Shown in pieces: positions 1 to 64,000 of a stretch of DNA of 64,000 nt (position 1 is the first letter of the stretch; every line of letters starts with the position of its first letter). A model generated the notes under the pieces. It searched no databases, was not told the DNA's origin, and saw nothing but the letters and a program-made list of their open reading frames with translations. A program made the translations under genes and the position numbers. This stretch comes from Chloroflexota bacterium (GTDB lineage Bacteria; Chloroflexota; Dehalococcoidia; UBA2979), in the NCBI GenBank assembly GCA_003228125.1, contig QGNP01000002.1, positions 1 through 64,000 on the forward strand. The letters are read 5' to 3'.

Positions 1-573
1 ATAACCACTCTATCAAAAAATTTTACTAAAGATTGGCAACTTTCTCCTGATGGTTCCATGATGTCTTACATAGAACAGGAAATAAGCAATGAAAAAGTCA
101 ACTACAATCTTAAAATCTACACTTTTGCAGATAATAAAATTGTTAAATTAAATATCCAAAATAATAATTTAAATTTACTTAATATTGATGCATTGACAAT
201 AGGACAATCAATCAATAATAAAGAAGGAATCCAAATTCATAATTACTTATCACCCATATGGCTTGCAGACAGTGAAGAGATTGTTTTTGGAATTGAAAAA
301 AATAATTATTTGAATCAAAATGAAATACAAATTTATAACATTAAAAATAAAAAAAATATTCAAATAAATAAGTCTCCAAAAGGAATTAATTTACCAATAT
401 CAGTAAATAAAGATAACACTCAATTTTTATTAAAAAATTTTAAAGAAGATAAAGCAGTTAACGTAATTCTAGAATCAATTTATATATACAATGTCAATTT
501 AGATGATAATAAAAAATTAATTACTGAAAAACCAATTATTTTTATAGGTTGGTGGAACAAAAATGAAAAATAA
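1..573 (+). CDS. TolB/WD40-like beta-propeller protein, 5' partial
   Basis: The frame is open from the first base of the window, so the N-terminus lies outside; about 190 codons are visible. Near the edge it reads DWQLSPDGSMMSYIE, the S-P-D-G turn typical of TolB/WD40-like propeller blades, and later pieces such as PIWLADSEEIVFGIE look like further blades. No membrane segment is seen in the visible part. The stop (571-573) lies beyond the ATG of the next gene at 563, an 11-base overlap that suggests translational coupling with the secreted lysozyme-like protein. The fold call is moderate; ligand and function are unknown. Confidence 0.6.
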   Translation: MTTLSKNFTKDWQLSPDGSMMSYIEQEISNEKVNYNLKIYTFADNKIVKLNIQNNNLNLLNIDALTIGQSINNKEGIQIHNYLSPIWLADSEEIVFGIEKNNYLNQNEIQIYNIKNKKNIQINKSPKGINLPISVNKDNTQFLLKNFKEDKAVNVILESIYIYNVNLDDNKKLITEKPIIFIGWWNKNEK

Positions 574-1888
574 ATTACTGTTAGTCATTTTTATTTTAAT
601 AGTAGTTGGGATCTCATCATTAAATAGGCCAAAAACAATGATTGCGTGTGCATTTTTAAAAAATCCACTCACTTATGAAGCTGATAAAAATAGATCTACA
701 TATTTAAATATATTAGAATACTCTGCGTCTGGAAAATTATTTGAAGATGATATATTTTTTCAACTACCAACTAGTGAAGCAGGAAATAGAACAAATAGAA
801 GAGAAATTGATGCAAAATTACCTCCTAGACTTTTAAAGTCAATTGCATGGATAGAATCAGATATGTTAATGGCAACCAGTCAAGTTGCCTATAACTCTAA
901 AGGTCCTGCTTTAGTAGCATTTGATTGTGGATATGGAATAATGCAGGTAACATCAGGGATGCAAAAACCTGATAATGGTAAACTAGTAAGCAATCAACAA
1001 GTATTAATTGGAACACATCCGAGTTATAATATTGCTGCTGGAGCAAAATTACTAGCTAATAAATGGAACCAAGCACCTCAATCTAGGCCAATTGTTGGAA
1101 TAGACACTGATTCAAATCCATCAATTTTAGAAAATTGGTATTATGCAACATGGAGTTACAATGGTTTTAGTGGACCAGGTACAAATAAATCAAATCATCC
1201 ATTAGATCCTATATTTGGTTCTTGGCCAAGACCAATCTACACTTGTGATGGCAAATATCCTAAAAATCAATTCCCTTATCAAGAACTTGTTTGGGGATGC
1301 TTGCACAATCCTCCAACAATTAAAGGAAATCAGTTATGGGATCCAGTTCAAGTATCACTGCCTAATTTATCTGATCCTGTTTATGCAGATAAACTTTCCT
1401 TAACTAATTTTGTATATCCCTATAAAAACATGGATATACAAACTCCGACACCGGTTCATTTTGCAAAAAATCCTAACAGTTTATTTTCTTCAAAGTCATT
1501 ATTACTTGGCAATCCAAAATTATTGCTTTCCAGAGATAATATCAAAATTCAAACTAACATAGGTAACAACAATGAAGACAGTAAAATAACTATCTCTAAT
1601 CTAGGAACAGGGCTATTATCTTGGAATGCTTATACTTCGTATCCTTGGATTGTCATTGAAAGTCCAGCAGGTATAGCAATAGGGAAAGATATTGAATGCG
1701 ACTTACCTGCTTGTCAAAGAGAATCAAAAATACAAATAAAAATTAATCCAACTTTATTACCTGATGCAAGAGCAATTGGTAAGATTGTTGTACAATTTCC
1801 AAATGGTAATATTGTAGACCAAGTTATTACTGTTGATGCATTCTCAGAATTTAATACTGGCATAGCAGGTATAAGTAAGATTTATTGA
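563..1888 (+). CDS. Secreted or anchored lysozyme/transglycosylase-like protein with a C-terminal BACON-like domain
   Basis: 441 residues. Residues 4-20 are hydrophobic and follow basic residues, a signal peptide or membrane anchor. The central region resembles the SLT/lysozyme fold: a candidate catalytic Glu at 98 in SIAWIESDM, then GYGIMQVT (123-130), a helix with YNIAAGAKLLANKW (155-168), and NWYYATWSYNG (191-201), matching the E / GxxQ / AxNYG-type signposts of lytic transglycosylases. Residues about 330-425 form a beta-rich domain (NLGTGLLSWNAYTSYPWI and later strands) resembling BACON/Ig-like adhesion modules. It probably cleaves or binds peptidoglycan outside the membrane, but the catalytic assignment is by motif only. 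It is coupled to the upstream propeller gene by overlap, and the following luciferase-like gene starts 11 bases after its stop. Confidence 0.6.
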   Translation: MKNKLLLVIFILIVVGISSLNRPKTMIACAFLKNPLTYEADKNRSTYLNILEYSASGKLFEDDIFFQLPTSEAGNRTNRREIDAKLPPRLLKSIAWIESDMLMATSQVAYNSKGPALVAFDCGYGIMQVTSGMQKPDNGKLVSNQQVLIGTHPSYNIAAGAKLLANKWNQAPQSRPIVGIDTDSNPSILENWYYATWSYNGFSGPGTNKSNHPLDPIFGSWPRPIYTCDGKYPKNQFPYQELVWGCLHNPPTIKGNQLWDPVQVSLPNLSDPVYADKLSLTNFVYPYKNMDIQTPTPVHFAKNPNSLFSSKSLLLGNPKLLLSRDNIKIQTNIGNNNEDSKITISNLGTGLLSWNAYTSYPWIVIESPAGIAIGKDIECDLPACQRESKIQIKINPTLLPDARAIGKIVVQFPNGNIVDQVITVDAFSEFNTGIAGISKIY

Positions 1889-1899
1889 AAGAAGGAAAA

Positions 1900-2955
1900 A
1901 TGAGATTAGGAATATTGACTGGAATGGTTTCAACTGAAAAAAAAGCTCTAGCAACCTCTATGCCTGGTACAAGAAGTGACGTAGTCATTTCAGAAAATTG
2001 GCAAACCTCTATGGAAAAAATAAAGATAGCTGAAGATCTTGGCTACGAATGCGTTGTTGTCCCTGAATCTTGGCAATTATCTGCAATTCCATGGCTTTCA
2101 CTAATTGCTGAACATACGAATAAAATACAAATAGGAACATCAATCATTAATTCATTTTCTCGATCACCTGCTGCTCTTGCACAAGATTATGCAACTTTAG
2201 AAATAATTTCAGAAGGAAGAATGATTCTAGGTATTGGTAGTTCAAGTGCTGCAGTAGTAGAAAATTATCATGGTATCCCTTTTAAAAAACCTCTGAGGCG
2301 ATTAAAAGAATATACTGAAATTTTCAATATACTGATAAGTGGAGAAAAACTTTTCTATGAAGGTGAAATTTACAATCTTACTCAAGGATTCTCATTAAGA
2401 TATGACAGGCCACGTGATCATGTTCCAGTTTGGATTGCTTCATTAACACCAAAGTCACTAGAACAATCTGGTGAAATTGCAGATGGCATTATGCCAGTGC
2501 ATTGGCCAAGCACAAGAATGAATGAATTAAGACAGCAATTAGATATTGGAGCTAAAAAAATTAATAGGGATGTTAATGAAGTTACAATAGCTCCACATAG
2601 TCATTTATTTATTCTGGATGGCAATAACGATAATGAAATTTGGGATGAAGCTAGAAGACCATTGGAGATGTACATTAATAGAATGGGTAATTTCTACCAT
2701 GAAATGATGGCTCGAACAGGATGGGAAAAAGAAGTAAGAGCTTCGCAAGATGCTTTTGCTAAAAAGGACAAAGATAAAGCTGTCCAAGCAATATCTAATG
2801 AAATGGTAGAAGAGATTCAAGTCATTGGTACAATTGAACAAATCAGAGAAAAGCTACAACAACGTTCTGATAACGGCGCTGACTTACAAATTATCTATAT
2901 GCCAAAGGGCGATCCTAAGATTGCAGGTAGATTATTAGAGAAATTAATCTCATAG
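1900..2955 (+). CDS. LLM-class flavin-dependent oxidoreductase (luciferase-like, possibly F420-dependent)
   Basis: 351 residues from the ATG at 1900, chosen because GAAGGA lies six bases upstream; an in-frame TTG at 1885 would overlap the previous gene. The protein has the single-domain luciferase-like TIM-barrel layout: an N-terminal LGILTG strand, EDLGYECVVVPESW, TNKIQIGTSIINSFSRSPA, SEGRMILGIGSSS, and a late DRPRDHVPVWIASLTPKSLE strand. This family (bacterial luciferase, F420-dependent dehydrogenases, FMN monooxygenases) oxidises or reduces small molecules with FMN or F420. The substrate cannot be told from sequence, and I cannot decide between FMN and F420. It ends three bases before the convergent MaoC gene. 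Confidence 0.85.
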   Translation: MRLGILTGMVSTEKKALATSMPGTRSDVVISENWQTSMEKIKIAEDLGYECVVVPESWQLSAIPWLSLIAEHTNKIQIGTSIINSFSRSPAALAQDYATLEIISEGRMILGIGSSSAAVVENYHGIPFKKPLRRLKEYTEIFNILISGEKLFYEGEIYNLTQGFSLRYDRPRDHVPVWIASLTPKSLEQSGEIADGIMPVHWPSTRMNELRQQLDIGAKKINRDVNEVTIAPHSHLFILDGNNDNEIWDEARRPLEMYINRMGNFYHEMMARTGWEKEVRASQDAFAKKDKDKAVQAISNEMVEEIQVIGTIEQIREKLQQRSDNGADLQIIYMPKGDPKIAGRLLEKLIS

Positions 2956-2958
2956 AAT

Positions 2959-3384
2959 TTAATTAGGAAATTTAATTAATGCAGTGCCTGGCGTTGTTGA
3001 AATACGATCTTGCCTATAAACATCGACACTTAGCTTAAGCATATTCTCATTATCTGTATTAACAAATTTTTCAGTTACAATAAGTTCAGCTGACAATTCA
3101 TCGTCTTTTTGATTTATTGCTGTATACCTACATAAAAGTTCCTTGACTTCAATCTCATCTCCAAGCCAATCACGTATAGCATTATGTAAATAAGAAAACC
3201 TCATGTGTCCCATACCAAATGCACCCTCTGAATTTTCTGCTTTTATTGCGACTTGATCATCCATATGAACTAAATAAAATTCGTCATTTGCTGCAGCAAA
3301 ACGATTCCATTCCATAAAGCTTGTTTTACGTTTCCAGATTGGTGATTTATCTCCAATAGTTAACTCACTATAGTTTATAGTCAT
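2959..3384 (-). CDS. MaoC-like (hotdog) dehydratase subunit
   Basis: 141 residues, a single-hotdog-length protein. The segment NRFAAANDEFYLVHMDD (27-43) corresponds to the MaoC/R-hydratase motif around the catalytic Asp and the following helix, though the canonical D-x4-H spacing is not clean. It lies two bases downstream of the FAS1-like N-type MaoC gene (3387-3875) on the same strand, so the two probably form a heterodimeric enoyl-CoA (or fatty-acyl) hydratase, as known for split MaoC systems in Actinobacteria. Which of the two carries the catalytic residues is uncertain. Confidence 0.75.
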   Translation of the reverse strand: MTINYSELTIGDKSPIWKRKTSFMEWNRFAAANDEFYLVHMDDQVAIKAENSEGAFGMGHMRFSYLHNAIRDWLGDEIEVKELLCRYTAINQKDDELSAELIVTEKFVNTDNENMLKLSVDVYRQDRISTTPGTALIKFPN

Positions 3385-3386
3385 AA

Positions 3387-3875
3387 TTAATATCTCACTC
3401 CTGTAGAAAACCTAGAACGAACAAATTGATTTTCTTGATTATTCCATTGAGATTCATTAATTACAAATAATGTTTTACCCAGTCTAGTTTTAGTCAACTT
3501 ATATTCACTAACTCGACTACGCTCAGAAATAATATCACCAACATATATTTGCTCACCATATATATCTCTAGTTCCACCAGCCATACTTCTTAGATTTGGA
3601 ATCAACCCAATATCAAGGCCTCCATTTAAATCATCTGACTGCACTGGCCAAGCAAAAGGATTAAACTCCCGAGGTGCAATAATTTTTCCCCATTTTGATT
3701 TATTGGCATGTTCTTCATCAACAAAAATTTTTGGTGGTGATTCTGGCCAATTTACTCCTATTGCCCAGCGTCTAATATCAGAAAAGTCTACAGCAAATGA
3801 TTTTCGTTCACGATACCATTTACCAGAAGCATTCTCCAAAGCTTTCATAGCTAACTCAAAGTCATCTTTATTCAT
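3387..3875 (-). CDS. MaoC N-type (FAS1-like) dehydratase subunit
   Basis: 162 residues with the layout of N-terminal MaoC/FAS1-like dehydratase domains: an initial region ending in ESPPKIFVDEEHA, then IIAPREFNPFAWP, the glycine-rich GGLDIGLIPNLRSMAGG, the strand IYVGDIISERSRVSEY, and a final conserved strand KTLFVINESQWNNQENQFV. Its partner MaoC gene follows two bases later. The paralogous pair at 6240-7197 has the same order. A role in hydration of an enoyl-CoA is inferred from family and from the neighbouring crotonase gene. Confidence 0.8.
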   Translation of the reverse strand: MNKDDFELAMKALENASGKWYRERKSFAVDFSDIRRWAIGVNWPESPPKIFVDEEHANKSKWGKIIAPREFNPFAWPVQSDDLNGGLDIGLIPNLRSMAGGTRDIYGEQIYVGDIISERSRVSEYKLTKTRLGKTLFVINESQWNNQENQFVRSRFSTGVRY

Positions 3876-3929
3876 TTTTTTTCTCTTTAAATAAAATCCT
3901 ATGCTATATTAATATTCTATCATAGAAAG

Positions 3930-4766
3930 ATGAGCATTATGAAGTTTGAAACTATATCAGTTGAAAAACACGATCGTGTTCTTTTAGTCTCTTGGAATAG
4001 ACCAAGCAAACTAAATGCTTTTAATGGTCTATTTTTTAAAGAATGGGTTGATCTGTTAGAGGCTGTTAATAAAGATACTTCAATTGGTGCAATAGTATGC
4101 ACAGGAAAAGGAAAAGCGTTCAGTTCAGGAGCTGATATCAATGATTTTGCAGCTGCATCAAAAGGCAATAATGAAGTTAAAGAGTTTTGGGAAAGATATC
4201 AACCAATAGCTTTTGAAGCAAAAAGAATGGTAGCAAGCAAACCAATTATTGGTGCTATAAATGGTTTAGCTCTAGGGGCAGGACTCACTTGTACATTTTG
4301 GTTTGATTTCAATATTGCATCAACGGAAGCTAAATTTTCAATGCGATTTTCTAAGCTAGGTTTAACCCCAGAATTGGATAGTTCTTGGTTGCTACCAAAA
4401 ATTATTGGTCTACAAAATGCTAAAAAAATGATGTTAACTGGAGACATGTATACAGCAAAAGAGGCATTAGGACTTGGATTGATTGTCGAGATATACGAAC
4501 CAGATAAACTTGTTGAATCTGCGATCAAAATTGCTAGTAAAGTTGCAGAAAACCCTAATGATACTTTAAAAATAATAAAAAAAATGACTTTTCAAGACAT
4601 GACTACGAATAATATTGAAGAAATTGCAACAAGATCTATAGATAATTTTGCTCATGCTCGAAAATCCATAGAGCATAAAGAAGCGTTGCTTGCATTGCGA
4701 GACAAGAGAAAACCTCAATTTCATAATCAAAAGCATATGGATGCTTTAAAAAATTATAAGAAATAA
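3930..4766 (+). CDS. Enoyl-CoA hydratase/isomerase (crotonase family)
   Basis: 278 residues. Crotonase signposts are clear: WNRPSKLNAFN near the N-terminus, the oxyanion-hole segment GKAFSSGADINDF, INGLALGAGLTCTFWFDFNIA, and KLGLTPELDSSWLLPKIIG, which resembles the PaaG/isomerase type (LxPxxGxxxLLPRLxG). The enzyme should hydrate or isomerise the double bond of an acyl-CoA in the cytoplasm. A second in-frame ATG at 3939 is equally plausible and has better spacing from AGAAAG at 3924-3929. The gene diverges from the MaoC pair across a 54-base gap that must contain both promoters. Substrate not predictable. Confidence 0.88.
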   Translation: MSIMKFETISVEKHDRVLLVSWNRPSKLNAFNGLFFKEWVDLLEAVNKDTSIGAIVCTGKGKAFSSGADINDFAAASKGNNEVKEFWERYQPIAFEAKRMVASKPIIGAINGLALGAGLTCTFWFDFNIASTEAKFSMRFSKLGLTPELDSSWLLPKIIGLQNAKKMMLTGDMYTAKEALGLGLIVEIYEPDKLVESAIKIASKVAENPNDTLKIIKKMTFQDMTTNNIEEIATRSIDNFAHARKSIEHKEALLALRDKRKPQFHNQKHMDALKNYKK

Positions 4767-4774
4767 TTATATCA

Positions 4775-6235
4775 ATGAATGAAAAACATAAACTTTGTCC
4801 AAAATGCAATACTGAAGCTAAGGCATCAGCGCTACTTTGCAGAAAATGCTTATTTAATTTACGAGATGAACCAGCGATAATCAAAATATTTGATAAAACA
4901 AAAAATGACTTTATTAGTACAGACACTAGGTTATCAATACAATCTAACTATCTAAAAAGGAAATCTATAAGCATTTCATTAATTACAATTTATTTAATAA
5001 TTTTTTTCCTAGGGAATATAATTTATATAACTAACTACAGAACTGTTCCTGAATTAGCTCAAAGTTCTAAAAAAATACAATTGTCAACAAGCACTAATGC
5101 ATGGCCAACTGAATTTGGCAATGCAAATGGAATAAGAAATTATAATAAAGAATTCAATATCTATAAAAATTTTGCATGGGAATATAATTTTAATTCAACA
5201 GATTTTTTTGATCTTCGGGGTTTATCAAATAATATTATTGCTCATAAAAATTTTATTATCTTTTCGCTCGTAAATGGTGAATTAGTAGTCTTATCTAAAG
5301 AAAAAGGTGAATTAATTTGGTCCATGAATATTTCTGGATTATTAGACAGTACTCCAGTAATTATAAAAGATGCTTTATTTTTTTCCCAAAGAAATGGCAA
5401 AATAACTTCTATTGAAATATCCACTGGAAAAATCATCTGGCAAACATCTACAAAAGATGTTTTTTTAACAGGACTAGATCTTTTTGATGGAATTCTATAT
5501 GCAAACTCTTTATATTCTCTATATCTTTTTGATGCAAATACTGGTCAAAAAATATGGTCAAAAAAAATACAAAATATAAATACATATCCAAGCACATCAC
5601 CAACTGCAAAAAATGAAATTTTAGTAATAAACACGCCAAATGCCGCCTTGCATCTTAATAGAAAAACTGGAGAATTACTGCATACTCATAGGACAAGTTG
5701 GCTTGAACATTCTTATATTGAAAATAGAACTATGTTTTTATTTAGTAAAAATGAGATTGCTTCAATTGATCAAAGTGCAAGAGGTTATTGGTGGGATAAA
5801 GTCCCAGGACTTAGGTGGACTTGGGGTCAATTCACTCTTTGGGGAATGGCTCCAGCAATACCTCGAGATGATAACAATTGGATTTTTTATGTTGGTAAAG
5901 GAAATTATAGACGGAATGTGATTCAAATGAAATTACCAGCTTTAGATGATAATTATATATTCACTAGTTATATTGATGGATCAATAAAAGCTATAAATAA
6001 ACAAAATGGAACTTTAATATGGGAAAAACAATACCAAGGCAATATAACTGACCCATTAATTACTAAATCAGGTTTACTGATTGGCAATGAACAGGATTTA
6101 ATCTTGCTTAATTTAAAAAATGGCAATGAAATAAGTAAGGTGAATTTAAATAAAGGCGTGATAAATCAGTTCATTATTGCAAATGAAGAAATTGTTGCTG
6201 AAATAAATAGTGAGAAAATTATTTTATTAAATTAA
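4775..6235 (+). CDS. Zinc-ribbon / single-TM / PQQ-like beta-propeller protein
   Basis: 486 residues in three parts. Residues 8-25 hold a four-Cys zinc ribbon (CPKC at 8-11, CRKC at 22-25). Residues about 64-86 are a single membrane span. From about 100 on, repeated strands of the form ISTGKIIWQTS, DANTGQKIWSK and NKQNGTLIWEKQ are typical PQQ/BamB-like propeller blades (DxxTGxxxW). The topology suggests a cytoplasmic zinc ribbon and an external propeller. No PQQ-enzyme active-site residues are evident, so it is more likely a scaffold or binding protein than a dehydrogenase. It starts eight bases after the crotonase stop and may share its transcript. Function unknown. Confidence 0.7.
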   Translation: MNEKHKLCPKCNTEAKASALLCRKCLFNLRDEPAIIKIFDKTKNDFISTDTRLSIQSNYLKRKSISISLITIYLIIFFLGNIIYITNYRTVPELAQSSKKIQLSTSTNAWPTEFGNANGIRNYNKEFNIYKNFAWEYNFNSTDFFDLRGLSNNIIAHKNFIIFSLVNGELVVLSKEKGELIWSMNISGLLDSTPVIIKDALFFSQRNGKITSIEISTGKIIWQTSTKDVFLTGLDLFDGILYANSLYSLYLFDANTGQKIWSKKIQNINTYPSTSPTAKNEILVINTPNAALHLNRKTGELLHTHRTSWLEHSYIENRTMFLFSKNEIASIDQSARGYWWDKVPGLRWTWGQFTLWGMAPAIPRDDNNWIFYVGKGNYRRNVIQMKLPALDDNYIFTSYIDGSIKAINKQNGTLIWEKQYQGNITDPLITKSGLLIGNEQDLILLNLKNGNEISKVNLNKGVINQFIIANEEIVAEINSEKIILLN

Positions 6236-6239
6236 ATAA

Positions 6240-6659
6240 CTAAAAATTAACTATTATTGCATTGCCTTTTATTACAATTTTTTCATTCTGATTTAATGTA
6301 TGAATATTAATTTTCACAAATTTTTTATTTTCAATGGTTTCTACTGAATCAATTACTAAGGTTGTAGTCAGAGTATCGCCTGGGAATATAATGTTCTGAA
6401 ACCTAACTCCATATTTCTTAATATTGACACTTCCAAATAAACTAGAAATAGCCTTTCCAGTTAATGCCATACCAAGCATCCCATGTGCAAATGTTGATGG
6501 ATAACCAGCAATTTCTGTAGCAAACAATTCATCGGTATGCAATGGGTTAAAGTCACCAGAAACACCAGCGTACTGTACAATTTGTGTTCTAGACAAGTTC
6601 TCAACGACTACTTGAGAAAAAGATTGTCCAATTTGAATATTGTTAATATCTATATTCAT
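6240..6659 (-). CDS. MaoC-family (R)-specific enoyl-CoA hydratase subunit
   Basis: 139 residues with the full R-hydratase motif: YAGVSGDFNPLHTD at residues 30-43 with the catalytic Asp36 and His41 in D-x4-H spacing, followed by AGYPSTFAHGMLGMAL. Known MaoC/PhaJ enzymes hydrate trans-2-enoyl-CoA to (R)-3-hydroxyacyl-CoA. The ATG at 6659-6657 overlaps a TGA at 6658-6656 that ends the upstream N-type MaoC gene once its frameshift is corrected (ATGA overlap), the usual coupled arrangement for a heterodimer. Ends four bases from the convergent propeller gene. Confidence 0.88.
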   Translation of the reverse strand: MNIDINNIQIGQSFSQVVVENLSRTQIVQYAGVSGDFNPLHTDELFATEIAGYPSTFAHGMLGMALTGKAISSLFGSVNIKKYGVRFQNIIFPGDTLTTTLVIDSVETIENKKFVKINIHTLNQNEKIVIKGNAIIVNF

Positions 6660-7197
6660 TTATTAGATTCACTAGCTTTATTTTCAACAACTTTTTCTGT
6701 AATAACAGTAACTTTTTTAGCTGTTACAACAAGTACATTTTCTTGATTATAAAATGAATAATGTTTTCTGTAAAAATTAATTTACCACCTTTTTTTCCTT
6801 CGCGTTGCCAAGATTTATTTTCTCCTTTTTCCCACCTAATAATATCACCAGCATAAATAAGTGAGTGGTATTCATAATGCTGCTCTGCATGTAATCCAGT
6901 GCCTTTACGCGAACTCATTTTTTTTACATTTTTTTCATTGGAACTAATTTTTTCAGCTTTTTTTCTAGGAGTACCTGGCCATTGTTTATCTGGATTAGGA
7001 CGTAATTTATAATTAGGATCAAATTGCTGATGGGTTTCTATAAAAGTTAAAGGGGCAATAATATTTTTATAGCCTTTTTTTTTAGCATATTCAACATCAA
7101 CATACAAAGGATTATTGTCATCAATAGAACGTGCAAAAAAAAGTATTTGACTTGCGTCAATCTGAAATTTATTATTTATTATCATATAATTTACCAT
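6656..7197 (-). CDS. MaoC N-type (FAS1-like) dehydratase subunit with an apparent 1-base frameshift
   Basis: The frame from 7197 encodes an N-type MaoC protein (SIDDNNPLYVDVEYAKKKGY, IIAPLTFIE, then a basic linker and AEQHYEYHSLIYAGDIIRW) but runs into an unrelated tail and stops at 6724. If one A is added to the A-run complementary to 6762-6765, the protein instead continues as TEKHYSFYNQENVLVVTAKK, exactly the conserved last strand of this family (compare NESQWNNQENQFV in the paralogue at 3387-3875), and ends in a TGA at 6658-6656 that overlaps the start of the partner MaoC gene. The corrected gene is 180 codons. This is either a sequencing or assembly indel in a homopolymer, a recent mutation, or slippage. 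The start could also be the ATG at 7185. Confidence 0.75.
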
Positions 7198-7251
7198 TTT
7201 TAATATAATGTAAAGATATCAGAAGCACCAACTAATTGCGATACCTCATAA

Positions 7252-8418
7252 CTAAGATACATTCAATAATTTCAACGTCTTATCAGCTATGGCCAAGCTA
7301 GCAGTAAGCCCAGGTGACTCTATACCACCTAGATGCACATAACCATTATGAACCCAAATTAAAAAGTCTGAATATTCCTCATTTAAAACATTTATTTTAG
7401 TTCTGTAGCCCACATGAGAAGGAACAAGATCGTCTATTTTAAGATCTGGAAAAAATTCTTTACCAGCATTAAAAAAATTCATTAATTTATTATCTGAATT
7501 TTGATAATCAAACGAAAAAGATGATCTTTGTTTAATCCATTCTGTATCAGGCCCTAGTCTAATAATTCCATCAAGTGTTTTAGTAAGGTGAATGCCTAAT
7601 CCGCCTACTTTATCTATGTAATTTTGCATTAATTTTTGATTCTTTGGCACTGGGTAAATTAAATGATGCACAGCATTATTAATTTTAGAATTAATAATGT
7701 CAAAATATACTCCTTTATTAATACGTTGTTCAAATACTGGAAAATTATTATTGCTTCCATCTAAAGGATATCCTAACATTCTAGTAATATTTGGAGATCC
7801 ATGCCCAGCAGCATTAATAACTATATCAGCTGTAAATTCAGTCGCTGAACCATCATCGTCTATAACACCCAATTTAAAAAATTTTGAATTTCTATTCAAT
7901 TCTTGCAAGTTATTATTGAAGCCAAAATTAACACCATTATTTTTAGCAACAAATTCTAGTGATTTTAAAAAACCGACTGAATCAATAATTCCTGTATTAC
8001 TTGATAAAAAGCCTGCAGCTATATTTACAGATGGCTCTAATTTTCTTAATTCATTCTTTGAAATTCTCCTGACGTTTGCTCCTGACTTACTGGCTAATTC
8101 CCATGCATTTTCAAAAGTTTCACTCTCATTATCATGCAAAGAAACGACTAATTTACCTATTTTATTATAATGGACACCATATTTTTCGCACCAATCATAG
8201 ATCATTGCATTGCCATTTAAGCAAAGTTTATGTTTTAGAGAATCTATTTTATAATAAATTCCTGCATGAATTACTTCACTATTATGCGTAGAAGACTCAA
8301 GTCCATACGTTCTATTCTTTTCTATAATAATCACTGAAAATTTCTTAGGAATTTTTGCTGCTATTGAAAGACCAATAACACCAGCCCCAATAATTGCTAT
8401 ATCAAAATCAGATTGCAT
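7252..8418 (-). CDS. lhgO: L-2-hydroxyglutarate oxidase-type FAD-dependent oxidoreductase
   Basis: 388 residues of the DAO superfamily. The FAD-binding dinucleotide motif IIGAGVIGLS is at residues 9-18, followed by the LhgO/L2HGDH hallmark STHNSEVIHAGIYY and KHKLCLNGNAM. The C-terminus contains GYVHLGGIESPGLTASLAIA, the late FAD-contact motif of the family. These enzymes oxidise L-2-hydroxyglutarate to 2-oxoglutarate and pass electrons to oxygen or quinone. The match in length and motifs is strong, but a related 2-hydroxyacid substrate cannot be excluded. Transcribed divergently from the acyl-CoA ligase at 8519 across a 100-base gap. Confidence 0.82.
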   Translation of the reverse strand: MQSDFDIAIIGAGVIGLSIAAKIPKKFSVIIIEKNRTYGLESSTHNSEVIHAGIYYKIDSLKHKLCLNGNAMIYDWCEKYGVHYNKIGKLVVSLHDNESETFENAWELASKSGANVRRISKNELRKLEPSVNIAAGFLSSNTGIIDSVGFLKSLEFVAKNNGVNFGFNNNLQELNRNSKFFKLGVIDDDGSATEFTADIVINAAGHGSPNITRMLGYPLDGSNNNFPVFEQRINKGVYFDIINSKINNAVHHLIYPVPKNQKLMQNYIDKVGGLGIHLTKTLDGIIRLGPDTEWIKQRSSFSFDYQNSDNKLMNFFNAGKEFFPDLKIDDLVPSHVGYRTKINVLNEEYSDFLIWVHNGYVHLGGIESPGLTASLAIADKTLKLLNVS

Positions 8419-8518
8419 ATTTACATCGCTTTTTTTATTTTCTATAGTTGATTATATGATTGATTTAATGCTGAATTATAGTTAAGTATATAAATATAGA
8501 AAAAATTAAAATAATAAA

Positions 8519-10039
8519 ATGAGTAAAAACTTTAATTTAACTATCGAATGCCTAGAAGGATGGGCAAGCGATCCAAGTAAATCTAATAAACTAGCCCTAA
8601 CATTTATTGATGATAATAATGAAGATAGCTGGACATATCAACAATTATGGGAAATTATCAATAATATAAAACAAAATATTATTAAACATGTTCCTGAAAA
8701 ACAAAGCAAAATACTTATTAGACTTCCTCATTCAGCTGAATATGCATTTTGTTTTTTTGCAGCAATCTTAGCTGATAGAATACCAATACCAGCATCGCCA
8801 GAATTAACAGATCAAGAAATTAATTTTTTAATTCAAGACAGTGAAGCACGAACAATTATATCAGAAAAAACAAGTAACTTTTCCTCTAAAAATATCAACA
8901 TTTTGTCTCCGTTAGATCTTAAAATAACTATTAAAAATCATAAGAATAATTATAAAAGTAAGTCGCATCAAAATGATCCAGCATTCATGGTATATACATC
9001 TGGAACTACTTCAAAGCCAAAAGGTGTCATTCATGCACATAGAACGATTTTAGGTAGAAAAATGATGAAACTTGGATGGGAAAATTTTAAAGAAACTGAC
9101 AAAGTTTTACATGCAGGAACTTTAAATTGGACTTATACATTAGGAGTTGGCCTTATCGATGTTTGGTTAGCAGGAGGACACGCACATTTATATTCAGGTA
9201 AAAAAGAGCCATTGAAATTGATTTCATTAATTGAAAAATATCAGATTACTGTTTTTGTTGCAGTACCTACAGTTTACAGGCAAATATTAAAATATGTAGA
9301 TCTCAATAAATACAACCTTAGCAATCTAAGGTATGGCTTATGCTCTGGAGAACCATTGCCACCTACTGTCTTACGAGATTGGCAAAAACGAGTAAAAGTA
9401 AATATATATGAAGCACTTGGTATGACAGAATTATCTACGTATATTTCAACAAATGAAAATATTAAAATAAAACCTGGTTCGCCAGGAATACCGCAGCCTG
9501 GTCGAAATGTGAGAATTATTTCTGAAGAAAATAATAAAAATAATGAATCTCTAGCTGTTAATACGCCAGGTTTACTTGCAGTACACAAATCAGATCCAGG
9601 GCTAATGTTAGGTTATTGGAAAAGAGATATCGAAGAACAGTTGGTTTTTCGAGGCGAATGGTTCATTGGTGGAGATATAGCATCTTTTGATGAAGATGGA
9701 TATATTTGGTTTCATGGCAGAAGTGATGATATTATTAAATCATTTGGATATAGGGTGTCACCTGTTGAAATAGAAACAGTAATAGAAAGCTTGGAAGAAA
9801 TTGCTGAAGCAGCTGTAGTTGGCGTTAATGTTAATGAAAACAAAGTATTAATTGGAGCAGCTGTAATAATAAATCAGTCGATAGTATTTAATGAAACAAC
9901 AATTAAAGATAAACTAAAAGAAAAGCTGGCTCAATATAAAATGCCCCATTTAATTCGTGAAGTAAATAAAATTCCTAGAACCCGTAACGGGAAAATTAAA
10001 AGAAACTCCCTAAAAGAACAATTAAAAGATTTGGCATAA
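8519..10039 (+). CDS. AMP-dependent acyl-CoA synthetase/ligase
   Basis: 506 residues of the ANL superfamily. The P-loop-like motif MVYTSGTTSKPKGVIHAH lies near residue 160; the A5-type motif YEALGMTE, the A7/A8 region WFIGGDIASFDEDGYIWFHGRSDDIIKSFGYR (long conserved hinge), and the A10 lysine in PRTRNGKIKR are all present. It forms an acyl-adenylate and then an acyl-CoA. The hinge and the INRSDDIIK-like segment resemble acetate, benzoate and medium-chain ligases, so a short or aromatic acid is likely; the substrate is inference only. The first TauE/SafE half gene starts three bases after the stop. Confidence 0.88.
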   Translation: MSKNFNLTIECLEGWASDPSKSNKLALTFIDDNNEDSWTYQQLWEIINNIKQNIIKHVPEKQSKILIRLPHSAEYAFCFFAAILADRIPIPASPELTDQEINFLIQDSEARTIISEKTSNFSSKNINILSPLDLKITIKNHKNNYKSKSHQNDPAFMVYTSGTTSKPKGVIHAHRTILGRKMMKLGWENFKETDKVLHAGTLNWTYTLGVGLIDVWLAGGHAHLYSGKKEPLKLISLIEKYQITVFVAVPTVYRQILKYVDLNKYNLSNLRYGLCSGEPLPPTVLRDWQKRVKVNIYEALGMTELSTYISTNENIKIKPGSPGIPQPGRNVRIISEENNKNNESLAVNTPGLLAVHKSDPGLMLGYWKRDIEEQLVFRGEWFIGGDIASFDEDGYIWFHGRSDDIIKSFGYRVSPVEIETVIESLEEIAEAAVVGVNVNENKVLIGAAVIINQSIVFNETTIKDKLKEKLAQYKMPHLIREVNKIPRTRNGKIKRNSLKEQLKDLA

Positions 10040-10042
10040 ATT

Positions 10043-10399
10043 ATGAAAAAAATTAAATTATTAATTATTGGCTCAATTGGTGGAATCACTTCTGGATTAA
10101 CTGGCATTGGCGGTGGAACTGTAATGGTCCCATTATTTACGAGTCTAGCTAAAATGCAACAACATAAAGCTCATGCAAATTCACTAGTTATAGTTATATT
10201 TGGTGCCACAGCAGCCCTTGTTGTATACGTACAAAGAGGTGATATAGAATGGACTTCGGCTTTCATCCTTGGATTAGGTGGTATTATAGGTGGTCAATTT
10301 GGTGCAAAAATAATGTATAAAACACCTGACACGAGACTGAAATTAATTTTTTCTATTTTTCTAATCTTAGTCGGTTTTAAATTACTACTAGGGAATTAA
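10043..10399 (+). CDS. TauE/SafE-family permease, half-size subunit 1
   Basis: 118 residues, about half a normal TauE/SafE transporter (about 250). It contains the family repeat GLTGIGGGTVMVPLF near the N-terminus and GLGGIIGGQFGAKIMYK near the end, with three to four hydrophobic segments. The next gene starts two bases after its stop and encodes the homologous second half, so the working transporter is probably a heterodimer of the two. TauE/SafE proteins export sulfite, sulfoacetate or related organosulfur anions. The adjacent acyl-CoA ligase does not reveal the substrate. Confidence 0.82.
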   Translation: MKKIKLLIIGSIGGITSGLTGIGGGTVMVPLFTSLAKMQQHKAHANSLVIVIFGATAALVVYVQRGDIEWTSAFILGLGGIIGGQFGAKIMYKTPDTRLKLIFSIFLILVGFKLLLGN

Positions 10400-10400
10400 A

Positions 10401-10790
10401 ATGAGCGAAATCGCATCTTTAATTGCTACATTCATCATAGGATTAATTGGTGGTACAGCTGGTGGCTTATTAGGAATTGGAGGAGGCACCTTATATGTAC
10501 CTGCCCTAACTCTCATTATTGGAATTGATCAATCCATTGCACAAGGCATTTCACTTGCAGCTGTCATAGTTACAGCAATTTCTGCAACTTCAAGAAATAT
10601 ATCAAAAGAAATTATTGATAAAGACATCATCATCCCTATCATTCCAATTGTTATAATATTTGCATTAATAGGTGCGCAAATTGCTGGTGAATTAGATCAA
10701 AATAAATTAAGAAAAATTTTTGGTGTTATTCTTATATTAGTTGCAAGTAAAAATTTTATATCTTATCTATCTCTATATCTTAAAAAATAA
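10401..10790 (+). CDS. TauE/SafE-family permease, half-size subunit 2
   Basis: 129 residues with the same family repeat as the preceding gene (GGLLGIGGGTLYVPALTLI, then the A/S-rich SLAAVIVTAISATSRN helix and IFALIGAQIAGELDQNKLR). It is the second half of an apparently split TauE/SafE anion exporter. The ATG at 10401 follows the previous stop by one base, so the two halves should be made in equal amounts. The gene ends 17 bases from the convergent cation exchanger gene, with no clear terminator between them. Confidence 0.82.
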   Translation: MSEIASLIATFIIGLIGGTAGGLLGIGGGTLYVPALTLIIGIDQSIAQGISLAAVIVTAISATSRNISKEIIDKDIIIPIIPIVIIFALIGAQIAGELDQNKLRKIFGVILILVASKNFISYLSLYLKK

Positions 10791-10807
10791 AGTTTCATGA
10801 TCAATAT

Positions 10808-11770
10808 CTACGAACTCATTGCAAAAAAATAGAGACTAAAAATATAAAAAATTATTAATATAGAGCCTAAAAACTTATTTGTAGATTTGATAATAAATGG
10901 GCTGAGAACAAAAATAGTACTTATGAATAAAAATATTAACTGTGTATTCATGTCATCAATATTAATTACCATGCCATTGATTAAGGCAGGAATACCAATT
11001 ACTCCTAGAATATTAAATGTGTTAGAGCCAATAATATTACCAATTGCAATTGATGGTTCGCCTTTTTTAATAGCAGTTAAGCTCACAATAATTTCTGGCA
11101 AACTAGTTCCAACTGCAATAATAGAAAAACCAATAAAAGAAGCTTCTATGTCCATGGCAGCAGCAATGGCAATTGAACTAAAAACTACCTGACTAGCACT
11201 TAATATTAATCCAATAATTGATAAAACAAGAACTAATATTCCGATCATAAGAGAGCTTGTTTTTAAACCGTATACTTGCATAGTATTGTTTTTATTTTCT
11301 CTACCATCGTCATTTTTAGCTTGTTTTATAAGTAAAACATTCACTGAAACTAATATGCCTATTAGCACTAATCCCTCAGTATGCGAAACATAATTATTAT
11401 ACGTAGCTATCATTGCATAAAGTGTAGCAAGTATTAAAAAAAATAATGAAGTACTATACAAAGGTCTAATTTCTAATTTGTCTTTTTTTCCAAAAAAACA
11501 AATTAGTCCCATGCCCACGCAGACATTTGCTATATTAGATCCAACTACATTTCCGATAGCTATGCCAGTCTCATTATTTAAGGTTGCTTGAAGTGAAACT
11601 AGTATTTCTGGACTAGAAGTGCCGTAAGCAATAATTGTTGCTCCAATAATTGATTTTGGAATTGAGATTATTTTAGATATAAAAATTGCACTGTCTACCA
11701 TCTTAGAGGCAGCTAATATTAAGAAAATAAGACTAAAGAACAAAATTATAAAATCTATAGATAAAGACAT
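10808..11770 (-). CDS. Calcium/sodium antiporter (CaCA family, YrbG-like)
   Basis: 320 residues from the ATG at 11770 (an in-frame TTG lies six bases earlier). The two inverted alpha-repeats of the CaCA superfamily are explicit: AYGTSSPEILVSL followed by AIGNVVGSNIANV in the first half, and AVGTSLPEIIVSL followed by AIGNIIGSNTFNI in the second. About ten membrane segments are evident. Members exchange Na+ for Ca2+ (or K+/H+) across the inner membrane. It starts seven bases after the nhaA stop on the same strand, so the two sodium-linked antiporters form one unit. Confidence 0.9.
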   Translation of the reverse strand: MSLSIDFIILFFSLIFLILAASKMVDSAIFISKIISIPKSIIGATIIAYGTSSPEILVSLQATLNNETGIAIGNVVGSNIANVCVGMGLICFFGKKDKLEIRPLYSTSLFFLILATLYAMIATYNNYVSHTEGLVLIGILVSVNVLLIKQAKNDDGRENKNNTMQVYGLKTSSLMIGILVLVLSIIGLILSASQVVFSSIAIAAAMDIEASFIGFSIIAVGTSLPEIIVSLTAIKKGEPSIAIGNIIGSNTFNILGVIGIPALINGMVINIDDMNTQLIFLFISTIFVLSPFIIKSTNKFLGSILIIFYIFSLYFFAMSS

Positions 11771-11777
11771 TAACAAA

Positions 11778-13160
11778 CTACTTAATTTTCTTACTTTGGA
11801 CTATTTTAAGCACTAAATTTCCAAAAATAGCTGCAAAAAATGAAGCAATTAAGATACCAATTTTCGCATCTCTTAAGAAAATTTCATCTACATAAGCAAG
11901 TTCAGTAATAAAAAGCGCAACAGTAAAACCTATGCCAGCAATAATACCCATTCCAAAAATATTAGAAAAATTAACACCTCTAGGAAATCTAGCACCAAAT
12001 TTAGTAGCAATCCAAACTCCCATTACAATGCCAAGTGGCTTACCTACAAATAAACCTACTGCAATTGCAAGAGTTAAAGAAGAATTAATAGATTGTGAAA
12101 AAGCTCCATCTGAAAGATCTATGCCAGCATTTACAAAAGCAAAGATCGGCACTATTAAAAAAGCAGACCAAGGTAGAAGTATCTTTTCAATTCTTTGAAG
12201 GGGGGAAACTGTTTCAGATGCCATAGTACTCAAAGTTAATAAATCTTGCTCATATTCTTGATGATGAGAATTATTCGTATCATCTTCTAAATTACTTTTA
12301 AATCTTTGTAGTAATTTATCTGCAATTTTTGGGAAAGAAATAGGTGCATACCAAGGTTTCCATGGAGTCATAAAACCTAATATAACTCCCAAAATAGTTG
12401 GATGAACTCCACTATTATTAGCAAATATCCAAGCTAAAATTCCCAGAGAAAAATAGAATACCAATGATCGTATTCCAACATAATTAGATAAAAACATTAA
12501 TCCCAATAAGATTGCTACTACCATTAATGAGATCACAGATATTGTTTCAGAATAAAATATGGCAATAACTAGAATTGAACCAATGTCATCCACAATTGCA
12601 ATTGCAAGAAGCATAACTTTCAATCCCGATGGTATCAATTTACCAAGTAAAGCTATCGCTCCTAAACCAATAGCAATATCAGTTGCCATTGGAATAGCCC
12701 ATCCACTTCTTGCATTAGGCTCATTTACTAAAAGCAAGAATATCAGAACAGGGACAACCATTCCTCCTATTGCACCAAATATCGGAATAGGTATACTTTT
12801 TTTATCAGATAACTCTCCACCTAACACTTCTCTTTTTATCTCAATGCCTACTAGAAAAAAGAAAATAACCATCGCTGCATCATTTATCCAATAATGAACA
12901 TCTCCTAAAATTGAAAAATTACCAAAACTAAAGTTGATTTTGAGATGTACGAAATCATGATAAAAATGACTAAGTGGAGAATTTGCCATTAGTAAGGCAA
13001 AAAATACTGCGGTTATAACAATAATACCACTAGAAATTTCTGTACTTATAAATTGTTGAACAGGTTTAGTAATCTTGCTTAATCGTGCTTTTCTAGTAGC
13101 TTGGTCTTTAAAAGTAAGCATATCAAAAAAATCATCAATAAAATCTAGGTTGTTAGGCAT
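11778..13160 (-). CDS. nhaA: Na+/H+ antiporter NhaA
   Basis: 460 residues. NhaA landmarks: INDAAMVIFFFLVGIEIKRE with GGELSDKK, MATDIAIGLGAIALLG, and the ion-binding Asp pair in AIAIVDDIGSILV, with GTVxPxxG-type helices such as HPTILGVILGFMTPW. NhaA expels Na+ (or Li+) in exchange for two protons in the inner membrane. The N-terminus carries about 35 extra residues (DFFDMLTFKDQATRKARLSK) compared with E. coli. Together with the CaCA exchanger it indicates life in salty water. Confidence 0.93.
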   Translation of the reverse strand: MPNNLDFIDDFFDMLTFKDQATRKARLSKITKPVQQFISTEISSGIIVITAVFFALLMANSPLSHFYHDFVHLKINFSFGNFSILGDVHYWINDAAMVIFFFLVGIEIKREVLGGELSDKKSIPIPIFGAIGGMVVPVLIFLLLVNEPNARSGWAIPMATDIAIGLGAIALLGKLIPSGLKVMLLAIAIVDDIGSILVIAIFYSETISVISLMVVAILLGLMFLSNYVGIRSLVFYFSLGILAWIFANNSGVHPTILGVILGFMTPWKPWYAPISFPKIADKLLQRFKSNLEDDTNNSHHQEYEQDLLTLSTMASETVSPLQRIEKILLPWSAFLIVPIFAFVNAGIDLSDGAFSQSINSSLTLAIAVGLFVGKPLGIVMGVWIATKFGARFPRGVNFSNIFGMGIIAGIGFTVALFITELAYVDEIFLRDAKIGILIASFFAAIFGNLVLKIVQSKKIK

Positions 13161-13175
13161 TTTGCCCCAAAATTA

Positions 13176-14438
13176 CTACGTTCTCTCTTCAACATACGTT
13201 TCACCAATTATATCTTTTTTCTTCATACTATCAATATCATTAGTTGAAAATCCTAACTGTAATAAAACTTCATTATTGTCTTCGCCTACTAATCCTGCTC
13301 GTCTATCCCAACTAGGTTGATCTGGCTCTGATTTCCACAAAAATCCACCCAAAAGTCTTTCAGGAATATAAGGATGATCTACAATCTGAAACCAATTTCG
13401 ATCATGAAGTTGCGGGCTCATCAAAGGATCTGGAGGAGCTAGAACTGGTGCCGCAATAATACCTAGGGCTTGTAATTGATCTGCTAAATCAAAAGGATCA
13501 AATTGTCTAACAAAATCACTAATGGCTAAATCAATTTCTTTTCTACCTTTGATTCTACCAATAATAGAAGACCACTCGTGTCCTATTTCTGACCAAGATT
13601 TATTTCCCATAAATTCAGTTAGATTTGCCCACTGTAAATCATTTTCCGCAGCAATATTAATCCACCTATCTTCACCAGATGCTTGATAGCAATTATGCGG
13701 AACAATAGATGGATCGCTATTGCCTAAAGGTTTTGGAATTCTACCATTCATTGTCCATTCTGATATGATATTAGGAAATTGCCAAGCGATATCTTCAATT
13801 TGTGCCAAATCAATATAGCTTCCTGCATTTGTTTTTTCTCTCTGCATTAAAGCGCCAAGTACTGCTACTATCCACGTTAAAGGAACTGTTGCATCTGAAT
13901 GAAGGATTGGTATCATCTCCTCAGGTGTCCCATCTTCATATCCTCTTATTAGAGCATGGCCAGCCATTGCATCGAAACCAACACCAAACATAATGCGACC
14001 TAAGTAAGGACCTTCTTGACCCCAACCTGCCAATGAAAGCATAGTAATTCTTTCATTGATTTTTTTCACTACTTCCCATCCATACCCAAGTCTATCTATT
14101 GTGCCTGCAGAAAAACTTTCAACTAAAATATCACCCCATTTAATTAATCTTGTCAAGACATCTCTTCCTTCAGTGGTTCGTATGTCTAAAGCAATATTTC
14201 TTTTGTTTCTATTTCCGTGATGATGAGTATTAATACGTTCATAAATTGGCCCTGTACCTTCAGCAACTCTAGGATCTAGTCTAGGATCACCAGCATTACG
14301 AGTTTCTGACTTTCTTGGATAACTTTCAACTTTTATAACATTGGCACCTAAGTCTCCCATTAAAGAACAGCCAAATGGGCCAGCCCAAACTTCCGCAATT
14401 TCTACAACATTAATATTTGACAGCATCTTACTGGTCAT
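13176..14438 (-). CDS. CaiB/BaiF (class III) CoA-transferase
   Basis: 420 residues from the ATG at 14438; this start is favoured over the TTG at 14450 because GGAG (complement of 14445-14448) sits six bases upstream of it. Family III landmarks: VVEIAEVWAGPFGCSLMGDL, GANVIKVESYPRKSE, NRNKRNIALDIRTTEGRDVL, ILVESFSAGTIDRLGYGW, and LAGWGQEGPY. These enzymes move CoA between carboxylic acids without ATP. It is followed in the genome order by nhaA (15 bases away) and preceded by a paralogue whose stop is 17 bases upstream, suggesting an operon and possibly a heteromeric enzyme. Acceptor and donor unknown. Confidence 0.9.
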   Translation of the reverse strand: MTSKMLSNINVVEIAEVWAGPFGCSLMGDLGANVIKVESYPRKSETRNAGDPRLDPRVAEGTGPIYERINTHHHGNRNKRNIALDIRTTEGRDVLTRLIKWGDILVESFSAGTIDRLGYGWEVVKKINERITMLSLAGWGQEGPYLGRIMFGVGFDAMAGHALIRGYEDGTPEEMIPILHSDATVPLTWIVAVLGALMQREKTNAGSYIDLAQIEDIAWQFPNIISEWTMNGRIPKPLGNSDPSIVPHNCYQASGEDRWINIAAENDLQWANLTEFMGNKSWSEIGHEWSSIIGRIKGRKEIDLAISDFVRQFDPFDLADQLQALGIIAAPVLAPPDPLMSPQLHDRNWFQIVDHPYIPERLLGGFLWKSEPDQPSWDRRAGLVGEDNNEVLLQLGFSTNDIDSMKKKDIIGETYVEERT

Positions 14439-14455
14439 TTGAATCTCCAAAAAAA

Positions 14456-15655
14456 CTAACTAGTCACCCCAGCACGAAATAAGGCAATGATTTCTTGATC
14501 GCTGTACTTTAAATTTTTTAAAATTTCATTTGTGTGTTCACCAAAATTTGGAGACGATCTTGAAACCCAGCTTTCAGAATTTAATCCATTCATTCTAAAT
14601 GGAGGGCCAGCAAGAGTAATATCGCCAACCCCTTTTTTTTCTTGAGTTATATATGAATTTCTAAAAACAGACTGTGGGTCATTTTGAAGCTCAGACGCAT
14701 CTAAGACTGGACAAGCCATCACGCCTTTTTCTTGCAATTCATTAAATGCTTCATATTTATTTTTATCTGCCAACCAACTTTCAAGTATTAATTTAAATTC
14801 TTCGAAATGATTTGGTCTTTGTTCTGGATCAATAAATCGTTGATCTTGTGCAACTTCAGGTCTACCAATTGCATTACAAAGCTTTGTAAACATTGGATCT
14901 CTTCCCGCTGAAAAAAGCATATATCCATCTTTGCATTTATATGCACCCATTGGATATAATCCCCTAGATTGTCCACTTGATCTTGGTTGCAAGGCCCCAT
15001 TTACTGACCAAAGAAAAAAAGCACTGTCTACGTTACCCATCAATGCTTCCACTCCAGCAATATCAACGTTACGCGGAATACCATCGGCTTTTTTTCCCCA
15101 AACTGCTGCAATTCCAACTGCCGCAGCCGTGGATCCTATTTGCACAACTCCAGCATAAGGGCCGTATCTTAATGGAGGATTACCAGTAATGGAGTGCCGA
15201 TGAGATCTTGTTGACCATCCAAATATAGATAAGTCATTTTCTATTCTATCCTTATAGGGCCCGGTCATACCATGAGGAGTTATTGTAACAATATTGGGCA
15301 TCAGAGAATCATCAAAATTTAATGCAGCAATAATTGCTGCAGTCTCTAAAGCAGGTAAATCGATAATTATCAAATCAAATTGTGAAGCAAGGCGTCTAAT
15401 AATTTCTTTGCCTGAATTAGTATTGTGATCTAATACTAATGATTTCTTACTAGTATCAAATGCTAAATGCATAGCGCCATGATCTATGTGAAATAAATCA
15501 TTAGGAAAAGGAGCAATTTTTCTAATCTCACTAATAGATGGTGGTTCAATTTTAACAACATTTGCTCCGAAATCAGAAAATTTTTTACCAGCTGCTGAAA
15601 CACTTACTGTACCACCAATTTCAAGAACTTGAATATCTACTAATGGTTGTTCCAC
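14456..15655 (-). CDS. CaiB/BaiF (class III) CoA-transferase, paralogue
   Basis: 399 residues. Same family as its neighbour but distant: VLEIGGTVSVSAAGKKFSD, GANVVKIEPPS, the region DTSKKSLVLDHNTNSGKEII, TITPHGMTGPYKD, and a C-terminal ELQNDPQSVFRNSY. The usual NRNK motif is replaced by DTSKK. The gene is first in the CoA-transferase/antiporter unit and diverges from the PPOX gene at 15806. Two adjacent class III transferases often work on different acids or pair up as a heterodimer; the sequence does not decide. Confidence 0.88.
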   Translation of the reverse strand: MEQPLVDIQVLEIGGTVSVSAAGKKFSDFGANVVKIEPPSISEIRKIAPFPNDLFHIDHGAMHLAFDTSKKSLVLDHNTNSGKEIIRRLASQFDLIIIDLPALETAAIIAALNFDDSLMPNIVTITPHGMTGPYKDRIENDLSIFGWSTRSHRHSITGNPPLRYGPYAGVVQIGSTAAAVGIAAVWGKKADGIPRNVDIAGVEALMGNVDSAFFLWSVNGALQPRSSGQSRGLYPMGAYKCKDGYMLFSAGRDPMFTKLCNAIGRPEVAQDQRFIDPEQRPNHFEEFKLILESWLADKNKYEAFNELQEKGVMACPVLDASELQNDPQSVFRNSYITQEKKGVGDITLAGPPFRMNGLNSESWVSRSSPNFGEHTNEILKNLKYSDQEIIALFRAGVTS

Positions 15656-15750
15656 AACATTACCTTAATTTTTATGAAGGAAAGACTAGATTTAAATACT
15701 ATAGTAATATTACACGAATTAAAAGATAATTATCTCCATTAGAATAAAAA

Positions 15751-15816
15751 ATAATGACTAGAAAGAACGACTAGAAATAATGACTAGAAAGAACGACTAG
15801 AAATAATGACTAGAAA
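15751..15816 (+). repeat. 26-bp tandem repeat, 2.5 copies, duplicating the start of the following gene
   Basis: A 26-base unit beginning ATAATGACTAGAAAGAACGA occurs at 15751-15776 and 15777-15802, and its first 14 bases recur at 15803-15816, where they form the start codon region of the PPOX gene (ATG at 15806). Each full unit carries its own ATG (15754, 15780) opening a six-codon frame, M-T-R-K-N-D-stop, nearly the same as the real N-terminus (MTRNKKD). 26 is not a multiple of three, so the units are not in frame with the gene. Confidence 0.9.
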
Positions 15817-16249
15817 TAAAAAAGATTTTCAGTTAAATTCATTAGAAATAGCATCTTTAATTCAAGCATCCCGCATATTAAATTTATCTACTATTAATAA
15901 GAATGGATTGCCTCATCTAGTGCCAATGTGGTTTATTACAGACGAAAATGGATTAATTAATTTTACAAGCTATCATAAATCACAAAAAATTGTCAATCTT
16001 ATAAGAGACAAGAGAATTGTTGTTATGGTTGAAAGTGGAAACAACTATGAGGATTTAAAAGGAATAACAATAGAAGGAGTAGGGATAATAGATAATAACG
16101 AATCATTATTACTAAAAACAATCGATGCAATTACAAATAAATATGGCGTGAACAGAACAATCTCTGACAACAATAAAATGCTTACTAAAAGAGTCAATGT
16201 AAAAATTATTCCCAAAAAAATTATAAGTTGGGATTTAAGTAAATCTTAA
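15806..16249 (+). CDS. PPOX-class (pyridoxamine-phosphate-oxidase-like) flavoprotein
   Basis: 147 residues with the split-barrel flavin-binding pattern: SRILNLSTINKNGLPHLVPM, WFITDENGLINFTS, then KSQKIVNLIRDKRIVVMVE and GITIEGVGIIDN. This matches the PPOX/F420-dependent family TIGR-type proteins rather than true PdxH. It binds FMN, F420 or heme, and reduces small molecules or acts as a flavin reductase; which is not decidable here. The ATG at 15806 is the third ATG of a tandem repeat, with no ordinary ribosome-binding site except the purine-rich GAAAGAA of the repeat unit. It ends seven bases before the convergent GGQ protein gene. Confidence 0.82.
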   Translation: MTRNKKDFQLNSLEIASLIQASRILNLSTINKNGLPHLVPMWFITDENGLINFTSYHKSQKIVNLIRDKRIVVMVESGNNYEDLKGITIEGVGIIDNNESLLLKTIDAITNKYGVNRTISDNNKMLTKRVNVKIIPKKIISWDLSKS

Positions 16250-16256
16250 TTTAAGA

Positions 16257-16814
16257 TTATTTTAAACTGTTCATTCCATTTTTTGCTCTTTGTTGGTTCA
16301 CCCATACTATTAGTCTCTTTTCTTTTAAAAGAAAAGAGACTAAATTTGTATTCGATATTCCCAATTTTTTTGAAATATTGCTAATGCCCCACTTATCATT
16401 ATTCATGAGATCAAAAATGAATGCACACATCGGTAAATAATTTTTATTACTAGAAGCATAGGACAATTTGCCATTGCTTAATGATCCATTTTTATTAAAA
16501 GCTTCAAATAAGTCAAAACTTTTAATAAAAATAATTAAATCAATACTTGAACGTAATTGGCACGTTATTTCTATTTTTAATTTCTTTACAGCACTTTTCA
16601 TATTCATATTCATGCTTCTATTTTCAGATGCAGAAACAACAATTGTAGTATTTTTCAAAGAAAGTCTGACAGATGATGCTTTTTTGTCACGATGCTGGCC
16701 ACCAGGCTTAGAAGACAAAAAATAATCTATATGACACATTTCTAACAATTTATCTTCATCAATCAAGAGTAAAAATGTCCAATTTTTTTCTTTGATTAAA
16801 TCTCTTTTTTGCAT
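16257..16814 (-). CDS. Peptide chain release factor-like protein (GGQ domain)
   Basis: 185 residues. The segment YFLSSKPGGQHRDKKASSVRL (start at residue 31; GGQ at 38-40) is the peptidyl-tRNA hydrolysis motif of release factor domain 3, followed by IVVSASENRSMNMNMKSAVKKL, as in stand-alone RF-like proteins (ArfB/ICT1/PrfH types). No codon-recognition domain is present. The C-terminal ~85 residues are lysine-rich, differ from the short basic tail of ArfB and end in a helix-rich stretch, as in the RF-like family of Planctomycetes. It probably releases stalled peptides from ribosomes. A 34-bp perfect palindrome lies in its 3' third. Confidence 0.75.
   Translation of the reverse strand: MQKRDLIKEKNWTFLLLIDEDKLLEMCHIDYFLSSKPGGQHRDKKASSVRLSLKNTTIVVSASENRSMNMNMKSAVKKLKIEITCQLRSSIDLIIFIKSFDLFEAFNKNGSLSNGKLSYASSNKNYLPMCAFIFDLMNNDKWGISNISKKLGISNTNLVSFLLKEKRLIVWVNQQRAKNGMNSLK
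16310..16343. repeat. 34-bp perfect loopless palindrome inside a coding sequence
   Basis: Two 17-base arms, TTAGTCTCTTTTCTTTT and its exact complement, meet with no spacer between 16326 and 16327. It lies entirely within the C-terminal coding part of the GGQ release-factor-like gene, where it encodes residues around LVSFLLKEKRL. No T-run follows on either side, so it does not look like an intrinsic terminator. Confidence 0.95.
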
Positions 16815-17215
16815 AATTATTTATATAATACTTTAAAAAGATTTCGATTAGTTGTTATTAAAAGAAATAACGCACTCAATTTTTAATCAATCTTTCTTCT
16901 GTAAATCAAATGATAAAATATCAACTTTAAACCGAGAATATATAATCAATTTTCTTTAATAATTTTTTATATCATAAATATGATATAAAAGTCATAGGGA
17001 AGAGGTTGTTGTGGTGACACCTTTTCCTCCCTATTGCAATAAAATTCATACTTATATACGCAACTATTAAATACATTAAATGGTTAACTATATACACATA
17101 AATTCGTTTAATTAATTAGAATAAACTACTGCATTGAACAGATAGCAGGTTGATTAGTCTTATAATATATTTAATAAAAGATATCAAACAATTTATTTAT
17201 TCTTAAAGGATTTTT
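16815..17215. other. 401-bp intergenic region, the largest in the window
   Basis: No open reading frame of useful length. It separates the divergent GGQ protein gene and argC. It holds an AT-rich hairpin (16965-16990), a G+C-richer hairpin (16994-17034), a TATAAT box at 17161-17166 that could serve argC, and AAAGGA at 17205-17210 as the argC ribosome-binding site. I tested it by eye for tRNA, 4.5S RNA and known riboswitch signatures and found none. Confidence 0.7.
16965..17034 (+). ncRNA. Candidate structured RNA element (two adjacent hairpins), unidentified
   Basis: The first hairpin has 11-bp arms (16965-16975 with 16980-16990) and an AAAT loop. The second runs from 16994 to 17034: ATAGGG pairs with CCCTAT at the base, and AAGAGGT pairs with ACCTTTT after a three-base bulge; alternatively GTG-GTGA-CAC closes a GNRA tetraloop near the apex. 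The second hairpin is much richer in G and C than anything around it. No T-run follows, so a terminator is unlikely. The strand is assigned only because argC lies downstream on the plus strand. Promoter and boundaries are unknown. Confidence 0.35.
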
Positions 17216-18292
17216 ATGAAAGACAAAATTAAAGTTCAAGTTATTGGAGCTACCGGATATGGCGGGATAGGTATTATTGACCTCTTGTCTTCGCATCCTA
17301 ACTTCCAAATAATAAGTTTACTAGCAAAGGATAAATTTGGAAAAACAATCAATAACTTTTATCCTCATTTAAACAATATTAGTGAATTAATGGTAGAAGA
17401 AGTTACCCAAAATGCAATTGGCAAAGATGCTAATGTTATTATTTTTACTACTCCTGATACAGTTGCAATGCAAATGATTGAACCTATATATGAAAGGTTG
17501 ATGAAAAATAATATAAAAATTATTGATTTTTCTGGAGATTTTCGTTTTAAAAATATTAATGATTACGAGGAATATGCACAAAAGCACCCCAAGCTCAATA
17601 AATTTCAGCATAGTGCAAAAAATTTATTAGATAAATCAGTTTATGGGCTTCCAGAACTTTTTAAAGATGAAATAAAAGATGCGAGAATTGTGGGAAATCC
17701 TGGATGCTTTGCTGTGTCTATGATATTAGGCATTGCACCTTTAAATAAATTAAACCTTATTGATAAAACACAAATTAATATAGATAGCACTACTGGAACG
17801 TCTGGAGCTGGAAAAAGTTTAAATGAAATACAGCATTTTTCAAACATGGAAAGTAATTTTATTCCATATCGAGCATTGTCACATCAACATGTAACAGAAG
17901 TAAAAAAAGTAGCCTCAAGTCTTGGTAATACAATTGAAAACATTCATTTTGTACCTCATCTCATCAATACAACTAGAGGAATTATGTCTTCAATACATAT
18001 AGAATTAATAGAAAAAACTACAAAAAATAAACTACTTAAAATTTTTCAAGATTATTATAGAACAGATTATTTTATCAGAATTATAGATAATCCACCTAGT
18101 CTTAAAAATGTTAGAGGTTCTAACTATTGTGATATATCTATAGATGTTGATGAGAAAGGAAAGCATGCTGTTATTTTTTCTGCGATAGATAACCTTATGA
18201 AAGGCCAAAGCAGTAATGCTGTTCAATGTTTAAATATTATGTATGGACTAAATGAAAAAACTGGCCTTGAAAGGGCGCCCTTATATCCTTAG
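17216..18292 (+). CDS. argC: N-acetyl-gamma-glutamyl-phosphate reductase (ArgC/LysY family)
   Basis: 358 residues. The NADP-binding motif VIGATGYGGIGIIDLL is at the N-terminus and the catalytic Cys is in VGNPGCFAVSMILG; TGTSGAGKSL, SHQHVTEV and FVPHLINTTRGIMSSIH complete the family pattern. It reduces acyl-glutamyl phosphate to the semialdehyde in arginine synthesis, or the LysW-bound equivalent in lysine synthesis. No other arg or lys gene is adjacent, so the branch cannot be fixed by context. A good ribosome-binding site (AAAGGA) precedes the ATG. It is preceded by a 401-base gap holding a structured element that could regulate it. Confidence 0.88.
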   Translation: MKDKIKVQVIGATGYGGIGIIDLLSSHPNFQIISLLAKDKFGKTINNFYPHLNNISELMVEEVTQNAIGKDANVIIFTTPDTVAMQMIEPIYERLMKNNIKIIDFSGDFRFKNINDYEEYAQKHPKLNKFQHSAKNLLDKSVYGLPELFKDEIKDARIVGNPGCFAVSMILGIAPLNKLNLIDKTQINIDSTTGTSGAGKSLNEIQHFSNMESNFIPYRALSHQHVTEVKKVASSLGNTIENIHFVPHLINTTRGIMSSIHIELIEKTTKNKLLKIFQDYYRTDYFIRIIDNPPSLKNVRGSNYCDISIDVDEKGKHAVIFSAIDNLMKGQSSNAVQCLNIMYGLNEKTGLERAPLYP

Positions 18293-19396
18293 TTATTTAA
18301 ATGAAATAAGACCACTGGCATCTTCTTTATTAATTAATAACCTTCTTGCTGGATAATTAATTGTAATACCTTCTTCATTCAATCGTTGATGAATTCTTTT
18401 TATTACAATATGCTTCAATGAACCTACGCTTCTTCTATTGTTTGCACGTATTTTAACAAGAAAATTAATATTAGAATCACCAAATTCAGTAAATAAAAAT
18501 AAAGGAGATCTATCAGAAATTGCATCATCAACTTCTGCAATTATTTTGGATAATTCATCAATGCAAATTTTTTCTACAGTATCTAAATTTGATTCATAGG
18601 ATACACCTGATTCAACCTTTACATCCATTGGAGAATCAACAGCGTCAAAATTAGTAACAGTTGAATCAGCAAGCTGTGAGTTAGGCATCATGATGAGATT
18701 ATTGTCAAATGTTCGTAGTCTAGTCGCTCTCCAGCCAATATCCTCAACCCAACCAGTAGGACCTCCTTCAATTTCAATAAAATCATTTACACGTACAGAA
18801 GAATCTGAAAGCATATAGGAACTAGCAATTACATTTGTAAGAATTGGTTGCACTGCTAAAGCAAAAGCAAAGCCTCCAATTCCTAATCCAGCCAATAACG
18901 GGCTAATTGATATTCCCATTAATGAAAGTCCTACTAAAATGGCAGCCAAAGATGCAGTAAAATTAACCATGCGTTTTATAATGGGTAAATTAGATCGATT
19001 AATAAAAACTTGTAATTTATGAGTGCCTGTATATGAAGCATTAAAAATATATTCTGACTCATACCAGGCAATAAAACTATCAAAAATTCTTTTAAAAACT
19101 AGCAAGCTTATCGCTATATTAAATGATCGCCACACATTTGAAATAAACTCACTATATTCAATTAAAAAAGACAAAGTGCTGATTGCAAAAAATAAACCCT
19201 GGCCAGTAATAATTAAAAAAATAGGGGTCTTCAAGCTAGCAACTAATTTATCATCTAGCGTCGTTTCTGTTGTTTTTGTAAGGCGATGAATGATTCTTTT
19301 AAGAAATAGTAATCCAATAAAACTGACAAGCGCAGAACTCATTAAAATTAATAATGCAAATAATAGTTCTTCAAATGAATTTTTACTAATCGACAT
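18293..19396 (-). CDS. MscS-family mechanosensitive channel
   Basis: 367 residues. Four or so N-terminal membrane segments (about 10-30, 50-75, 90-110, 140-165) are followed by the pore helix and MscS core: LLAGLGIGGFAFALAVQPIL, then VNDFIEIEGGPTGWVEDIGW, RTFDNNLIMMPNSQLADSTV, and a C-terminal alpha/beta domain ending in RIHQRLNEEGITINYPARRL. It opens on membrane tension and releases solutes in hypo-osmotic shock. Its stop codon abuts the stop of argC with no base between them. Starts with ATG at 19396. Confidence 0.9.
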   Translation of the reverse strand: MSISKNSFEELLFALLILMSSALVSFIGLLFLKRIIHRLTKTTETTLDDKLVASLKTPIFLIITGQGLFFAISTLSFLIEYSEFISNVWRSFNIAISLLVFKRIFDSFIAWYESEYIFNASYTGTHKLQVFINRSNLPIIKRMVNFTASLAAILVGLSLMGISISPLLAGLGIGGFAFALAVQPILTNVIASSYMLSDSSVRVNDFIEIEGGPTGWVEDIGWRATRLRTFDNNLIMMPNSQLADSTVTNFDAVDSPMDVKVESGVSYESNLDTVEKICIDELSKIIAEVDDAISDRSPLFLFTEFGDSNINFLVKIRANNRRSVGSLKHIVIKRIHQRLNEEGITINYPARRLLINKEDASGLISFK

Positions 19397-19445
19397 ATAG
19401 ATTCCTCAATAAAATATTACCGGTTCAAGCGTACATGATATTAAT

Positions 19446-19470
19446 ATATAAATTAATTATTAATTTATAT
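19446..19470. repeat. 25-bp AT-only inverted repeat
   Basis: Twelve-base arms (ATATAAATTAAT and its complement) around a single T. It lies between the MFS gene and the MscS gene, both on the minus strand, so it could end the MFS transcript or sit in the mscS promoter region. There is no T-run. AT-only repeats of this size can occur by chance in such sequence. Confidence 0.5.
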
Positions 19471-19508
19471 TATATATGCAAATTAAAGAACAATAAAATA
19501 TATCTTGG

Positions 19509-20732
19509 CTAATTATTTTTATTAATTGCCATTCTCCAAATAAAGAAAAAAGCAACTGTCGATATGCTAGCCATAATTGCCAGTAAAAAGAAAACTGCTT
19601 GGGTATCATATGTTTCGGCAAAATAACCACATATTGTACCTGCTACAGAGGCAATGCCAAAGCCAAGAAAAAATTGAAGACCAAAAGCTTTTCCAATTGC
19701 ACCCTTCGGAGCAAAGCTAGCCATCAAGCTATTTGCAATTGGCTGCTGACCCCAATTAAATATAACAAATATTGCAATAATAGTTACCAAAGTCCAACCA
19801 GAAGAAACACCAATCAATATACAGCTTGGCACAAGGATAACATTAAACAATAAAGCAGCTTTTGCTGTATTCATTTTATCGGCTAAATATCCACCAAAAA
19901 ATTGACCAAAAATGCCAGTCAGCAATAATAAAGTAGTTAAACTGCCAGCAATGACAGAGCTGTTATAAGAAAAAATTTCAATACCTAAATTATCTTTAAT
20001 GTGTAATGCAAAAAACGTTAAGGCGCCTCTATAAATAAATCCATTTGCAATAATTGTTATGTAAATTAACAACAATCTTGGCTCAGACCAATCTTTTAAA
20101 GATTGAATTAATTTGCCAGCATCAAATTTCTTTTTATCAGATTGTATTTTTTCGGAATATATGCCTAAAAGTTTTTCCTTTTCAATTACTTCTTGTCTTG
20201 AAGGAGCATATTTCTGAAAAATTAAGAAAGCTATAATAGTTATAAAAAAAACAAATCCGTAAGCAGATCTCCATCCAAAAGAAGCCGCAAAAAAAACAGC
20301 GATAGATGGGGATAATGCTAGGCCTATATTTCCAGCTATGCCATGTTTTGCAAGTCCATTACCACGATTTTTTGCCATAATAGCTACCATTGCAGTTCCA
20401 GGGGGATGATAAAGACCTATGAATCCGCCTAATAAAAGCAATGAGAATGATAAAAAATACAGATTTGGAGAAAATGCAACAAAGAGAGAGCAGACTGCAG
20501 CTGCAAGTAAAGCAAAAGAAATCAATCGCTTTTCACCAAATTTATCAGATAAAAAACCTGCAAGAATCGCTGTCCCGCCGAAAAGAATAGTACCTGCAGT
20601 TGCTAAAGAACCTAAGGCAGTGAGCCCAATATTAAATTCTTGTCCTACATAAAATAAAACAGCAGCAAAAGTTACTTCGATAGTATGAACTGTACCGTGA
20701 GCAATCATTGCAGAAAAAACTGGTCGTTTCAA
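19509..20732 (-). CDS. Major facilitator superfamily transporter
   Basis: 407 residues with about twelve hydrophobic segments. The cytoplasmic loop 2-3 motif appears as GFLSDKFGEKRLI, and its counterpart in the second half as GGYLADKMNTAKAAL. The central loop is charged (EVIEKEKLLGIYSEKIQSDKK). The topology matches sugar-phosphate or drug-type MFS carriers. No substrate can be assigned. The start codon at 20732 is followed by KRPVFSAMIAHGTVHTIEV; a 12-bp palindrome TTAGGTACCTAA lies just upstream of it and could be an operator. Confidence 0.88.
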   Translation of the reverse strand: MKRPVFSAMIAHGTVHTIEVTFAAVLFYVGQEFNIGLTALGSLATAGTILFGGTAILAGFLSDKFGEKRLISFALLAAAVCSLFVAFSPNLYFLSFSLLLLGGFIGLYHPPGTAMVAIMAKNRGNGLAKHGIAGNIGLALSPSIAVFFAASFGWRSAYGFVFFITIIAFLIFQKYAPSRQEVIEKEKLLGIYSEKIQSDKKKFDAGKLIQSLKDWSEPRLLLIYITIIANGFIYRGALTFFALHIKDNLGIEIFSYNSSVIAGSLTTLLLLTGIFGQFFGGYLADKMNTAKAALLFNVILVPSCILIGVSSGWTLVTIIAIFVIFNWGQQPIANSLMASFAPKGAIGKAFGLQFFLGFGIASVAGTICGYFAETYDTQAVFFLLAIMASISTVAFFFIWRMAINKNN

Positions 20733-20896
20733 TTAGGTACCTAACTTATAAAATAATTAATAAAATCCTTAACAAGTATCCTATAAGTTATTCAAACAAA
20801 TAACTAACTAATCTAATATTTTTAATATAAACTATGATAGAAATAATTTACGAGACACAAACAATTAAAAAATTCTGAGAAGAAAATAAAAAATCA

Positions 20897-21757
20897 TTAA
20901 TCAATCAAATGATAGTTTGTAATCACTAATTCATTAACTTTTCCACGACTACTGACATTGGAGGATAAAGATCTCCTTGCTTTAACAATTTGTAATTTAT
21001 AACCGCTAGCCTGATAAGCTCCAATAATCCATGGGTGATCAGAATTTGACAACATGACATAGACTTGTTTTTTCGTTAATTCATCTATCACTAACTTAAG
21101 CTTCAATTGTTCACCTTCTCCAAATTTTTTTGAAGTATAGCTTGTAAAACTAGCAGTTTTAGAAATTGGATAAAATGGAGGATCAAGATACACAAAATCA
21201 TTAGATTGTGCTAACTGAGAGTTTGTTTTTACATCTGCGGTATTAAAATGAACTTTTTTAAGAAGAATAGCTATCTTATTTAAATTATTTTCATCAAAAA
21301 TTTTTGGTGACACATACTTACCATGCGGAACATTAAAATGTCCTTTTCTATTAACTCTATAAAGTCCATTAAAACATGTTTTATTTAAAAAAATAAATCT
21401 TGCTGCTATTTCGACGACCGTTTTAGGTTCTTGAGAACGTATTGAATAAAAGAACTTTTCTCTATCTTCATTTTTATAAGCTAAATATTTATTTTCATAT
21501 TTGCTCAAATAAATCTTTAAAGCAGATAAATTATTTTTAATTACTTTATACGTAGATATTAAATCTTTATTAATATCACCTATAAAAAATTTTCTGTGAC
21601 CGTCAACATTTTGAATAACATTCAAAAATAATGCACCTGCACCAACCATTGGTTCAAAATAATTATTAAATTGATTAGGTAAATTATCTATGAGTATCGG
21701 TGCAATACTTGACTTGCCACCTGCCCATTTTAAGAATGGTTTTGCTAATTCACTCAT
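20897..21757 (-). CDS. dam: Dam-type DNA adenine N6-methyltransferase (D12 class)
   Basis: 286 residues from the ATG at 21757; the frame is open a further 18 codons upstream, but FLKWAGGK normally lies near the N-terminus, which supports the shorter form. The AdoMet-binding motif is KWAGGK with the FEPMVGAGALFLN loop, and the catalytic motif IV is DPPFYP in FVYLDPPFYPISK. Dam-type enzymes methylate adenine, often in GATC. No restriction endonuclease is adjacent, so it looks like an orphan (regulatory or repair-associated) methylase. The recognition site is not provable from sequence. Confidence 0.88.
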   Translation of the reverse strand: MSELAKPFLKWAGGKSSIAPILIDNLPNQFNNYFEPMVGAGALFLNVIQNVDGHRKFFIGDINKDLISTYKVIKNNLSALKIYLSKYENKYLAYKNEDREKFFYSIRSQEPKTVVEIAARFIFLNKTCFNGLYRVNRKGHFNVPHGKYVSPKIFDENNLNKIAILLKKVHFNTADVKTNSQLAQSNDFVYLDPPFYPISKTASFTSYTSKKFGEGEQLKLKLVIDELTKKQVYVMLSNSDHPWIIGAYQASGYKLQIVKARRSLSSNVSSRGKVNELVITNYHLID

Positions 21758-21782
21758 GCTAATTCTCACATTTAATTTAAAA

Positions 21783-21813
21783 GAAACAATTCTGAAACAA
21801 TTCTGAAACAATA
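21783..21813. repeat. 11-bp tandem repeat, 2.8 copies, in the dam-amt divergent region
   Basis: GAAACAATTCT occurs at 21783-21793 and 21794-21804, and GAAACAAT follows at 21805. It lies between the divergent dam and amt genes. It could be a slippage product or a set of half-sites for a regulator; the sequence gives no further evidence. Confidence 0.8.
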
Positions 21814-21892
21814 CTTAGGTATTATCCAGCTATGTATTTCGTTTAGCAATAAGCAACAAATATAACTAGATAATTTAATTTGGAGGTTACAG

Positions 21893-23101
21893 ATGGATAC
21901 AGGAGATACAGCCTGGATATTGACTAGCTCAGCTTTAGTTTTTTTTATGACACCTGGCTTAGCCTTTTTTTATGGTGGAATGGTTAGAACAAAAAATGCT
22001 CTCGCAATGTTTATGAAGATTTTTGCTGCTATAGGAGTTGTTACAGTAACATGGACACTACTCGGCTTTTCTTTAGCATTTGGAGATGATGTTGGTGGAT
22101 TCATTGGCAATTTAAAATTTATTGGATTATTCAATTTAGGCACAAATTCTAGTAATTTTGGTCTAACAATCCCTGATAATGTTTTTATGGTTTTTCAAAT
22201 GATGTTTGCAATAATAGCGCCTGCGCTTATAGCAGGTGCAGTAGCTGAAAGAATGAAATTTAATGCCTGGATCATATTTATTGCCTTATGGTCAATTTTA
22301 GTTTATTCTCCAATTGCACATATGGTTTGGGGTGGAGGATTTATTGCTTCAAATATTGAAGCTCTTGATTTTGCAGGTGGTTTAGTCGTCCATATTAATG
22401 CAGGAGCCGCAGCATTGGCTGCAGTTATAGTGCTCGGAAAAAGAAAGAATAGCGGCAAGCCTGTTAGGCCAAGCTTGGTTCTTTTAGGCGCAGGAGTTCT
22501 TTGGTTCGGTTGGTTTGGATTTAATGCCGGTTCTGCACTAGCCGCAGATGGAATAGCAGCAAATGCATTTGTAACAACTCAAATAGCAGCTGCAACTGCG
22601 GCAATTTGCTGGAATCTCTATGAATCATTAACTGGCAGTAAGCCTTCAACCATTGGCTTTGCTTCTGGTGCAGTAGCAGGATTAGTTGCAATTACTCCTG
22701 CAGCAGGATTCGTTACCCCATTTTCAGCATTACTTATTGGAGTTGCTGCAGGAGTAATATGTCCGGCTTGTATTAAATTAAAAAATAAATTCAATTATGA
22801 TGACTCCTTAGATGTTGTTGCTGTGCATCTTATTGGTGGAATTATTGGTTCTCTTATGCTAGGTCTACTTGCAGATGTTGCAGTTAATGGTGCAGGAGCT
22901 AATGGCTTATTTCTTGGCAATGCAACGCTATTAATGAATCAGATACTCGCAATAATCTTTACAATTGCATACTCTTTTATTTTTTCATTTATGATTATAA
23001 AAGTAATTGATAAAACAATTGGCATACGAGTAAGTGATGAAATAGAATCGAGTGGATTAGATATAGCATTACATGGTGAAGATTTTGCTTCTAAAGAGTA
23101 A
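21893..23101 (+). CDS. amt: Ammonium transporter, Amt family
   Basis: 402 residues, about eleven membrane segments, preceded by an ideal ribosome-binding site (GGAGG at 21881-21885). Amt signature: FFMTPGLAFFYGGMVRTKNA, AIIAPALIAGAVAERMKF, SPIAHMVWGGGFIA with the first pore His, and DVVAVHLIGGIIGSL with the second. Amt channels take up ammonium and are usually controlled by GlnK, but no glnK gene follows here. It is followed by a strong intrinsic terminator at 23123-23169, so it is a single-gene unit. Confidence 0.95.
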   Translation: MDTGDTAWILTSSALVFFMTPGLAFFYGGMVRTKNALAMFMKIFAAIGVVTVTWTLLGFSLAFGDDVGGFIGNLKFIGLFNLGTNSSNFGLTIPDNVFMVFQMMFAIIAPALIAGAVAERMKFNAWIIFIALWSILVYSPIAHMVWGGGFIASNIEALDFAGGLVVHINAGAAALAAVIVLGKRKNSGKPVRPSLVLLGAGVLWFGWFGFNAGSALAADGIAANAFVTTQIAAATAAICWNLYESLTGSKPSTIGFASGAVAGLVAITPAAGFVTPFSALLIGVAAGVICPACIKLKNKFNYDDSLDVVAVHLIGGIIGSLMLGLLADVAVNGAGANGLFLGNATLLMNQILAIIFTIAYSFIFSFMIIKVIDKTIGIRVSDEIESSGLDIALHGEDFASKE

Positions 23102-23122
23102 TTTATAAATTACTCTACTTTT

Positions 23123-23169
23123 AAGATATTGTATTAGAAAAATATAATACAATATCTTATTTTTTTTTT
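23123..23169 (+). terminator. Intrinsic terminator of amt
   Basis: Perfect 14-bp arms, AAGATATTGTATTA (23123-23136) and its complement (23145-23158), with an eight-base loop, followed by a run of ten T from 23160. It lies 22 bases after the amt stop and before the next gene. This is the clearest terminator in the window. Confidence 0.92.
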
Positions 23170-23201
23170 ACATATTTCTTTCAATCTGTTATTATTTGCC
23201 C

Positions 23202-24425
23202 ATGACAGACAAAATCTATCCTATTGGACAACTTCCAAAAATTGGAGAAATACCAGAATTAATGTATGCTGCTACCTTACGAAAAAATAAGTATGGTGAA
23301 CCAAAAAAAGCATTTACCATAGAAAAAGTACCAGTGCCAGTAATTGGAAAAAATGAAGTATTAATTGCTGTTATGGCTGCAGGCGTAAATTATGATGGAG
23401 TATGGGCAGCATTAGGAAAGCCCGTAGATATAATTAAACAAAATCAACGTAAAGGATACAAAGAAGAATATCAAATATGTGGTTCAGATGCTTCTGGAAT
23501 TGTTTGGAAAATCGGAGAAAAAGTCACGAACGTTAAAATTGGAGATGAGGTAGTAATCTCGTGTGGTGTTTGGAATATAAATGCAAAAGATTTCAGTAAA
23601 AGTAAAACTCCAATGGAGTCAAATTCATCCGGAATATGGGGATATGACACTAATTATGGTTCATTTGCTCAATTTTCACTAGTAAAAGATTTTCAATGCT
23701 ATTCAAAGCCAAAACATTTAAGCTGGGAGGAATCCTCTGCCTATATGTTAACAGGAGCAACTGCTTACAGGCAATTAATGGGATTTAGTCCAAATATAGT
23801 ATCCAAAAATACCCCTGTGTTGATTTGGGGAGGCGCTGGTGGGCTAGGTTCAATGGCGATTCAAATTACCGCAGCATTAAAAGGAAAGCCAATCGCAGTA
23901 GTTTCTAGTAAAGAAAAAGAGGAATACTGTAAAAAAATTGGTGCAATAGGAACAATTAATAGAAAAAAATACTCTCATTGGGGTAGATTACCAAATATCA
24001 ATAATGAAATTGAGATGAATAAATGGACTATAAGTGCAAAAAAAATTCTCTCAGAATTCCAAACAATTTTAAAAGATAATCTTAGACCAATGATCGTTTT
24101 TGAACATTCCGGTGAAGACACAATTCCCACTTCTGTTTTTATGTGTGGGACTGGAGGCATGATAGTTATATGTGGTGGGACTTCAGGATACAATGCAGAT
24201 GTCGATTTAAGATATTTATGGGTTAAGCAAAAAAGATTGCAAGGTTCTCATTTTGCAAATCCATCAGATTGTGAAGGAATTAATCATTTAGTAAAAGAAA
24301 AAAAAATTAAACCAATGATATCCAAAATATATAAATTTAATGAAATTGGCGTAGCCCATCAAAAATTAAAAGATAATAAAAATCATCCAGGACAAATGAC
24401 TATACAAGTTGGATCAAAGAAATAA
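23202..24425 (+). CDS. Crotonyl-CoA carboxylase/reductase-family enoyl-CoA reductase
   Basis: 407 residues from the ATG at 23202 (an in-frame TTG lies six bases before). Medium-chain reductase with the Ccr layout: AAGVNYDGVWAALGKP, CGSDASGIVWKIGEKV, IWGYDTNYGSFAQF, the nucleotide-binding LIWGGAGGLGSMAIQ, and LQGSHFAN. In the well-studied Ccr from Kitasatospora, CO2 is held by Asn81, Phe170, Glu171 and His365; here the Asn and the His (GSHFAN) appear kept, but the F-E pair is Y-D in WGYDT. It may be a carboxylating reductase of the ethylmalonyl-CoA pathway or a plain enoyl/acrylyl-CoA reductase. Alignment of these positions was done by eye. The phosphatase-family gene starts ten bases after its stop. 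Confidence 0.82.
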   Translation: MTDKIYPIGQLPKIGEIPELMYAATLRKNKYGEPKKAFTIEKVPVPVIGKNEVLIAVMAAGVNYDGVWAALGKPVDIIKQNQRKGYKEEYQICGSDASGIVWKIGEKVTNVKIGDEVVISCGVWNINAKDFSKSKTPMESNSSGIWGYDTNYGSFAQFSLVKDFQCYSKPKHLSWEESSAYMLTGATAYRQLMGFSPNIVSKNTPVLIWGGAGGLGSMAIQITAALKGKPIAVVSSKEKEEYCKKIGAIGTINRKKYSHWGRLPNINNEIEMNKWTISAKKILSEFQTILKDNLRPMIVFEHSGEDTIPTSVFMCGTGGMIVICGGTSGYNADVDLRYLWVKQKRLQGSHFANPSDCEGINHLVKEKKIKPMISKIYKFNEIGVAHQKLKDNKNHPGQMTIQVGSKK

Positions 24426-24435
24426 AAAGCACATC

Positions 24436-25401
24436 ATGATAGAAAAAAATATTACAAAAATAAATGATCAGTTAATAGAACTAGAACTTTTTGCTTATAA
24501 GTTAGCAAAAGATGCTGGTAATAAGATTAGTAGCGAATTAAAAAAACCAGGCAAAATATCTTATAAAAATGATTCTGAAAATAATACGAATCTATCAAAT
24601 CCAGTATCAGAAACAGATAAAAATATAGAGATTAGTATACGAAAAAAAATATCCGAAAAATATCCATCACATAAAATTATTGGCGAAGAGAGTACAGTAA
24701 AAGATACTTTTAGTAATAATTTTGTATGGGTAATAGATCCCATCGATGGGACAACAAACTTTATTAATGGATTGCCAATTTTTGGTTGTTCTGTTGGATT
24801 ATTATATAATAATAGTCCAATTGTTGGTGCTATATGGCTGTCTAGCTCGCATGAATTACTGCCAGGAACTTATCATGGCAGTATAAATTCTAAATTAAAA
24901 TTTAATGGTAAAGTTTTTAACTACGACAAAGAATCTAAAAATATTAAACGCAGATTGCATTCAATGCCCTATGCCATCCCATCTAATAATACAAATACTG
25001 ACATAAGAGTAACTGGATGTGCTGTTTTTGAAATTGCAATGTTAGCTACAGGAATTTTAGATGGAGGATACTTAAATAATATGAGACTCTGGGATGTTGT
25101 TGCTGGGGTTGCATTATTAAAGCTAACAAAAAAAGAAATATGGATAAAAAATAAAAATAAATGGGAAAAAATTGAAAAAAATATTAATGGTAAATTAATT
25201 CTGTCTAATGATATCAAGGATATTCAAAAATGGCATGGCACACTAATTGTTGGAAATAGTAAGGATATAGATATATTAAAGAACAGATTCAAAACCAAGC
25301 AAATACTTAAAGGATTAATGCAGAGATTTTTCAATATTTTGAAATATAATTTTTATGCTAAATTAAAGGCAATGGCCAACATCTCCAAGGATAAATATTA
25401 G
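24436..25401 (+). CDS. Inositol-monophosphatase-family phosphatase
   Basis: 321 residues from the ATG at 24436; a TTG nine codons earlier would overlap the previous gene. Metal-site motifs are clear: PVSETDKNIE, IIGEES, and VIDPIDGTTNFINGLP (D-P-x-D-G-T-x-N), with a later MRLWDVVAGVALL as in the family's WDxAAG. Substrates include inositol phosphate, fructose-1,6-bisphosphate and PAP; the substrate here is unknown. The C-terminus (about 35 residues after IVGNSKDIDILK) extends past the usual end, and its last 44 bases overlap the convergent gene at 25358. Confidence 0.85.
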   Translation: MIEKNITKINDQLIELELFAYKLAKDAGNKISSELKKPGKISYKNDSENNTNLSNPVSETDKNIEISIRKKISEKYPSHKIIGEESTVKDTFSNNFVWVIDPIDGTTNFINGLPIFGCSVGLLYNNSPIVGAIWLSSSHELLPGTYHGSINSKLKFNGKVFNYDKESKNIKRRLHSMPYAIPSNNTNTDIRVTGCAVFEIAMLATGILDGGYLNNMRLWDVVAGVALLKLTKKEIWIKNKNKWEKIEKNINGKLILSNDIKDIQKWHGTLIVGNSKDIDILKNRFKTKQILKGLMQRFFNILKYNFYAKLKAMANISKDKY

Positions 25402-26122
25402 GTAGCACTGGATTGTCAATTAATTTTTCTATTCTCGTTTTTAAACTTAAAATCTCTTGATAATTTAATAATTTTACAAGTTCGCACTGATCAGATTGTA
25501 TCTCTTTATTAAGTTTTTTAAGATCACTTAATAAATTATTAGATATTCTATTTTCTGCAAAATCCCATATCACTGTTCGTAATTTTTCTTCATAGTGAAA
25601 TGACAATGCGTTGTCAATGCCCCATATTTTGTCATTAGAATCTTGGATAATATGTCCACCTTTTCTGTCAGCATTATTAATAATAATATCAAAAATAGCT
25701 AATTTCAAAAGAGACTCGTGATTAATAGAATGTTCAATAAAATGAAAATAATTTTTATCAGTATCGTGATAAATATACTCTTGAAAAGATCCTAAACCAT
25801 AAGGTCCGTCCCTAATAATCATAGGTGGAATTATTCCCCATTCTAAAATCTGATCTAATTTAAATGCAGCTAACTCCCTCGTTGGTAAAGTGTCAGTATT
25901 AAAATCATATAAATCTCTTAATCCATCCATAGGTTTATAAACAGCAAGAAATTTATTCAAATCAGTATTTTCAAGTAAAACTAAGAAAACATAGTTCGAT
26001 CCATTATAAATAGGATCTACTTGTAAAATATCTGCAGTGGTTAAAAAAAATATTTTTTCTTCTATGTCTATAGATTCAGCATATTGAATTAAAGCTTTCT
26101 GATTAATAAGATTATTTTTCAA
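25358..26122 (-). CDS. SCO1664-type PI3/4-kinase-fold protein
   Basis: 254 residues. A kinase-like layout is visible: LAVYKPMDGLRDLYDF with a candidate ATP-binding Lys63, then IFDIIINNADRKGGHII (145-159; candidate catalytic Asp145 and Asn150), and IWGIDNALSFH (Asp170, like the DFG position). This fits the SCO1664/HipA-like family known from Actinobacteria and Chloroflexota, whose substrate is not established. It lies three bases downstream of the DehI-like gene on the same strand and is probably co-transcribed. Its 3' end overlaps the convergent phosphatase gene by 44 bases. Confidence 0.7.
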   Translation of the reverse strand: MKNNLINQKALIQYAESIDIEEKIFFLTTADILQVDPIYNGSNYVFLVLLENTDLNKFLAVYKPMDGLRDLYDFNTDTLPTRELAAFKLDQILEWGIIPPMIIRDGPYGLGSFQEYIYHDTDKNYFHFIEHSINHESLLKLAIFDIIINNADRKGGHIIQDSNDKIWGIDNALSFHYEEKLRTVIWDFAENRISNNLLSDLKKLNKEIQSDQCELVKLLNYQEILSLKTRIEKLIDNPVLPNIYPWRCWPLPLI

Positions 26123-26125
26123 TTA

Positions 26126-26926
26126 TCATCCTTTAACTACTTTTTTTTGATTTAAGCCTAATCCAATTCTCATGGCAGAACAATGCATAATCATAGATGA
26201 ATACATAGATAAATTTTCTTTAACAATCACTTCTATTTTTTCTAAATCAATCTTATTTATACCAAGAGATAAGCACCGATCGATGCTTCCATAAAATGGA
26301 TATGCTAAAAATTTACTTGAAGAAACTGCATAATAATATAAACCACGACTTCTTTGCCTTACTTCGGGAAATGAAGAAAGATGTTGCAATTGCAACCATG
26401 CATAATCTAAATATTCATTGTAATTTGATAATGATAAATATAAATCAGGAATTATTGTAGATTTGAAAACAGTTTTAAAACTTTCTAATAAGTCAAAATT
26501 ATCTTTTTTACAAAATGATAATTTATAATTTTTATTTAGAATTTCCTCGTTTAAATCTTTACGCATTAAATTATCTCCCTTGCCTCCAACAAAATCATTA
26601 TGAAAAGATTCAAGTAATGCAGCTAAAATCAAAAGTATTTGCGGTTGAAGGTATGTAAAGATATCTAGAATTTTTATAATTTGATCACGATCATTTGAAT
26701 TATTTTTTTTAAAAAAATCATTATGACTACCAAAATCAATAACATCTTCTAGCGGCTTTAAAGACATATCATTGATATATAAAGCATTATTAATAAACCC
26801 ATTTGTATTCACGCTTGAAAAAATATTTCTGAGAACCTTGTTTGAGTATGTGTCAAAAAATAATAACTCTTCTAAAACTGAAGGCATTAAAGGACTACGT
26901 AACGATTGTAAAATATTTTGTCGCAT
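26126..26926 (-). CDS. DehI-type (group I) 2-haloacid dehalogenase family protein
   Basis: 266 residues, all-helical in appearance. FTYLQPQILLILAALLESF followed by FVGGKGD (90-117) closely resembles FNYGNPKYLLLITALSESM...PVGG of Pseudomonas DehI as I remember it, and IIPDLYLSLSNYNEYLDYAW (158-177) matches its second repeat. The DehI catalytic Asp189 corresponds to Asp161 here; the DehI Asn114 position appears to be Gln94. DehI hydrolyses both D- and L-2-haloacids. The fold call is moderate and the activity uncertain because of the Asn to Gln change. It may pair functionally with the downstream SCO1664-type gene. Confidence 0.55.
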   Translation of the reverse strand: MRQNILQSLRSPLMPSVLEELLFFDTYSNKVLRNIFSSVNTNGFINNALYINDMSLKPLEDVIDFGSHNDFFKKNNSNDRDQIIKILDIFTYLQPQILLILAALLESFHNDFVGGKGDNLMRKDLNEEILNKNYKLSFCKKDNFDLLESFKTVFKSTIIPDLYLSLSNYNEYLDYAWLQLQHLSSFPEVRQRSRGLYYYAVSSSKFLAYPFYGSIDRCLSLGINKIDLEKIEVIVKENLSMYSSMIMHCSAMRIGLGLNQKKVVKG

Positions 26927-27034
26927 TTAAATTTCAATAACTTTATAAAAAATTACACTTTCTGCATATATTGTATTAACTTTAGTATGACTAAAATATA
27001 TCATATAAATTATTAACTTTTTAAAATATTAGAC

Positions 27035-27988
27035 ATGAACAATATAAGACCTCACACATTATTACTTGCAGAACCTCGTGGATTTTGTGCTGGCGTCGTG
27101 AGAGCAATTGAAGTAATCAATTATTTATTAGAAAATGAAGAACCTCCAATTTATTCATTTCATGAAATAGTGCATAATAAATTTATTGTCGACAGTTTTA
27201 AAAAAAGAGGTATCATTTTTGTTGATTCTATCGATGAAGTCCCTGAACATTCACGTATTGTATTTAGCGCGCATGGAATATCTCCAACCGTCATGCAAGA
27301 AGCAGAAGAAAAAAGTTTGAAAATTATTGATGCAACCTGTCCACTTGTTACAAAAGTGCACCTTGAAACAAAAAAAGCTGCAAAAGATGGATTTGATATA
27401 CTTTTAGTAGGACACAGAGGACATGATGAAGTCGAAGGGACGCTTGGAGAAGCTCCAAGTAAGACAACTGTCATTGATTCAGTTGACGAAGTAAATGAAA
27501 TTACAATTAATTCAGAAAAAGTTTTTGTTGTTACTCAGACCACCCTTTCAGTTAATGATACAAATGAAATTATTGACTCAATTAGCGAAAAATTTCCAAA
27601 AGCAGAAATCAGAAATGATATTTGCTATGCAACTACAAACAGGCAATCTGCTGTGCAAGAACTTGCAAAAAAGGCTGATATAATATTAGTAGTAGGATCG
27701 CCAAATTCAAGTAACTCAGTTAGATTAATGGAACATGCTAAAAGTTCTGGTGCAGTTGCTTATCGCATTGAAGGCATAGATGAAATAAAAGAGGTGTGGT
27801 ATAAAAATGTAGGTACAGTTGGCCTCACAGCTGGAGCATCCGTCCCTGATGAATTACTAGAACCAATTATCAATGATTTAATTGCAAGAGGAGTTACAAA
27901 AATTGATACTATTAGCGTGGCTCAAGAAACAATCGAATTTAAACCTCCTAACAATTTACCAATCCCTAAAAGAATACTAACTCAGTAA
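27035..27988 (+). CDS. ispH: 4-hydroxy-3-methylbut-2-enyl diphosphate reductase
   Basis: 317 residues. The three iron-sulfur Cys are in EPRGFCAGVVRAI (Cys18), IDATCPLVTKVH and NDICYATTNRQSA, and the substrate-binding SAHG and GHRGHDEVEGT motifs are present, as is the late VGLTAGASVPD. IspH makes IPP and DMAPP from HMBPP in the last step of the non-mevalonate pathway; this shows that the organism uses the MEP route. Start ATG at 27035. Divergent from the DehI-like gene. Confidence 0.95.
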   Translation: MNNIRPHTLLLAEPRGFCAGVVRAIEVINYLLENEEPPIYSFHEIVHNKFIVDSFKKRGIIFVDSIDEVPEHSRIVFSAHGISPTVMQEAEEKSLKIIDATCPLVTKVHLETKKAAKDGFDILLVGHRGHDEVEGTLGEAPSKTTVIDSVDEVNEITINSEKVFVVTQTTLSVNDTNEIIDSISEKFPKAEIRNDICYATTNRQSAVQELAKKADIILVVGSPNSSNSVRLMEHAKSSGAVAYRIEGIDEIKEVWYKNVGTVGLTAGASVPDELLEPIINDLIARGVTKIDTISVAQETIEFKPPNNLPIPKRILTQ

Positions 27989-28000
27989 AAAGGTTTACTT

Positions 28001-28324
28001 TTGAATAATATTTTATATAAAAAACCATTGTATTTTTTTTCATTACTACTTTTTTTTATTTCAATGAACTCGGTATTAAATTATGTATTTTATTTTATAT
28101 TTGGCATTTTTCATGGTGTTAATTATATTTATTCATCAAGATCAAGGCAAAGACCAAATAAATTTTTACTAATATACGTACTTATTTTATGGTTCATTGC
28201 ATATATAGAAAAAATCATTTCTCTATATATTTTTGGTAAACAAGATTTCTTTATCGACTTATCAATTCTATTTTTTATAGGACTAACGGGATTTATGTGC
28301 ATAGGGCCTATTTTAAGAAAATAG
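28001..28324 (+). CDS. Small membrane protein of unknown function
   Basis: 107 residues from a TTG at 28001, twelve bases after the ispH stop. Three to four hydrophobic segments (about 9-36, 54-78, 84-102) separated by a basic loop SSRSRQRPNK suggest an integral inner-membrane protein with the basic loop inside. I do not recognise the family. Codon use is like its neighbours, and the tight spacing suggests transcription with ispH. Confidence 0.55.
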   Translation: MNNILYKKPLYFFSLLLFFISMNSVLNYVFYFIFGIFHGVNYIYSSRSRQRPNKFLLIYVLILWFIAYIEKIISLYIFGKQDFFIDLSILFFIGLTGFMCIGPILRK

Positions 28325-28353
28325 TGAAAAGTCGCTTATTAAATAATAAAATA

Positions 28354-29391
28354 TTATTCACGATCAGAAAAATCATACATTATGTCAATGTCGGAAAAAG
28401 AACTGCTTATAGAATCTACTACATCTAATCCCATCAAAGCTCCAATAGCCACGCAATGCCTAGGATTCTCAGAAATATGTATCGGAATGCCAGTTTCTAA
28501 AAGCAAAAATTTATCAATGTCTTTTAAGTAGGCACCTCCGCCAGTTATCATAATTCCTCTATCAATCACATCAGATGCTAGTTCAGGAGGAGTCATATCT
28601 AAAACGGACGCTACAGTAAGCGCAATTGATTCTAGATGAACTGATATTGCATTAGTGATTTCATAGGAATTAATACTGACTGTTCTCGGAGTACCTGAAA
28701 GCTGATCTTTTCCTCTTATACCAATTGATTTTTGATCACTTGATTCCATTGCCATTCCAATATTAATTTTAATTTCTTCTGCGGCCCTAGATCCAATTAT
28801 TAAATTGTGTCTTTTTCTAATATAATCAATAATGGCAGAATCAAATGTATCTCCACCCACCCTAATTGATTTACTTGCAACAACTCCAAACATTGAAATT
28901 ACAGCAGCTTCAGTTCTGCCTCCTCCAATATTGAGAACCATATGGCCTCTAGGTGAATGAATGGGAAGACCTGATCCTAAAGCGGCTGCCACTGATTCAA
29001 TAATTAAATATGGTGGCTTACGAGATCCAGCGGCAAGTGCAGCATCTCTTATCGCTCTTTGTTCAACATTTGAAATACCTAATGGAACGCATATCATTAA
29101 TTTTGGCTTGATTAATCTTAATGGCCCTAAAACCATTCTAATAAAATAGGTAAGCATGGCTTCAGCAATACGATAGTCAGCTATAACACCTTCTCGGAGT
29201 GGTCTCACTACTTGCATGCTATCTGGTTCTCTTCCAAGCATATTTTGTGCATTTTTACCAATTGCAATAACAGTTTCATCATTTGTTGTTAGTGCAACCA
29301 CAGATGGCTCATCAATAATAACTCCTTTTTTATATTCAGCAATTACAATACTTGACGTACCTAAGTCAACGCCAATTTTTTTAGCAAGCAT
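28354..29391 (-). CDS. mreB: Rod-shape-determining protein MreB
   Basis: 345 residues from the ATG at 29391, with GGGG six bases upstream; a GTG four codons earlier is the alternative. Actin-fold motifs: KKIGVDLGTSSIVIAEYKKG (phosphate 1), VLNIGGGRTEAAVISMFG (phosphate 2), IMITGGGAYLKDIDKFL (adenosine), and ENPRHCVAIGALMGLD at the end. It polymerises under the membrane and guides cell-wall synthesis, so cells are probably rod-shaped. It is four genes' distance from no other mre gene; it follows murA by 15 bases and belongs to the murA-mreB unit. No mreC or mreD follows. Confidence 0.9.
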   Translation of the reverse strand: MLAKKIGVDLGTSSIVIAEYKKGVIIDEPSVVALTTNDETVIAIGKNAQNMLGREPDSMQVVRPLREGVIADYRIAEAMLTYFIRMVLGPLRLIKPKLMICVPLGISNVEQRAIRDAALAAGSRKPPYLIIESVAAALGSGLPIHSPRGHMVLNIGGGRTEAAVISMFGVVASKSIRVGGDTFDSAIIDYIRKRHNLIIGSRAAEEIKINIGMAMESSDQKSIGIRGKDQLSGTPRTVSINSYEITNAISVHLESIALTVASVLDMTPPELASDVIDRGIMITGGGAYLKDIDKFLLLETGIPIHISENPRHCVAIGALMGLDVVDSISSSFSDIDIMYDFSDRE

Positions 29392-29406
29392 TCTAAACCC
29401 CACATA

Positions 29407-30669
29407 CTACTTTCTTAATATTTTTGCGCCTAGATGTTTTAATTGGTCTTCAATTTTGCCATAACCTCTATCTAAATGAAACAAATCACTAATAATTGTT
29501 TCACCTTCTGCAGCAAGACCGGCAATAATGGCTGCTGCTCCCGCACGTACATCAAGTGCTTTTATTGATCCTCCATGTAATTTTTTAGGTCCATCAATAA
29601 AAATCTTCTGTTTGTCAATTTTAATATTTGCTCCCATTAAATTTATTTCATTTATATATAGCATCCTATTATCAAAAACTCTTTCATGAATAATAGATGT
29701 TCCATCAGCTTGTGTTAGTAAAATAGCCATAGGTGCTTGCAGATCTGTTGGGAAACCAGGATATGGAACAGATTGAACATTAACTGATTTGATCGTATTG
29801 CTTGCGTCAATCATAATAGAATTATCATAATCCATAACAATAATATTAGCATCTTTAAATTTCTCAATAACAGCACTCATGTGTTCAGAGCAAACATTAA
29901 AAATAGTTCCAGTTCCCCTTGTAGCAGCAATAGCCATCATTAAAGTACCTGCTTCAATTCTATCAGGAATAATTCTTAATTCTGTTCCAAACAATCGTTT
30001 AACACCAATAATAGTTAAAGTTTGACTACCAGAACCTGTAATATTTGCTCCCATTAAAATCAATAGATCTAGTAACATAGTTACTTCTGGTTCTGTAGCA
30101 ACATTCGTGATGATCGTTGTCCCATTAGCAAGGACAGCAGCAAAAACTAAATTAATAGTTCCCAAAACACTAGGATAATCCAATACAATTTTTGAACCTG
30201 AGAGCTGAGTTGATTTAGCAATTAACTTGTCTTGATTCACATTAACTTTGGTACCTAATTTCATTAATCCAGCAATATGTATATCGATTGGACGATTGCC
30301 AATAGCATCACCCCCAGGTAAAAAACATTCTGCTTCTCCAAATCTTGCTATCAAAGGTCCAAGTACTAAAATAGACGCTCTAATTTTAATAGAGAGTTCT
30401 TTTGAAAGAGATGTTCCATCTATGGAATTGGCATTTATTTCAAGATAGTCATTATTATACGAAACATTAGCTCCTAAGCTTTTAAGAATATCGAGCATAT
30501 CATCAATATCAGAAATATCTGGAATATTATAATATCTAATTTTCTCATTAGTCAATAAAGCGGCAGCAATAGCATAGAGAGCAGCATTCTTTGAACCATT
30601 GACTTCTGTTTTACCAGACAGCATATAGCCACCATTTATTGTAAATATGTCAGTATGTGAATTGGTCAA
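29407..30669 (-). CDS. murA: UDP-N-acetylglucosamine 1-carboxyvinyltransferase, Asp-type active site
   Basis: 420 residues from a TTG at 30669 with GAGG seven bases upstream. EPSP-synthase fold with EVNGSKNAALYAIAAALL, and a C-terminal DVRAGAAAIIAGLAAEG. The active-site loop reads FLPGGDAIGNRPID: the usual catalytic Cys (PGGCxIG, Cys115 in E. coli) is Asp121, codon GAT at 30309-30307. MurA adds enolpyruvate to UDP-GlcNAc in the first committed step of peptidoglycan synthesis. Cys-to-Asp forms remain active and are insensitive to fosfomycin, as in Mycobacterium and Chlamydia. It lies between the atp operon and mreB. Confidence 0.93.
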   Translation of the reverse strand: MTNSHTDIFTINGGYMLSGKTEVNGSKNAALYAIAAALLTNEKIRYYNIPDISDIDDMLDILKSLGANVSYNNDYLEINANSIDGTSLSKELSIKIRASILVLGPLIARFGEAECFLPGGDAIGNRPIDIHIAGLMKLGTKVNVNQDKLIAKSTQLSGSKIVLDYPSVLGTINLVFAAVLANGTTIITNVATEPEVTMLLDLLILMGANITGSGSQTLTIIGVKRLFGTELRIIPDRIEAGTLMMAIAATRGTGTIFNVCSEHMSAVIEKFKDANIIVMDYDNSIMIDASNTIKSVNVQSVPYPGFPTDLQAPMAILLTQADGTSIIHERVFDNRMLYINEINLMGANIKIDKQKIFIDGPKKLHGGSIKALDVRAGAAAIIAGLAAEGETIISDLFHLDRGYGKIEDQLKHLGAKILRK

Positions 30670-30793
30670 TGAATATCCTCGAATCTGAATAATGAATTAT
30701 TTTTATAATAGATTATTTTGATACATATTAAAAAGCATAAAATGCAAATTCAAAGATTACTATAAGATTGATTGATAAATTAATAGAAAAAAC

Positions 30794-31204
30794 TTATTTA
30801 ACATCTATTGCAGATGCCTTTATTCTCAAGTCTGCTCTTTTTAGAGAGCTTTTTGCTCTAGAAATATCTATAATTTCATTCTCAATGGCATCGCCTAATA
30901 TTCTTTTTTGAGCACGATTTTTAGATTCTCCTGCACGATCTCTATTAATACTTTGAAAAGTTTCACAAGCATCGGCTAGAATAACAACTTTATTATCATA
31001 AATTTCAAGAAAACCACCATGAATAACAAAGTTACTATTAGATGACGAGCTTTTTATATTAACAATTCCTACATCAAGAGCAGTAATCAATGAGGCATGG
31101 TTAGGAAGTATTGTCAATTGGCCATCGATAGAATTAATATTAATAGAGCCGACATCTTCTATGTCAATAGAACTTGTGTCTGGTTGCAAAATAACTAATT
31201 TCAT
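30794..31204 (-). CDS. atpC: ATP synthase F1 epsilon subunit
   Basis: 136 residues; beta-sandwich pattern with DGQLTILPNHASLITALDVG (the epsilon signature GxxxxLPxHxxL), FVIHGGFLEIYDNKVVILAD, and a helical C-terminus rich in K/R. It is the rotor-stalk subunit that couples and can inhibit the F1 motor. Last gene of the atp operon, 30 bases after atpD. Followed by a 124-base gap before murA. Confidence 0.93.
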   Translation of the reverse strand: MKLVILQPDTSSIDIEDVGSININSIDGQLTILPNHASLITALDVGIVNIKSSSSNSNFVIHGGFLEIYDNKVVILADACETFQSINRDRAGESKNRAQKRILGDAIENEIIDISRAKSSLKRADLRIKASAIDVK

Positions 31205-31234
31205 ATTTAATACTCTTAATTTTAAAATAATTTA

Positions 31235-32653
<1,419 letters not shown>

Positions 32654-33550
32654 TTAGCTATTACTAATAGCCGCTGTTCCACCAACAATATCTAACAATT
32701 CTCCAGTAATCATTTCTTGTCTTGCTTTGTTATAAGTTAAATTCAGTTCTGAAACCATTTCTTCTGCAGCTTCAGTAGCTTGATGCATGGCAACCATTCT
32801 TGCTGTATGTTCAGAAGCTGCAGACTCTAATATAGCTTCTAAAATTTGAGTCAAAACAACTTTAGGCAACAATGCATCAATGATAGTGCTCGCATCAGGT
32901 TCTATTAAATAATCCCGCTTATCATCGAATTCACTTGAAGCATCTATTAAATCCTGATTAATAGGTAATAGTTTTTTGATTGTAGGTTCTTGCTTTGCAT
33001 TTGTTATAAATTTTTGATAACCGATATATAGTTCCCCAACTTTGCCTGATAAAAAATCATTTGTAGCACTTTGTGCAATTTTTTTTGCTAATATAAATTC
33101 TGGTGCATCAGTATTCATATTAAATTGTGTACTGAGTGGATAGCCTGCTCTAGAAAAAAAATCACGCCCTTTTGTTCCTAAGGTAGTTATTAATACATCA
33201 AATTCTTCTGCTTGTTTTTTTAATATAAAAGATGATGACTTTTTATTCATATTGGTATTCAAACCACCTACAAGACCTCTATCAGGAGTTACGTGAATAA
33301 TTCCAATTTGTTTGGAATTATTACTAGATAACATTAGATTATCTTCAAGATTTGATACATCTATTCCTTTAATCATTTTTAAAAGAATGAATTGCATCAT
33401 TTCTGAATATGGTCGAGCAACTAATGCTTTTTGTTGTGCCTTGCGCATTTTAGAAGCAGAAACAAGCTCCATTGCTTTTGTAACTTTAGAAGTATTAGCA
33501 ACGGCACTCATCCTATTTTTTATTTCTCGTACTGATCCCCCACTAGCCAT
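32654..33550 (-). CDS. atpG: ATP synthase F1 gamma subunit
   Basis: 298 residues. The N-terminal helix SVREIKNRMSAVANTSKVTK AMELVSASKMRKAQ and the C-terminal helix EMVSELNLTYNKARQEMIT form the central coiled-coil rotor; VTPDRGLVGGLNTN is the conserved central motif. It turns inside the alpha3beta3 head. It starts 29 bases after the atpA stop. Confidence 0.95.
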   Translation of the reverse strand: MASGGSVREIKNRMSAVANTSKVTKAMELVSASKMRKAQQKALVARPYSEMMQFILLKMIKGIDVSNLEDNLMLSSNNSKQIGIIHVTPDRGLVGGLNTNMNKKSSSFILKKQAEEFDVLITTLGTKGRDFFSRAGYPLSTQFNMNTDAPEFILAKKIAQSATNDFLSGKVGELYIGYQKFITNAKQEPTIKKLLPINQDLIDASSEFDDKRDYLIEPDASTIIDALLPKVVLTQILEAILESAASEHTARMVAMHQATEAAEEMVSELNLTYNKARQEMITGELLDIVGGTAAISNS

Positions 33551-33579
33551 GCAAGCTCCCTAAAATAATATTTTAAAAA

Positions 33580-35091
33580 TTAATAACTTATGCTTGATTG
33601 AAAACTTTTAATTGCTTCTTCTAGTTTCTTTTCTAGATCTTCTGAAATATCTTTTGAGCTCTCAATTTCATCCAATAAGTCCCTGTGTTGTGATGCCATA
33701 TATTCGTCAAATTTTTCTTCAAAATCACCGACCTTTTCAATGGGTACCTTATCAAGAAAACCACGTGTACCAGCATATAAAATAGAAACCTGCTGAGATA
33801 ATGATTTTGGAGAATACTGTTTTTGTTTCAAAAGTTCAGTTAATCGAGCGCCTCTTTCTAATTGCTTCTTTGTTGTAGCATCTAAATCATCAGTACCAAA
33901 TTGAGCAAAAGCTTGTAATTCTCTATATTGAGATAAATCTAATCGTAAAGTACCTGCGACTTTTTTCATTGCTTTGGTCTGCGCAGAGCCACCCACTCTC
34001 GAAACTGAAATACCTGGATTAGTTGCAGGACGTTGTCCTGCATTAAACAAACCTTGTTCTAAAACTATTTGGCCATCGGTGATAGAAATTACATTAGTAG
34101 GAATATATGCAGATACATCACCAGCTTGAGTTTCAATAATTGGTAATGCTGTAATAGATCCGCCACCTTTTGATTCATCAACACGTGCTGCTCTTTCTAG
34201 CAATCTTGAGTGTAAATAAAAAACATCTCCTGGATACGCTTCTCTGCCTGGAGGCCTTCTAAGTAAAAGAGAAATTTGCCTATAAGCCCAAGCATGCTTA
34301 GATAAATCATCATAGACAACTAAAACATCTTTGCCCTGATCCATGAAATATTCAGCCATTGCACAGCCAGCATAAGGTGCTAAATACTGTAAGGCTGCAG
34401 ATTCTGCAGCTGATGCATTAACTACTATCGTATGATCCATTGCACCATGATCTTGTAATGAAGCTACAATTTGAGCTATCTTAGAATCTTTCTGACCAAT
34501 TGCAACATAAACACAAATAACATCTTGTCCTTTTTGATTAATAATTGCATCAATAGCTATAGCAGTTTTTCCTATTGATCTGTCCCCAATAATTAATTCA
34601 CGTTGGCCTCTACCAATAGGTATCATAGCATCAATAGCTTTAATTCCAGTTTGCAAGGGTTGATCAACGCTTTTTCTAGAAACAACATCCGGAGCAATTT
34701 TTTCTACCGGCCTTGTTTCTGCTGCTTTAATTGATCCTAATTCATCAATTGGATTTCCTAATGCATTAACTACTCTTCCAATAAATTCTTCGCCTACTGG
34801 AACTGAGGCAACTTCACCAGTTGTTCTGACTTCATCACCTTCTTTAATTTCACTGAATTCTCCAAGTATAATTGCCCCAATAGTCTCTTCTTCTAAATTT
34901 AATGCCAGGCCTCTAACACCATTACTAAATTCAATTAATTCTGAAGACACGCAACTTTTTAAACCAAAAATTTGAGCAATGCCATCAGATGCAGATATTA
35001 CAGTGCCAACATTAACTTCACTATTATTGTCATCAAAATTTTCTATTTGCTTCTTAAGAATAGAAGCGATTTCATCTGGACGAACTGACAT
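33580..35091 (-). CDS. atpA: ATP synthase F1 alpha subunit
   Basis: 503 residues from the ATG at 35091, which has GGAG six bases upstream; the open frame reaches a TTG at 35103. The nucleotide-binding loop is [11 protein letters not shown], where most homologues have GDRQTGKT, and [20 protein letters not shown] and the [13 protein letters not shown] signature follow. Non-catalytic nucleotide sites of the F1 head. Part of the atp operon between atpH and atpG. Confidence 0.97.
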
Positions 35092-35108
35092 TGCATACTC
35101 CAATATTA

Positions 35109-35645
35109 CTAACTATTTGATTCTAAAAGACTTTCTTTTAATTGACTTAACTTTGTTTTAATAGTTCCATCAAAAAGCCGATCGCCGATTCTTAATTTCA
35201 TTCCACCAATAACATTCTCATCTTTAGTAGAAGTTAAAATAACATTTTTATTAATTTTTTTCGATAAGAATTGCTCAATTGAAGATAATTTAGAATCTAA
35301 TTCAATTGCAGTTGTGATTTCAGCTCTAACAACATTAGCAATATCATCTATAATTTCATTGAAATAAGAATTGATAGAATTAATAAGTTGTAATCTTTGC
35401 TTTTTTTTCAATAATTTTAAAAAATTTAATTCATCTTCACTGATGTTTTTAAAAATACCTTGCAAAATTTTCTCAAATTTTTTATCTTCAATATTATTAG
35501 TGAACAATAATTGTGAAGAATCATGATTATATATTTCTGATAATTGATTTAAGAAATCGCTCCAAGCAGAAAAATTATTCTTTTTTGAAGCAATTTCACG
35601 AATTGCTAAAGCATATCTTTTGCCAGCTACATCTCTTAATAACAC
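35109..35645 (-). CDS. atpH: ATP synthase F1 delta subunit
   Basis: 178 residues. Family features: [15 protein letters not shown] at the N-terminus and the C-terminal strand [26 protein letters not shown] (the conserved GGxxxxxGxxxxDxSxxxxL pattern). It connects the peripheral stalk to the F1 head. Sits between atpF (25 bases) and atpA (17 bases). Confidence 0.93.
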
Positions 35646-35670
35646 TTTAAATTATCCTTTAACAAAAAAA

Positions 35671-36273
35671 TTACTTTTCAAAATCATAATCATCTAAAAT
35701 ACTACTAATAAGTTCTTGATGTGCATTTTTATCTAATGATTTATCAATGACTTTTTCAGCAGCATAAATAGTAATTTCAGCAAAATTCTCTTTAATAACA
35801 CTTAACGCCCGCTCTTTATCTCTTTCGATTTCTTTTTTTGCTTTTTCAACTATTATTTCAGCATCCCTTCTTGCTTTTTCTTCAAGTTCAATTTTAAGTT
35901 TATCAGCCAGTGCCCTGGCATCACTGGCAAATTGCAATGCCTCAGCTTTAGCATCATCAAGAATCATTTTAGATTCACTTTGACTATCATATGCCTGCTT
36001 ACTTGCTTGCTCAGCAGCTTCTAAGCCCAATTTAATTTTTTGATTTCTATCATCAATAATCTTTAAAAATGGTTTCCAAAGAAAAATTTTCAAAACTACT
36101 AATAAAATACCAAAGTTAATTAACTGAGTAATTAATCCAGGTAAACTAAAACCCAATTTAGCAATACCTGTTACTTCAGTGGCTCCTTCAGCTGCAAAAA
36201 CTTTATCAATTTCAAAAATAAATTGCAAAAAACTAAAGCTAATAATAAGCAAACTGTTTGTAAATATCTTCAT
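35671..36273 (-). CDS. atpF: ATP synthase F0 b subunit, with an extra N-terminal signal-like segment
   Basis: 200 residues. The b-subunit membrane helix is LITQLINFGILLVVLKIFLW (about 51-70), followed by KPFLKIIDDRNQKI and a long charged helix (A/K/E-rich to the end) that forms the peripheral stalk. Before it lies a second hydrophobic stretch (residues 6-22) ending near FAAEG, which looks like a cleavable signal peptide; most b subunits lack this. Only one b gene is present, so the stalk is probably a homodimer. Confidence 0.92.
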   Translation of the reverse strand: MKIFTNSLLIISFSFLQFIFEIDKVFAAEGATEVTGIAKLGFSLPGLITQLINFGILLVVLKIFLWKPFLKIIDDRNQKIKLGLEAAEQASKQAYDSQSESKMILDDAKAEALQFASDARALADKLKIELEEKARRDAEIIVEKAKKEIERDKERALSVIKENFAEITIYAAEKVIDKSLDKNAHQELISSILDDYDFEK

Positions 36274-36312
36274 AGACGCCTCTAAACTATTTATAGAACC
36301 TAAGAAAAACTC

Positions 36313-37651
<1,339 letters not shown>

Positions 37652-37678
37652 CAGGAAACTAGCTCCATTTTATTAAAT

Positions 37679-37888
37679 TTATTTTTTCTTACTGCCGATT
37701 ACTTCTTTGACTTGTTTGTAAACTCCAAAAAAGCCAAGCAGTAAACCTAAAAAAAGCATTACTAAAGTCAATATTGGCTCTGAATTTAATTGATTATCGA
37801 GCCATATGCCTAGCAATAATGGCATTATCAAAGATGCAACCAAATAAAATCCAATTCCAATCAATCTAAAAGCGGGCGAATCATGCAA
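37679..37888 (-). CDS. atpI: AtpZ/AtpI-family ATP synthase accessory membrane protein
   Basis: 69 residues from a TTG at 37888, with GGAG nine bases upstream. Two membrane helices (about 8-28 and 38-60) and the GIWLDNQL turn between them match the AtpI/AtpZ family, which helps c-ring assembly or Mg2+/Ca2+ handling. First gene of the atp operon. The 140-base gap upstream should hold the operon promoter; I could not pick out a convincing -35/-10 pair. Confidence 0.85.
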   Translation of the reverse strand: MHDSPAFRLIGIGFYLVASLIMPLLLGIWLDNQLNSEPILTLVMLFLGLLLGFFGVYKQVKEVIGSKKK

Positions 37889-38029
37889 TTATAAATTCTC
37901 CACTAATCATCAAGACTTAAAACATCTGTCTTTTTCTTACTATGAGACTATAGTAATTATTAAATTTCTTAGCAAGTACTATAAGAAAAAATTAATGATG
38001 TAATCAAAAATTAATGCTTTATGGCTACG

Positions 38030-38575
38030 CTAGTCTTTTTTCTTCTCTTCTAAATCATTCATGTCTAGGCCAGATACAAAGTCTTGAAAAGCCGATAATT
38101 TCTTTAATTCTTCCTTGCTCACTGAAGGTTGATTACTGTCTAAATTACCATGCTTTAGGATAACATTATTTTCTAAATCAATATCAATGCTAGCTTTTTC
38201 AAAAACTGATGCATCTACAAAAATAGGTGCATTTGTTCTAACAGAAAGTGCAATTGCATCTGATGGCCTTGAATCTATTTTAAAAATTTCATTATTATAC
38301 TCAATTTTAATTTGCGCAAAATATGTATCATGTTCAAGTTTGCTAACAATAATCGAATCAACTTTGCCACCCATTTGAATTATTAAATTATTCATTAAAT
38401 CATGAGTTAGTGGGCGAGGCAAATCTATATTTTGTAACGACAGTACAATTGCTTCCGCTATATCTGCACCAATCCATATTGGAAGATATTTTTGAGTATC
38501 CTCTTGTTTTAAAACAATGACTCTTTGGTAATGTCTTAGACTAATTCGCACGCTATCTATGTACAGTTCGATCAT
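38030..38575 (-). CDS. Bifunctional nuclease (BFN/DUF151) family protein
   Basis: 181 residues. DUF151 features: KYLPIWIGADIAEAIVLSL, RPLTHDLMNNLIIQMGGKVD, TYFAQIKIE and the signature IDSRPSDAIALSVRTNAPIFV. Members from Thermotoga and plants show DNase/RNase activity, but most bacterial ones are uncharacterised. The C-terminal ~45 residues are acidic and lysine-rich, as usual for the family. Sits between the atp operon and pyrF, with its own 85-base upstream gap. Confidence 0.88.
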   Translation of the reverse strand: MIELYIDSVRISLRHYQRVIVLKQEDTQKYLPIWIGADIAEAIVLSLQNIDLPRPLTHDLMNNLIIQMGGKVDSIIVSKLEHDTYFAQIKIEYNNEIFKIDSRPSDAIALSVRTNAPIFVDASVFEKASIDIDLENNVILKHGNLDSNQPSVSKEELKKLSAFQDFVSGLDMNDLEEKKKD

Positions 38576-38660
38576 AATTGTCCTCTACTAAAATCGTTTA
38601 TATCAGAAGTTTATTCTAGAAAGATAATGGAGTCAATTTAGAAATAAATACTTATTTAAA

Positions 38661-39476
38661 TTAATTAAAAGAATTGTTTATTTTATTTTTATACTGTTCA
38701 GCTGCACTACGTACATCAATCATGTAATTCGCTATATTAGTTTCTTCCTTATCTCCGGCAAATATTACAGATCTTGATGTAGAAATAATCATTTGTTCCT
38801 GATTATTATTTTCACTAATTGCTGAGACTATTTGACTAAGATTACCGCCTTGCGTACCAATTCCTGGTATTAAAAAAATCATTTCAGGGCAGATGTCACG
38901 TATTTCTTTGGCTTCTTTGGGATGCATAGCTCCAACTACAAGTCCAATATTTTTATTAACATTCCATTTTTTTGATAATTTAGCAACCTCTAAAAATAAC
39001 TTTGAATTACCGTCTATATTTTTTGCCTGCAGTTCATCACTGCTGTTATTAGTAGTTCTGCAAAGAATAAAAGACTGTTTATCTTTGTATTCAATAAATG
39101 GATCAATAGAATCTATTCCAAAATATGGATTCAGTGTTATAGAATCTGCCTTAAAATAATCAAAAGCAGCCCTAGCATATGCTTGAGCCGTGGATCCTAT
39201 ATCGCCTCTTTTAGCATCTAAAATAACAGGAACATCATCAGGGATATAATTAATTATTTCTTTCAAAATACTCATTCCTTCAGAACCATATTGTTCAAAA
39301 AAAGCTATATTAGGTTTATAAGCACACACTAAATCACTGGTAGCTTCTATTAAGGATTTTAAATATTGAATTCTATCAAAATTGATTGGCATAAGTTCTT
39401 CATGAATATCTAAACCTATGCAAAGCAAGCTCTTATTTTTATAAACGATATTTTTATGTTTATCTGAAAAATACAC
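38661..39476 (-). CDS. pyrF: Orotidine 5'-phosphate decarboxylase, type 2
   Basis: 271 residues from a GTG at 39476 (AAGG six bases upstream); a TTG at 39491 is the other candidate. Type 2 OMP decarboxylase motifs: LLCIGLDIHEE, AYKPNIAFFEQYGSEG, and the catalytic VILDAKRGDIGSTAQAYARA; a phosphate-binding IFLIPGIGTQGG and STSRSVIFAG follow. It makes UMP in pyrimidine synthesis. Together with murI (35 bases upstream) it forms a short minus-strand unit. Confidence 0.92.
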   Translation of the reverse strand: MYFSDKHKNIVYKNKSLLCIGLDIHEELMPINFDRIQYLKSLIEATSDLVCAYKPNIAFFEQYGSEGMSILKEIINYIPDDVPVILDAKRGDIGSTAQAYARAAFDYFKADSITLNPYFGIDSIDPFIEYKDKQSFILCRTTNNSSDELQAKNIDGNSKLFLEVAKLSKKWNVNKNIGLVVGAMHPKEAKEIRDICPEMIFLIPGIGTQGGNLSQIVSAISENNNQEQMIISTSRSVIFAGDKEETNIANYMIDVRSAAEQYKNKINNSFN

Positions 39477-39511
39477 AAGGCACCTTATCAATTAAAAAAA
39501 TAAACAAACTA

Positions 39512-40294
39512 TTAACCTTTCATAACTAAAATTTCCGGTAATTCATAATCGTAATTTAAAATAGTTTTATAAGATTCAATAAAAGATGCTAATTCTCCTG
39601 TTACATAACAATCAAAATAATTAGGAGTAACACTATTTACATTGTCATGCTTAGTCAAAATCTCTACACGCTTACATACTCCATCAACAGCATCTAATAT
39701 ATTAATACTAGATGGCAAAAATTTCTCTAATTGCTTTTTAATTAAATAATAATGAGTACAACCTAAAATAATTGTATCAACTCCATGTTCAATATATTCT
39801 CGTATTGTAGTTTCAAGTTTACTGATTTTAATCTTTTCTTGAATTTTACCACTCTCTATATCCTCAGCTAAGCCTTCCATAGAAATAGAAAATAATTTAT
39901 TTTGTTTTGTATAATTTTTTTCTAATCTAGACAATCTATCACCTTTAGTCGTAACTGAAGTTGCTAATAAAAGTACTTTACCTGAACTCGTAATCTTCAT
40001 TGCTGGCTTTACTGGTGGTTCGATTCCAATAATTGGAATACTGAAACTCTTCCTTAAGTCATCAAGCGCAACTGAAGAAGCTGTATTGCAAGCAACAATT
40101 ATTAATTCACATCCTAAATTAATCAACTTAGTAGAAATATAAAAAGCACGTTGTGCAATAATTTCTTCTTTTTTAGATCCATAAGGAAAAAAAGCATTAT
40201 CAGCAAAATATATAACTTCATTATTGCTATTGTTTAATATCTCAGTAGCAATGGATATGCCACCTATACCAGAATCAAAAATGCCAATTTTCAT
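39512..40294 (-). CDS. murI: Glutamate racemase
   Basis: 260 residues from the ATG at 40294 (GAGG nine bases upstream). Racemase motifs: IGIFDSGIGGISIA, YFADNAFFPYG, the first catalytic Cys in IIVACNTASSVAL, and the second in IILGCTHYYLI. It supplies D-glutamate for peptidoglycan, which agrees with murA, mreB and uppP elsewhere in the window. Confidence 0.95.
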   Translation of the reverse strand: MKIGIFDSGIGGISIATEILNNSNNEVIYFADNAFFPYGSKKEEIIAQRAFYISTKLINLGCELIIVACNTASSVALDDLRKSFSIPIIGIEPPVKPAMKITSSGKVLLLATSVTTKGDRLSRLEKNYTKQNKLFSISMEGLAEDIESGKIQEKIKISKLETTIREYIEHGVDTIILGCTHYYLIKKQLEKFLPSSINILDAVDGVCKRVEILTKHDNVNSVTPNYFDCYVTGELASFIESYKTILNYDYELPEILVMKG

Positions 40295-40441
40295 CAAGGT
40301 AAATCCTCAAAATTATGTTGTAGTAATTATACTATATCAGTATATTAATTTATTAAATTCATAAATCTCCAATGAAATATAAAAAAAGGTTATTATATAA
40401 AAATATAAACAATATTAAAAAAATACTATTAAAGGCTAAAA

Positions 40442-40933
40442 ATGCAAAATAATTTCGAAATTAAAAAAAAAATTAATAATATTAACAAGATGGATTTAAA
40501 ACTTCTCGAAAAATTAATTCAAATAAATGAATCTTCTTTGCACATAAATGTGAATCAAAATGGTTGGACTGTCAGGCATGTAGTATGTTTTTTTATTTCA
40601 ATAAATATTATAATACGAAAAATTATTGATGAATTGAACAAAGAACCTGTTCAGTCATTCCTGGATTCAGAAATAAGAAAGCAGATTGGAATGGAGATGG
40701 CAACTCTTTTTGCACAAAGAAAAAATAATTTATCTCAATATTTAAAGAAATATAGTAATTTTTCCATTGAAGAAACAAATAATATTATCGCAAAAAAAAA
40801 TAGTATGGTAATAAGAAATGAACAAGGAGAAGAAGTATTGAATTTAGAGGATTTTCTTTTTCTCAATGAAAAGAAAATGAGCAAACTTTTAGAGCAATTG
40901 AATTCATCAAAAAAATTAGGATATTTAAATTGA
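40442..40933 (+). CDS. DinB-like four-helix protein
   Basis: 163 residues, mostly helical. NGWTVRHVVCFFIS (about 40-53) resembles the GWSxxEVLxHL segment of the DinB/YfiT superfamily of thiol-dependent enzymes, but the metal-binding His triad is not obvious: His45 is present and the other two positions are not clear. If correct it is a four-helix bundle of uncertain activity. The last base pairs overlap the cinA start (TTGA), so the two are translationally coupled. Moderate to low certainty. Confidence 0.5.
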   Translation: MQNNFEIKKKINNINKMDLKLLEKLIQINESSLHINVNQNGWTVRHVVCFFISINIIIRKIIDELNKEPVQSFLDSEIRKQIGMEMATLFAQRKNNLSQYLKKYSNFSIEETNNIIAKKNSMVIRNEQGEEVLNLEDFLFLNEKKMSKLLEQLNSSKKLGYLN

Positions 40934-42165
40934 AAGCAGAGATTATTTCGATAGGAACAGAATTATTACTAGGAGAAACAGTTGATACGAATTCAAACTT
41001 TCTTGCGTCTCAACTACCGGAAATTGGCATTGATTTATTATGGATAACTCAAATTGGTGATAATACAGAAAGAATAATAAGCATTTTTAAAAAAGCAATA
41101 AATCGTTCAGATATCATTTTTGTAACTGGTGGTCTAGGTCCAACAGAAGACGATATAACACGAGAATCATTGGCAAAAACTCTTAAAGAAAAATTATCTA
41201 TAGACTCATATCAGGAAAAAAAACTTAGAAATTTTTTTGTTTTTAGAAATAGAACATTTCCTATAAAAAATATTAAACAAGCTGCCATTATACCGTCTGC
41301 TAAATTTTTGAACAATCCAGTAGGAACTGCCCCAGGATGGTGGGTCAAAACAAAAAATACCCAAATTTTTTTAATGCCTGGACCACCATCTGAAATGCAA
41401 AAAATGTGGAATGAACAAATAAAAAAAAGATTATTAAAAGGCAGTACAAGTATACTTGTTAAAAAAATTATAAAAATATCTACTTTAGGAGAATCGACTA
41501 TAAATGAGATGGTCGAACCGCTTTTAAATGGAAAAAATCCTTCTGTTGGTATTTATGTCAAAAAAGATGGGGTAAGTCTTAGAATCGCTGCTAAAGCTAA
41601 GACAAAAAAAGAAGCACTCAAGTTAATAAAGCCTGTGGAAAAAAAAATAAAAACCATCTTGTCTGGATATATTTGGGGCGAAGATAGTCAAAATTTTGCA
41701 GATGTAATTCAAATGATGATGATTAAAGAAAAATTTTCATTAGGAATCATCGAATCAGTTACTGGAGGAAGTATAGCTAATGAAATTACAAATATAAATG
41801 GTTCTTCAAAATATTTTCATGGTTCATTAGTTGCATATCATCAAGATACAAAAATATTTGCTGGAGTTAAAAAAAATATTATAAAAAAACAAGGAACCAT
41901 TTCAAAAATAACCACTGAAGCATTAGCAAAAAATGCACTCAAAATTTTTAATTCAAGTTTAGGTCTAGGTATTACGGGCATTGCAGGCAATAAAATTACT
42001 GAAGAACAACAACCTGGGACAATTTTTATAGCAATAACAAATGGTCAAAAAACAATGTGTAAAGAATACCATCTACCTTCAGGAAGAAATCAAATAAAAA
42101 ACCGAGCTGTTTTTCTATCATTCACATTAATAAGAGAATTTATTAATGAAATTAAAAAGAAATAA
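40930..42165 (+). CDS. cinA: CinA-type nicotinamide-nucleotide amidase
   Basis: 411 residues from a TTG at 40930 overlapping the previous stop. The N-terminal MoaB-like domain has EIISIGTELLLGETVDTNS and IFVTGGLGPTEDDITRE, then FLMPGPPSEMQKMW. The C-terminal PncC-like amidase domain has IIESVTGGSIANEITNINGS, with the catalytic Ser, Tyr and Lys probably in GSSKYFHGSLVAYHQDTK, and LGITGIAG. It deamidates NMN in pyridine-nucleotide salvage and has an ADP-ribose pyrophosphatase domain. Co-directional with the MBL gene six bases later. Confidence 0.92.
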   Translation: MKAEIISIGTELLLGETVDTNSNFLASQLPEIGIDLLWITQIGDNTERIISIFKKAINRSDIIFVTGGLGPTEDDITRESLAKTLKEKLSIDSYQEKKLRNFFVFRNRTFPIKNIKQAAIIPSAKFLNNPVGTAPGWWVKTKNTQIFLMPGPPSEMQKMWNEQIKKRLLKGSTSILVKKIIKISTLGESTINEMVEPLLNGKNPSVGIYVKKDGVSLRIAAKAKTKKEALKLIKPVEKKIKTILSGYIWGEDSQNFADVIQMMMIKEKFSLGIIESVTGGSIANEITNINGSSKYFHGSLVAYHQDTKIFAGVKKNIIKKQGTISKITTEALAKNALKIFNSSLGLGITGIAGNKITEEQQPGTIFIAITNGQKTMCKEYHLPSGRNQIKNRAVFLSFTLIREFINEIKKK

Positions 42166-42170
42166 GATAA

Positions 42171-43151
42171 ATGAATCCACATATAACATTTATGATAAAT
42201 AATAATCATATTTATATTCTCCCTCTATCTTCAGCAGGTGGTGGTGGATATTTAATGATCGATGCAGGACCAAATGTAAAAAATGCTTTTGAAATAATTG
42301 AACATAATTTAAATAAAAATAATATCAAATTAAAACAAATTAAAAAAATCATACTTACTCATGCACACAGTGATCATGCTGGATTAGCCAATGAATGGAG
42401 CAAATACGATTTAGAAATTTTTGGTGGTGCGCCTGATATGAGTGCATACACATCTGGAGCAGCCTGGGAGAAAATAAGGACTAAAAAAATTATTTCTCAA
42501 TTAGGTAAAAATTATATACCAGAAAAAATATTAATTGATTGGGAGTCACAAAAAAAAGAACAACAAGATGCTAAATGGGTTGGTGTTCCTTGGAAAAAAA
42601 TACAACCAATTGTTGGAGGACATTTATTTTTATTAAAGAATCATACACCTCTTGAAATCATTTCTGCTCCTGGGCACACTACTGGCAGTATCGTTGCATA
42701 TATTAAAGAAATTGGCCAGCTATATTCTGGAGACACAATCTTATATAATAAAATTCCTTCTACAGGAATGCATTTTATTTCTATTAGTAGTGAAATAAGA
42801 TGGAATGGATTATCTCATTTTATTAATTCTATAAAACAATTACAAAGACTAAAAATTAATACGATTTCACCTGGACATGGTCCACAGATTAGTAATTTTG
42901 AAAAGATATTTTTTTATTACATGAATCATTTCAAGAACTTTGAAATTAAACTTCTGAGTTTATTGTCTAATAGGCCTTTGAATACTTTTGAAATTCATGA
43001 TGCATTGTATAAAAATTTATCTAAAAGATACAATAAGGAGATTATTCAAGGAATGATAAAAATAATATCATTCCTAGATAAACTTATTGAAGAAGATAAA
43101 ATTATTGAATCCAAACAAAAGGAACAAAATAAATTCGTGATAAATAAATGA
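42171..43151 (+). CDS. MBL-fold metallo-hydrolase
   Basis: 326 residues. The zinc motif THAHSDHAG (His64, His66, Asp68, His69) and later SAPGHTTGS, YSGDTILYN and ISPGHGPQI provide the other ligands. A C-terminal ~85-residue helical part (from FYYMNHFKNFEI) resembles the winged-helix-like tail of beta-lactamase-like type 2 (LACTB2) hydrolases. Substrate unknown. It ends two bases before the convergent VWA gene, and holds a 10-bp-arm hairpin near its 3' end (43049-43075). Confidence 0.85.
   Translation: MNPHITFMINNNHIYILPLSSAGGGGYLMIDAGPNVKNAFEIIEHNLNKNNIKLKQIKKIILTHAHSDHAGLANEWSKYDLEIFGGAPDMSAYTSGAAWEKIRTKKIISQLGKNYIPEKILIDWESQKKEQQDAKWVGVPWKKIQPIVGGHLFLLKNHTPLEIISAPGHTTGSIVAYIKEIGQLYSGDTILYNKIPSTGMHFISISSEIRWNGLSHFINSIKQLQRLKINTISPGHGPQISNFEKIFFYYMNHFKNFEIKLLSLLSNRPLNTFEIHDALYKNLSKRYNKEIIQGMIKIISFLDKLIEEDKIIESKQKEQNKFVINK
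43049..43075. repeat. Inverted repeat inside the MBL-hydrolase gene
   Basis: Ten-base arms, AGGAATGATA and its complement, flank a seven-base loop (43059-43065). It lies within coding sequence near the 3' end of the MBL gene, around residues GMIKIISFL. No T-run follows. Confidence 0.7.
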
Positions 43152-43153
43152 TA

Positions 43154-46100
43154 TTATTTTACAGAAATATTTCTATAAAGATTAGCTAGTCGTTCAGGTA
43201 AAGAATCAATATCTGAAACAATTTCATAACCAATATCACTGCACATATCTTTCAAATAATCATTTCCATCTTTATCAACTGTAATCAAAAATGGCACAAT
43301 GCCTTTATGCTTTGCTTCTAGCAAAGCTTGCCTGGTATCACGAATTGCATACTCTTTTTCAGTTCTTTCTTTACCATACTCATGATCTTGAGGCCTGCCA
43401 TCAGAAATTAATATCATAATTTTAACTTTACTATTCATAGAATCTAGTTTATTAATAGTGTGCCTAATAGCTGGGCCCATTCTAGTGGAACGAACAGGTT
43501 GAATTCCAGCAATTTTTTTCTTTACTTCATCATTAATAGGTTCATCAATATCCTTAATAATAAAAAATTCAACATTATCTTTTCCATAACCTGAAAAACC
43601 AAATAGGCCATAACTATCACCGATTGATTCAAGGGCTTCTGATAATACGATAGTAGATTCTTTTTCTATGTCTATGATTCGCTTAAAACTATTTACATTT
43701 TTAGATGAATCTCTTGATGCTAACCATCTAAAATATGTACTTGGATCACCAGAATATTGATTATAATCAGTGACTGTATTAATATTTCCTTCAATAATTT
43801 CATCTGTAGACGCAGACATATCTAGTAAAAGAGCAACGGAAACATCTCGTTTAGATTTATTTCTTTTTGAATAAAAATCTACTTCTGGAGTATATCCAGC
43901 TAATTTATCAGCAAAAAAATCTACCAATCTATCTAAGTCAATGTCATCTCCATCTTCTAGTCTACGTTCTTTTTTTAATGCTTCAGGTTTTAAAAATTCA
44001 AATTTCTTTTTTGTTTCTTTAATTAAACTTGCATGATCGCTTAAAACTTTTTCATAATAATCAAAATCACCTATATCAGCATCTTTCTCAATGACTCTGC
44101 ACCAATCAGGCTTATAATCTTTTGATCTAAAATTCCACTCGTGATATAAAAAACTCATGTTGTTGTGATTTGCTACAGGTGAATTTATTAAAGTATCTTT
44201 AGATAAATTTTTTACTCTTTTTATCGCATTAGATTTCTGATTATTTTCTTCTAAATATTCACTTAAATTATTGGCAAATAAATTTGAAAAATCTTCAAAC
44301 TCACCATCAGTTAATTCACCTATATTGATTTCATTAGTATTTTTTAAAAATTGAGCCAAAAGTTCAGGATCAATTGATGAACCACCTTCATTTTTTATAT
44401 CTTGGTTTTTTTTAATTTTAACAATAAATTCTACTAAATCAGGTTTAAAATCACCTCTAAACTTAGGTAAAACAGAGGGCAGTGCATTTTTGTCATTATT
44501 TCCGTCATTATCAGAATTCAATGATGGAAATAATTGTGCTGTATCTGAAAGGTCTTTGTTAATATCTAATTTATTATTACTCTTCTTGAATGATAAAGTC
44601 GAAATATTATCAATTATTGTATATAGTTGAAATGCAACGTCTGCTGAATCAGAAATACTAGATTTATTGCTGCTTAGTGATTCTAATAATAGAATAATTT
44701 TTAAATAATAAACAGATAAAGGATGTTGTCGGTTTAAATTATATTTTTTTCCTAAAGTAAATCTTATAACGTATTCAATGATCATTTCAATCAAAGGCAT
44801 CCTATCAACATTTAAACGTTGAGATAATTCGTAGTCTTTCATCATTTTATAGCTATGATTAAGACCAGGATATTTTTTCATAGTAATGCAATCTATCCTG
44901 TAATCTTCGGTTATTGAAAATAACAAACTAATAAGTGCTTTGTTTTCAAAAAGAGAAAAGAATTTTTGTATTTCTGTTGGAAATTCACTATCTGTAATTA
45001 ATTTTTTATTGGATGTATATGATTTTTTAATTACCTTAGTAAATTTAAATTTATAAGTGAATGATCCAAATTCAATCCTCGCTGATTGATGAGTAGCGTA
45101 TACTTTATATGCATTAAAATTATCTTTTTTAAAATTGAAAATATTAACAATTTTTGGAAGATATATTCTATAACCATCTGTAGAAATTAAATCATCAGAG
45201 TCCCATCCAATTTTTTTATAAATTAAATCTTCTGAATCAATAATAGAAATATCAACGCCAGATAGTCCTCTGCAATATTTCTGCAATATACTTTTTTTTC
45301 TTTCTAGCAATTCAATGCTAGATGAGTTGTATAAAATATTTAATGAAAAAGCTGATTCTAATTTAAAATAAGCATTGTCTTCATTGTCCTTTAATCGATT
45401 TGCTGTAATATTAATGCCCTCATTAAGCCACAGAGATAGATCGTCTCTTGAAAAATTATTTATTAAATTTGGAATTGTTTCAATAAAATCTAAAGCTGAT
45501 GCAGGATTATGTTTACTAATTTTCTTAGCAGAGCTTGCGACCCAATACTGGAATTTATCATTAATGTTTAAAAAATTATTTAAAGAAGCTACAAAAATTT
45601 CATAACTTTTTCTACCCTCTAAATGCAAAACTTCAATAACAATATTTAATAATATATTAATTGTTTTACTTTTTTGATTTTTTAAAATTGGAGCAACTTC
45701 TCCCAAGGCATTTCCAACATCTGGCCATGAAACTAAAGCTAAAGTATTAATAAAATCTAAATATTTTTTTCTAGAATATTCAGGTATATCAACGAGTGCA
45801 TCTGATAAATTTTCTAAATTATTCATTGCAAATTCATGTGATTTTTCTGACAATAATTTAGAAAAAACGACGACAGTTTTTAAATCTTCTAATTTAATGT
45901 ATTGTAATAAATTAGAAGATTTTATTATCAATGTATTTGTTAAAGCAATTTCTTTCCATCCAGAATGAGATAATTCTTTGATAATTGAATAAAATTTTTC
46001 TAATTCCTTAATTGAAATAAAATGTAAAATTCTTAATGATTCTAAAAGAAAACAAGCAGCAATAATTGGGGAATCTTGGCAAAGTTTATCAGCAATTTTA

Positions 46101-46357
46101 CCAACATTCATTAAAGTTTGAAAATCATATTTTGTAAATAATGTTGATGCAATTTTTAAATAAGCAGAAGTTGCCTCCCATGCTCTTAAAGAAGATTCTG
46201 AAATATGGTTGCATAGATTAACAAAATCAATGATCTCTTGATCTGTCAAAAATTGCTCATGATTAGTAATAAAAATGTTAAACTCTTCTCCTATAGATGG
46301 AGCTGAGGCAATAAAATTAATTTGCAAATCAATAATTCTTTTTGGTAATACTTGCAT
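43154..46357 (-). CDS. NorD/CbbO-type VWA-domain protein
   Basis: 1067 residues. The first ~600 are helical, HEAT-repeat-like and not conserved to my eye. The C-terminal VWA domain has the MIDAS motif DMSAS at 846-850 (VALLLDMSASTDE), then ISDGRPQDHEYG and DTRQALLEAKHKGIVPFLIT, as in NorD and CbbO. These work with a MoxR-type AAA+ ATPase as a remodelling machine that activates or inserts metal into a target enzyme (nitric oxide reductase, Rubisco). The cognate AAA+ gene follows the genome order immediately upstream (20 bases). The target is not in the window. An inverted repeat lies at 45882-45922. Confidence 0.85.
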   Translation of the reverse strand: MQVLPKRIIDLQINFIASAPSIGEEFNIFITNHEQFLTDQEIIDFVNLCNHISESSLRAWEATSAYLKIASTLFTKYDFQTLMNVGKIADKLCQDSPIIAACFLLESLRILHFISIKELEKFYSIIKELSHSGWKEIALTNTLIIKSSNLLQYIKLEDLKTVVVFSKLLSEKSHEFAMNNLENLSDALVDIPEYSRKKYLDFINTLALVSWPDVGNALGEVAPILKNQKSKTINILLNIVIEVLHLEGRKSYEIFVASLNNFLNINDKFQYWVASSAKKISKHNPASALDFIETIPNLINNFSRDDLSLWLNEGINITANRLKDNEDNAYFKLESAFSLNILYNSSSIELLERKKSILQKYCRGLSGVDISIIDSEDLIYKKIGWDSDDLISTDGYRIYLPKIVNIFNFKKDNFNAYKVYATHQSARIEFGSFTYKFKFTKVIKKSYTSNKKLITDSEFPTEIQKFFSLFENKALISLLFSITEDYRIDCITMKKYPGLNHSYKMMKDYELSQRLNVDRMPLIEMIIEYVIRFTLGKKYNLNRQHPLSVYYLKIILLLESLSSNKSSISDSADVAFQLYTIIDNISTLSFKKSNNKLDINKDLSDTAQLFPSLNSDNDGNNDKNALPSVLPKFRGDFKPDLVEFIVKIKKNQDIKNEGGSSIDPELLAQFLKNTNEINIGELTDGEFEDFSNLFANNLSEYLEENNQKSNAIKRVKNLSKDTLINSPVANHNNMSFLYHEWNFRSKDYKPDWCRVIEKDADIGDFDYYEKVLSDHASLIKETKKKFEFLKPEALKKERRLEDGDDIDLDRLVDFFADKLAGYTPEVDFYSKRNKSKRDVSVALLLDMSASTDEIIEGNINTVTDYNQYSGDPSTYFRWLASRDSSKNVNSFKRIIDIEKESTIVLSEALESIGDSYGLFGFSGYGKDNVEFFIIKDIDEPINDEVKKKIAGIQPVRSTRMGPAIRHTINKLDSMNSKVKIMILISDGRPQDHEYGKERTEKEYAIRDTRQALLEAKHKGIVPFLITVDKDGNDYLKDMCSDIGYEIVSDIDSLPERLANLYRNISVK
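45882..45922. repeat. Inverted repeat with 15-bp arms inside the NorD-like gene
   Basis: Arms AAATCTTCTAATTTA (45882-45896) and its exact complement (45908-45922) surround an eleven-base loop. It lies in the coding sequence for the N-terminal helical part (around SSNLLQYIKLEDLK), far from either gene end, with no T-run. Confidence 0.9.
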
Positions 46358-46377
46358 AAGAGTCCCTAAAAAAGGAT

Positions 46378-47232
46378 TTACGAAACAAAAATAGAACGGA
46401 CAAGTTCTTCTATTGAATCTTGTAGTTCTTTTTCATCAGTTAAACTCCACACTACAGTAGAGATACAAGCAGTAATTGGCGAGATTCCTGCCTTGATTAA
46501 CAGAGCCGCATAAATTAAAAGTCTTGTTGAAACACCTTCTGCTAATCCATATTCTCTTAAATTTCTAATTTTTACTGCTAATTGCGCTAATCGCTCAGCA
46601 ATATTATCATCACAACCTGATTCATTAAGAATAATTTTAGTTTCAATTTCTTGATTTGGATAATCAAATTCTATAGACACAAACCTTTGTCTAGTTGAAT
46701 GTTTTAGATCTTTTGTAATTGATTGATATCCTGGATTATATGATAATACGAGTAGAAAGCCATCGTGAGCTTCTATAATCTCTCCCTTTTTATCAATAGG
46801 CAATAGTCTTCTATAATCTGTTAAAGGATGTATTAAAACGGTCGTATCTTTTCTGGCTTCAACTATTTCATCTAAGTAACATATTGCTCCAATTTTAACT
46901 GCACGAGTTATAGGTCCATCAATCCATTTCGTTTCTTGATTTTCAATTAAATATCTTCCAACTAAATCTGAAGCGGTCAAATCTTCATGGCAGGCAACAG
47001 TAATTAATGGTGCTGACTTCTTGTTCTTTTGTAATTTCCATGACATATATTCAACAAATCTAGTTTTTCCCGAACCAGTTGGTCCTTTTAATAGAACAGG
47101 GATTTTGCTAATATACGCTTGTTCAAAAATATTAATTTCATCGGCAGTAGATATATAGAATGGTTCTTTGTCTATTTTAAAATTTTCCACACTAATCGAT
47201 TGTGCATTTTTTTCTATGATATCTTTTTTCAT
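46378..47232 (-). CDS. MoxR-type AAA+ ATPase, NorQ/CbbQ family
   Basis: 284 residues from the ATG at 47232 (a TTG three codons earlier is possible). Walker A LLKGPTGSGKTRFVEYM, Walker B AICYLDEIVEAR, and CHEDLTASDLVGRYLI, a NorQ/CbbQ hallmark; KHSTRQRFVSIEFDYP is the Arg-finger region. Paired with the 1067-residue VWA protein, which is the usual partner. The two form an activase complex for a metalloenzyme. No Rubisco or nitric-oxide-reductase gene is nearby. Confidence 0.9.
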   Translation of the reverse strand: MKKDIIEKNAQSISVENFKIDKEPFYISTADEINIFEQAYISKIPVLLKGPTGSGKTRFVEYMSWKLQKNKKSAPLITVACHEDLTASDLVGRYLIENQETKWIDGPITRAVKIGAICYLDEIVEARKDTTVLIHPLTDYRRLLPIDKKGEIIEAHDGFLLVLSYNPGYQSITKDLKHSTRQRFVSIEFDYPNQEIETKIILNESGCDDNIAERLAQLAVKIRNLREYGLAEGVSTRLLIYAALLIKAGISPITACISTVVWSLTDEKELQDSIEELVRSIFVS

Positions 47233-47260
47233 GATTATCAAACAATCTTAACAGAATTTT

Positions 47261-47851
47261 CTATATTTGTTCCCAAAAGGAAGTAAGCTTAGATTCAAAG
47301 TCATGTAAATCACCAGAATTTTCTATAGTAATATCAGCATATTTAATTCTTTTTTCATTGGATAATTGAGAATCAATTCTTTCTTCGGCTTGTTTAGCAT
47401 TTAAATTATCTCGATTTATAACTCTATTGACTGCTAATTCTCTTGGAGTATGTATCACTAATATTTGATCTGCTAAATCTTGCCAACCTGCTTCAATAAG
47501 AACGGCTGCTTCTAAAATAACAACTGCTTTACTATTTTTATCTTTAAAATCATTTAAATTTATTTTTATTAATTCTTTAATTGCAGGCCAAGTTATTGAA
47601 GTAAGTTGTTCCATTTTTATTGAATCTGAAAAAACTATTGCACCTAGAGCTCTCCTTGCAATTTCATCATTGTCATCAAGGATATCAGAACCAAAAGCAG
47701 ATACAATTTTTGAATATGCTAAGGTTCCTTTCACATAGGTTTGATGGCCTAAAGAATCACAATTAAGCATGTAGGCTCCATTTTTAGCAAAAAAACTCGC
47801 AGCATGAGATTTGCCAGAAGCAATACCTCCTGTTAGCCCAATAACATACAT
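47261..47851 (-). CDS. coaE: Dephospho-CoA kinase
   Basis: 196 residues. P-loop GLTGGIASGKS at the N-terminus, LNCDSLGHQTY, and HTPRELAVNRVINRDNL, as in CoaE. It phosphorylates the ribose 3'-OH of dephospho-CoA, the last step of CoA synthesis. Start ATG at 47851, 46 bases after etfA; it fits a region rich in CoA-ester enzymes. Confidence 0.93.
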   Translation of the reverse strand: MYVIGLTGGIASGKSHAASFFAKNGAYMLNCDSLGHQTYVKGTLAYSKIVSAFGSDILDDNDEIARRALGAIVFSDSIKMEQLTSITWPAIKELIKINLNDFKDKNSKAVVILEAAVLIEAGWQDLADQILVIHTPRELAVNRVINRDNLNAKQAEERIDSQLSNEKRIKYADITIENSGDLHDFESKLTSFWEQI

Positions 47852-47897
47852 AACTTAACCTCAGCATAACTATTATTCATATTTTATATTAAAAATA

Positions 47898-48866
47898 TTA
47901 TTTTGCATTAATTGCATCAATTAATGCAGGAACAACTTCCTTATAATCTCCCACTATTCCCCATCTTGAAGCTTTAAACATATTAGCATCTGGATCTTTA
48001 TTGATAGCTACTATTGTTTTAGAGCCACTACAACCAGCCATATGTTGACTTGCACCTGAAACAGCAATCCCAATATAAAGATCTGGGTTGACAACTTTAC
48101 CAGTTAATCCAACTTGATTAGCAACTGGAAACCATCCCAAGTCACAAGCTGCACGAGAAGAACCAAGAGCTGCTTTATCGGTTCCTATTGCTTCAGCTAA
48201 TGCTTGAATCATATCAAATCCTTCAGGTCCACCTAAGCCTCTGCCGCCACAAAGTACTATTGGTGCATCAGTTAGACTCAATCCTTCAATTGTAAATACC
48301 TCTCTATTCGTGATAGTTACTTTAGAAACACTTGTATCCTGAATCTGTACTATATCACCAGTGCCAGTGTCTCCTTGCATTATTTCAAATGATTTAGCAC
48401 GAATTGTAGCAATTGCAGGACTAGCCTCAAAGGAATATACAGCTCTGGCATTACCTCCAAAGCAAGGTCTCGTTGCTTTAAAATGACCATCATCATCTTC
48501 AATTGAAACACAATCCATCGCTACCCCAGTATCCAACTTAAATGCAAGCCTTGGTCCTAAGTCTCTCCCAATTGAAGATTGCTCTAATAGAACTAAATCA
48601 GGATTTTCTTTTGTAATAGCATCGTTAACCGCATTTACCCATTTATCAGCTAAAAAAGCATCGTAATCTCCACTAGAAGATATATATGCCTTATGAGCTC
48701 CTGCTGCAAAAGCTTGACTTGCAATTAAATCAGAGCTCGTACCTAATAATACAATACTCACTGATCCTCCAGCACTCAGCTTAGTAGCACCTGATAATAA
48801 CTCAGTTGTAGTTTCTGATATTTGATCATTATCAAACTCGCCTATAACCATTATATTTTTTGACAT
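47898..48866 (-). CDS. etfA: Electron transfer flavoprotein alpha subunit
   Basis: 322 residues. The C-terminal FAD domain is explicit: VLCGGRGLGGPEGFDMIQAL, LGSSRAACDLGWFPVANQVG, KVVNPDLYIGIAVSGASQH and the final ALIDAIN. It accepts electrons from acyl-CoA dehydrogenases. Follows etfB by 19 bases, with the EMO-like gene just upstream of both, so the three make an ETF-to-quinone unit. Confidence 0.95.
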   Translation of the reverse strand: MSKNIMVIGEFDNDQISETTTELLSGATKLSAGGSVSIVLLGTSSDLIASQAFAAGAHKAYISSSGDYDAFLADKWVNAVNDAITKENPDLVLLEQSSIGRDLGPRLAFKLDTGVAMDCVSIEDDDGHFKATRPCFGGNARAVYSFEASPAIATIRAKSFEIMQGDTGTGDIVQIQDTSVSKVTITNREVFTIEGLSLTDAPIVLCGGRGLGGPEGFDMIQALAEAIGTDKAALGSSRAACDLGWFPVANQVGLTGKVVNPDLYIGIAVSGASQHMAGCSGSKTIVAINKDPDANMFKASRWGIVGDYKEVVPALIDAINAK

Positions 48867-48885
48867 TGAACCGTCCTTTCAAAAA

Positions 48886-49692
48886 CTAAAGAATTTTCGC
48901 TTCTCTTAATTTTGCTACTAAATTATTCGCTTTTTCTTGCGCATTTTCTCCTTCTATAAATTCGACATCACTGTCATTGTCAGGAATAAACAATTTTTCA
49001 AGTTTTAACTTTCTTCCAGCTTCTCCAACATCAGTCTTGTTCAAATTTTCAAGATCATCAAGATTCCATTTTGTTACAGTTTTCTTTGCAGCTTGCATAA
49101 TTTGTTGTAATTTTGGATATCTAGGTTCACCAAGTTCATTTGAAACTGTTACTACTGCAGGCAAAGCCATTTCAACAGTTTCAATTCCATCTAACAACAC
49201 TCTTTCAACTGTCATTTTATTATCTGAGACATCAACATTTTTACCTATAATTGCACATGGAATATCAAGTAATTGGGAAATGCCCAAGCCTACTTGCCCC
49301 ATATCCCAATCGGCGGCTTGCCTACCACAAAAAACAGCATCGACATCGCCCAATTTTTTTATAGCCTCTGACAGTACTAAGGCAGTAGTATAATGATCTC
49401 CATTTTCAAAAGCATCATCTTCTAATAGCAATCCTTCATCAGCGCCCATTGCCAATACTTGTTTGATTGCAGCTTGAGCACTTCCTTTTCCTAAAGAAAT
49501 AACAGTTATTTTTACATCGCCTATTTTTTCTTTAATTCTTAAAGCAGCTTCAGCGGCAATCCCATCAAATTGACTTAGAACAGGAGCAATTCCTGGAGCA
49601 GGTATTACTTCATTTTTTGCTTCGTCAATTTTAAAGGCTGATGGCGGAGTATCTGGATCTAGAATTTGTTTAGCGCATACTACAAAATGCAT
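48886..49692 (-). CDS. etfB: Electron transfer flavoprotein beta subunit
   Basis: 268 residues. AANH-like fold with ITVISLGKGSAQAAIKQVLA, CGRQAADWDMGQVGLGISQL (AMP-binding signature) and LPAVVTVSNELGEPRYPKLQ. It is the AMP-binding partner of EtfA. Located 50 bases after the EMO-like gene; no acyl-CoA dehydrogenase gene is in the window. Confidence 0.95.
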   Translation of the reverse strand: MHFVVCAKQILDPDTPPSAFKIDEAKNEVIPAPGIAPVLSQFDGIAAEAALRIKEKIGDVKITVISLGKGSAQAAIKQVLAMGADEGLLLEDDAFENGDHYTTALVLSEAIKKLGDVDAVFCGRQAADWDMGQVGLGISQLLDIPCAIIGKNVDVSDNKMTVERVLLDGIETVEMALPAVVTVSNELGEPRYPKLQQIMQAAKKTVTKWNLDDLENLNKTDVGEAGRKLKLEKLFIPDNDSDVEFIEGENAQEKANNLVAKLREAKIL

Positions 49693-49742
49693 GTTAGTCC
49701 CCCTGACTAATTATTATTATATATTTTTAAACCAACAAAATA

Positions 49743-51923
49743 TTAATTCTCTTCTGATGATGAGTCAATAGATCGATATAAAACTTCTGCAATATCAAAA
49801 GGTTTAATTCTGCCTTCTTCTTCTGATTCTACAGCTGGAACGCCATCTTCAAACATTTGTATGCAAAAAGGGCAATTAGAAACAAGTTCAGAAGCTCCAG
49901 TATCTATCGCTTCTTCACTACGAACATGATTAACTCTCCGTGTGCCAATTTCTTCTTGCCACATGTTGCCTCCTCCCGCACCACAACAAAGGCCCTTTGA
50001 TTTATTTCTATCCATTTCTATGATATTCAGACCTGGAATTGAGTTAAGTACTTCTCTAGGGGCATCATACTCATTATTAATTCTTCCTAAATAACAAGAG
50101 TCATGATAAGTTACATCAGCATCTATTGATTTAACAGGCTTTAACTTTCCACTCTTTATTGATTCATCCAAAAATTGTGTATGATGCAACACTTCAAATT
50201 TGCCATCAAATTGAGGATATTCATTTTTAAATGTATTAAAGCAATGAGGACAATTTGTAATAACTTTTTGTACATTTCTTTCTTTAAAAGTATTAATTAG
50301 TTGTTCAGCTAATATTTGATATAAATATTCATTTCCGAGTCTCCTAGCAGGATCGCCATTGCATGTCTCTTCTTGACCTAATACACCAAATGAAGAGCCA
50401 GCGGCTTTCAATAAACCAAAAACAGATTTAGTAATAGGTAAATTTCTCTCAACTAAAGACCCAGAACAACCAACCCAATATAAATATTCTTGTGATCCAT
50501 CAAAAATTGGAACATCGCCAAGTCCTTCCATCCAAGTAGTTCTTTCCAGAGTAGTTCCTTTCCATGGATGACCTCTTTGTTCTAAATTTTCTAGTGCTGC
50601 TTGAGCAGTAGCAGGTATTTTAGCTTTATCCATAACTAAAAAACGCCTCATGTCAACAATTGTCGGAACATGCTCAATCATTACTGGGCATTCCTGCACA
50701 CAAGCGCCACAAGTTCTACATGCCCATAGAGCTTCTTCTTTAATAACATCTCCTACCATAGATCTTTTTGCAACAGCACGTACATCCTTGCCATTGTTTC
50801 CAGCTTCCTGGACCAAAGGTGCAGTTTCATTAAAATGAGCTTTAAGATCTTGAATTAAATGCATAGGAGACAACGGTTGTCCAGCAATATTAGCAGGGCA
50901 TACTTCAGTGCACCTTCCGCACCTTACGCAAGCATCTAATTCAAATAATTGTTTCCAGTTAAAATCCTGTATTTGACCTACACCAAAAACTTCTTGTTCT
51001 TCAATATTTTCTATTTTTGATAAACGACCAGGAGAGTCAGTTCTAAGTAAAAAAGCATTAATTGGAGCAAAAATGAAATGATCTAATTTTGTAAAAACAA
51101 TTAATGTTAGCCAAGAAAAAACAAGCAACACATGTGACCACCAAGAAAATACATGCATATTACTGAGTAATTTATCTGAAAAATTAAACAAATCAACAAA
51201 AACTGCCAATGTAAATGATACAAATGACCATCTTGCCCAACTAGGATAAGAATCAAGTTCAGTAATAGAAATCCTAAATGACTCAACAAAAAAACCAGAA
51301 ACTAAGACAAAGAAAAGTCCCCATAGAATTAAATGATCCTCTAATCTCTCGTCCCATCTAATTCTATGAAAATTAACAAAGTATCTTCTATATAAAGCCA
51401 TAGATATACCTACAACACCTATTAATCCAAAAAGATCTCCGTAAAAAGAAAAGAACAAATAATAATTTCCATGTAAAAAATGAAGAGGAGTATCATCTTC
51501 AAGAGCAACCTGAGCTGTTACAAACGTCAAGACAATGATCGAAGCAGTAATGCACCAATGCATTACACTTGCATAAGTATCTCTTCTTATTTTATCTTGC
51601 ATCACTCCTAACTTTACAGCATTATTTAAACGCCAAGGAAGATTAACCTTCAAGTCTTTAACAGGTTTGCCAATAAACCAAAGGGAGCCATGCCTTAAGA
51701 TTCCAAAAAGTAATAATCCAGTTAATGTACTTAAAAGAACATAAATTGGCCAAGGCTCGACATTAAAAAATATTTCTCTCGTTGCTGAAGATCCTTCTAT
51801 GCCAAAGCCTAAAAGTAATCCACTTAATATCAAAGAAAAGAACGTAAGAATAAATAAACCAAGCATCCAAAATTTATCAAAGATAAATAAAAGTGAACTT
51901 AAAATTTTTTTGCTTTGATTCAT
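49743..51923 (-). CDS. Membrane Fe-S oxidoreductase, ETF:(mena)quinone oxidoreductase-like (EMO type)
   Basis: 726 residues. Six membrane segments between residues 12 and 280, of the NarI/HdrE-like heme-b type, are followed by two [4Fe-4S] clusters (CVRCGRCTEVC at 332-342 and CRTCGACVQEC at 402-412). Two CCG-domains follow: the first is degenerate (ETCNGDPARR), while the second is complete with SCYLGR and LCCGAGGGNMW. This is the architecture of the membrane ETF:menaquinone oxidoreductase (EMO) described for Geobacter and Syntrophomonas relatives. It lies directly upstream of etfB-etfA. It probably carries acyl-CoA electrons from ETF to the quinone pool. Confidence 0.85.
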   Translation of the reverse strand: MNQSKKILSSLLFIFDKFWMLGLFILTFFSLILSGLLLGFGIEGSSATREIFFNVEPWPIYVLLSTLTGLLLFGILRHGSLWFIGKPVKDLKVNLPWRLNNAVKLGVMQDKIRRDTYASVMHWCITASIIVLTFVTAQVALEDDTPLHFLHGNYYLFFSFYGDLFGLIGVVGISMALYRRYFVNFHRIRWDERLEDHLILWGLFFVLVSGFFVESFRISITELDSYPSWARWSFVSFTLAVFVDLFNFSDKLLSNMHVFSWWSHVLLVFSWLTLIVFTKLDHFIFAPINAFLLRTDSPGRLSKIENIEEQEVFGVGQIQDFNWKQLFELDACVRCGRCTEVCPANIAGQPLSPMHLIQDLKAHFNETAPLVQEAGNNGKDVRAVAKRSMVGDVIKEEALWACRTCGACVQECPVMIEHVPTIVDMRRFLVMDKAKIPATAQAALENLEQRGHPWKGTTLERTTWMEGLGDVPIFDGSQEYLYWVGCSGSLVERNLPITKSVFGLLKAAGSSFGVLGQEETCNGDPARRLGNEYLYQILAEQLINTFKERNVQKVITNCPHCFNTFKNEYPQFDGKFEVLHHTQFLDESIKSGKLKPVKSIDADVTYHDSCYLGRINNEYDAPREVLNSIPGLNIIEMDRNKSKGLCCGAGGGNMWQEEIGTRRVNHVRSEEAIDTGASELVSNCPFCIQMFEDGVPAVESEEEGRIKPFDIAEVLYRSIDSSSEEN

Positions 51924-52001
51924 TTAATATGCTTTCTTATTTAAATATTAATTATATTTTAATTTAATAAACAAAAATAAAGTCTTTATATAATTTAAGT
52001 G

Positions 52002-53567
52002 TTATTTAGAGAATAACTCACGTAAATCATTTTTCAAAACTTTTCCCATATGATTCTTAGGTAACTCATCTACCCATTCATAACTAGCTGGTGATTTATA
52101 TGAAGCTAATTTATTTTTTACAAACACAGTTAGTTCATCATAATTTGGTTTCTTACCAGATGAGTTTACTACGATTGCCTTAACCACTTCGCCCCATTCA
52201 TTGTCCTCAACTCCTATTACAGCTGCTTCAGAAATATCTGAATGTTCTTCTAAAACTTGTTCAATTTCTGCAGGTGCAATGTTTTCACCACCTCTAATAA
52301 TCATATCTTTAATTCTACCAGTGATAAATAAATAATTTTCCTTATCTAATCGGCCGACATCACCTGTATGCAACCATCCGTCTTTAATTGCATCAACAGT
52401 TTCGTCATCCCTGCCTTTATACCCTTTCATGATTCTTTCACCTCTAATACAAATTTCTCCATTCTCACCAGCATGAAGAATCTTGCCAGAATGATCAAGG
52501 ATACCAATTTCAATATCTGGCATTGGCTTTCCTACACTTCTTAATCGAACCCACTTTGTTTTATTTTCTTCTACATTGCCATCAATTCTATGATCATCTG
52601 GTCCAAGAAAAGTCATAGAGCCAGTTGCTTCAGTTTGGCCATATGCATTCATTAAACCAACGTCTGCTTTGTCAGGTGCAAATAATTCTACAGCATCCTT
52701 AACAACATCATAAGGCATAGGAGCAGCTCCGTAAGTAATTAACTTCAGATCAGAAAAATCTCTATCTTTAAAATTTTCAACTTCCATAATTCTTTTTAAC
52801 ATAGTTGGTACAACAAAGGCATGCGTTACATGATTATTCTCAACAGCATCCAGCCATTCATCAGGACTAAATCCATCTAAAAGCACTAGCTGTCTACCAG
52901 AAAAAATTGCACTCATAAGTGTAGTAGCCCCAGCAATATGATAAAAGCCAACACTAACCAAAATTACCTCTTGATTGGAAACAGGATCAGCAGGCGATTG
53001 AGTATTAACCACTAATGCAGTTAATGCTTTATAAGAAAGAATTACTCCCTTAGGAAGGCTAGTAGTGCCAGATGTATATATGATTAAAGTTGCATCTTCA
53101 TCATCTATTTCTGTGTAAATTGGTAAATCGACTCCTTTATCAGCTAAATTCTTATAAGAATTATAATTTTCTGCTTCAAAATCTACTGTAATTAAATGCT
53201 TAATAGATGGTAAATTATTTCTAATTGATTCATAAACGCTTAAGTACCTTTCACCTACAAAAAGCACTGAAACATCTGCCGCAGAAATCATGTATTCTAA
53301 TTCTTCAGGCTTTGATCTAAAATTTAAAGGAACAAATGTAGCACCGAGCATAGCTGTTGCATAATAAAGCTCGACCATCTCTATGCAATTAACTGTCATA
53401 ACTCCTACATTTTGACCCTTTTTAACATCTAATAGACTTAAAGAGTTTGCCATCTTATTAACTCTAGATTGTAATTGAGCATAGCTTACTTTTTCATTTT
53501 TTGTAGCTAGAGCAATGCGTTCTGGGACAATTGCGGCACTAATAGTTAAAAATTCTGCAGTATTCAT
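52002..53567 (-). CDS. Long/medium-chain acyl-CoA synthetase
   Basis: 521 residues of the ANL superfamily: LIIYTSGTTSLPKGVIL, YGQTEATGSMTFLG, GWLHTGDVGRLDKENYLFITGR with KDMIIRGGENIAPAEIE, and the late catalytic Lys in LPKNHMGKVLKNDL. The GGENIAPAEIE version is typical of fatty-acid and malonyl-type ligases. It activates carboxylic acids to CoA esters. Located 78 bases upstream (genome order) of the EMO-etf unit and 42 bases after the Rieske-like gene, all on the minus strand. Confidence 0.9.
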   Translation of the reverse strand: MNTAEFLTISAAIVPERIALATKNEKVSYAQLQSRVNKMANSLSLLDVKKGQNVGVMTVNCIEMVELYYATAMLGATFVPLNFRSKPEELEYMISAADVSVLFVGERYLSVYESIRNNLPSIKHLITVDFEAENYNSYKNLADKGVDLPIYTEIDDEDATLIIYTSGTTSLPKGVILSYKALTALVVNTQSPADPVSNQEVILVSVGFYHIAGATTLMSAIFSGRQLVLLDGFSPDEWLDAVENNHVTHAFVVPTMLKRIMEVENFKDRDFSDLKLITYGAAPMPYDVVKDAVELFAPDKADVGLMNAYGQTEATGSMTFLGPDDHRIDGNVEENKTKWVRLRSVGKPMPDIEIGILDHSGKILHAGENGEICIRGERIMKGYKGRDDETVDAIKDGWLHTGDVGRLDKENYLFITGRIKDMIIRGGENIAPAEIEQVLEEHSDISEAAVIGVEDNEWGEVVKAIVVNSSGKKPNYDELTVFVKNKLASYKSPASYEWVDELPKNHMGKVLKNDLRELFSK

Positions 53568-53609
53568 TCTTACTCCCTCTCATCAATATAAATTAATTAA
53601 GTTCTATTT

Positions 53610-54020
53610 TTAATTTATCAATTCTACTATTACTTTCTGATCATTTCCAGAGCTTTTTATTTTAACAAATAATGTTTTTAAAGGAACTTTATTACCCATT
53701 AAATTATTTCCATTGATATCCCAAGCATTTTGACAGTTATCAAAAAAAATGTTATCTAAAGAAAATGGCTTAAATTTTATATCTTCAACAGGCCTTTGAG
53801 CAAAAAAAGATACATTGCATTCATTATTAAATGAAGAAGATAAAGCTCTTAAATTTCCATTTTTCATACCTATTAAATAAAAATTTTCATTTTCAAAAAA
53901 AACTACTTGCCCAATTGAAAAAGAGTGCAATTCGCCTACATAAAAATCTCGAATCTGAAGTTTAGGCGGATTTAAATATCCATATACAACTGCAAATAGT
54001 CCAAAAAATGTGACTAACAA
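53610..54020 (-). CDS. Membrane-anchored degenerate Rieske-like protein
   Basis: 136 residues if the TTG at 54020 starts it; the frame is open without ATG or GTG back to a TGA near 54067, and an ATT at about 54062 with AAGGA upstream is another possible start. One N-terminal membrane span is followed by beta-strands that resemble Rieske ferredoxins: FYLIGMKNGNLRALSSSF, then FDNCQNAWDINGNNLMG, where Rieske proteins have CPCHGSxFDxxG. The Cys/His ligands are mostly lost (His to Gln, first pair replaced), so a [2Fe-2S] cluster is unlikely. Function unknown. Confidence 0.45.
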   Translation of the reverse strand: MLVTFFGLFAVVYGYLNPPKLQIRDFYVGELHSFSIGQVVFFENENFYLIGMKNGNLRALSSSFNNECNVSFFAQRPVEDIKFKPFSLDNIFFDNCQNAWDINGNNLMGNKVPLKTLFVKIKSSGNDQKVIVELIN

Positions 54021-54083
54021 TATACCTAATAATTGAGAGGTGGATTTAATTTTTTTAATAATGAATCATCCTTAATTTAAACA

Positions 54084-54737
54084 CTATCTATGAAGTTGCA
54101 TGTACATATTTTTTAAAGTTCTTAAATTGTTTACATCAAAATTTAATAACATACTGCACCATTCATCTACTTCATTCAAAATATTATCTTTTTCAATCAA
54201 TTTAGCAATAAGACCAAAATCATTTAAGCGTAATGCTGATAATGATTCGCCCAAAAAAGCAATCTTGTATGCATCGCTACTTGGCATTTTTTTTATAATT
54301 AGTTGAGTCCCCCCTGCAGCAGGCATATAACCAATTTTTGGTTCTGGTAAAGCAAATTGACTTCTTAGTGTAGAAAAAATCCAATCAGATGCTAGAGCAA
54401 TTTCTGCTCCAGCTCCATAAGCAATGCCATCGACGACTGAAAGAACTGGAACATCAATATAATTCAAAGCTTTCCATACATCTCGTTCAATCCTAGCTTT
54501 TTTACTAGCAATAATTGAACCTGAAGTACCAAAATCATTAATATCTGCTCCAGAAGAAAAACAATTATCTACTGATGAAATAAAGACTAAGCCATTAATT
54601 TCTTTGTCTAAATTAATTAATTCTAAGGCTTCCCATAATACATCCCTCATATATAAATTTATAGCATTTTTTTTATTAGGACGATTAAATGTTACAATTA
54701 AAGAATTATATCTTTTTGATAAAGTAATTTCAGGCAT
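54084..54737 (-). CDS. Enoyl-CoA hydratase/isomerase-family protein (short)
   Basis: 217 residues from the ATG at 54737 (AAAGG eleven bases upstream), which avoids overlap with the preceding gene; the open frame extends to 54779. Crotonase motifs: TFNRPNKKNAINLYMRD, NCFSSGADINDFGTSG, VDGIAYGAGAEIALASDW, and PEPKIGYMPAAGGTQLIIKK. It is about 40 residues shorter than usual at the C-terminus, lacking part of the trimerisation helices. Probably partner of the crotonase just upstream. Confidence 0.85.
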   Translation of the reverse strand: MPEITLSKRYNSLIVTFNRPNKKNAINLYMRDVLWEALELINLDKEINGLVFISSVDNCFSSGADINDFGTSGSIIASKKARIERDVWKALNYIDVPVLSVVDGIAYGAGAEIALASDWIFSTLRSQFALPEPKIGYMPAAGGTQLIIKKMPSSDAYKIAFLGESLSALRLNDFGLIAKLIEKDNILNEVDEWCSMLLNFDVNNLRTLKNMYMQLHR

Positions 54738-54741
54738 TTTT

Positions 54742-55503
54742 TTATTTACCTTTAAATTTTGGAGATTTTTTATTAACAAATGAACTAATTCCTTCTACAA
54801 AATCATCTGTATCCTGAAGAATAAGCGTCCGATCATGTTCGGCCTTTAGCCCTGAAACCAAATTTAAACCAATCCCATTCTTTGAAGATTCTTTAATTAA
54901 ACGTAATGCAAGTGGAGCATTGGATATAATTTTTTTTACAAACAGAATAGTTTTTTTGTAAACTTCATCAGGCTCAAAAACTTCTGATACTAATCCAAAT
55001 TTATATGCATCTTGGGCATTAATTTTTATTGAAAATAACAAAATTTGTAAAGCTGCAGTTTGGTTAATGCACATAGGTAATCTTTCAATTGCCCCACCAA
55101 TTGGAATTTTTCCTTCAGATGATTCCGGCAAACATGCCAGTAGATCAGAACTTCCAATCCTAATGTCACATGCCAGGGCAATTTCAAAGCCAGAAGAAAA
55201 ACTTTTGCCCTTCATAATAAATATAGTAGGAATTTTTATTGCCATAATTGAATCAAAGGATACATCAGGAGTAAAAGATGGCTGTTCATAATGATTTAAA
55301 ATATTTTCATCCCAACCAATTCCACTATTTTGTAAAGCACTTAAAAAAATAACCGCTGAACAGCGGTTATTTTTTTTAATTTCATTGCAAACATCATTTA
55401 ATTCAATAAGAAATAACTTCGAGAATTTATCATCATGAAGCTTATATCTTACTACAGCATATTTGTCATAATAAATTAGATTTATAAATTTTTTTTCAGT
55501 CAT
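54742..55503 (-). CDS. Enoyl-CoA hydratase/isomerase-family protein (divergent)
   Basis: 253 residues. Crotonase fold recognisable from IKIPTIFIMKGKSFSSGFEIALACDIRIG, with a catalytic-region ESSEGKIPIGGAIERLP. The N-terminal substrate loop (SALQNSGIGWDENILNH) departs from the usual FSAGxDL, so catalytic ability is uncertain. It lies four bases before the next crotonase. A terminator-like palindrome is embedded at 55343-55376, within the codons for KKNNRCSAVIFL. Confidence 0.75.
   Translation of the reverse strand: MTEKKFINLIYYDKYAVVRYKLHDDKFSKLFLIELNDVCNEIKKNNRCSAVIFLSALQNSGIGWDENILNHYEQPSFTPDVSFDSIMAIKIPTIFIMKGKSFSSGFEIALACDIRIGSSDLLACLPESSEGKIPIGGAIERLPMCINQTAALQILLFSIKINAQDAYKFGLVSEVFEPDEVYKKTILFVKKIISNAPLALRLIKESSKNGIGLNLVSGLKAEHDRTLILQDTDDFVEGISSFVNKKSPKFKGK
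55343..55376. repeat. Terminator-like near-palindrome inside a crotonase gene
   Basis: 16-base arms around a two-base AA spacer: an A-run, then AACCGCTG, AA, CAGCGGTT, then a T-run. In RNA from either strand it would form a G+C-rich stem of about ten pairs with a run of U after it, the form of a bidirectional intrinsic terminator. It lies inside the coding sequence of the gene at 54742-55503, near codons 42-53. Confidence 0.9.
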
Positions 55504-55618
55504 GTAAAAGCACTCACTTTATACTTTCATATTTTAATGATACATTCTATTTGAATATATTTTACAAAATTGTAAATATAAAGTATCAAAATAATTTCTT
55601 AATTAATTTAAGGCAATC

Positions 55619-56389
55619 ATGGAAATAGCAATTAATGGATGTTCAGCAATAATTTCTGGTGGAACAAAAGGTATCGGCCTTGCAATAGCAAAATCTCTTC
55701 TTGATGAAGGAGTAAATGTGACTGTCTTTAGCCGCAATATTAAAAACTTACAAATAGCTAAAAAATTAACAACAAGTGTCTCTACAAATGCACATGCGCA
55801 TTTTATTCAAGCAGATATCACAAAAAATACTGACAGAAAAAAAATTATATCTCAACATTTAAAAAAATTTTCATCTTTAGATTTTTTAATTAATAATGCT
55901 GGGCAATCTATTAAAAATGGTAGTTCAGAATCAAAATGGACCCAATCATTCAATGTCAATGTTACTGCACATGCATTATTGACTGAATTAGCTCTGCCAA
56001 GTTTAGAAAAATCAAAAAATGGAGCAAGTGTAGTTAATATTGCATCTATTTATGGGAGAGAATCAGGTGGCAATGCTCATTACAATGCTTCAAAAGCAGC
56101 TATGATTTCTTTTTCAAAAACAACATCTAATTTATTAATAGCTAAAGGAATTAGAGTGAACAGTGTCGCGCCTGGATCAATATTGTTTCCAAATGGTTCA
56201 TGGGACAAACGAGTAAAATCCGAACCAAAAAAAATGAAAGATTTTGTTAAACAAAATATTCCTGCAGGAAGATTTGGTACAGTTGAAGAAATTGCTAATG
56301 TAGTAACTTTTCTTTTGTCTCCAAAATCATCTTGGATTGTTGGAGCTACAATAAATGTAGATGGAGGGCAATCAAAATCAAATATTTGA
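55619..56389 (+). CDS. Short-chain dehydrogenase/reductase
   Basis: 256 residues. Rossmann motif ISGGTKGIGLAIAKSLL (13-29), NNAGQSIKNG, the catalytic Ser in VNIASIYGRESGGNAHYNAS, and the Tyr-x3-Lys in HYNASKAAMISF; GAxINVDGGQ closes the fold. It oxidises or reduces an alcohol/ketone with NAD(P). Divergent from the crotonase pair. The last 14 codons and the stop lie in a 70-bp perfect palindrome. Confidence 0.9.
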   Translation: MEIAINGCSAIISGGTKGIGLAIAKSLLDEGVNVTVFSRNIKNLQIAKKLTTSVSTNAHAHFIQADITKNTDRKKIISQHLKKFSSLDFLINNAGQSIKNGSSESKWTQSFNVNVTAHALLTELALPSLEKSKNGASVVNIASIYGRESGGNAHYNASKAAMISFSKTTSNLLIAKGIRVNSVAPGSILFPNGSWDKRVKSEPKKMKDFVKQNIPAGRFGTVEEIANVVTFLLSPKSSWIVGATINVDGGQSKSNI

Positions 56390-56418
56390 TTTTGATTGCC
56401 CTCCATCTACATTTATTG
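56349..56418. repeat. 70-bp perfect loopless palindrome across the end of the SDR gene
   Basis: Two exactly complementary 35-base arms (56349-56383 and 56384-56418) meet with no spacer; the arm contains AAATGTAGATGGAGGGCAAT. The left arm is coding and gives the conserved SDR end (NVDGGQ); the right arm is its inverted copy and carries the stop at 56387-56389. The mismatch at 56348/56419 marks the boundary. Confidence 0.97.
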
Positions 56419-56446
56419 ATATTATGCATTTATTAAGAGGTTACAA

Positions 56447-56884
56447 ATGAAATTTAGAAAAAATGATATTTTAGGAATCTTACTAGCTGCTTTTGCAGGT
56501 CCTGGTTTATTTCTAATCATAATTTCTGCATACGACCTATGGGATCACAGGCACACGCCATTACTTGGTTTTCTTGCAACTAATTTGGCTATTGGCGGAG
56601 CACTTATTGGTGCATTTAGTAGATATATAAAAAACATATACAGATTTATCTCATTAATTTTTATACTTTTACTATGCGTATTTATAGTTAAAATACTACA
56701 GTGGAGTGGCAATGAAGAATCCAATTTAAAATTACTTTTCATATGGATTGGATTAATTGATTTCTTAATATTAAATGTTATTGTTGGATGGGAATTTTTA
56801 AGTAATGGATTCGTGCCAGCCATGGATAGAAAAAATGAAAAAATACCTTCCCCAGACATTGCTACTGAAATTAATGAAGGTTAA
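56447..56884 (+). CDS. Four-helix membrane protein of unknown function
   Basis: 145 residues with four hydrophobic segments (about 8-27, 41-58, 65-85, 93-113), a short loop SAYDLWDHRHTPLLG after the first, and a charged tail DRKNEKIPSPD. I do not recognise the family. It lies 58 bases after the SDR gene and 11 bases before the next unknown gene, on the same strand. Confidence 0.6.
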   Translation: MKFRKNDILGILLAAFAGPGLFLIIISAYDLWDHRHTPLLGFLATNLAIGGALIGAFSRYIKNIYRFISLIFILLLCVFIVKILQWSGNEESNLKLLFIWIGLIDFLILNVIVGWEFLSNGFVPAMDRKNEKIPSPDIATEINEG

Positions 56885-56895
56885 AAAATATTAAT

Positions 56896-57843
56896 ATGTC
56901 AGAAGATTTAAACTACAATCGAATCTTTGCAAATCTTTTAACAGACTGGCTTAGTCTAAAATTTTTCAAAACTTATAAAGTAACTAAAGAGTTATCTGAG
57001 TCTAATAATTTTATTATTTCGCAAAGAAATAAACAATTTACACTATCAGTTTATCAGCTTTGGGACAGCAAGGATAATGACATAAATGAATTAGAAAAAA
57101 ATATTAATCAAAGCTCAGATACAGAACATAATGAAAATCATATAGTTTGGATGCCTAAGAAAACTGAATTATTTTTAAATCAAAATAATGAAACAATCAT
57201 TAAGAAGGTACGTCAAGGAGTTAAGGGTCTTGAATTTGGAGATTATAGAGAGATTAGAATTCCAATAGATATCACCCTTTCACAAACTGAAGAAGATGGA
57301 TCGTATGTCGCTATCAATGGTGGATTAAGTAAAATATGGACTAAGATTTCTAGTGGGGTTAAAGGTATTTATCAATTAGATGGAAGCAATTATGGTAGAC
57401 TACCTTCAGAAAAGGCTGAAGAAAAAATAATAATTGAAAAAATTCAAGAAGCATCAAAGCTATTAAATGTTGGCGAAGCTTCATTTCTAACTGTTGATGA
57501 ATATTGGCCAATCAATACAATTCAATCAACCAATAATAATGATAATAAAATAATACTAGCAACTGCTAATAAAGATTTTGATGCCACTAACGGACCGTTA
57601 ATCAGAAAAAAAATCAGAAAGATCTTTAAAGAATTTTCTGAAAAAAATATATCCAGTAATAATAACGATTTAAAAATAGTTTTCTTAGTAAATTCAAGCA
57701 CGCACGAAGATGAAGTTATTTCATCATCGCTAAGAGGGATTAATCCTGATTTTTATAAAGATATAGATTTAATACTTAGCATTAATTCTGGAACAATATC
57801 AATTTTAAATAAAAAAGACACCTTTAATTTAAATAATGACTAA
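56896..57843 (+). CDS. Unrecognised soluble protein
   Basis: 315 residues without signal peptide or membrane span. The N-terminal half contains VKGLEFGDYREIRIPIDITL and DGSYVAINGGLSKIWTKISS, beta-rich; the C-terminal half contains IILATANKDFDATNGPLI and LKIVFLVNSSTHEDEV, alternating strands and helices. N-rich runs (STNNNDNK, NISSNNND) fill the linkers. No family recognised and no catalytic motif seen. Twelve bases separate it from the membrane protein gene upstream. Its stop lies in a 22-bp tandem duplication. Confidence 0.6.
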   Translation: MSEDLNYNRIFANLLTDWLSLKFFKTYKVTKELSESNNFIISQRNKQFTLSVYQLWDSKDNDINELEKNINQSSDTEHNENHIVWMPKKTELFLNQNNETIIKKVRQGVKGLEFGDYREIRIPIDITLSQTEEDGSYVAINGGLSKIWTKISSGVKGIYQLDGSNYGRLPSEKAEEKIIIEKIQEASKLLNVGEASFLTVDEYWPINTIQSTNNNDNKIILATANKDFDATNGPLIRKKIRKIFKEFSEKNISSNNNDLKIVFLVNSSTHEDEVISSSLRGINPDFYKDIDLILSINSGTISILNKKDTFNLNND

Positions 57844-57868
57844 ACATAATTTAAATAATAACTAAACA
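57826..57868. repeat. 22-bp tandem duplication at a stop codon
   Basis: AATTTAAATAATGACTAAAC and following AT (57826-57847) are repeated at 57848-57868 with one G-to-A change. The first copy contains the TAA stop of the unknown gene ending at 57843, and the second overlaps the 3' end of the convergent unknown gene (57862). Confidence 0.8.
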
Positions 57869-58173
57869 AATATTAATATCTCTAGTCCAGGCACTTGTTC
57901 AGAGATACTGTCAGAATCCATTTGAATATTTTTTTGGCTTTCAATATCAATATCTAATACAATTCCATTATATCCCATAGCCCATGATTCATTAATAATT
58001 GAATTTGCTAAAAAAACATCTTTTTCATTTTTTTGATCAATTGCAATATTAATTTTACACCCATTGTCAATTAAAATTGTAGAAATAATTCTCATCAAAT
58101 CATTAGGTTTTCCTACAATCAAACAATTTTTATCTTTTAAACTATTAACATTAAGATTATTTTGATTGTTCAT
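57862..58173 (-). CDS. Small unrecognised protein, Rossmann-like N-terminus
   Basis: 103 residues. LKDKNCLIVGKPNDLMRIISTIL followed by CKINIAIDQ suggests a beta-alpha-beta start of a Rossmann-like or receiver-like domain, then a helix and the strand GYNGIVLDIDIE; the protein is too short for a full dehydrogenase. It could be a decayed SDR or an orphan small domain. Nine bases separate its start from the uppP stop upstream. Confidence 0.45.
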   Translation of the reverse strand: MNNQNNLNVNSLKDKNCLIVGKPNDLMRIISTILIDNGCKINIAIDQKNEKDVFLANSIINESWAMGYNGIVLDIDIESQKNIQMDSDSISEQVPGLEILIFV

Positions 58174-58182
58174 ATTTCCTCA

Positions 58183-59019
58183 CTAAATAAAAAAAATTAA
58201 TAATACGCTGAGTAATAATCGATATACAACAAAAATAAAAAAACTATGATTTTTAACATATTTAAATATCAACCTAAGCGCAATTAAAGAAGTTAAAAAT
58301 GATAAAGTAAAACTAGTTAAAGATAGTAGATAACTATCAATAATAATTAATTGATAGTTAAAAACAAGTTCGTGTATTGTTGCCCCAATAATTACTGGAC
58401 ATGACATTAAAAAAGCAATCTTTATAGAAAGCAATCTATCAATTTTTAAGATAAGCGCAGTACTAAAAATCATTCCAGAACGAGATAATCCAGGTATAAA
58501 TGCTAAAGCTTGAGTAATGCCTAAAATAATATATTCTTTAAAACCTACATTTTCAATAGTGTGTAAATTCATTTTCTTATTATATCTTTCTGCTAAAAAT
58601 AGGTATATCGCCCCAATAAATAAAGAAAGAGCGACAACAGTAATATTTCTAACATACCCAACAAAAAAATCATAGAAGAAAAAACCAATAATAACTGCTG
58701 GAATTGTAGCAACAGCAATTTTAATTAATAACATTCCATCATTACTCCACAATTTAAATTTAAATTTAAATTTAATAAAGTCATCTAAAGAATCACTAAG
58801 CATGTCTTTCCAATCTTTATAAAAATAAATGATGACTGCAACAGCAGATCCTAAATGTAAAAGCACATGAAATGACAAAGAATCCAGTGCTATTTGATAA
58901 TTTTCTTGCAATATTAATGAATATATTATGAGGTGACCTGATGAGGAAACAGGAAAAAACTCAGTAATGGACTGAGTAATTATTAATGATAATAAACTTA
59001 TTATTTCAAGAAAATCCAT
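58183..59019 (-). CDS. uppP: Undecaprenyl-diphosphate phosphatase
   Basis: 278 residues, about eight membrane helices. UppP/BacA motifs: QSITEFFPVSSSGHLII near the N-terminus with the catalytic Glu and Ser, and FIPGLSRSGMIFSTALIL in the middle. It recycles the lipid carrier for cell-wall synthesis; overproduction gives bacitracin resistance. A six-base microrepeat (AAATTT, four copies near 58743-58772) encodes FKFKFKFKL in a loop. Confidence 0.93.
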   Translation of the reverse strand: MDFLEIISLLSLIITQSITEFFPVSSSGHLIIYSLILQENYQIALDSLSFHVLLHLGSAVAVIIYFYKDWKDMLSDSLDDFIKFKFKFKLWSNDGMLLIKIAVATIPAVIIGFFFYDFFVGYVRNITVVALSLFIGAIYLFLAERYNKKMNLHTIENVGFKEYIILGITQALAFIPGLSRSGMIFSTALILKIDRLLSIKIAFLMSCPVIIGATIHELVFNYQLIIIDSYLLSLTSFTLSFLTSLIALRLIFKYVKNHSFFIFVVYRLLLSVLLIFFI

Positions 59020-59078
59020 TTTTAACTACCATCATAGATTAGACTATCAATTAAAATTACACTATAAAAATTCTTTTG

Positions 59079-59117
59079 TTTCAATTTTATATCTATAAAA
59101 TGAATATAAAATTGAAA
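59079..59117. repeat. 39-bp inverted repeat in a divergent intergenic region
   Basis: 14-base arms, TTTCAATTTTATAT (59079-59092) and its complement (59104-59117), flank an eleven-base loop, between the divergent uppP gene and the unknown gene at 59200. Its place suggests an operator or a structured leader; no T-run is present. Confidence 0.8.
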
Positions 59118-59199
59118 AGAAGATAAATAGTAATGATATGTATATAAAATATTCAAGAAATTTCTACGCTAGTAAAATCAATTATGAACAAGGAAGAAA

Positions 59200-59616
59200 A
59201 TGGCTAAGCTAATAAAAGATATATGGGGAATGAAAAATAATCTAGAATTGAGATTAAATAGCGATCAATTATTAAAAACAAAAGAAATTACTTGGAAAAT
59301 TTCAATTCAGCCCTTATATGATGCTGAAAATCATTTTCCAACAAATGCTGCTCCTCCAACTATTTACTGTACTGGTAAAGCATTAATAAATTTACAAAAA
59401 GAACAAACTGATAACGATTTTTTTCTAAAATTAATCGAACTGCCAGATTGGTATAAAGATATTACAATACATCCAATGATTATCAGCGGAGATATTTTTT
59501 TACTTTTTGCAAATAATAAAATAGAAAAAATTATAATAAAACAAAAAATTATACTTTTTAGAGTAAAGTCAATTGAGGAAAGAAAAAGTATTATTACTAC
59601 TTATAAATTAAATTAA
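59200..59616 (+). CDS. Unrecognised small protein
   Basis: 138 residues, soluble, no signal peptide. The sequence has a beta-strand character with ITWKISIQPLYDAENHFP, PTIYCTGKALINLQ and ITIHPMIISGDIFLLFANN. I do not recognise the family. The ATG at 59200 has AAGAAAA just upstream. Its stop codon abuts that of the convergent MBL gene with no base between. Confidence 0.55.
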   Translation: MAKLIKDIWGMKNNLELRLNSDQLLKTKEITWKISIQPLYDAENHFPTNAAPPTIYCTGKALINLQKEQTDNDFFLKLIELPDWYKDITIHPMIISGDIFLLFANNKIEKIIIKQKIILFRVKSIEERKSIITTYKLN

Positions 59617-60468
59617 CTATTTATTTTGATCTATAAATTCCAATTGAAAAGAACCATTCTTTTCTGATAATTTTGCAAGAGTTAAAACTGGCCAATGTAC
59701 TCCTGTTACAATACTATTTTTTTCAACTGCAATTGCAGCAATTTTTTTTCTTGCAGCAAATGCCTGAGGCCTATCCCAATCAAAAATTGGATGCCAATTT
59801 TGATGTACTAAATGCTGAGGATGATGAGCTGCGTCACCAACTATCATAAGTGATTCATTTCCAGAATCAATTAATTGAACACAGTGACCAGGTGTATGGC
59901 CTGGTGCATAAATCATAGTTAAATATTCATTAACTTTATAATCACCAACAAAAGTTTGAACTTGATTATTATCAATCAAAGGCTTGAATTTTGCTTGCAC
60001 TTTTTCTTTTAATGGGTGATCGTTGCCTGCATAATTTATCCACCAATCAAATTCTGATTCTGAAACAAAATGAGTAGCATTTGGAAAAGTTATTTCATCA
60101 TCTTTATTTAGATTCCAACCAACATGGTCATAATGCAAATGTGAATGAACTACAAAATCAATATCGTTTGGCTCAACTCCTTTTTCTGATAATCTTAATA
60201 ATAATTCTGCACATGATTCGGTATCTGGTTCAGGATCTCTATGTCCATAGGCAGTATCAACCAACCATTTACTTGTTGGAGATTCAACTAAAAATGAACT
60301 AAAATTAAATGGTATTAAGTCAGAAATATTTTCTAAACCTAATGCCTTAGTTCTCTCTAATTCATCAACTCCATCAAATAGAATCTTTGGATCTCTAAAA
60401 GTTGCCCCGTCAGATAGTTGAGAAATCTGTAGGTCACCAATTTGAAAAGTACCTGTCACTTTAGCCAT
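59617..60468 (-). CDS. MBL-fold metallo-hydrolase (quorum-quenching-lactonase-like)
   Basis: 283 residues. Zinc motif DFVVHSHLHYDHVGW (HxHxDH), then YAPGHTPGHCVQLID, MIVGDAAHHPQHLVH and VTGVHWP. The layout with SDGATFRDPKILFDG at the start and VDTAYGHRDPEPD is typical of the MBL group that includes lactonases and methyl-parathion-hydrolase relatives. Substrate unknown. Divergent from ilvE. Confidence 0.85.
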   Translation of the reverse strand: MAKVTGTFQIGDLQISQLSDGATFRDPKILFDGVDELERTKALGLENISDLIPFNFSSFLVESPTSKWLVDTAYGHRDPEPDTESCAELLLRLSEKGVEPNDIDFVVHSHLHYDHVGWNLNKDDEITFPNATHFVSESEFDWWINYAGNDHPLKEKVQAKFKPLIDNNQVQTFVGDYKVNEYLTMIYAPGHTPGHCVQLIDSGNESLMIVGDAAHHPQHLVHQNWHPIFDWDRPQAFAARKKIAAIAVEKNSIVTGVHWPVLTLAKLSEKNGSFQLEFIDQNK

Positions 60469-60605
60469 ATTCTTCTCGCAATTCTCTATTTTAAGATAAA
60501 AAAATTAATACAGTGCTTTTATTGCCTTTACTATATATGATTAAATTATATGGTTAAATTTATTTAATCAACTTAAGAATATTTTTTTTAGAGAAAAGAA
60601 TAAAT

Positions 60606-61523
60606 ATGAATAGTCCTATTGCTTATTTAAACAATGAATTTATGGAGCTTAAAGATGCCAAAATTAATATTGTCACCCACGCTTTTAATTATGGTACAGG
60701 AGTTTTTGAAGGTATAAGAGGTAATTGGAATGATCAGTCAGAGCAGCTTTACATTTTTAAATTAGAAGAACATGTAGAAAGAATTTTTAATAGTGCAAAA
60801 ATAATGAGGCTAGATCCACAAATTACTAAAGATCAAATGTGTCAAATACTCATAGAATTGGTAAAGAAAAATAATTATAGAGAAGATATTTATATTCGAC
60901 CAATTATTTATAAATCATCAGAGATTGTAGGTCTCAGAATGCATGATCTTGATGATGATTTTTTAGCATATATAGTCCCTTTTGGTAATTACTTAGATCC
61001 AAATGCTGGCATACATTGTGGAGTTTCATCAATTAGAAGAATTGATGATTCAATGGTTCCAGTCAGAGCAAAAGTTACTGGCATCTATGTTAATAATTCT
61101 ATGGCAAAAACTGAAGCAGTTCTTAATGGTTACGATGAAGCAATCATGTTAAACATGGATGGTCATATTTCAGAAGGTACAGGTGAAAATATTGTTATTA
61201 TTAAAAATAATACCATTATTAGCCCTACAGCTGCTGACAATATATTAGAAGGACTGACATTAGAAGCAGTGCTAGAAATTGTTAAAAATCATTTACAAAT
61301 CAATATTGAAAGAAGATCAATAGATAGATCTGAGCTTTATATTGCTGATGAAGTCTTCATGACAGGAACTGCAGCGCATGTTACTCCCGTTGTTAGTATA
61401 GATAAAATAAATATTGGTAATGGAAAACCTGGTCTTTTATCAAAAAAAATACAAGAAATATATTTTTCAATCATTAGAGGGGAGAATGATCAATATTCTA
61501 AATGGTTAAAAAAAATATATTAG
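60606..61523 (+). CDS. ilvE: Branched-chain amino-acid aminotransferase
   Basis: 305 residues. Class IV PLP enzyme: THAFNYGTGVFEGIRG, the PLP-binding Lys156 in VRAKVTGIYVNNSMAKTEA, then GYDEAIMLNMDGHISEGTGENI and DEVFMTGTAAHVTPV. It transfers the amino group between branched-chain amino acids and 2-oxoglutarate, in synthesis or breakdown of leucine, isoleucine and valine. Start ATG at 60606, 137 bases after the divergent MBL gene. Confidence 0.93.
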   Translation: MNSPIAYLNNEFMELKDAKINIVTHAFNYGTGVFEGIRGNWNDQSEQLYIFKLEEHVERIFNSAKIMRLDPQITKDQMCQILIELVKKNNYREDIYIRPIIYKSSEIVGLRMHDLDDDFLAYIVPFGNYLDPNAGIHCGVSSIRRIDDSMVPVRAKVTGIYVNNSMAKTEAVLNGYDEAIMLNMDGHISEGTGENIVIIKNNTIISPTAADNILEGLTLEAVLEIVKNHLQINIERRSIDRSELYIADEVFMTGTAAHVTPVVSIDKINIGNGKPGLLSKKIQEIYFSIIRGENDQYSKWLKKIY

Positions 61524-61548
61524 TTAAATTCCTCTGATAGGTAAAAAA

Positions 61549-62427
61549 TTGAAATCTATTAAGCCTAACAAAGCATTCCTTCCTAATATTGGCATCTTAC
61601 TCACAATTATAGCTTTTAGCTTGTCATTACTTTTATCAATTAATATTAATAACTTAATTGTTATTTCAAATTTTTTTTCTATATTTTTTTTTATACTGGG
61701 ATTATATTTTACATACATTCACTATTCATTTTTCAATACAACGTATCAAATACAGCACAATAAAATACTGATAATATTTGGCATTCATCAATATGTAATT
61801 CCATTGAACAATATCCGATCTATAATTTTAATACCTAATATACAGGATATTAAAAAACAAAATGGGATAAGTTGGTTTGGTTCTTTCTATGGTAATGCTC
61901 ATTATCTCAATGAGCAAATTTTACTTTTTTTTTCCAATAATAAAAAAAATGAATTAGTATTAATTAAAGCAGCAAAAAATAATTATTTAATATCTTGCCC
62001 ATCGTATGAAGAATTTAGAAAATTAATCGCTACTCAAAGGATATTGGGTGGCTCACAGAAAAATAGAGAAAGCAAAAAAAAGAGAGTTCATTTTTTGTAT
62101 AAAATATATGATAATGAATTTTTTTATTTAATTGTCTTAAATTACTTTTTGATGAGCAATGCAGTATTACTAAATAACGAGACAATAAATGACGCTCCAG
62201 AATCATTGCTGCTCAAATTTCCATTTAAGCACTTTCAAGATATCCCAGAATATATAACTATAAATACATTAAATCAAATCAATCAATATATTTTAATAGT
62301 TTTTTTTCTTAACTTAATGCTGTCACTGGCATTCAAATACTATTTACAAAAAGGGCATAAAAGCATACAACTAATTTCAATACTTATTAATTCCATTGCT
62401 ATATTTGCTATGGTCTATGCAGTGTAA
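61549..62427 (+). CDS. Membrane protein with a bacterial PH-like domain
   Basis: 292 residues from a TTG at 61549 with AGGT eight bases upstream. Two hydrophobic segments near 13-58, then a PH-like domain (HNKILIIFGIHQYVIPLNNI, GISWFGSFYGNAHYLNEQ, ELVLIKAAKNNYLISCPS), then further hydrophobic segments near 190-208, 240-260 and 270-290. The GxSxxGxxxG pattern resembles bPH families in Chloroflexi and Firmicutes. Likely inner-membrane; function unknown. 25 bases after ilvE and 18 before the DUF3179 gene. Confidence 0.6.
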   Translation: MKSIKPNKAFLPNIGILLTIIAFSLSLLLSININNLIVISNFFSIFFFILGLYFTYIHYSFFNTTYQIQHNKILIIFGIHQYVIPLNNIRSIILIPNIQDIKKQNGISWFGSFYGNAHYLNEQILLFFSNNKKNELVLIKAAKNNYLISCPSYEEFRKLIATQRILGGSQKNRESKKKRVHFLYKIYDNEFFYLIVLNYFLMSNAVLLNNETINDAPESLLLKFPFKHFQDIPEYITINTLNQINQYILIVFFLNLMLSLAFKYYLQKGHKSIQLISILINSIAIFAMVYAV

Positions 62428-62445
62428 TTTTGAATATTAAAAACT

Positions 62446-63903
62446 ATGATTAAAAATATAACAAAAATATCAAAAAAATACTCGTTAATCACTCTTATAA
62501 TTTTTTATACTTTTTTATCTATATCATGTATAGAATCTGAAAAGCTCAATAATGACAAAGACTACAATTATATTTCTGAAGAAATAGTATTTGATAAGCT
62601 AAAGATGCTTGACGCTACTAACAGCGACAAAAACAAACAATTTAATTCAAAGTTTAATAATGCAGATGAATCTGAAATCATTAAAATAGCTGCCTGCATA
62701 GCACAAGTTAATCAATGTAAAGACGATAAAGATTTAGCTGCAAAAGCAATTTTATTTATGGGCAACAGTACTAATAACAACTTTATTAGGCCATTAGTAG
62801 ACATTTTATGGATTGATAATGAACTTGATGAATTAATAAACGAAAGTTTAAGTAAGCTAACTAAAAAATATTTTTCATCAGCTTCAGAATGGGAAATATG
62901 GTTAAATGATAATAAAAAAATCTCTTCGCCCGATCAATATCGTCAATTAAAAGGTGAAATTTTTTCTTACATTGATGATGGATACTATAATATTTTTAAT
63001 AATGAAGATAATCAAAGTCTCAACATAAATCAAACAAAATGGATAGGTTCTAAATTGGGCGCAATTCCAGCTTTAAATAACCCCAAATTTATAAAACAAA
63101 ATGAAGAAAAATATTTAAATAAGAATGACATTATAATTGGCATAAAAGTTCAAGATGAATTTAGAGCTTACCCTATTAAAATTCTTAAGTGGCATGGAGT
63201 TATTAATGATAAAATTAACAATCAAGAATTCTCTATTATTTATTGTCCCATGACTAATACATCCACCGTTTTTAACAATAAGAAAACTGGTGAATTAAGT
63301 TTTTCTGGACTATTTGAAGATAAAAAATGCCTTGTAAATAATAATAACAATATTTTAATAGACTCGACTACGGGAAGTTTCGGAAAAGAACTTAATGAGC
63401 TTGAAAGGTATCCAATGATACAAAGTACTTGGCAATTTTGGCAAAAATATTATCCTAATAGTAAAGTTTTATCAATGAACACTGGTTTTCTAATAGATTA
63501 CCAAAAAGATAAGTTGCCGCATTGGATAAATTTAATTCAGCCACAGAATATTGCTTTAGAATTTTCAAAACATCATGAAGATCAAAATTACAGAACGATG
63601 GTTAATTATCATTATCAAAATCAAAGAGTCTCACATCTACTGTACTATATTAATGATTTTAGAATTATTAATAAGACTATAAACAATAATAAAATTGTGA
63701 CTATTATTTTTGACAATGGCATTGGTGCTCGAACATTTATTGGACCAAAAGATAATTTAATAAAAATTTCATACTCACAAAAAAATGGCTGGCTAGCACA
63801 AGATACTGAAAATATTTACTGGTTTATTTCAGAAAATGGGCTTATTAATCAAGATGATAGTTCGTTTTATGCGGAAATACCTAATTTTATTACTAATGAA
63901 TAA
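62446..63903 (+). CDS. DUF3179 lipoprotein
   Basis: 485 residues. Hydrophobic N-terminus ending LSISC gives a lipobox, so the mature protein starts with Cys lipidated at the membrane. The DUF3179 core is seen from ILKWHGVINDKINNQEFSII: IIYCPMTNTSTVFNNKK, FSGLFEDKKC, TGSFGKELNELERYP and VLSMNTG. In other DUF3179 proteins the first motif reads YCPLCGTA; the second Cys is replaced by Thr here. The N-terminal ~130 residues are helical with no match I know. Function of the family is unknown. Confidence 0.8.
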   Translation: MIKNITKISKKYSLITLIIFYTFLSISCIESEKLNNDKDYNYISEEIVFDKLKMLDATNSDKNKQFNSKFNNADESEIIKIAACIAQVNQCKDDKDLAAKAILFMGNSTNNNFIRPLVDILWIDNELDELINESLSKLTKKYFSSASEWEIWLNDNKKISSPDQYRQLKGEIFSYIDDGYYNIFNNEDNQSLNINQTKWIGSKLGAIPALNNPKFIKQNEEKYLNKNDIIIGIKVQDEFRAYPIKILKWHGVINDKINNQEFSIIYCPMTNTSTVFNNKKTGELSFSGLFEDKKCLVNNNNNILIDSTTGSFGKELNELERYPMIQSTWQFWQKYYPNSKVLSMNTGFLIDYQKDKLPHWINLIQPQNIALEFSKHHEDQNYRTMVNYHYQNQRVSHLLYYINDFRIINKTINNNKIVTIIFDNGIGARTFIGPKDNLIKISYSQKNGWLAQDTENIYWFISENGLINQDDSSFYAEIPNFITNE

Positions 63904-64000
63904 TTCTTCAATACTAATTATAAATATTTAAAAAAAGCTTTAAAGCATTGATTGCTAGGTCAGAGAAGTTGATAATTAAATAGTTATGATAGTAAAAAAT

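Follow-up and report, generated by a model that had tools for sequence, protein, structure and literature searches.

The palindrome at positions 55343-55376 of the window (the whole stretch of 64,000 nucleotides that was analysed) may be an intrinsic transcription terminator embedded in the coding frame of an operon's first gene and acting as an attenuator. We put the probability of this reading at a little under one half (about 0.48). The first-pass annotation had suggested an attenuator for a pair of crotonase genes. That suggestion gains from a sister species, which carries at the corresponding codons a hairpin of its own, different in sequence and followed by a U-tract, and from the position of the host gene, crotonase 1, at the head of a conserved set; it stands as a prediction. 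The host genome is that of an AT-rich Dehalococcoidia (Chloroflexota) bacterium, and the gene set is of the fatty-acid type. The features referred to below are as follows.

54742-55503, minus strand: crotonase 1 (enoyl-CoA hydratase/isomerase family, 253 aa; Pfam ECH_1, 1.1e-30), host of the palindrome and first gene of the set
54084-54779, minus strand: crotonase 2, which overlaps the end of crotonase 1 and is 55% identical to its orthologue
53610-54020, minus strand: small protein of 136 aa with a TTG start in the ORF list, the conserved third gene of the set
52002-53567, minus strand: AMP-binding acyl-CoA synthetase, the set's fourth gene, with 81% identity to the orthologue
55504-55618, no strand assigned: intergenic stretch separating crotonase 1 from the divergent SDR gene, with a block AATAGAATGTATCATTAAAAT...TATAAAG common to the sister species
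55343-55376, minus strand: terminator-like hairpin in crotonase 1, codons 43-54, consisting of an A-run, a GC core (ACCGCU-GUUC-AGCGGU) and a U-run
55343-55376, plus strand: the same palindrome in antisense reading, with a terminator score of 39.9, above the sense score; not conserved in the sister species

The palindrome is contained wholly within the intact minus-strand reading frame of crotonase 1 and occurs once in the genome. Its plus-strand letters are AAAAAAATAACCGCTGAACAGCGGTTATTTTTTT. The arms are perfect, comprise 16 nt each with five G-C pairs, and enclose a non-palindromic centre of 2 nt, so that the ten pairs first ascribed to the stem were too few. An A-run on one side and a T-run on the other provide T-runs in both reading directions. 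The minimum free energy is -16.8 kcal/mol on the plus strand and -17.5 kcal/mol on the minus strand, and none of 200 dinucleotide shuffles was equally stable; the terminator-like palindrome noticed at this place is real. It covers nucleotides 128-161 of crotonase 1, or 17-21% of the gene length, and the codons involved are 43-54 rather than 42-53.

The family search yielded a single further genome of the genus, a Dehalococcoidia MAG (JAQWMB010000021.1), which is the sister species of this text; a scan of genome contigs led to the same sister contig again. Synteny between the window and the sister is complete, and comprises three conserved genes, the SDR gene and then, divergently, crotonase 1, crotonase 2, the small protein and the acyl-CoA synthetase. 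The orthologue of crotonase 1 has 253 residues and aligns without gaps over residues 1-253, with 38% identity. The peptide encoded by the palindrome, KKNNRCSAVIFLS, aligns without a gap to NNHKHCLAVLFIS in the sister and likewise to the matching stretch in further members of the family. Judged from these alignments, the palindrome codons are part of an ordinary crotonase strand. The idea of an in-frame insertion is refuted by the gap-free alignment with the syntenic orthologue and the other family members; this alignment and the single copy also rule out a mobile palindrome of the Rickettsia type. A pseudogene or an untranslated N-terminus is ruled out as well by the intact 253-aa frames and the N-terminal residues conserved in both species.

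At the homologous codons the sister DNA reads AAT CAT AAG CAC TGC TTG GCA GTG CTT TTT ATT, which contains the hairpin AAGCACTGC-TTG-GCAGTGCTT followed by TTT. Codon 48 pairs there with codon 50 (TGC:GCA) and codon 47 with codon 51 (CAC:GTG), whereas the window stem joins codon 47 to codon 50 (CGC:GCG), the right arm thus being displaced by one codon. As read from the two genomes, the stems have place and shape in common and differ in their base pairs, which is not simple compensatory conservation. With peptide and genome codon usage held fixed, 5 of 60000 synonymous versions folded as well as the window hairpin, and none of 60000 folded as well as that of the sister. The codons concerned are rare in both cases (CGC, 4%, and GCG, 5%, in the window; CAC, 15%, and GTG, 11%, in the sister). 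The window hairpin is produced by these rare codons and not by the peptide. Conservation of the peptide in relatives had been named as grounds for refuting the first reading, and it holds only in part: the frame is conserved together with roughly one residue in three, but the hairpin does not derive from the peptide. The codons of the U-tract encode a hydrophobic strand in the two species (AVIFL and AVLFI), and its T-richness is therefore partly protein-driven.

The U-tract of the sister is present in the sense direction only. The A-run of the window has no match there, and the orthologue contains no antisense terminator site with d of at least 15 (d being the terminator score described below). 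The bidirectional character attributed to the palindrome thus holds for the T-runs of the window but is not conserved. This bears on the possibility that the site is a bidirectional terminator that halts antisense transcripts ahead of the divergent SDR promoter. The score is higher in antisense than in sense, and about 240 nt further along in the antisense direction the SDR gene begins; yet the sister lacks the antisense site, and the ORF list shows nothing of 80 aa or more on the plus strand between 50000 and 55343. We regard this role as highly improbable.

Terminators were scored with a Carafa-type d in a scan for hairpins with U-tracts over both genomes; the scans of the window's genome took in all but about 4 kb. 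In the window gene the stem is GC-rich and directly followed by a U-tract, as in intrinsic terminators, and d reaches 30.3 at +134 in the sense direction, compared to 32.6 at +137 in the sister orthologue. With 30.3 in sense and 39.9 in antisense, the window site is among the top 14 sites of its genome. The only in-gene sense site with d of at least 30 in the 920 kb of coding DNA of the sister is the hairpin of the orthologue, and the window's genome has two, the focal one and C6:31615. The latter starts at most ten bases from the 5' end of an ORF, and the corresponding site of the sister, C18:87780, lies between genes. C6:31615 is therefore probably not in a gene, and the start of that ORF was probably called too far upstream. 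The two (C6:31615-31635 in the window's genome and C18:87780-87801 in the sister) form a near-identical conserved hairpin, GACGTGGG...CCCACGTC followed by T6.

The chance that a sister site falls within 10 nt on either side of the homologous place is about 2e-5 for the class of sense in-gene sites with d of at least 30, about 2e-4 when in-gene sites on both strands with d of at least 15 are counted, and about 1e-3 for the loosest class (any hairpin of 8 bp with 4 GC), all three estimates being somewhat weakened by the choice of thresholds and classes after the hairpin had been seen. They were built on real coding sequence. The rarity lies in the terminator shape and not in the long palindrome as such. 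The focal palindrome is alone among 42 alignable coding palindromes in having a strong hairpin match in its orthologue (z of -7.0, against a mean z of -0.10 for the orthologous fragments of the 42), and its arms are identical to the orthologue at 11 of 16 and 10 of 16 positions.

The hairpin could also serve the mRNA or its translation, by pausing the ribosome for N-terminal folding or as a processing or stabilising element, with a U-tract that merely reflects Phe, Leu and Ile codons. The stem is strong on the sense strand of both species, and a hydrophobic strand peptide yields T-rich codons in any case. Against such a role, a stem with an adjacent U-tract is precisely the combination that is rare genome-wide (one or two sense sites), and the two species have no conserved slippery heptamer, the A-run being missing in the sister. 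This explanation appears improbable. A frameshift site was ruled out on the same ground, since the A-run is not conserved.

A mutational origin deserves more weight. Template switching at imperfect inverted repeats during replication (quasipalindrome correction) may have perfected the palindrome, as at dozens of further sites in coding DNA, the terminator shape being incidental and the sister hairpin having arisen independently at a peptide prone to pairing; we consider this quite possible, if short of probable. Perfect inverted repeats are in clear excess over the expectation from synonymous shuffling. With arms of at least 12 nt, the genes of the window's genome hold 55-56 of them, where 4.6-6.1 were expected (about nine-fold), and with arms of at least 16 nt they hold 14-15, where 0.1 was expected. 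At arms of at least 12 nt, the sister has 22 in its genes (3.4 expected), and a genome of another genus (G021) has 11 (0.4 expected) in 381 kb. Loss of the SbcD hairpin nuclease or of exonuclease VII was ruled out as the cause of this excess, both genes being present. Further in-gene palindromes of the window's genome are found at C2:115409-115464, C9:19077-19124 and C1:97833-97872, and its in-gene arms measure 12-23 nt.

Only one kilobase from the focal site, a perfect palindrome of 70 nt (56349-56418; arms of 35 nt, no spacer) extends across the SDR stop codon. The left arm consists of conserved coding sequence at the end of that gene and is present in the sister, where the inverted copy is absent; the palindrome has the look of a fold-back copy made recently. 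Matches to Rfam microRNAs were dismissed as chance hits on this neighbouring long palindrome, none of them at gathering score. Among individual cases, the gene C3:69704-70744 (nucleotides 785-820) shows most clearly an arm apparently rewritten to match its partner: one arm there is identical to the orthologue at 16 of 17 positions and the other at 7 of 17. The excess of in-gene inverted repeats and the fold-back at 56349-56418 point to template switching, which is suggested as the process behind the palindrome population as a whole.

For the focal site, the shift of one codon in register between the window and sister stems fits independent origins. However, the mean z over the 42 palindromes reveals no general hairpin tendency in orthologues, so recurrence is not the rule, and by-product palindromes are already included in the chance estimates. 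In addition, the asymmetry between arms is not significant across all palindromes (p = 0.16), and one-arm copying rests on single cases. Template switching could have produced the stem and selection could then have retained it; the two are compatible with each other.

In the attenuator reading, RNA polymerase would reach the GC-rich stem and U-tract after about 130-160 nt of crotonase 1. A closely trailing ribosome would prevent stem formation, whereas a late start or a lag of translation would let the stem form, and a fraction of the transcripts would stop there. Termination would lower the expression of crotonase 1 and of all genes behind it. Should the polymerase of this lineage run ahead of the ribosomes, the site would instead be a constant brake. 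The site does lie early, at nucleotides 128-161 of the gene that heads a conserved set of four, and the four genes from crotonase 1 to the acyl-CoA synthetase presumably form one transcript. On this reading the site would act as a terminator under the control of translation and would be kept by selection.

The intergenic region 55504-55618 is likely the promoter region, and its conserved block, AATAGAATGTATCATTAAAAT...TATAAAG, is likely a promoter or operator common to the divergent SDR gene. The block ends about 14 nt upstream of the crotonase ATG in the window and 17 nt upstream in the sister, and no Shine-Dalgarno-like sequence is evident ahead of crotonase 1; the leader is therefore likely to be very short. 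The site lacks the marks of a classical leader attenuator or a riboswitch: no antiterminator common to the two species was found, and no Rfam family at gathering score. A mutually exclusive antiterminator helix was absent from the sister and limited to 7 nt in the window, and at the palindrome itself no Rfam family reached its gathering score.

The attenuator reading is limited by its foundation on two species. A hairpin is present in the one sister species with a changed register and is absent from the homologues of other genera of the family, where a comparable terminator site was found in none of three homologues of another genus. It also counts against this reading that the genome makes many long coding palindromes with no evident function, as do the displaced register of the sister stem, the lack of a shared antiterminator and the partly protein-driven T-richness of the U-tract.

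Crotonase 1 diverges much faster (38% identity) than its neighbours (55-81%). The PE motif of the sister protein (L172 2937-3698) no longer has its Glu, with LLNVS in place of the LPESS of the window, and the catalytic role of crotonase 1 may be in the course of being lost or changed.

Intrinsic terminators inside reading frames have been described in Escherichia coli for rsxC and narY, where a following ribosome suppresses termination and lagging translation raises it (PMC5021804). The window site resembles them in having a stem and a U-tract inside coding sequence. It differs in that its host is the first gene of a set and the site lies early (codons 43-54); moreover, the rsxC and narY terminators were shown in vitro and partly in vivo, whereas the window site is predicted. 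The E. coli transcriptome also contains ORF-internal and 5' UTR 3' ends, some of which arise by intrinsic termination (aceK int) and sometimes give small RNAs (PMC7815308). The window site, predicted from its sequence, would likewise give a premature 3' end within a gene. A structure conserved at fixed codons with changed pairing, as in the window and sister pair, is not described in the accessible part of that report.

As to palindromes in genes, nematomorph mitochondria carry perfect inverted repeats in functional genes, with both arms coding, for which template switching was proposed (PMC6649704). Those reach 284 bp and, in the portion of the paper at hand, are not described as terminator-shaped; the in-gene arms of the window's genome are far shorter. 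The same source mentions selfish palindromic elements in genes of Rickettsia, which belong to a family of repeats with in-frame insertion. The window palindrome likewise lies within a reading frame but is a single copy and gap-free against its homologues. Ladoukakis and Eyre-Walker, as reported in PMC4060949, found short inverted repeats in excess in bacterial genes and ascribed them to sequence-directed mutagenesis. That excess was small and concerned 6-9 bp, whereas in the window's genome it is about nine-fold at arms of at least 12 nt and more than 100-fold at arms of at least 16 nt.

A more specific account joins these elements: a translation-gated attenuator in the frame of a fast-evolving first gene, whose structure would be kept while protein and pairing turn over, and whose stems would be supplied by palindrome-making mutation. 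We hold it to be rather unlikely in this complete form. To our knowledge, attenuation has hardly been studied in uncultured Chloroflexota. If the site does not terminate, palindrome-biased mutation can mimic a regulator, which bears on the prediction of in-gene terminators in such genomes. If it does terminate, it would be a rare case of an attenuator and a protein strand written on the same bases, with a structure that outlasts its sequence.
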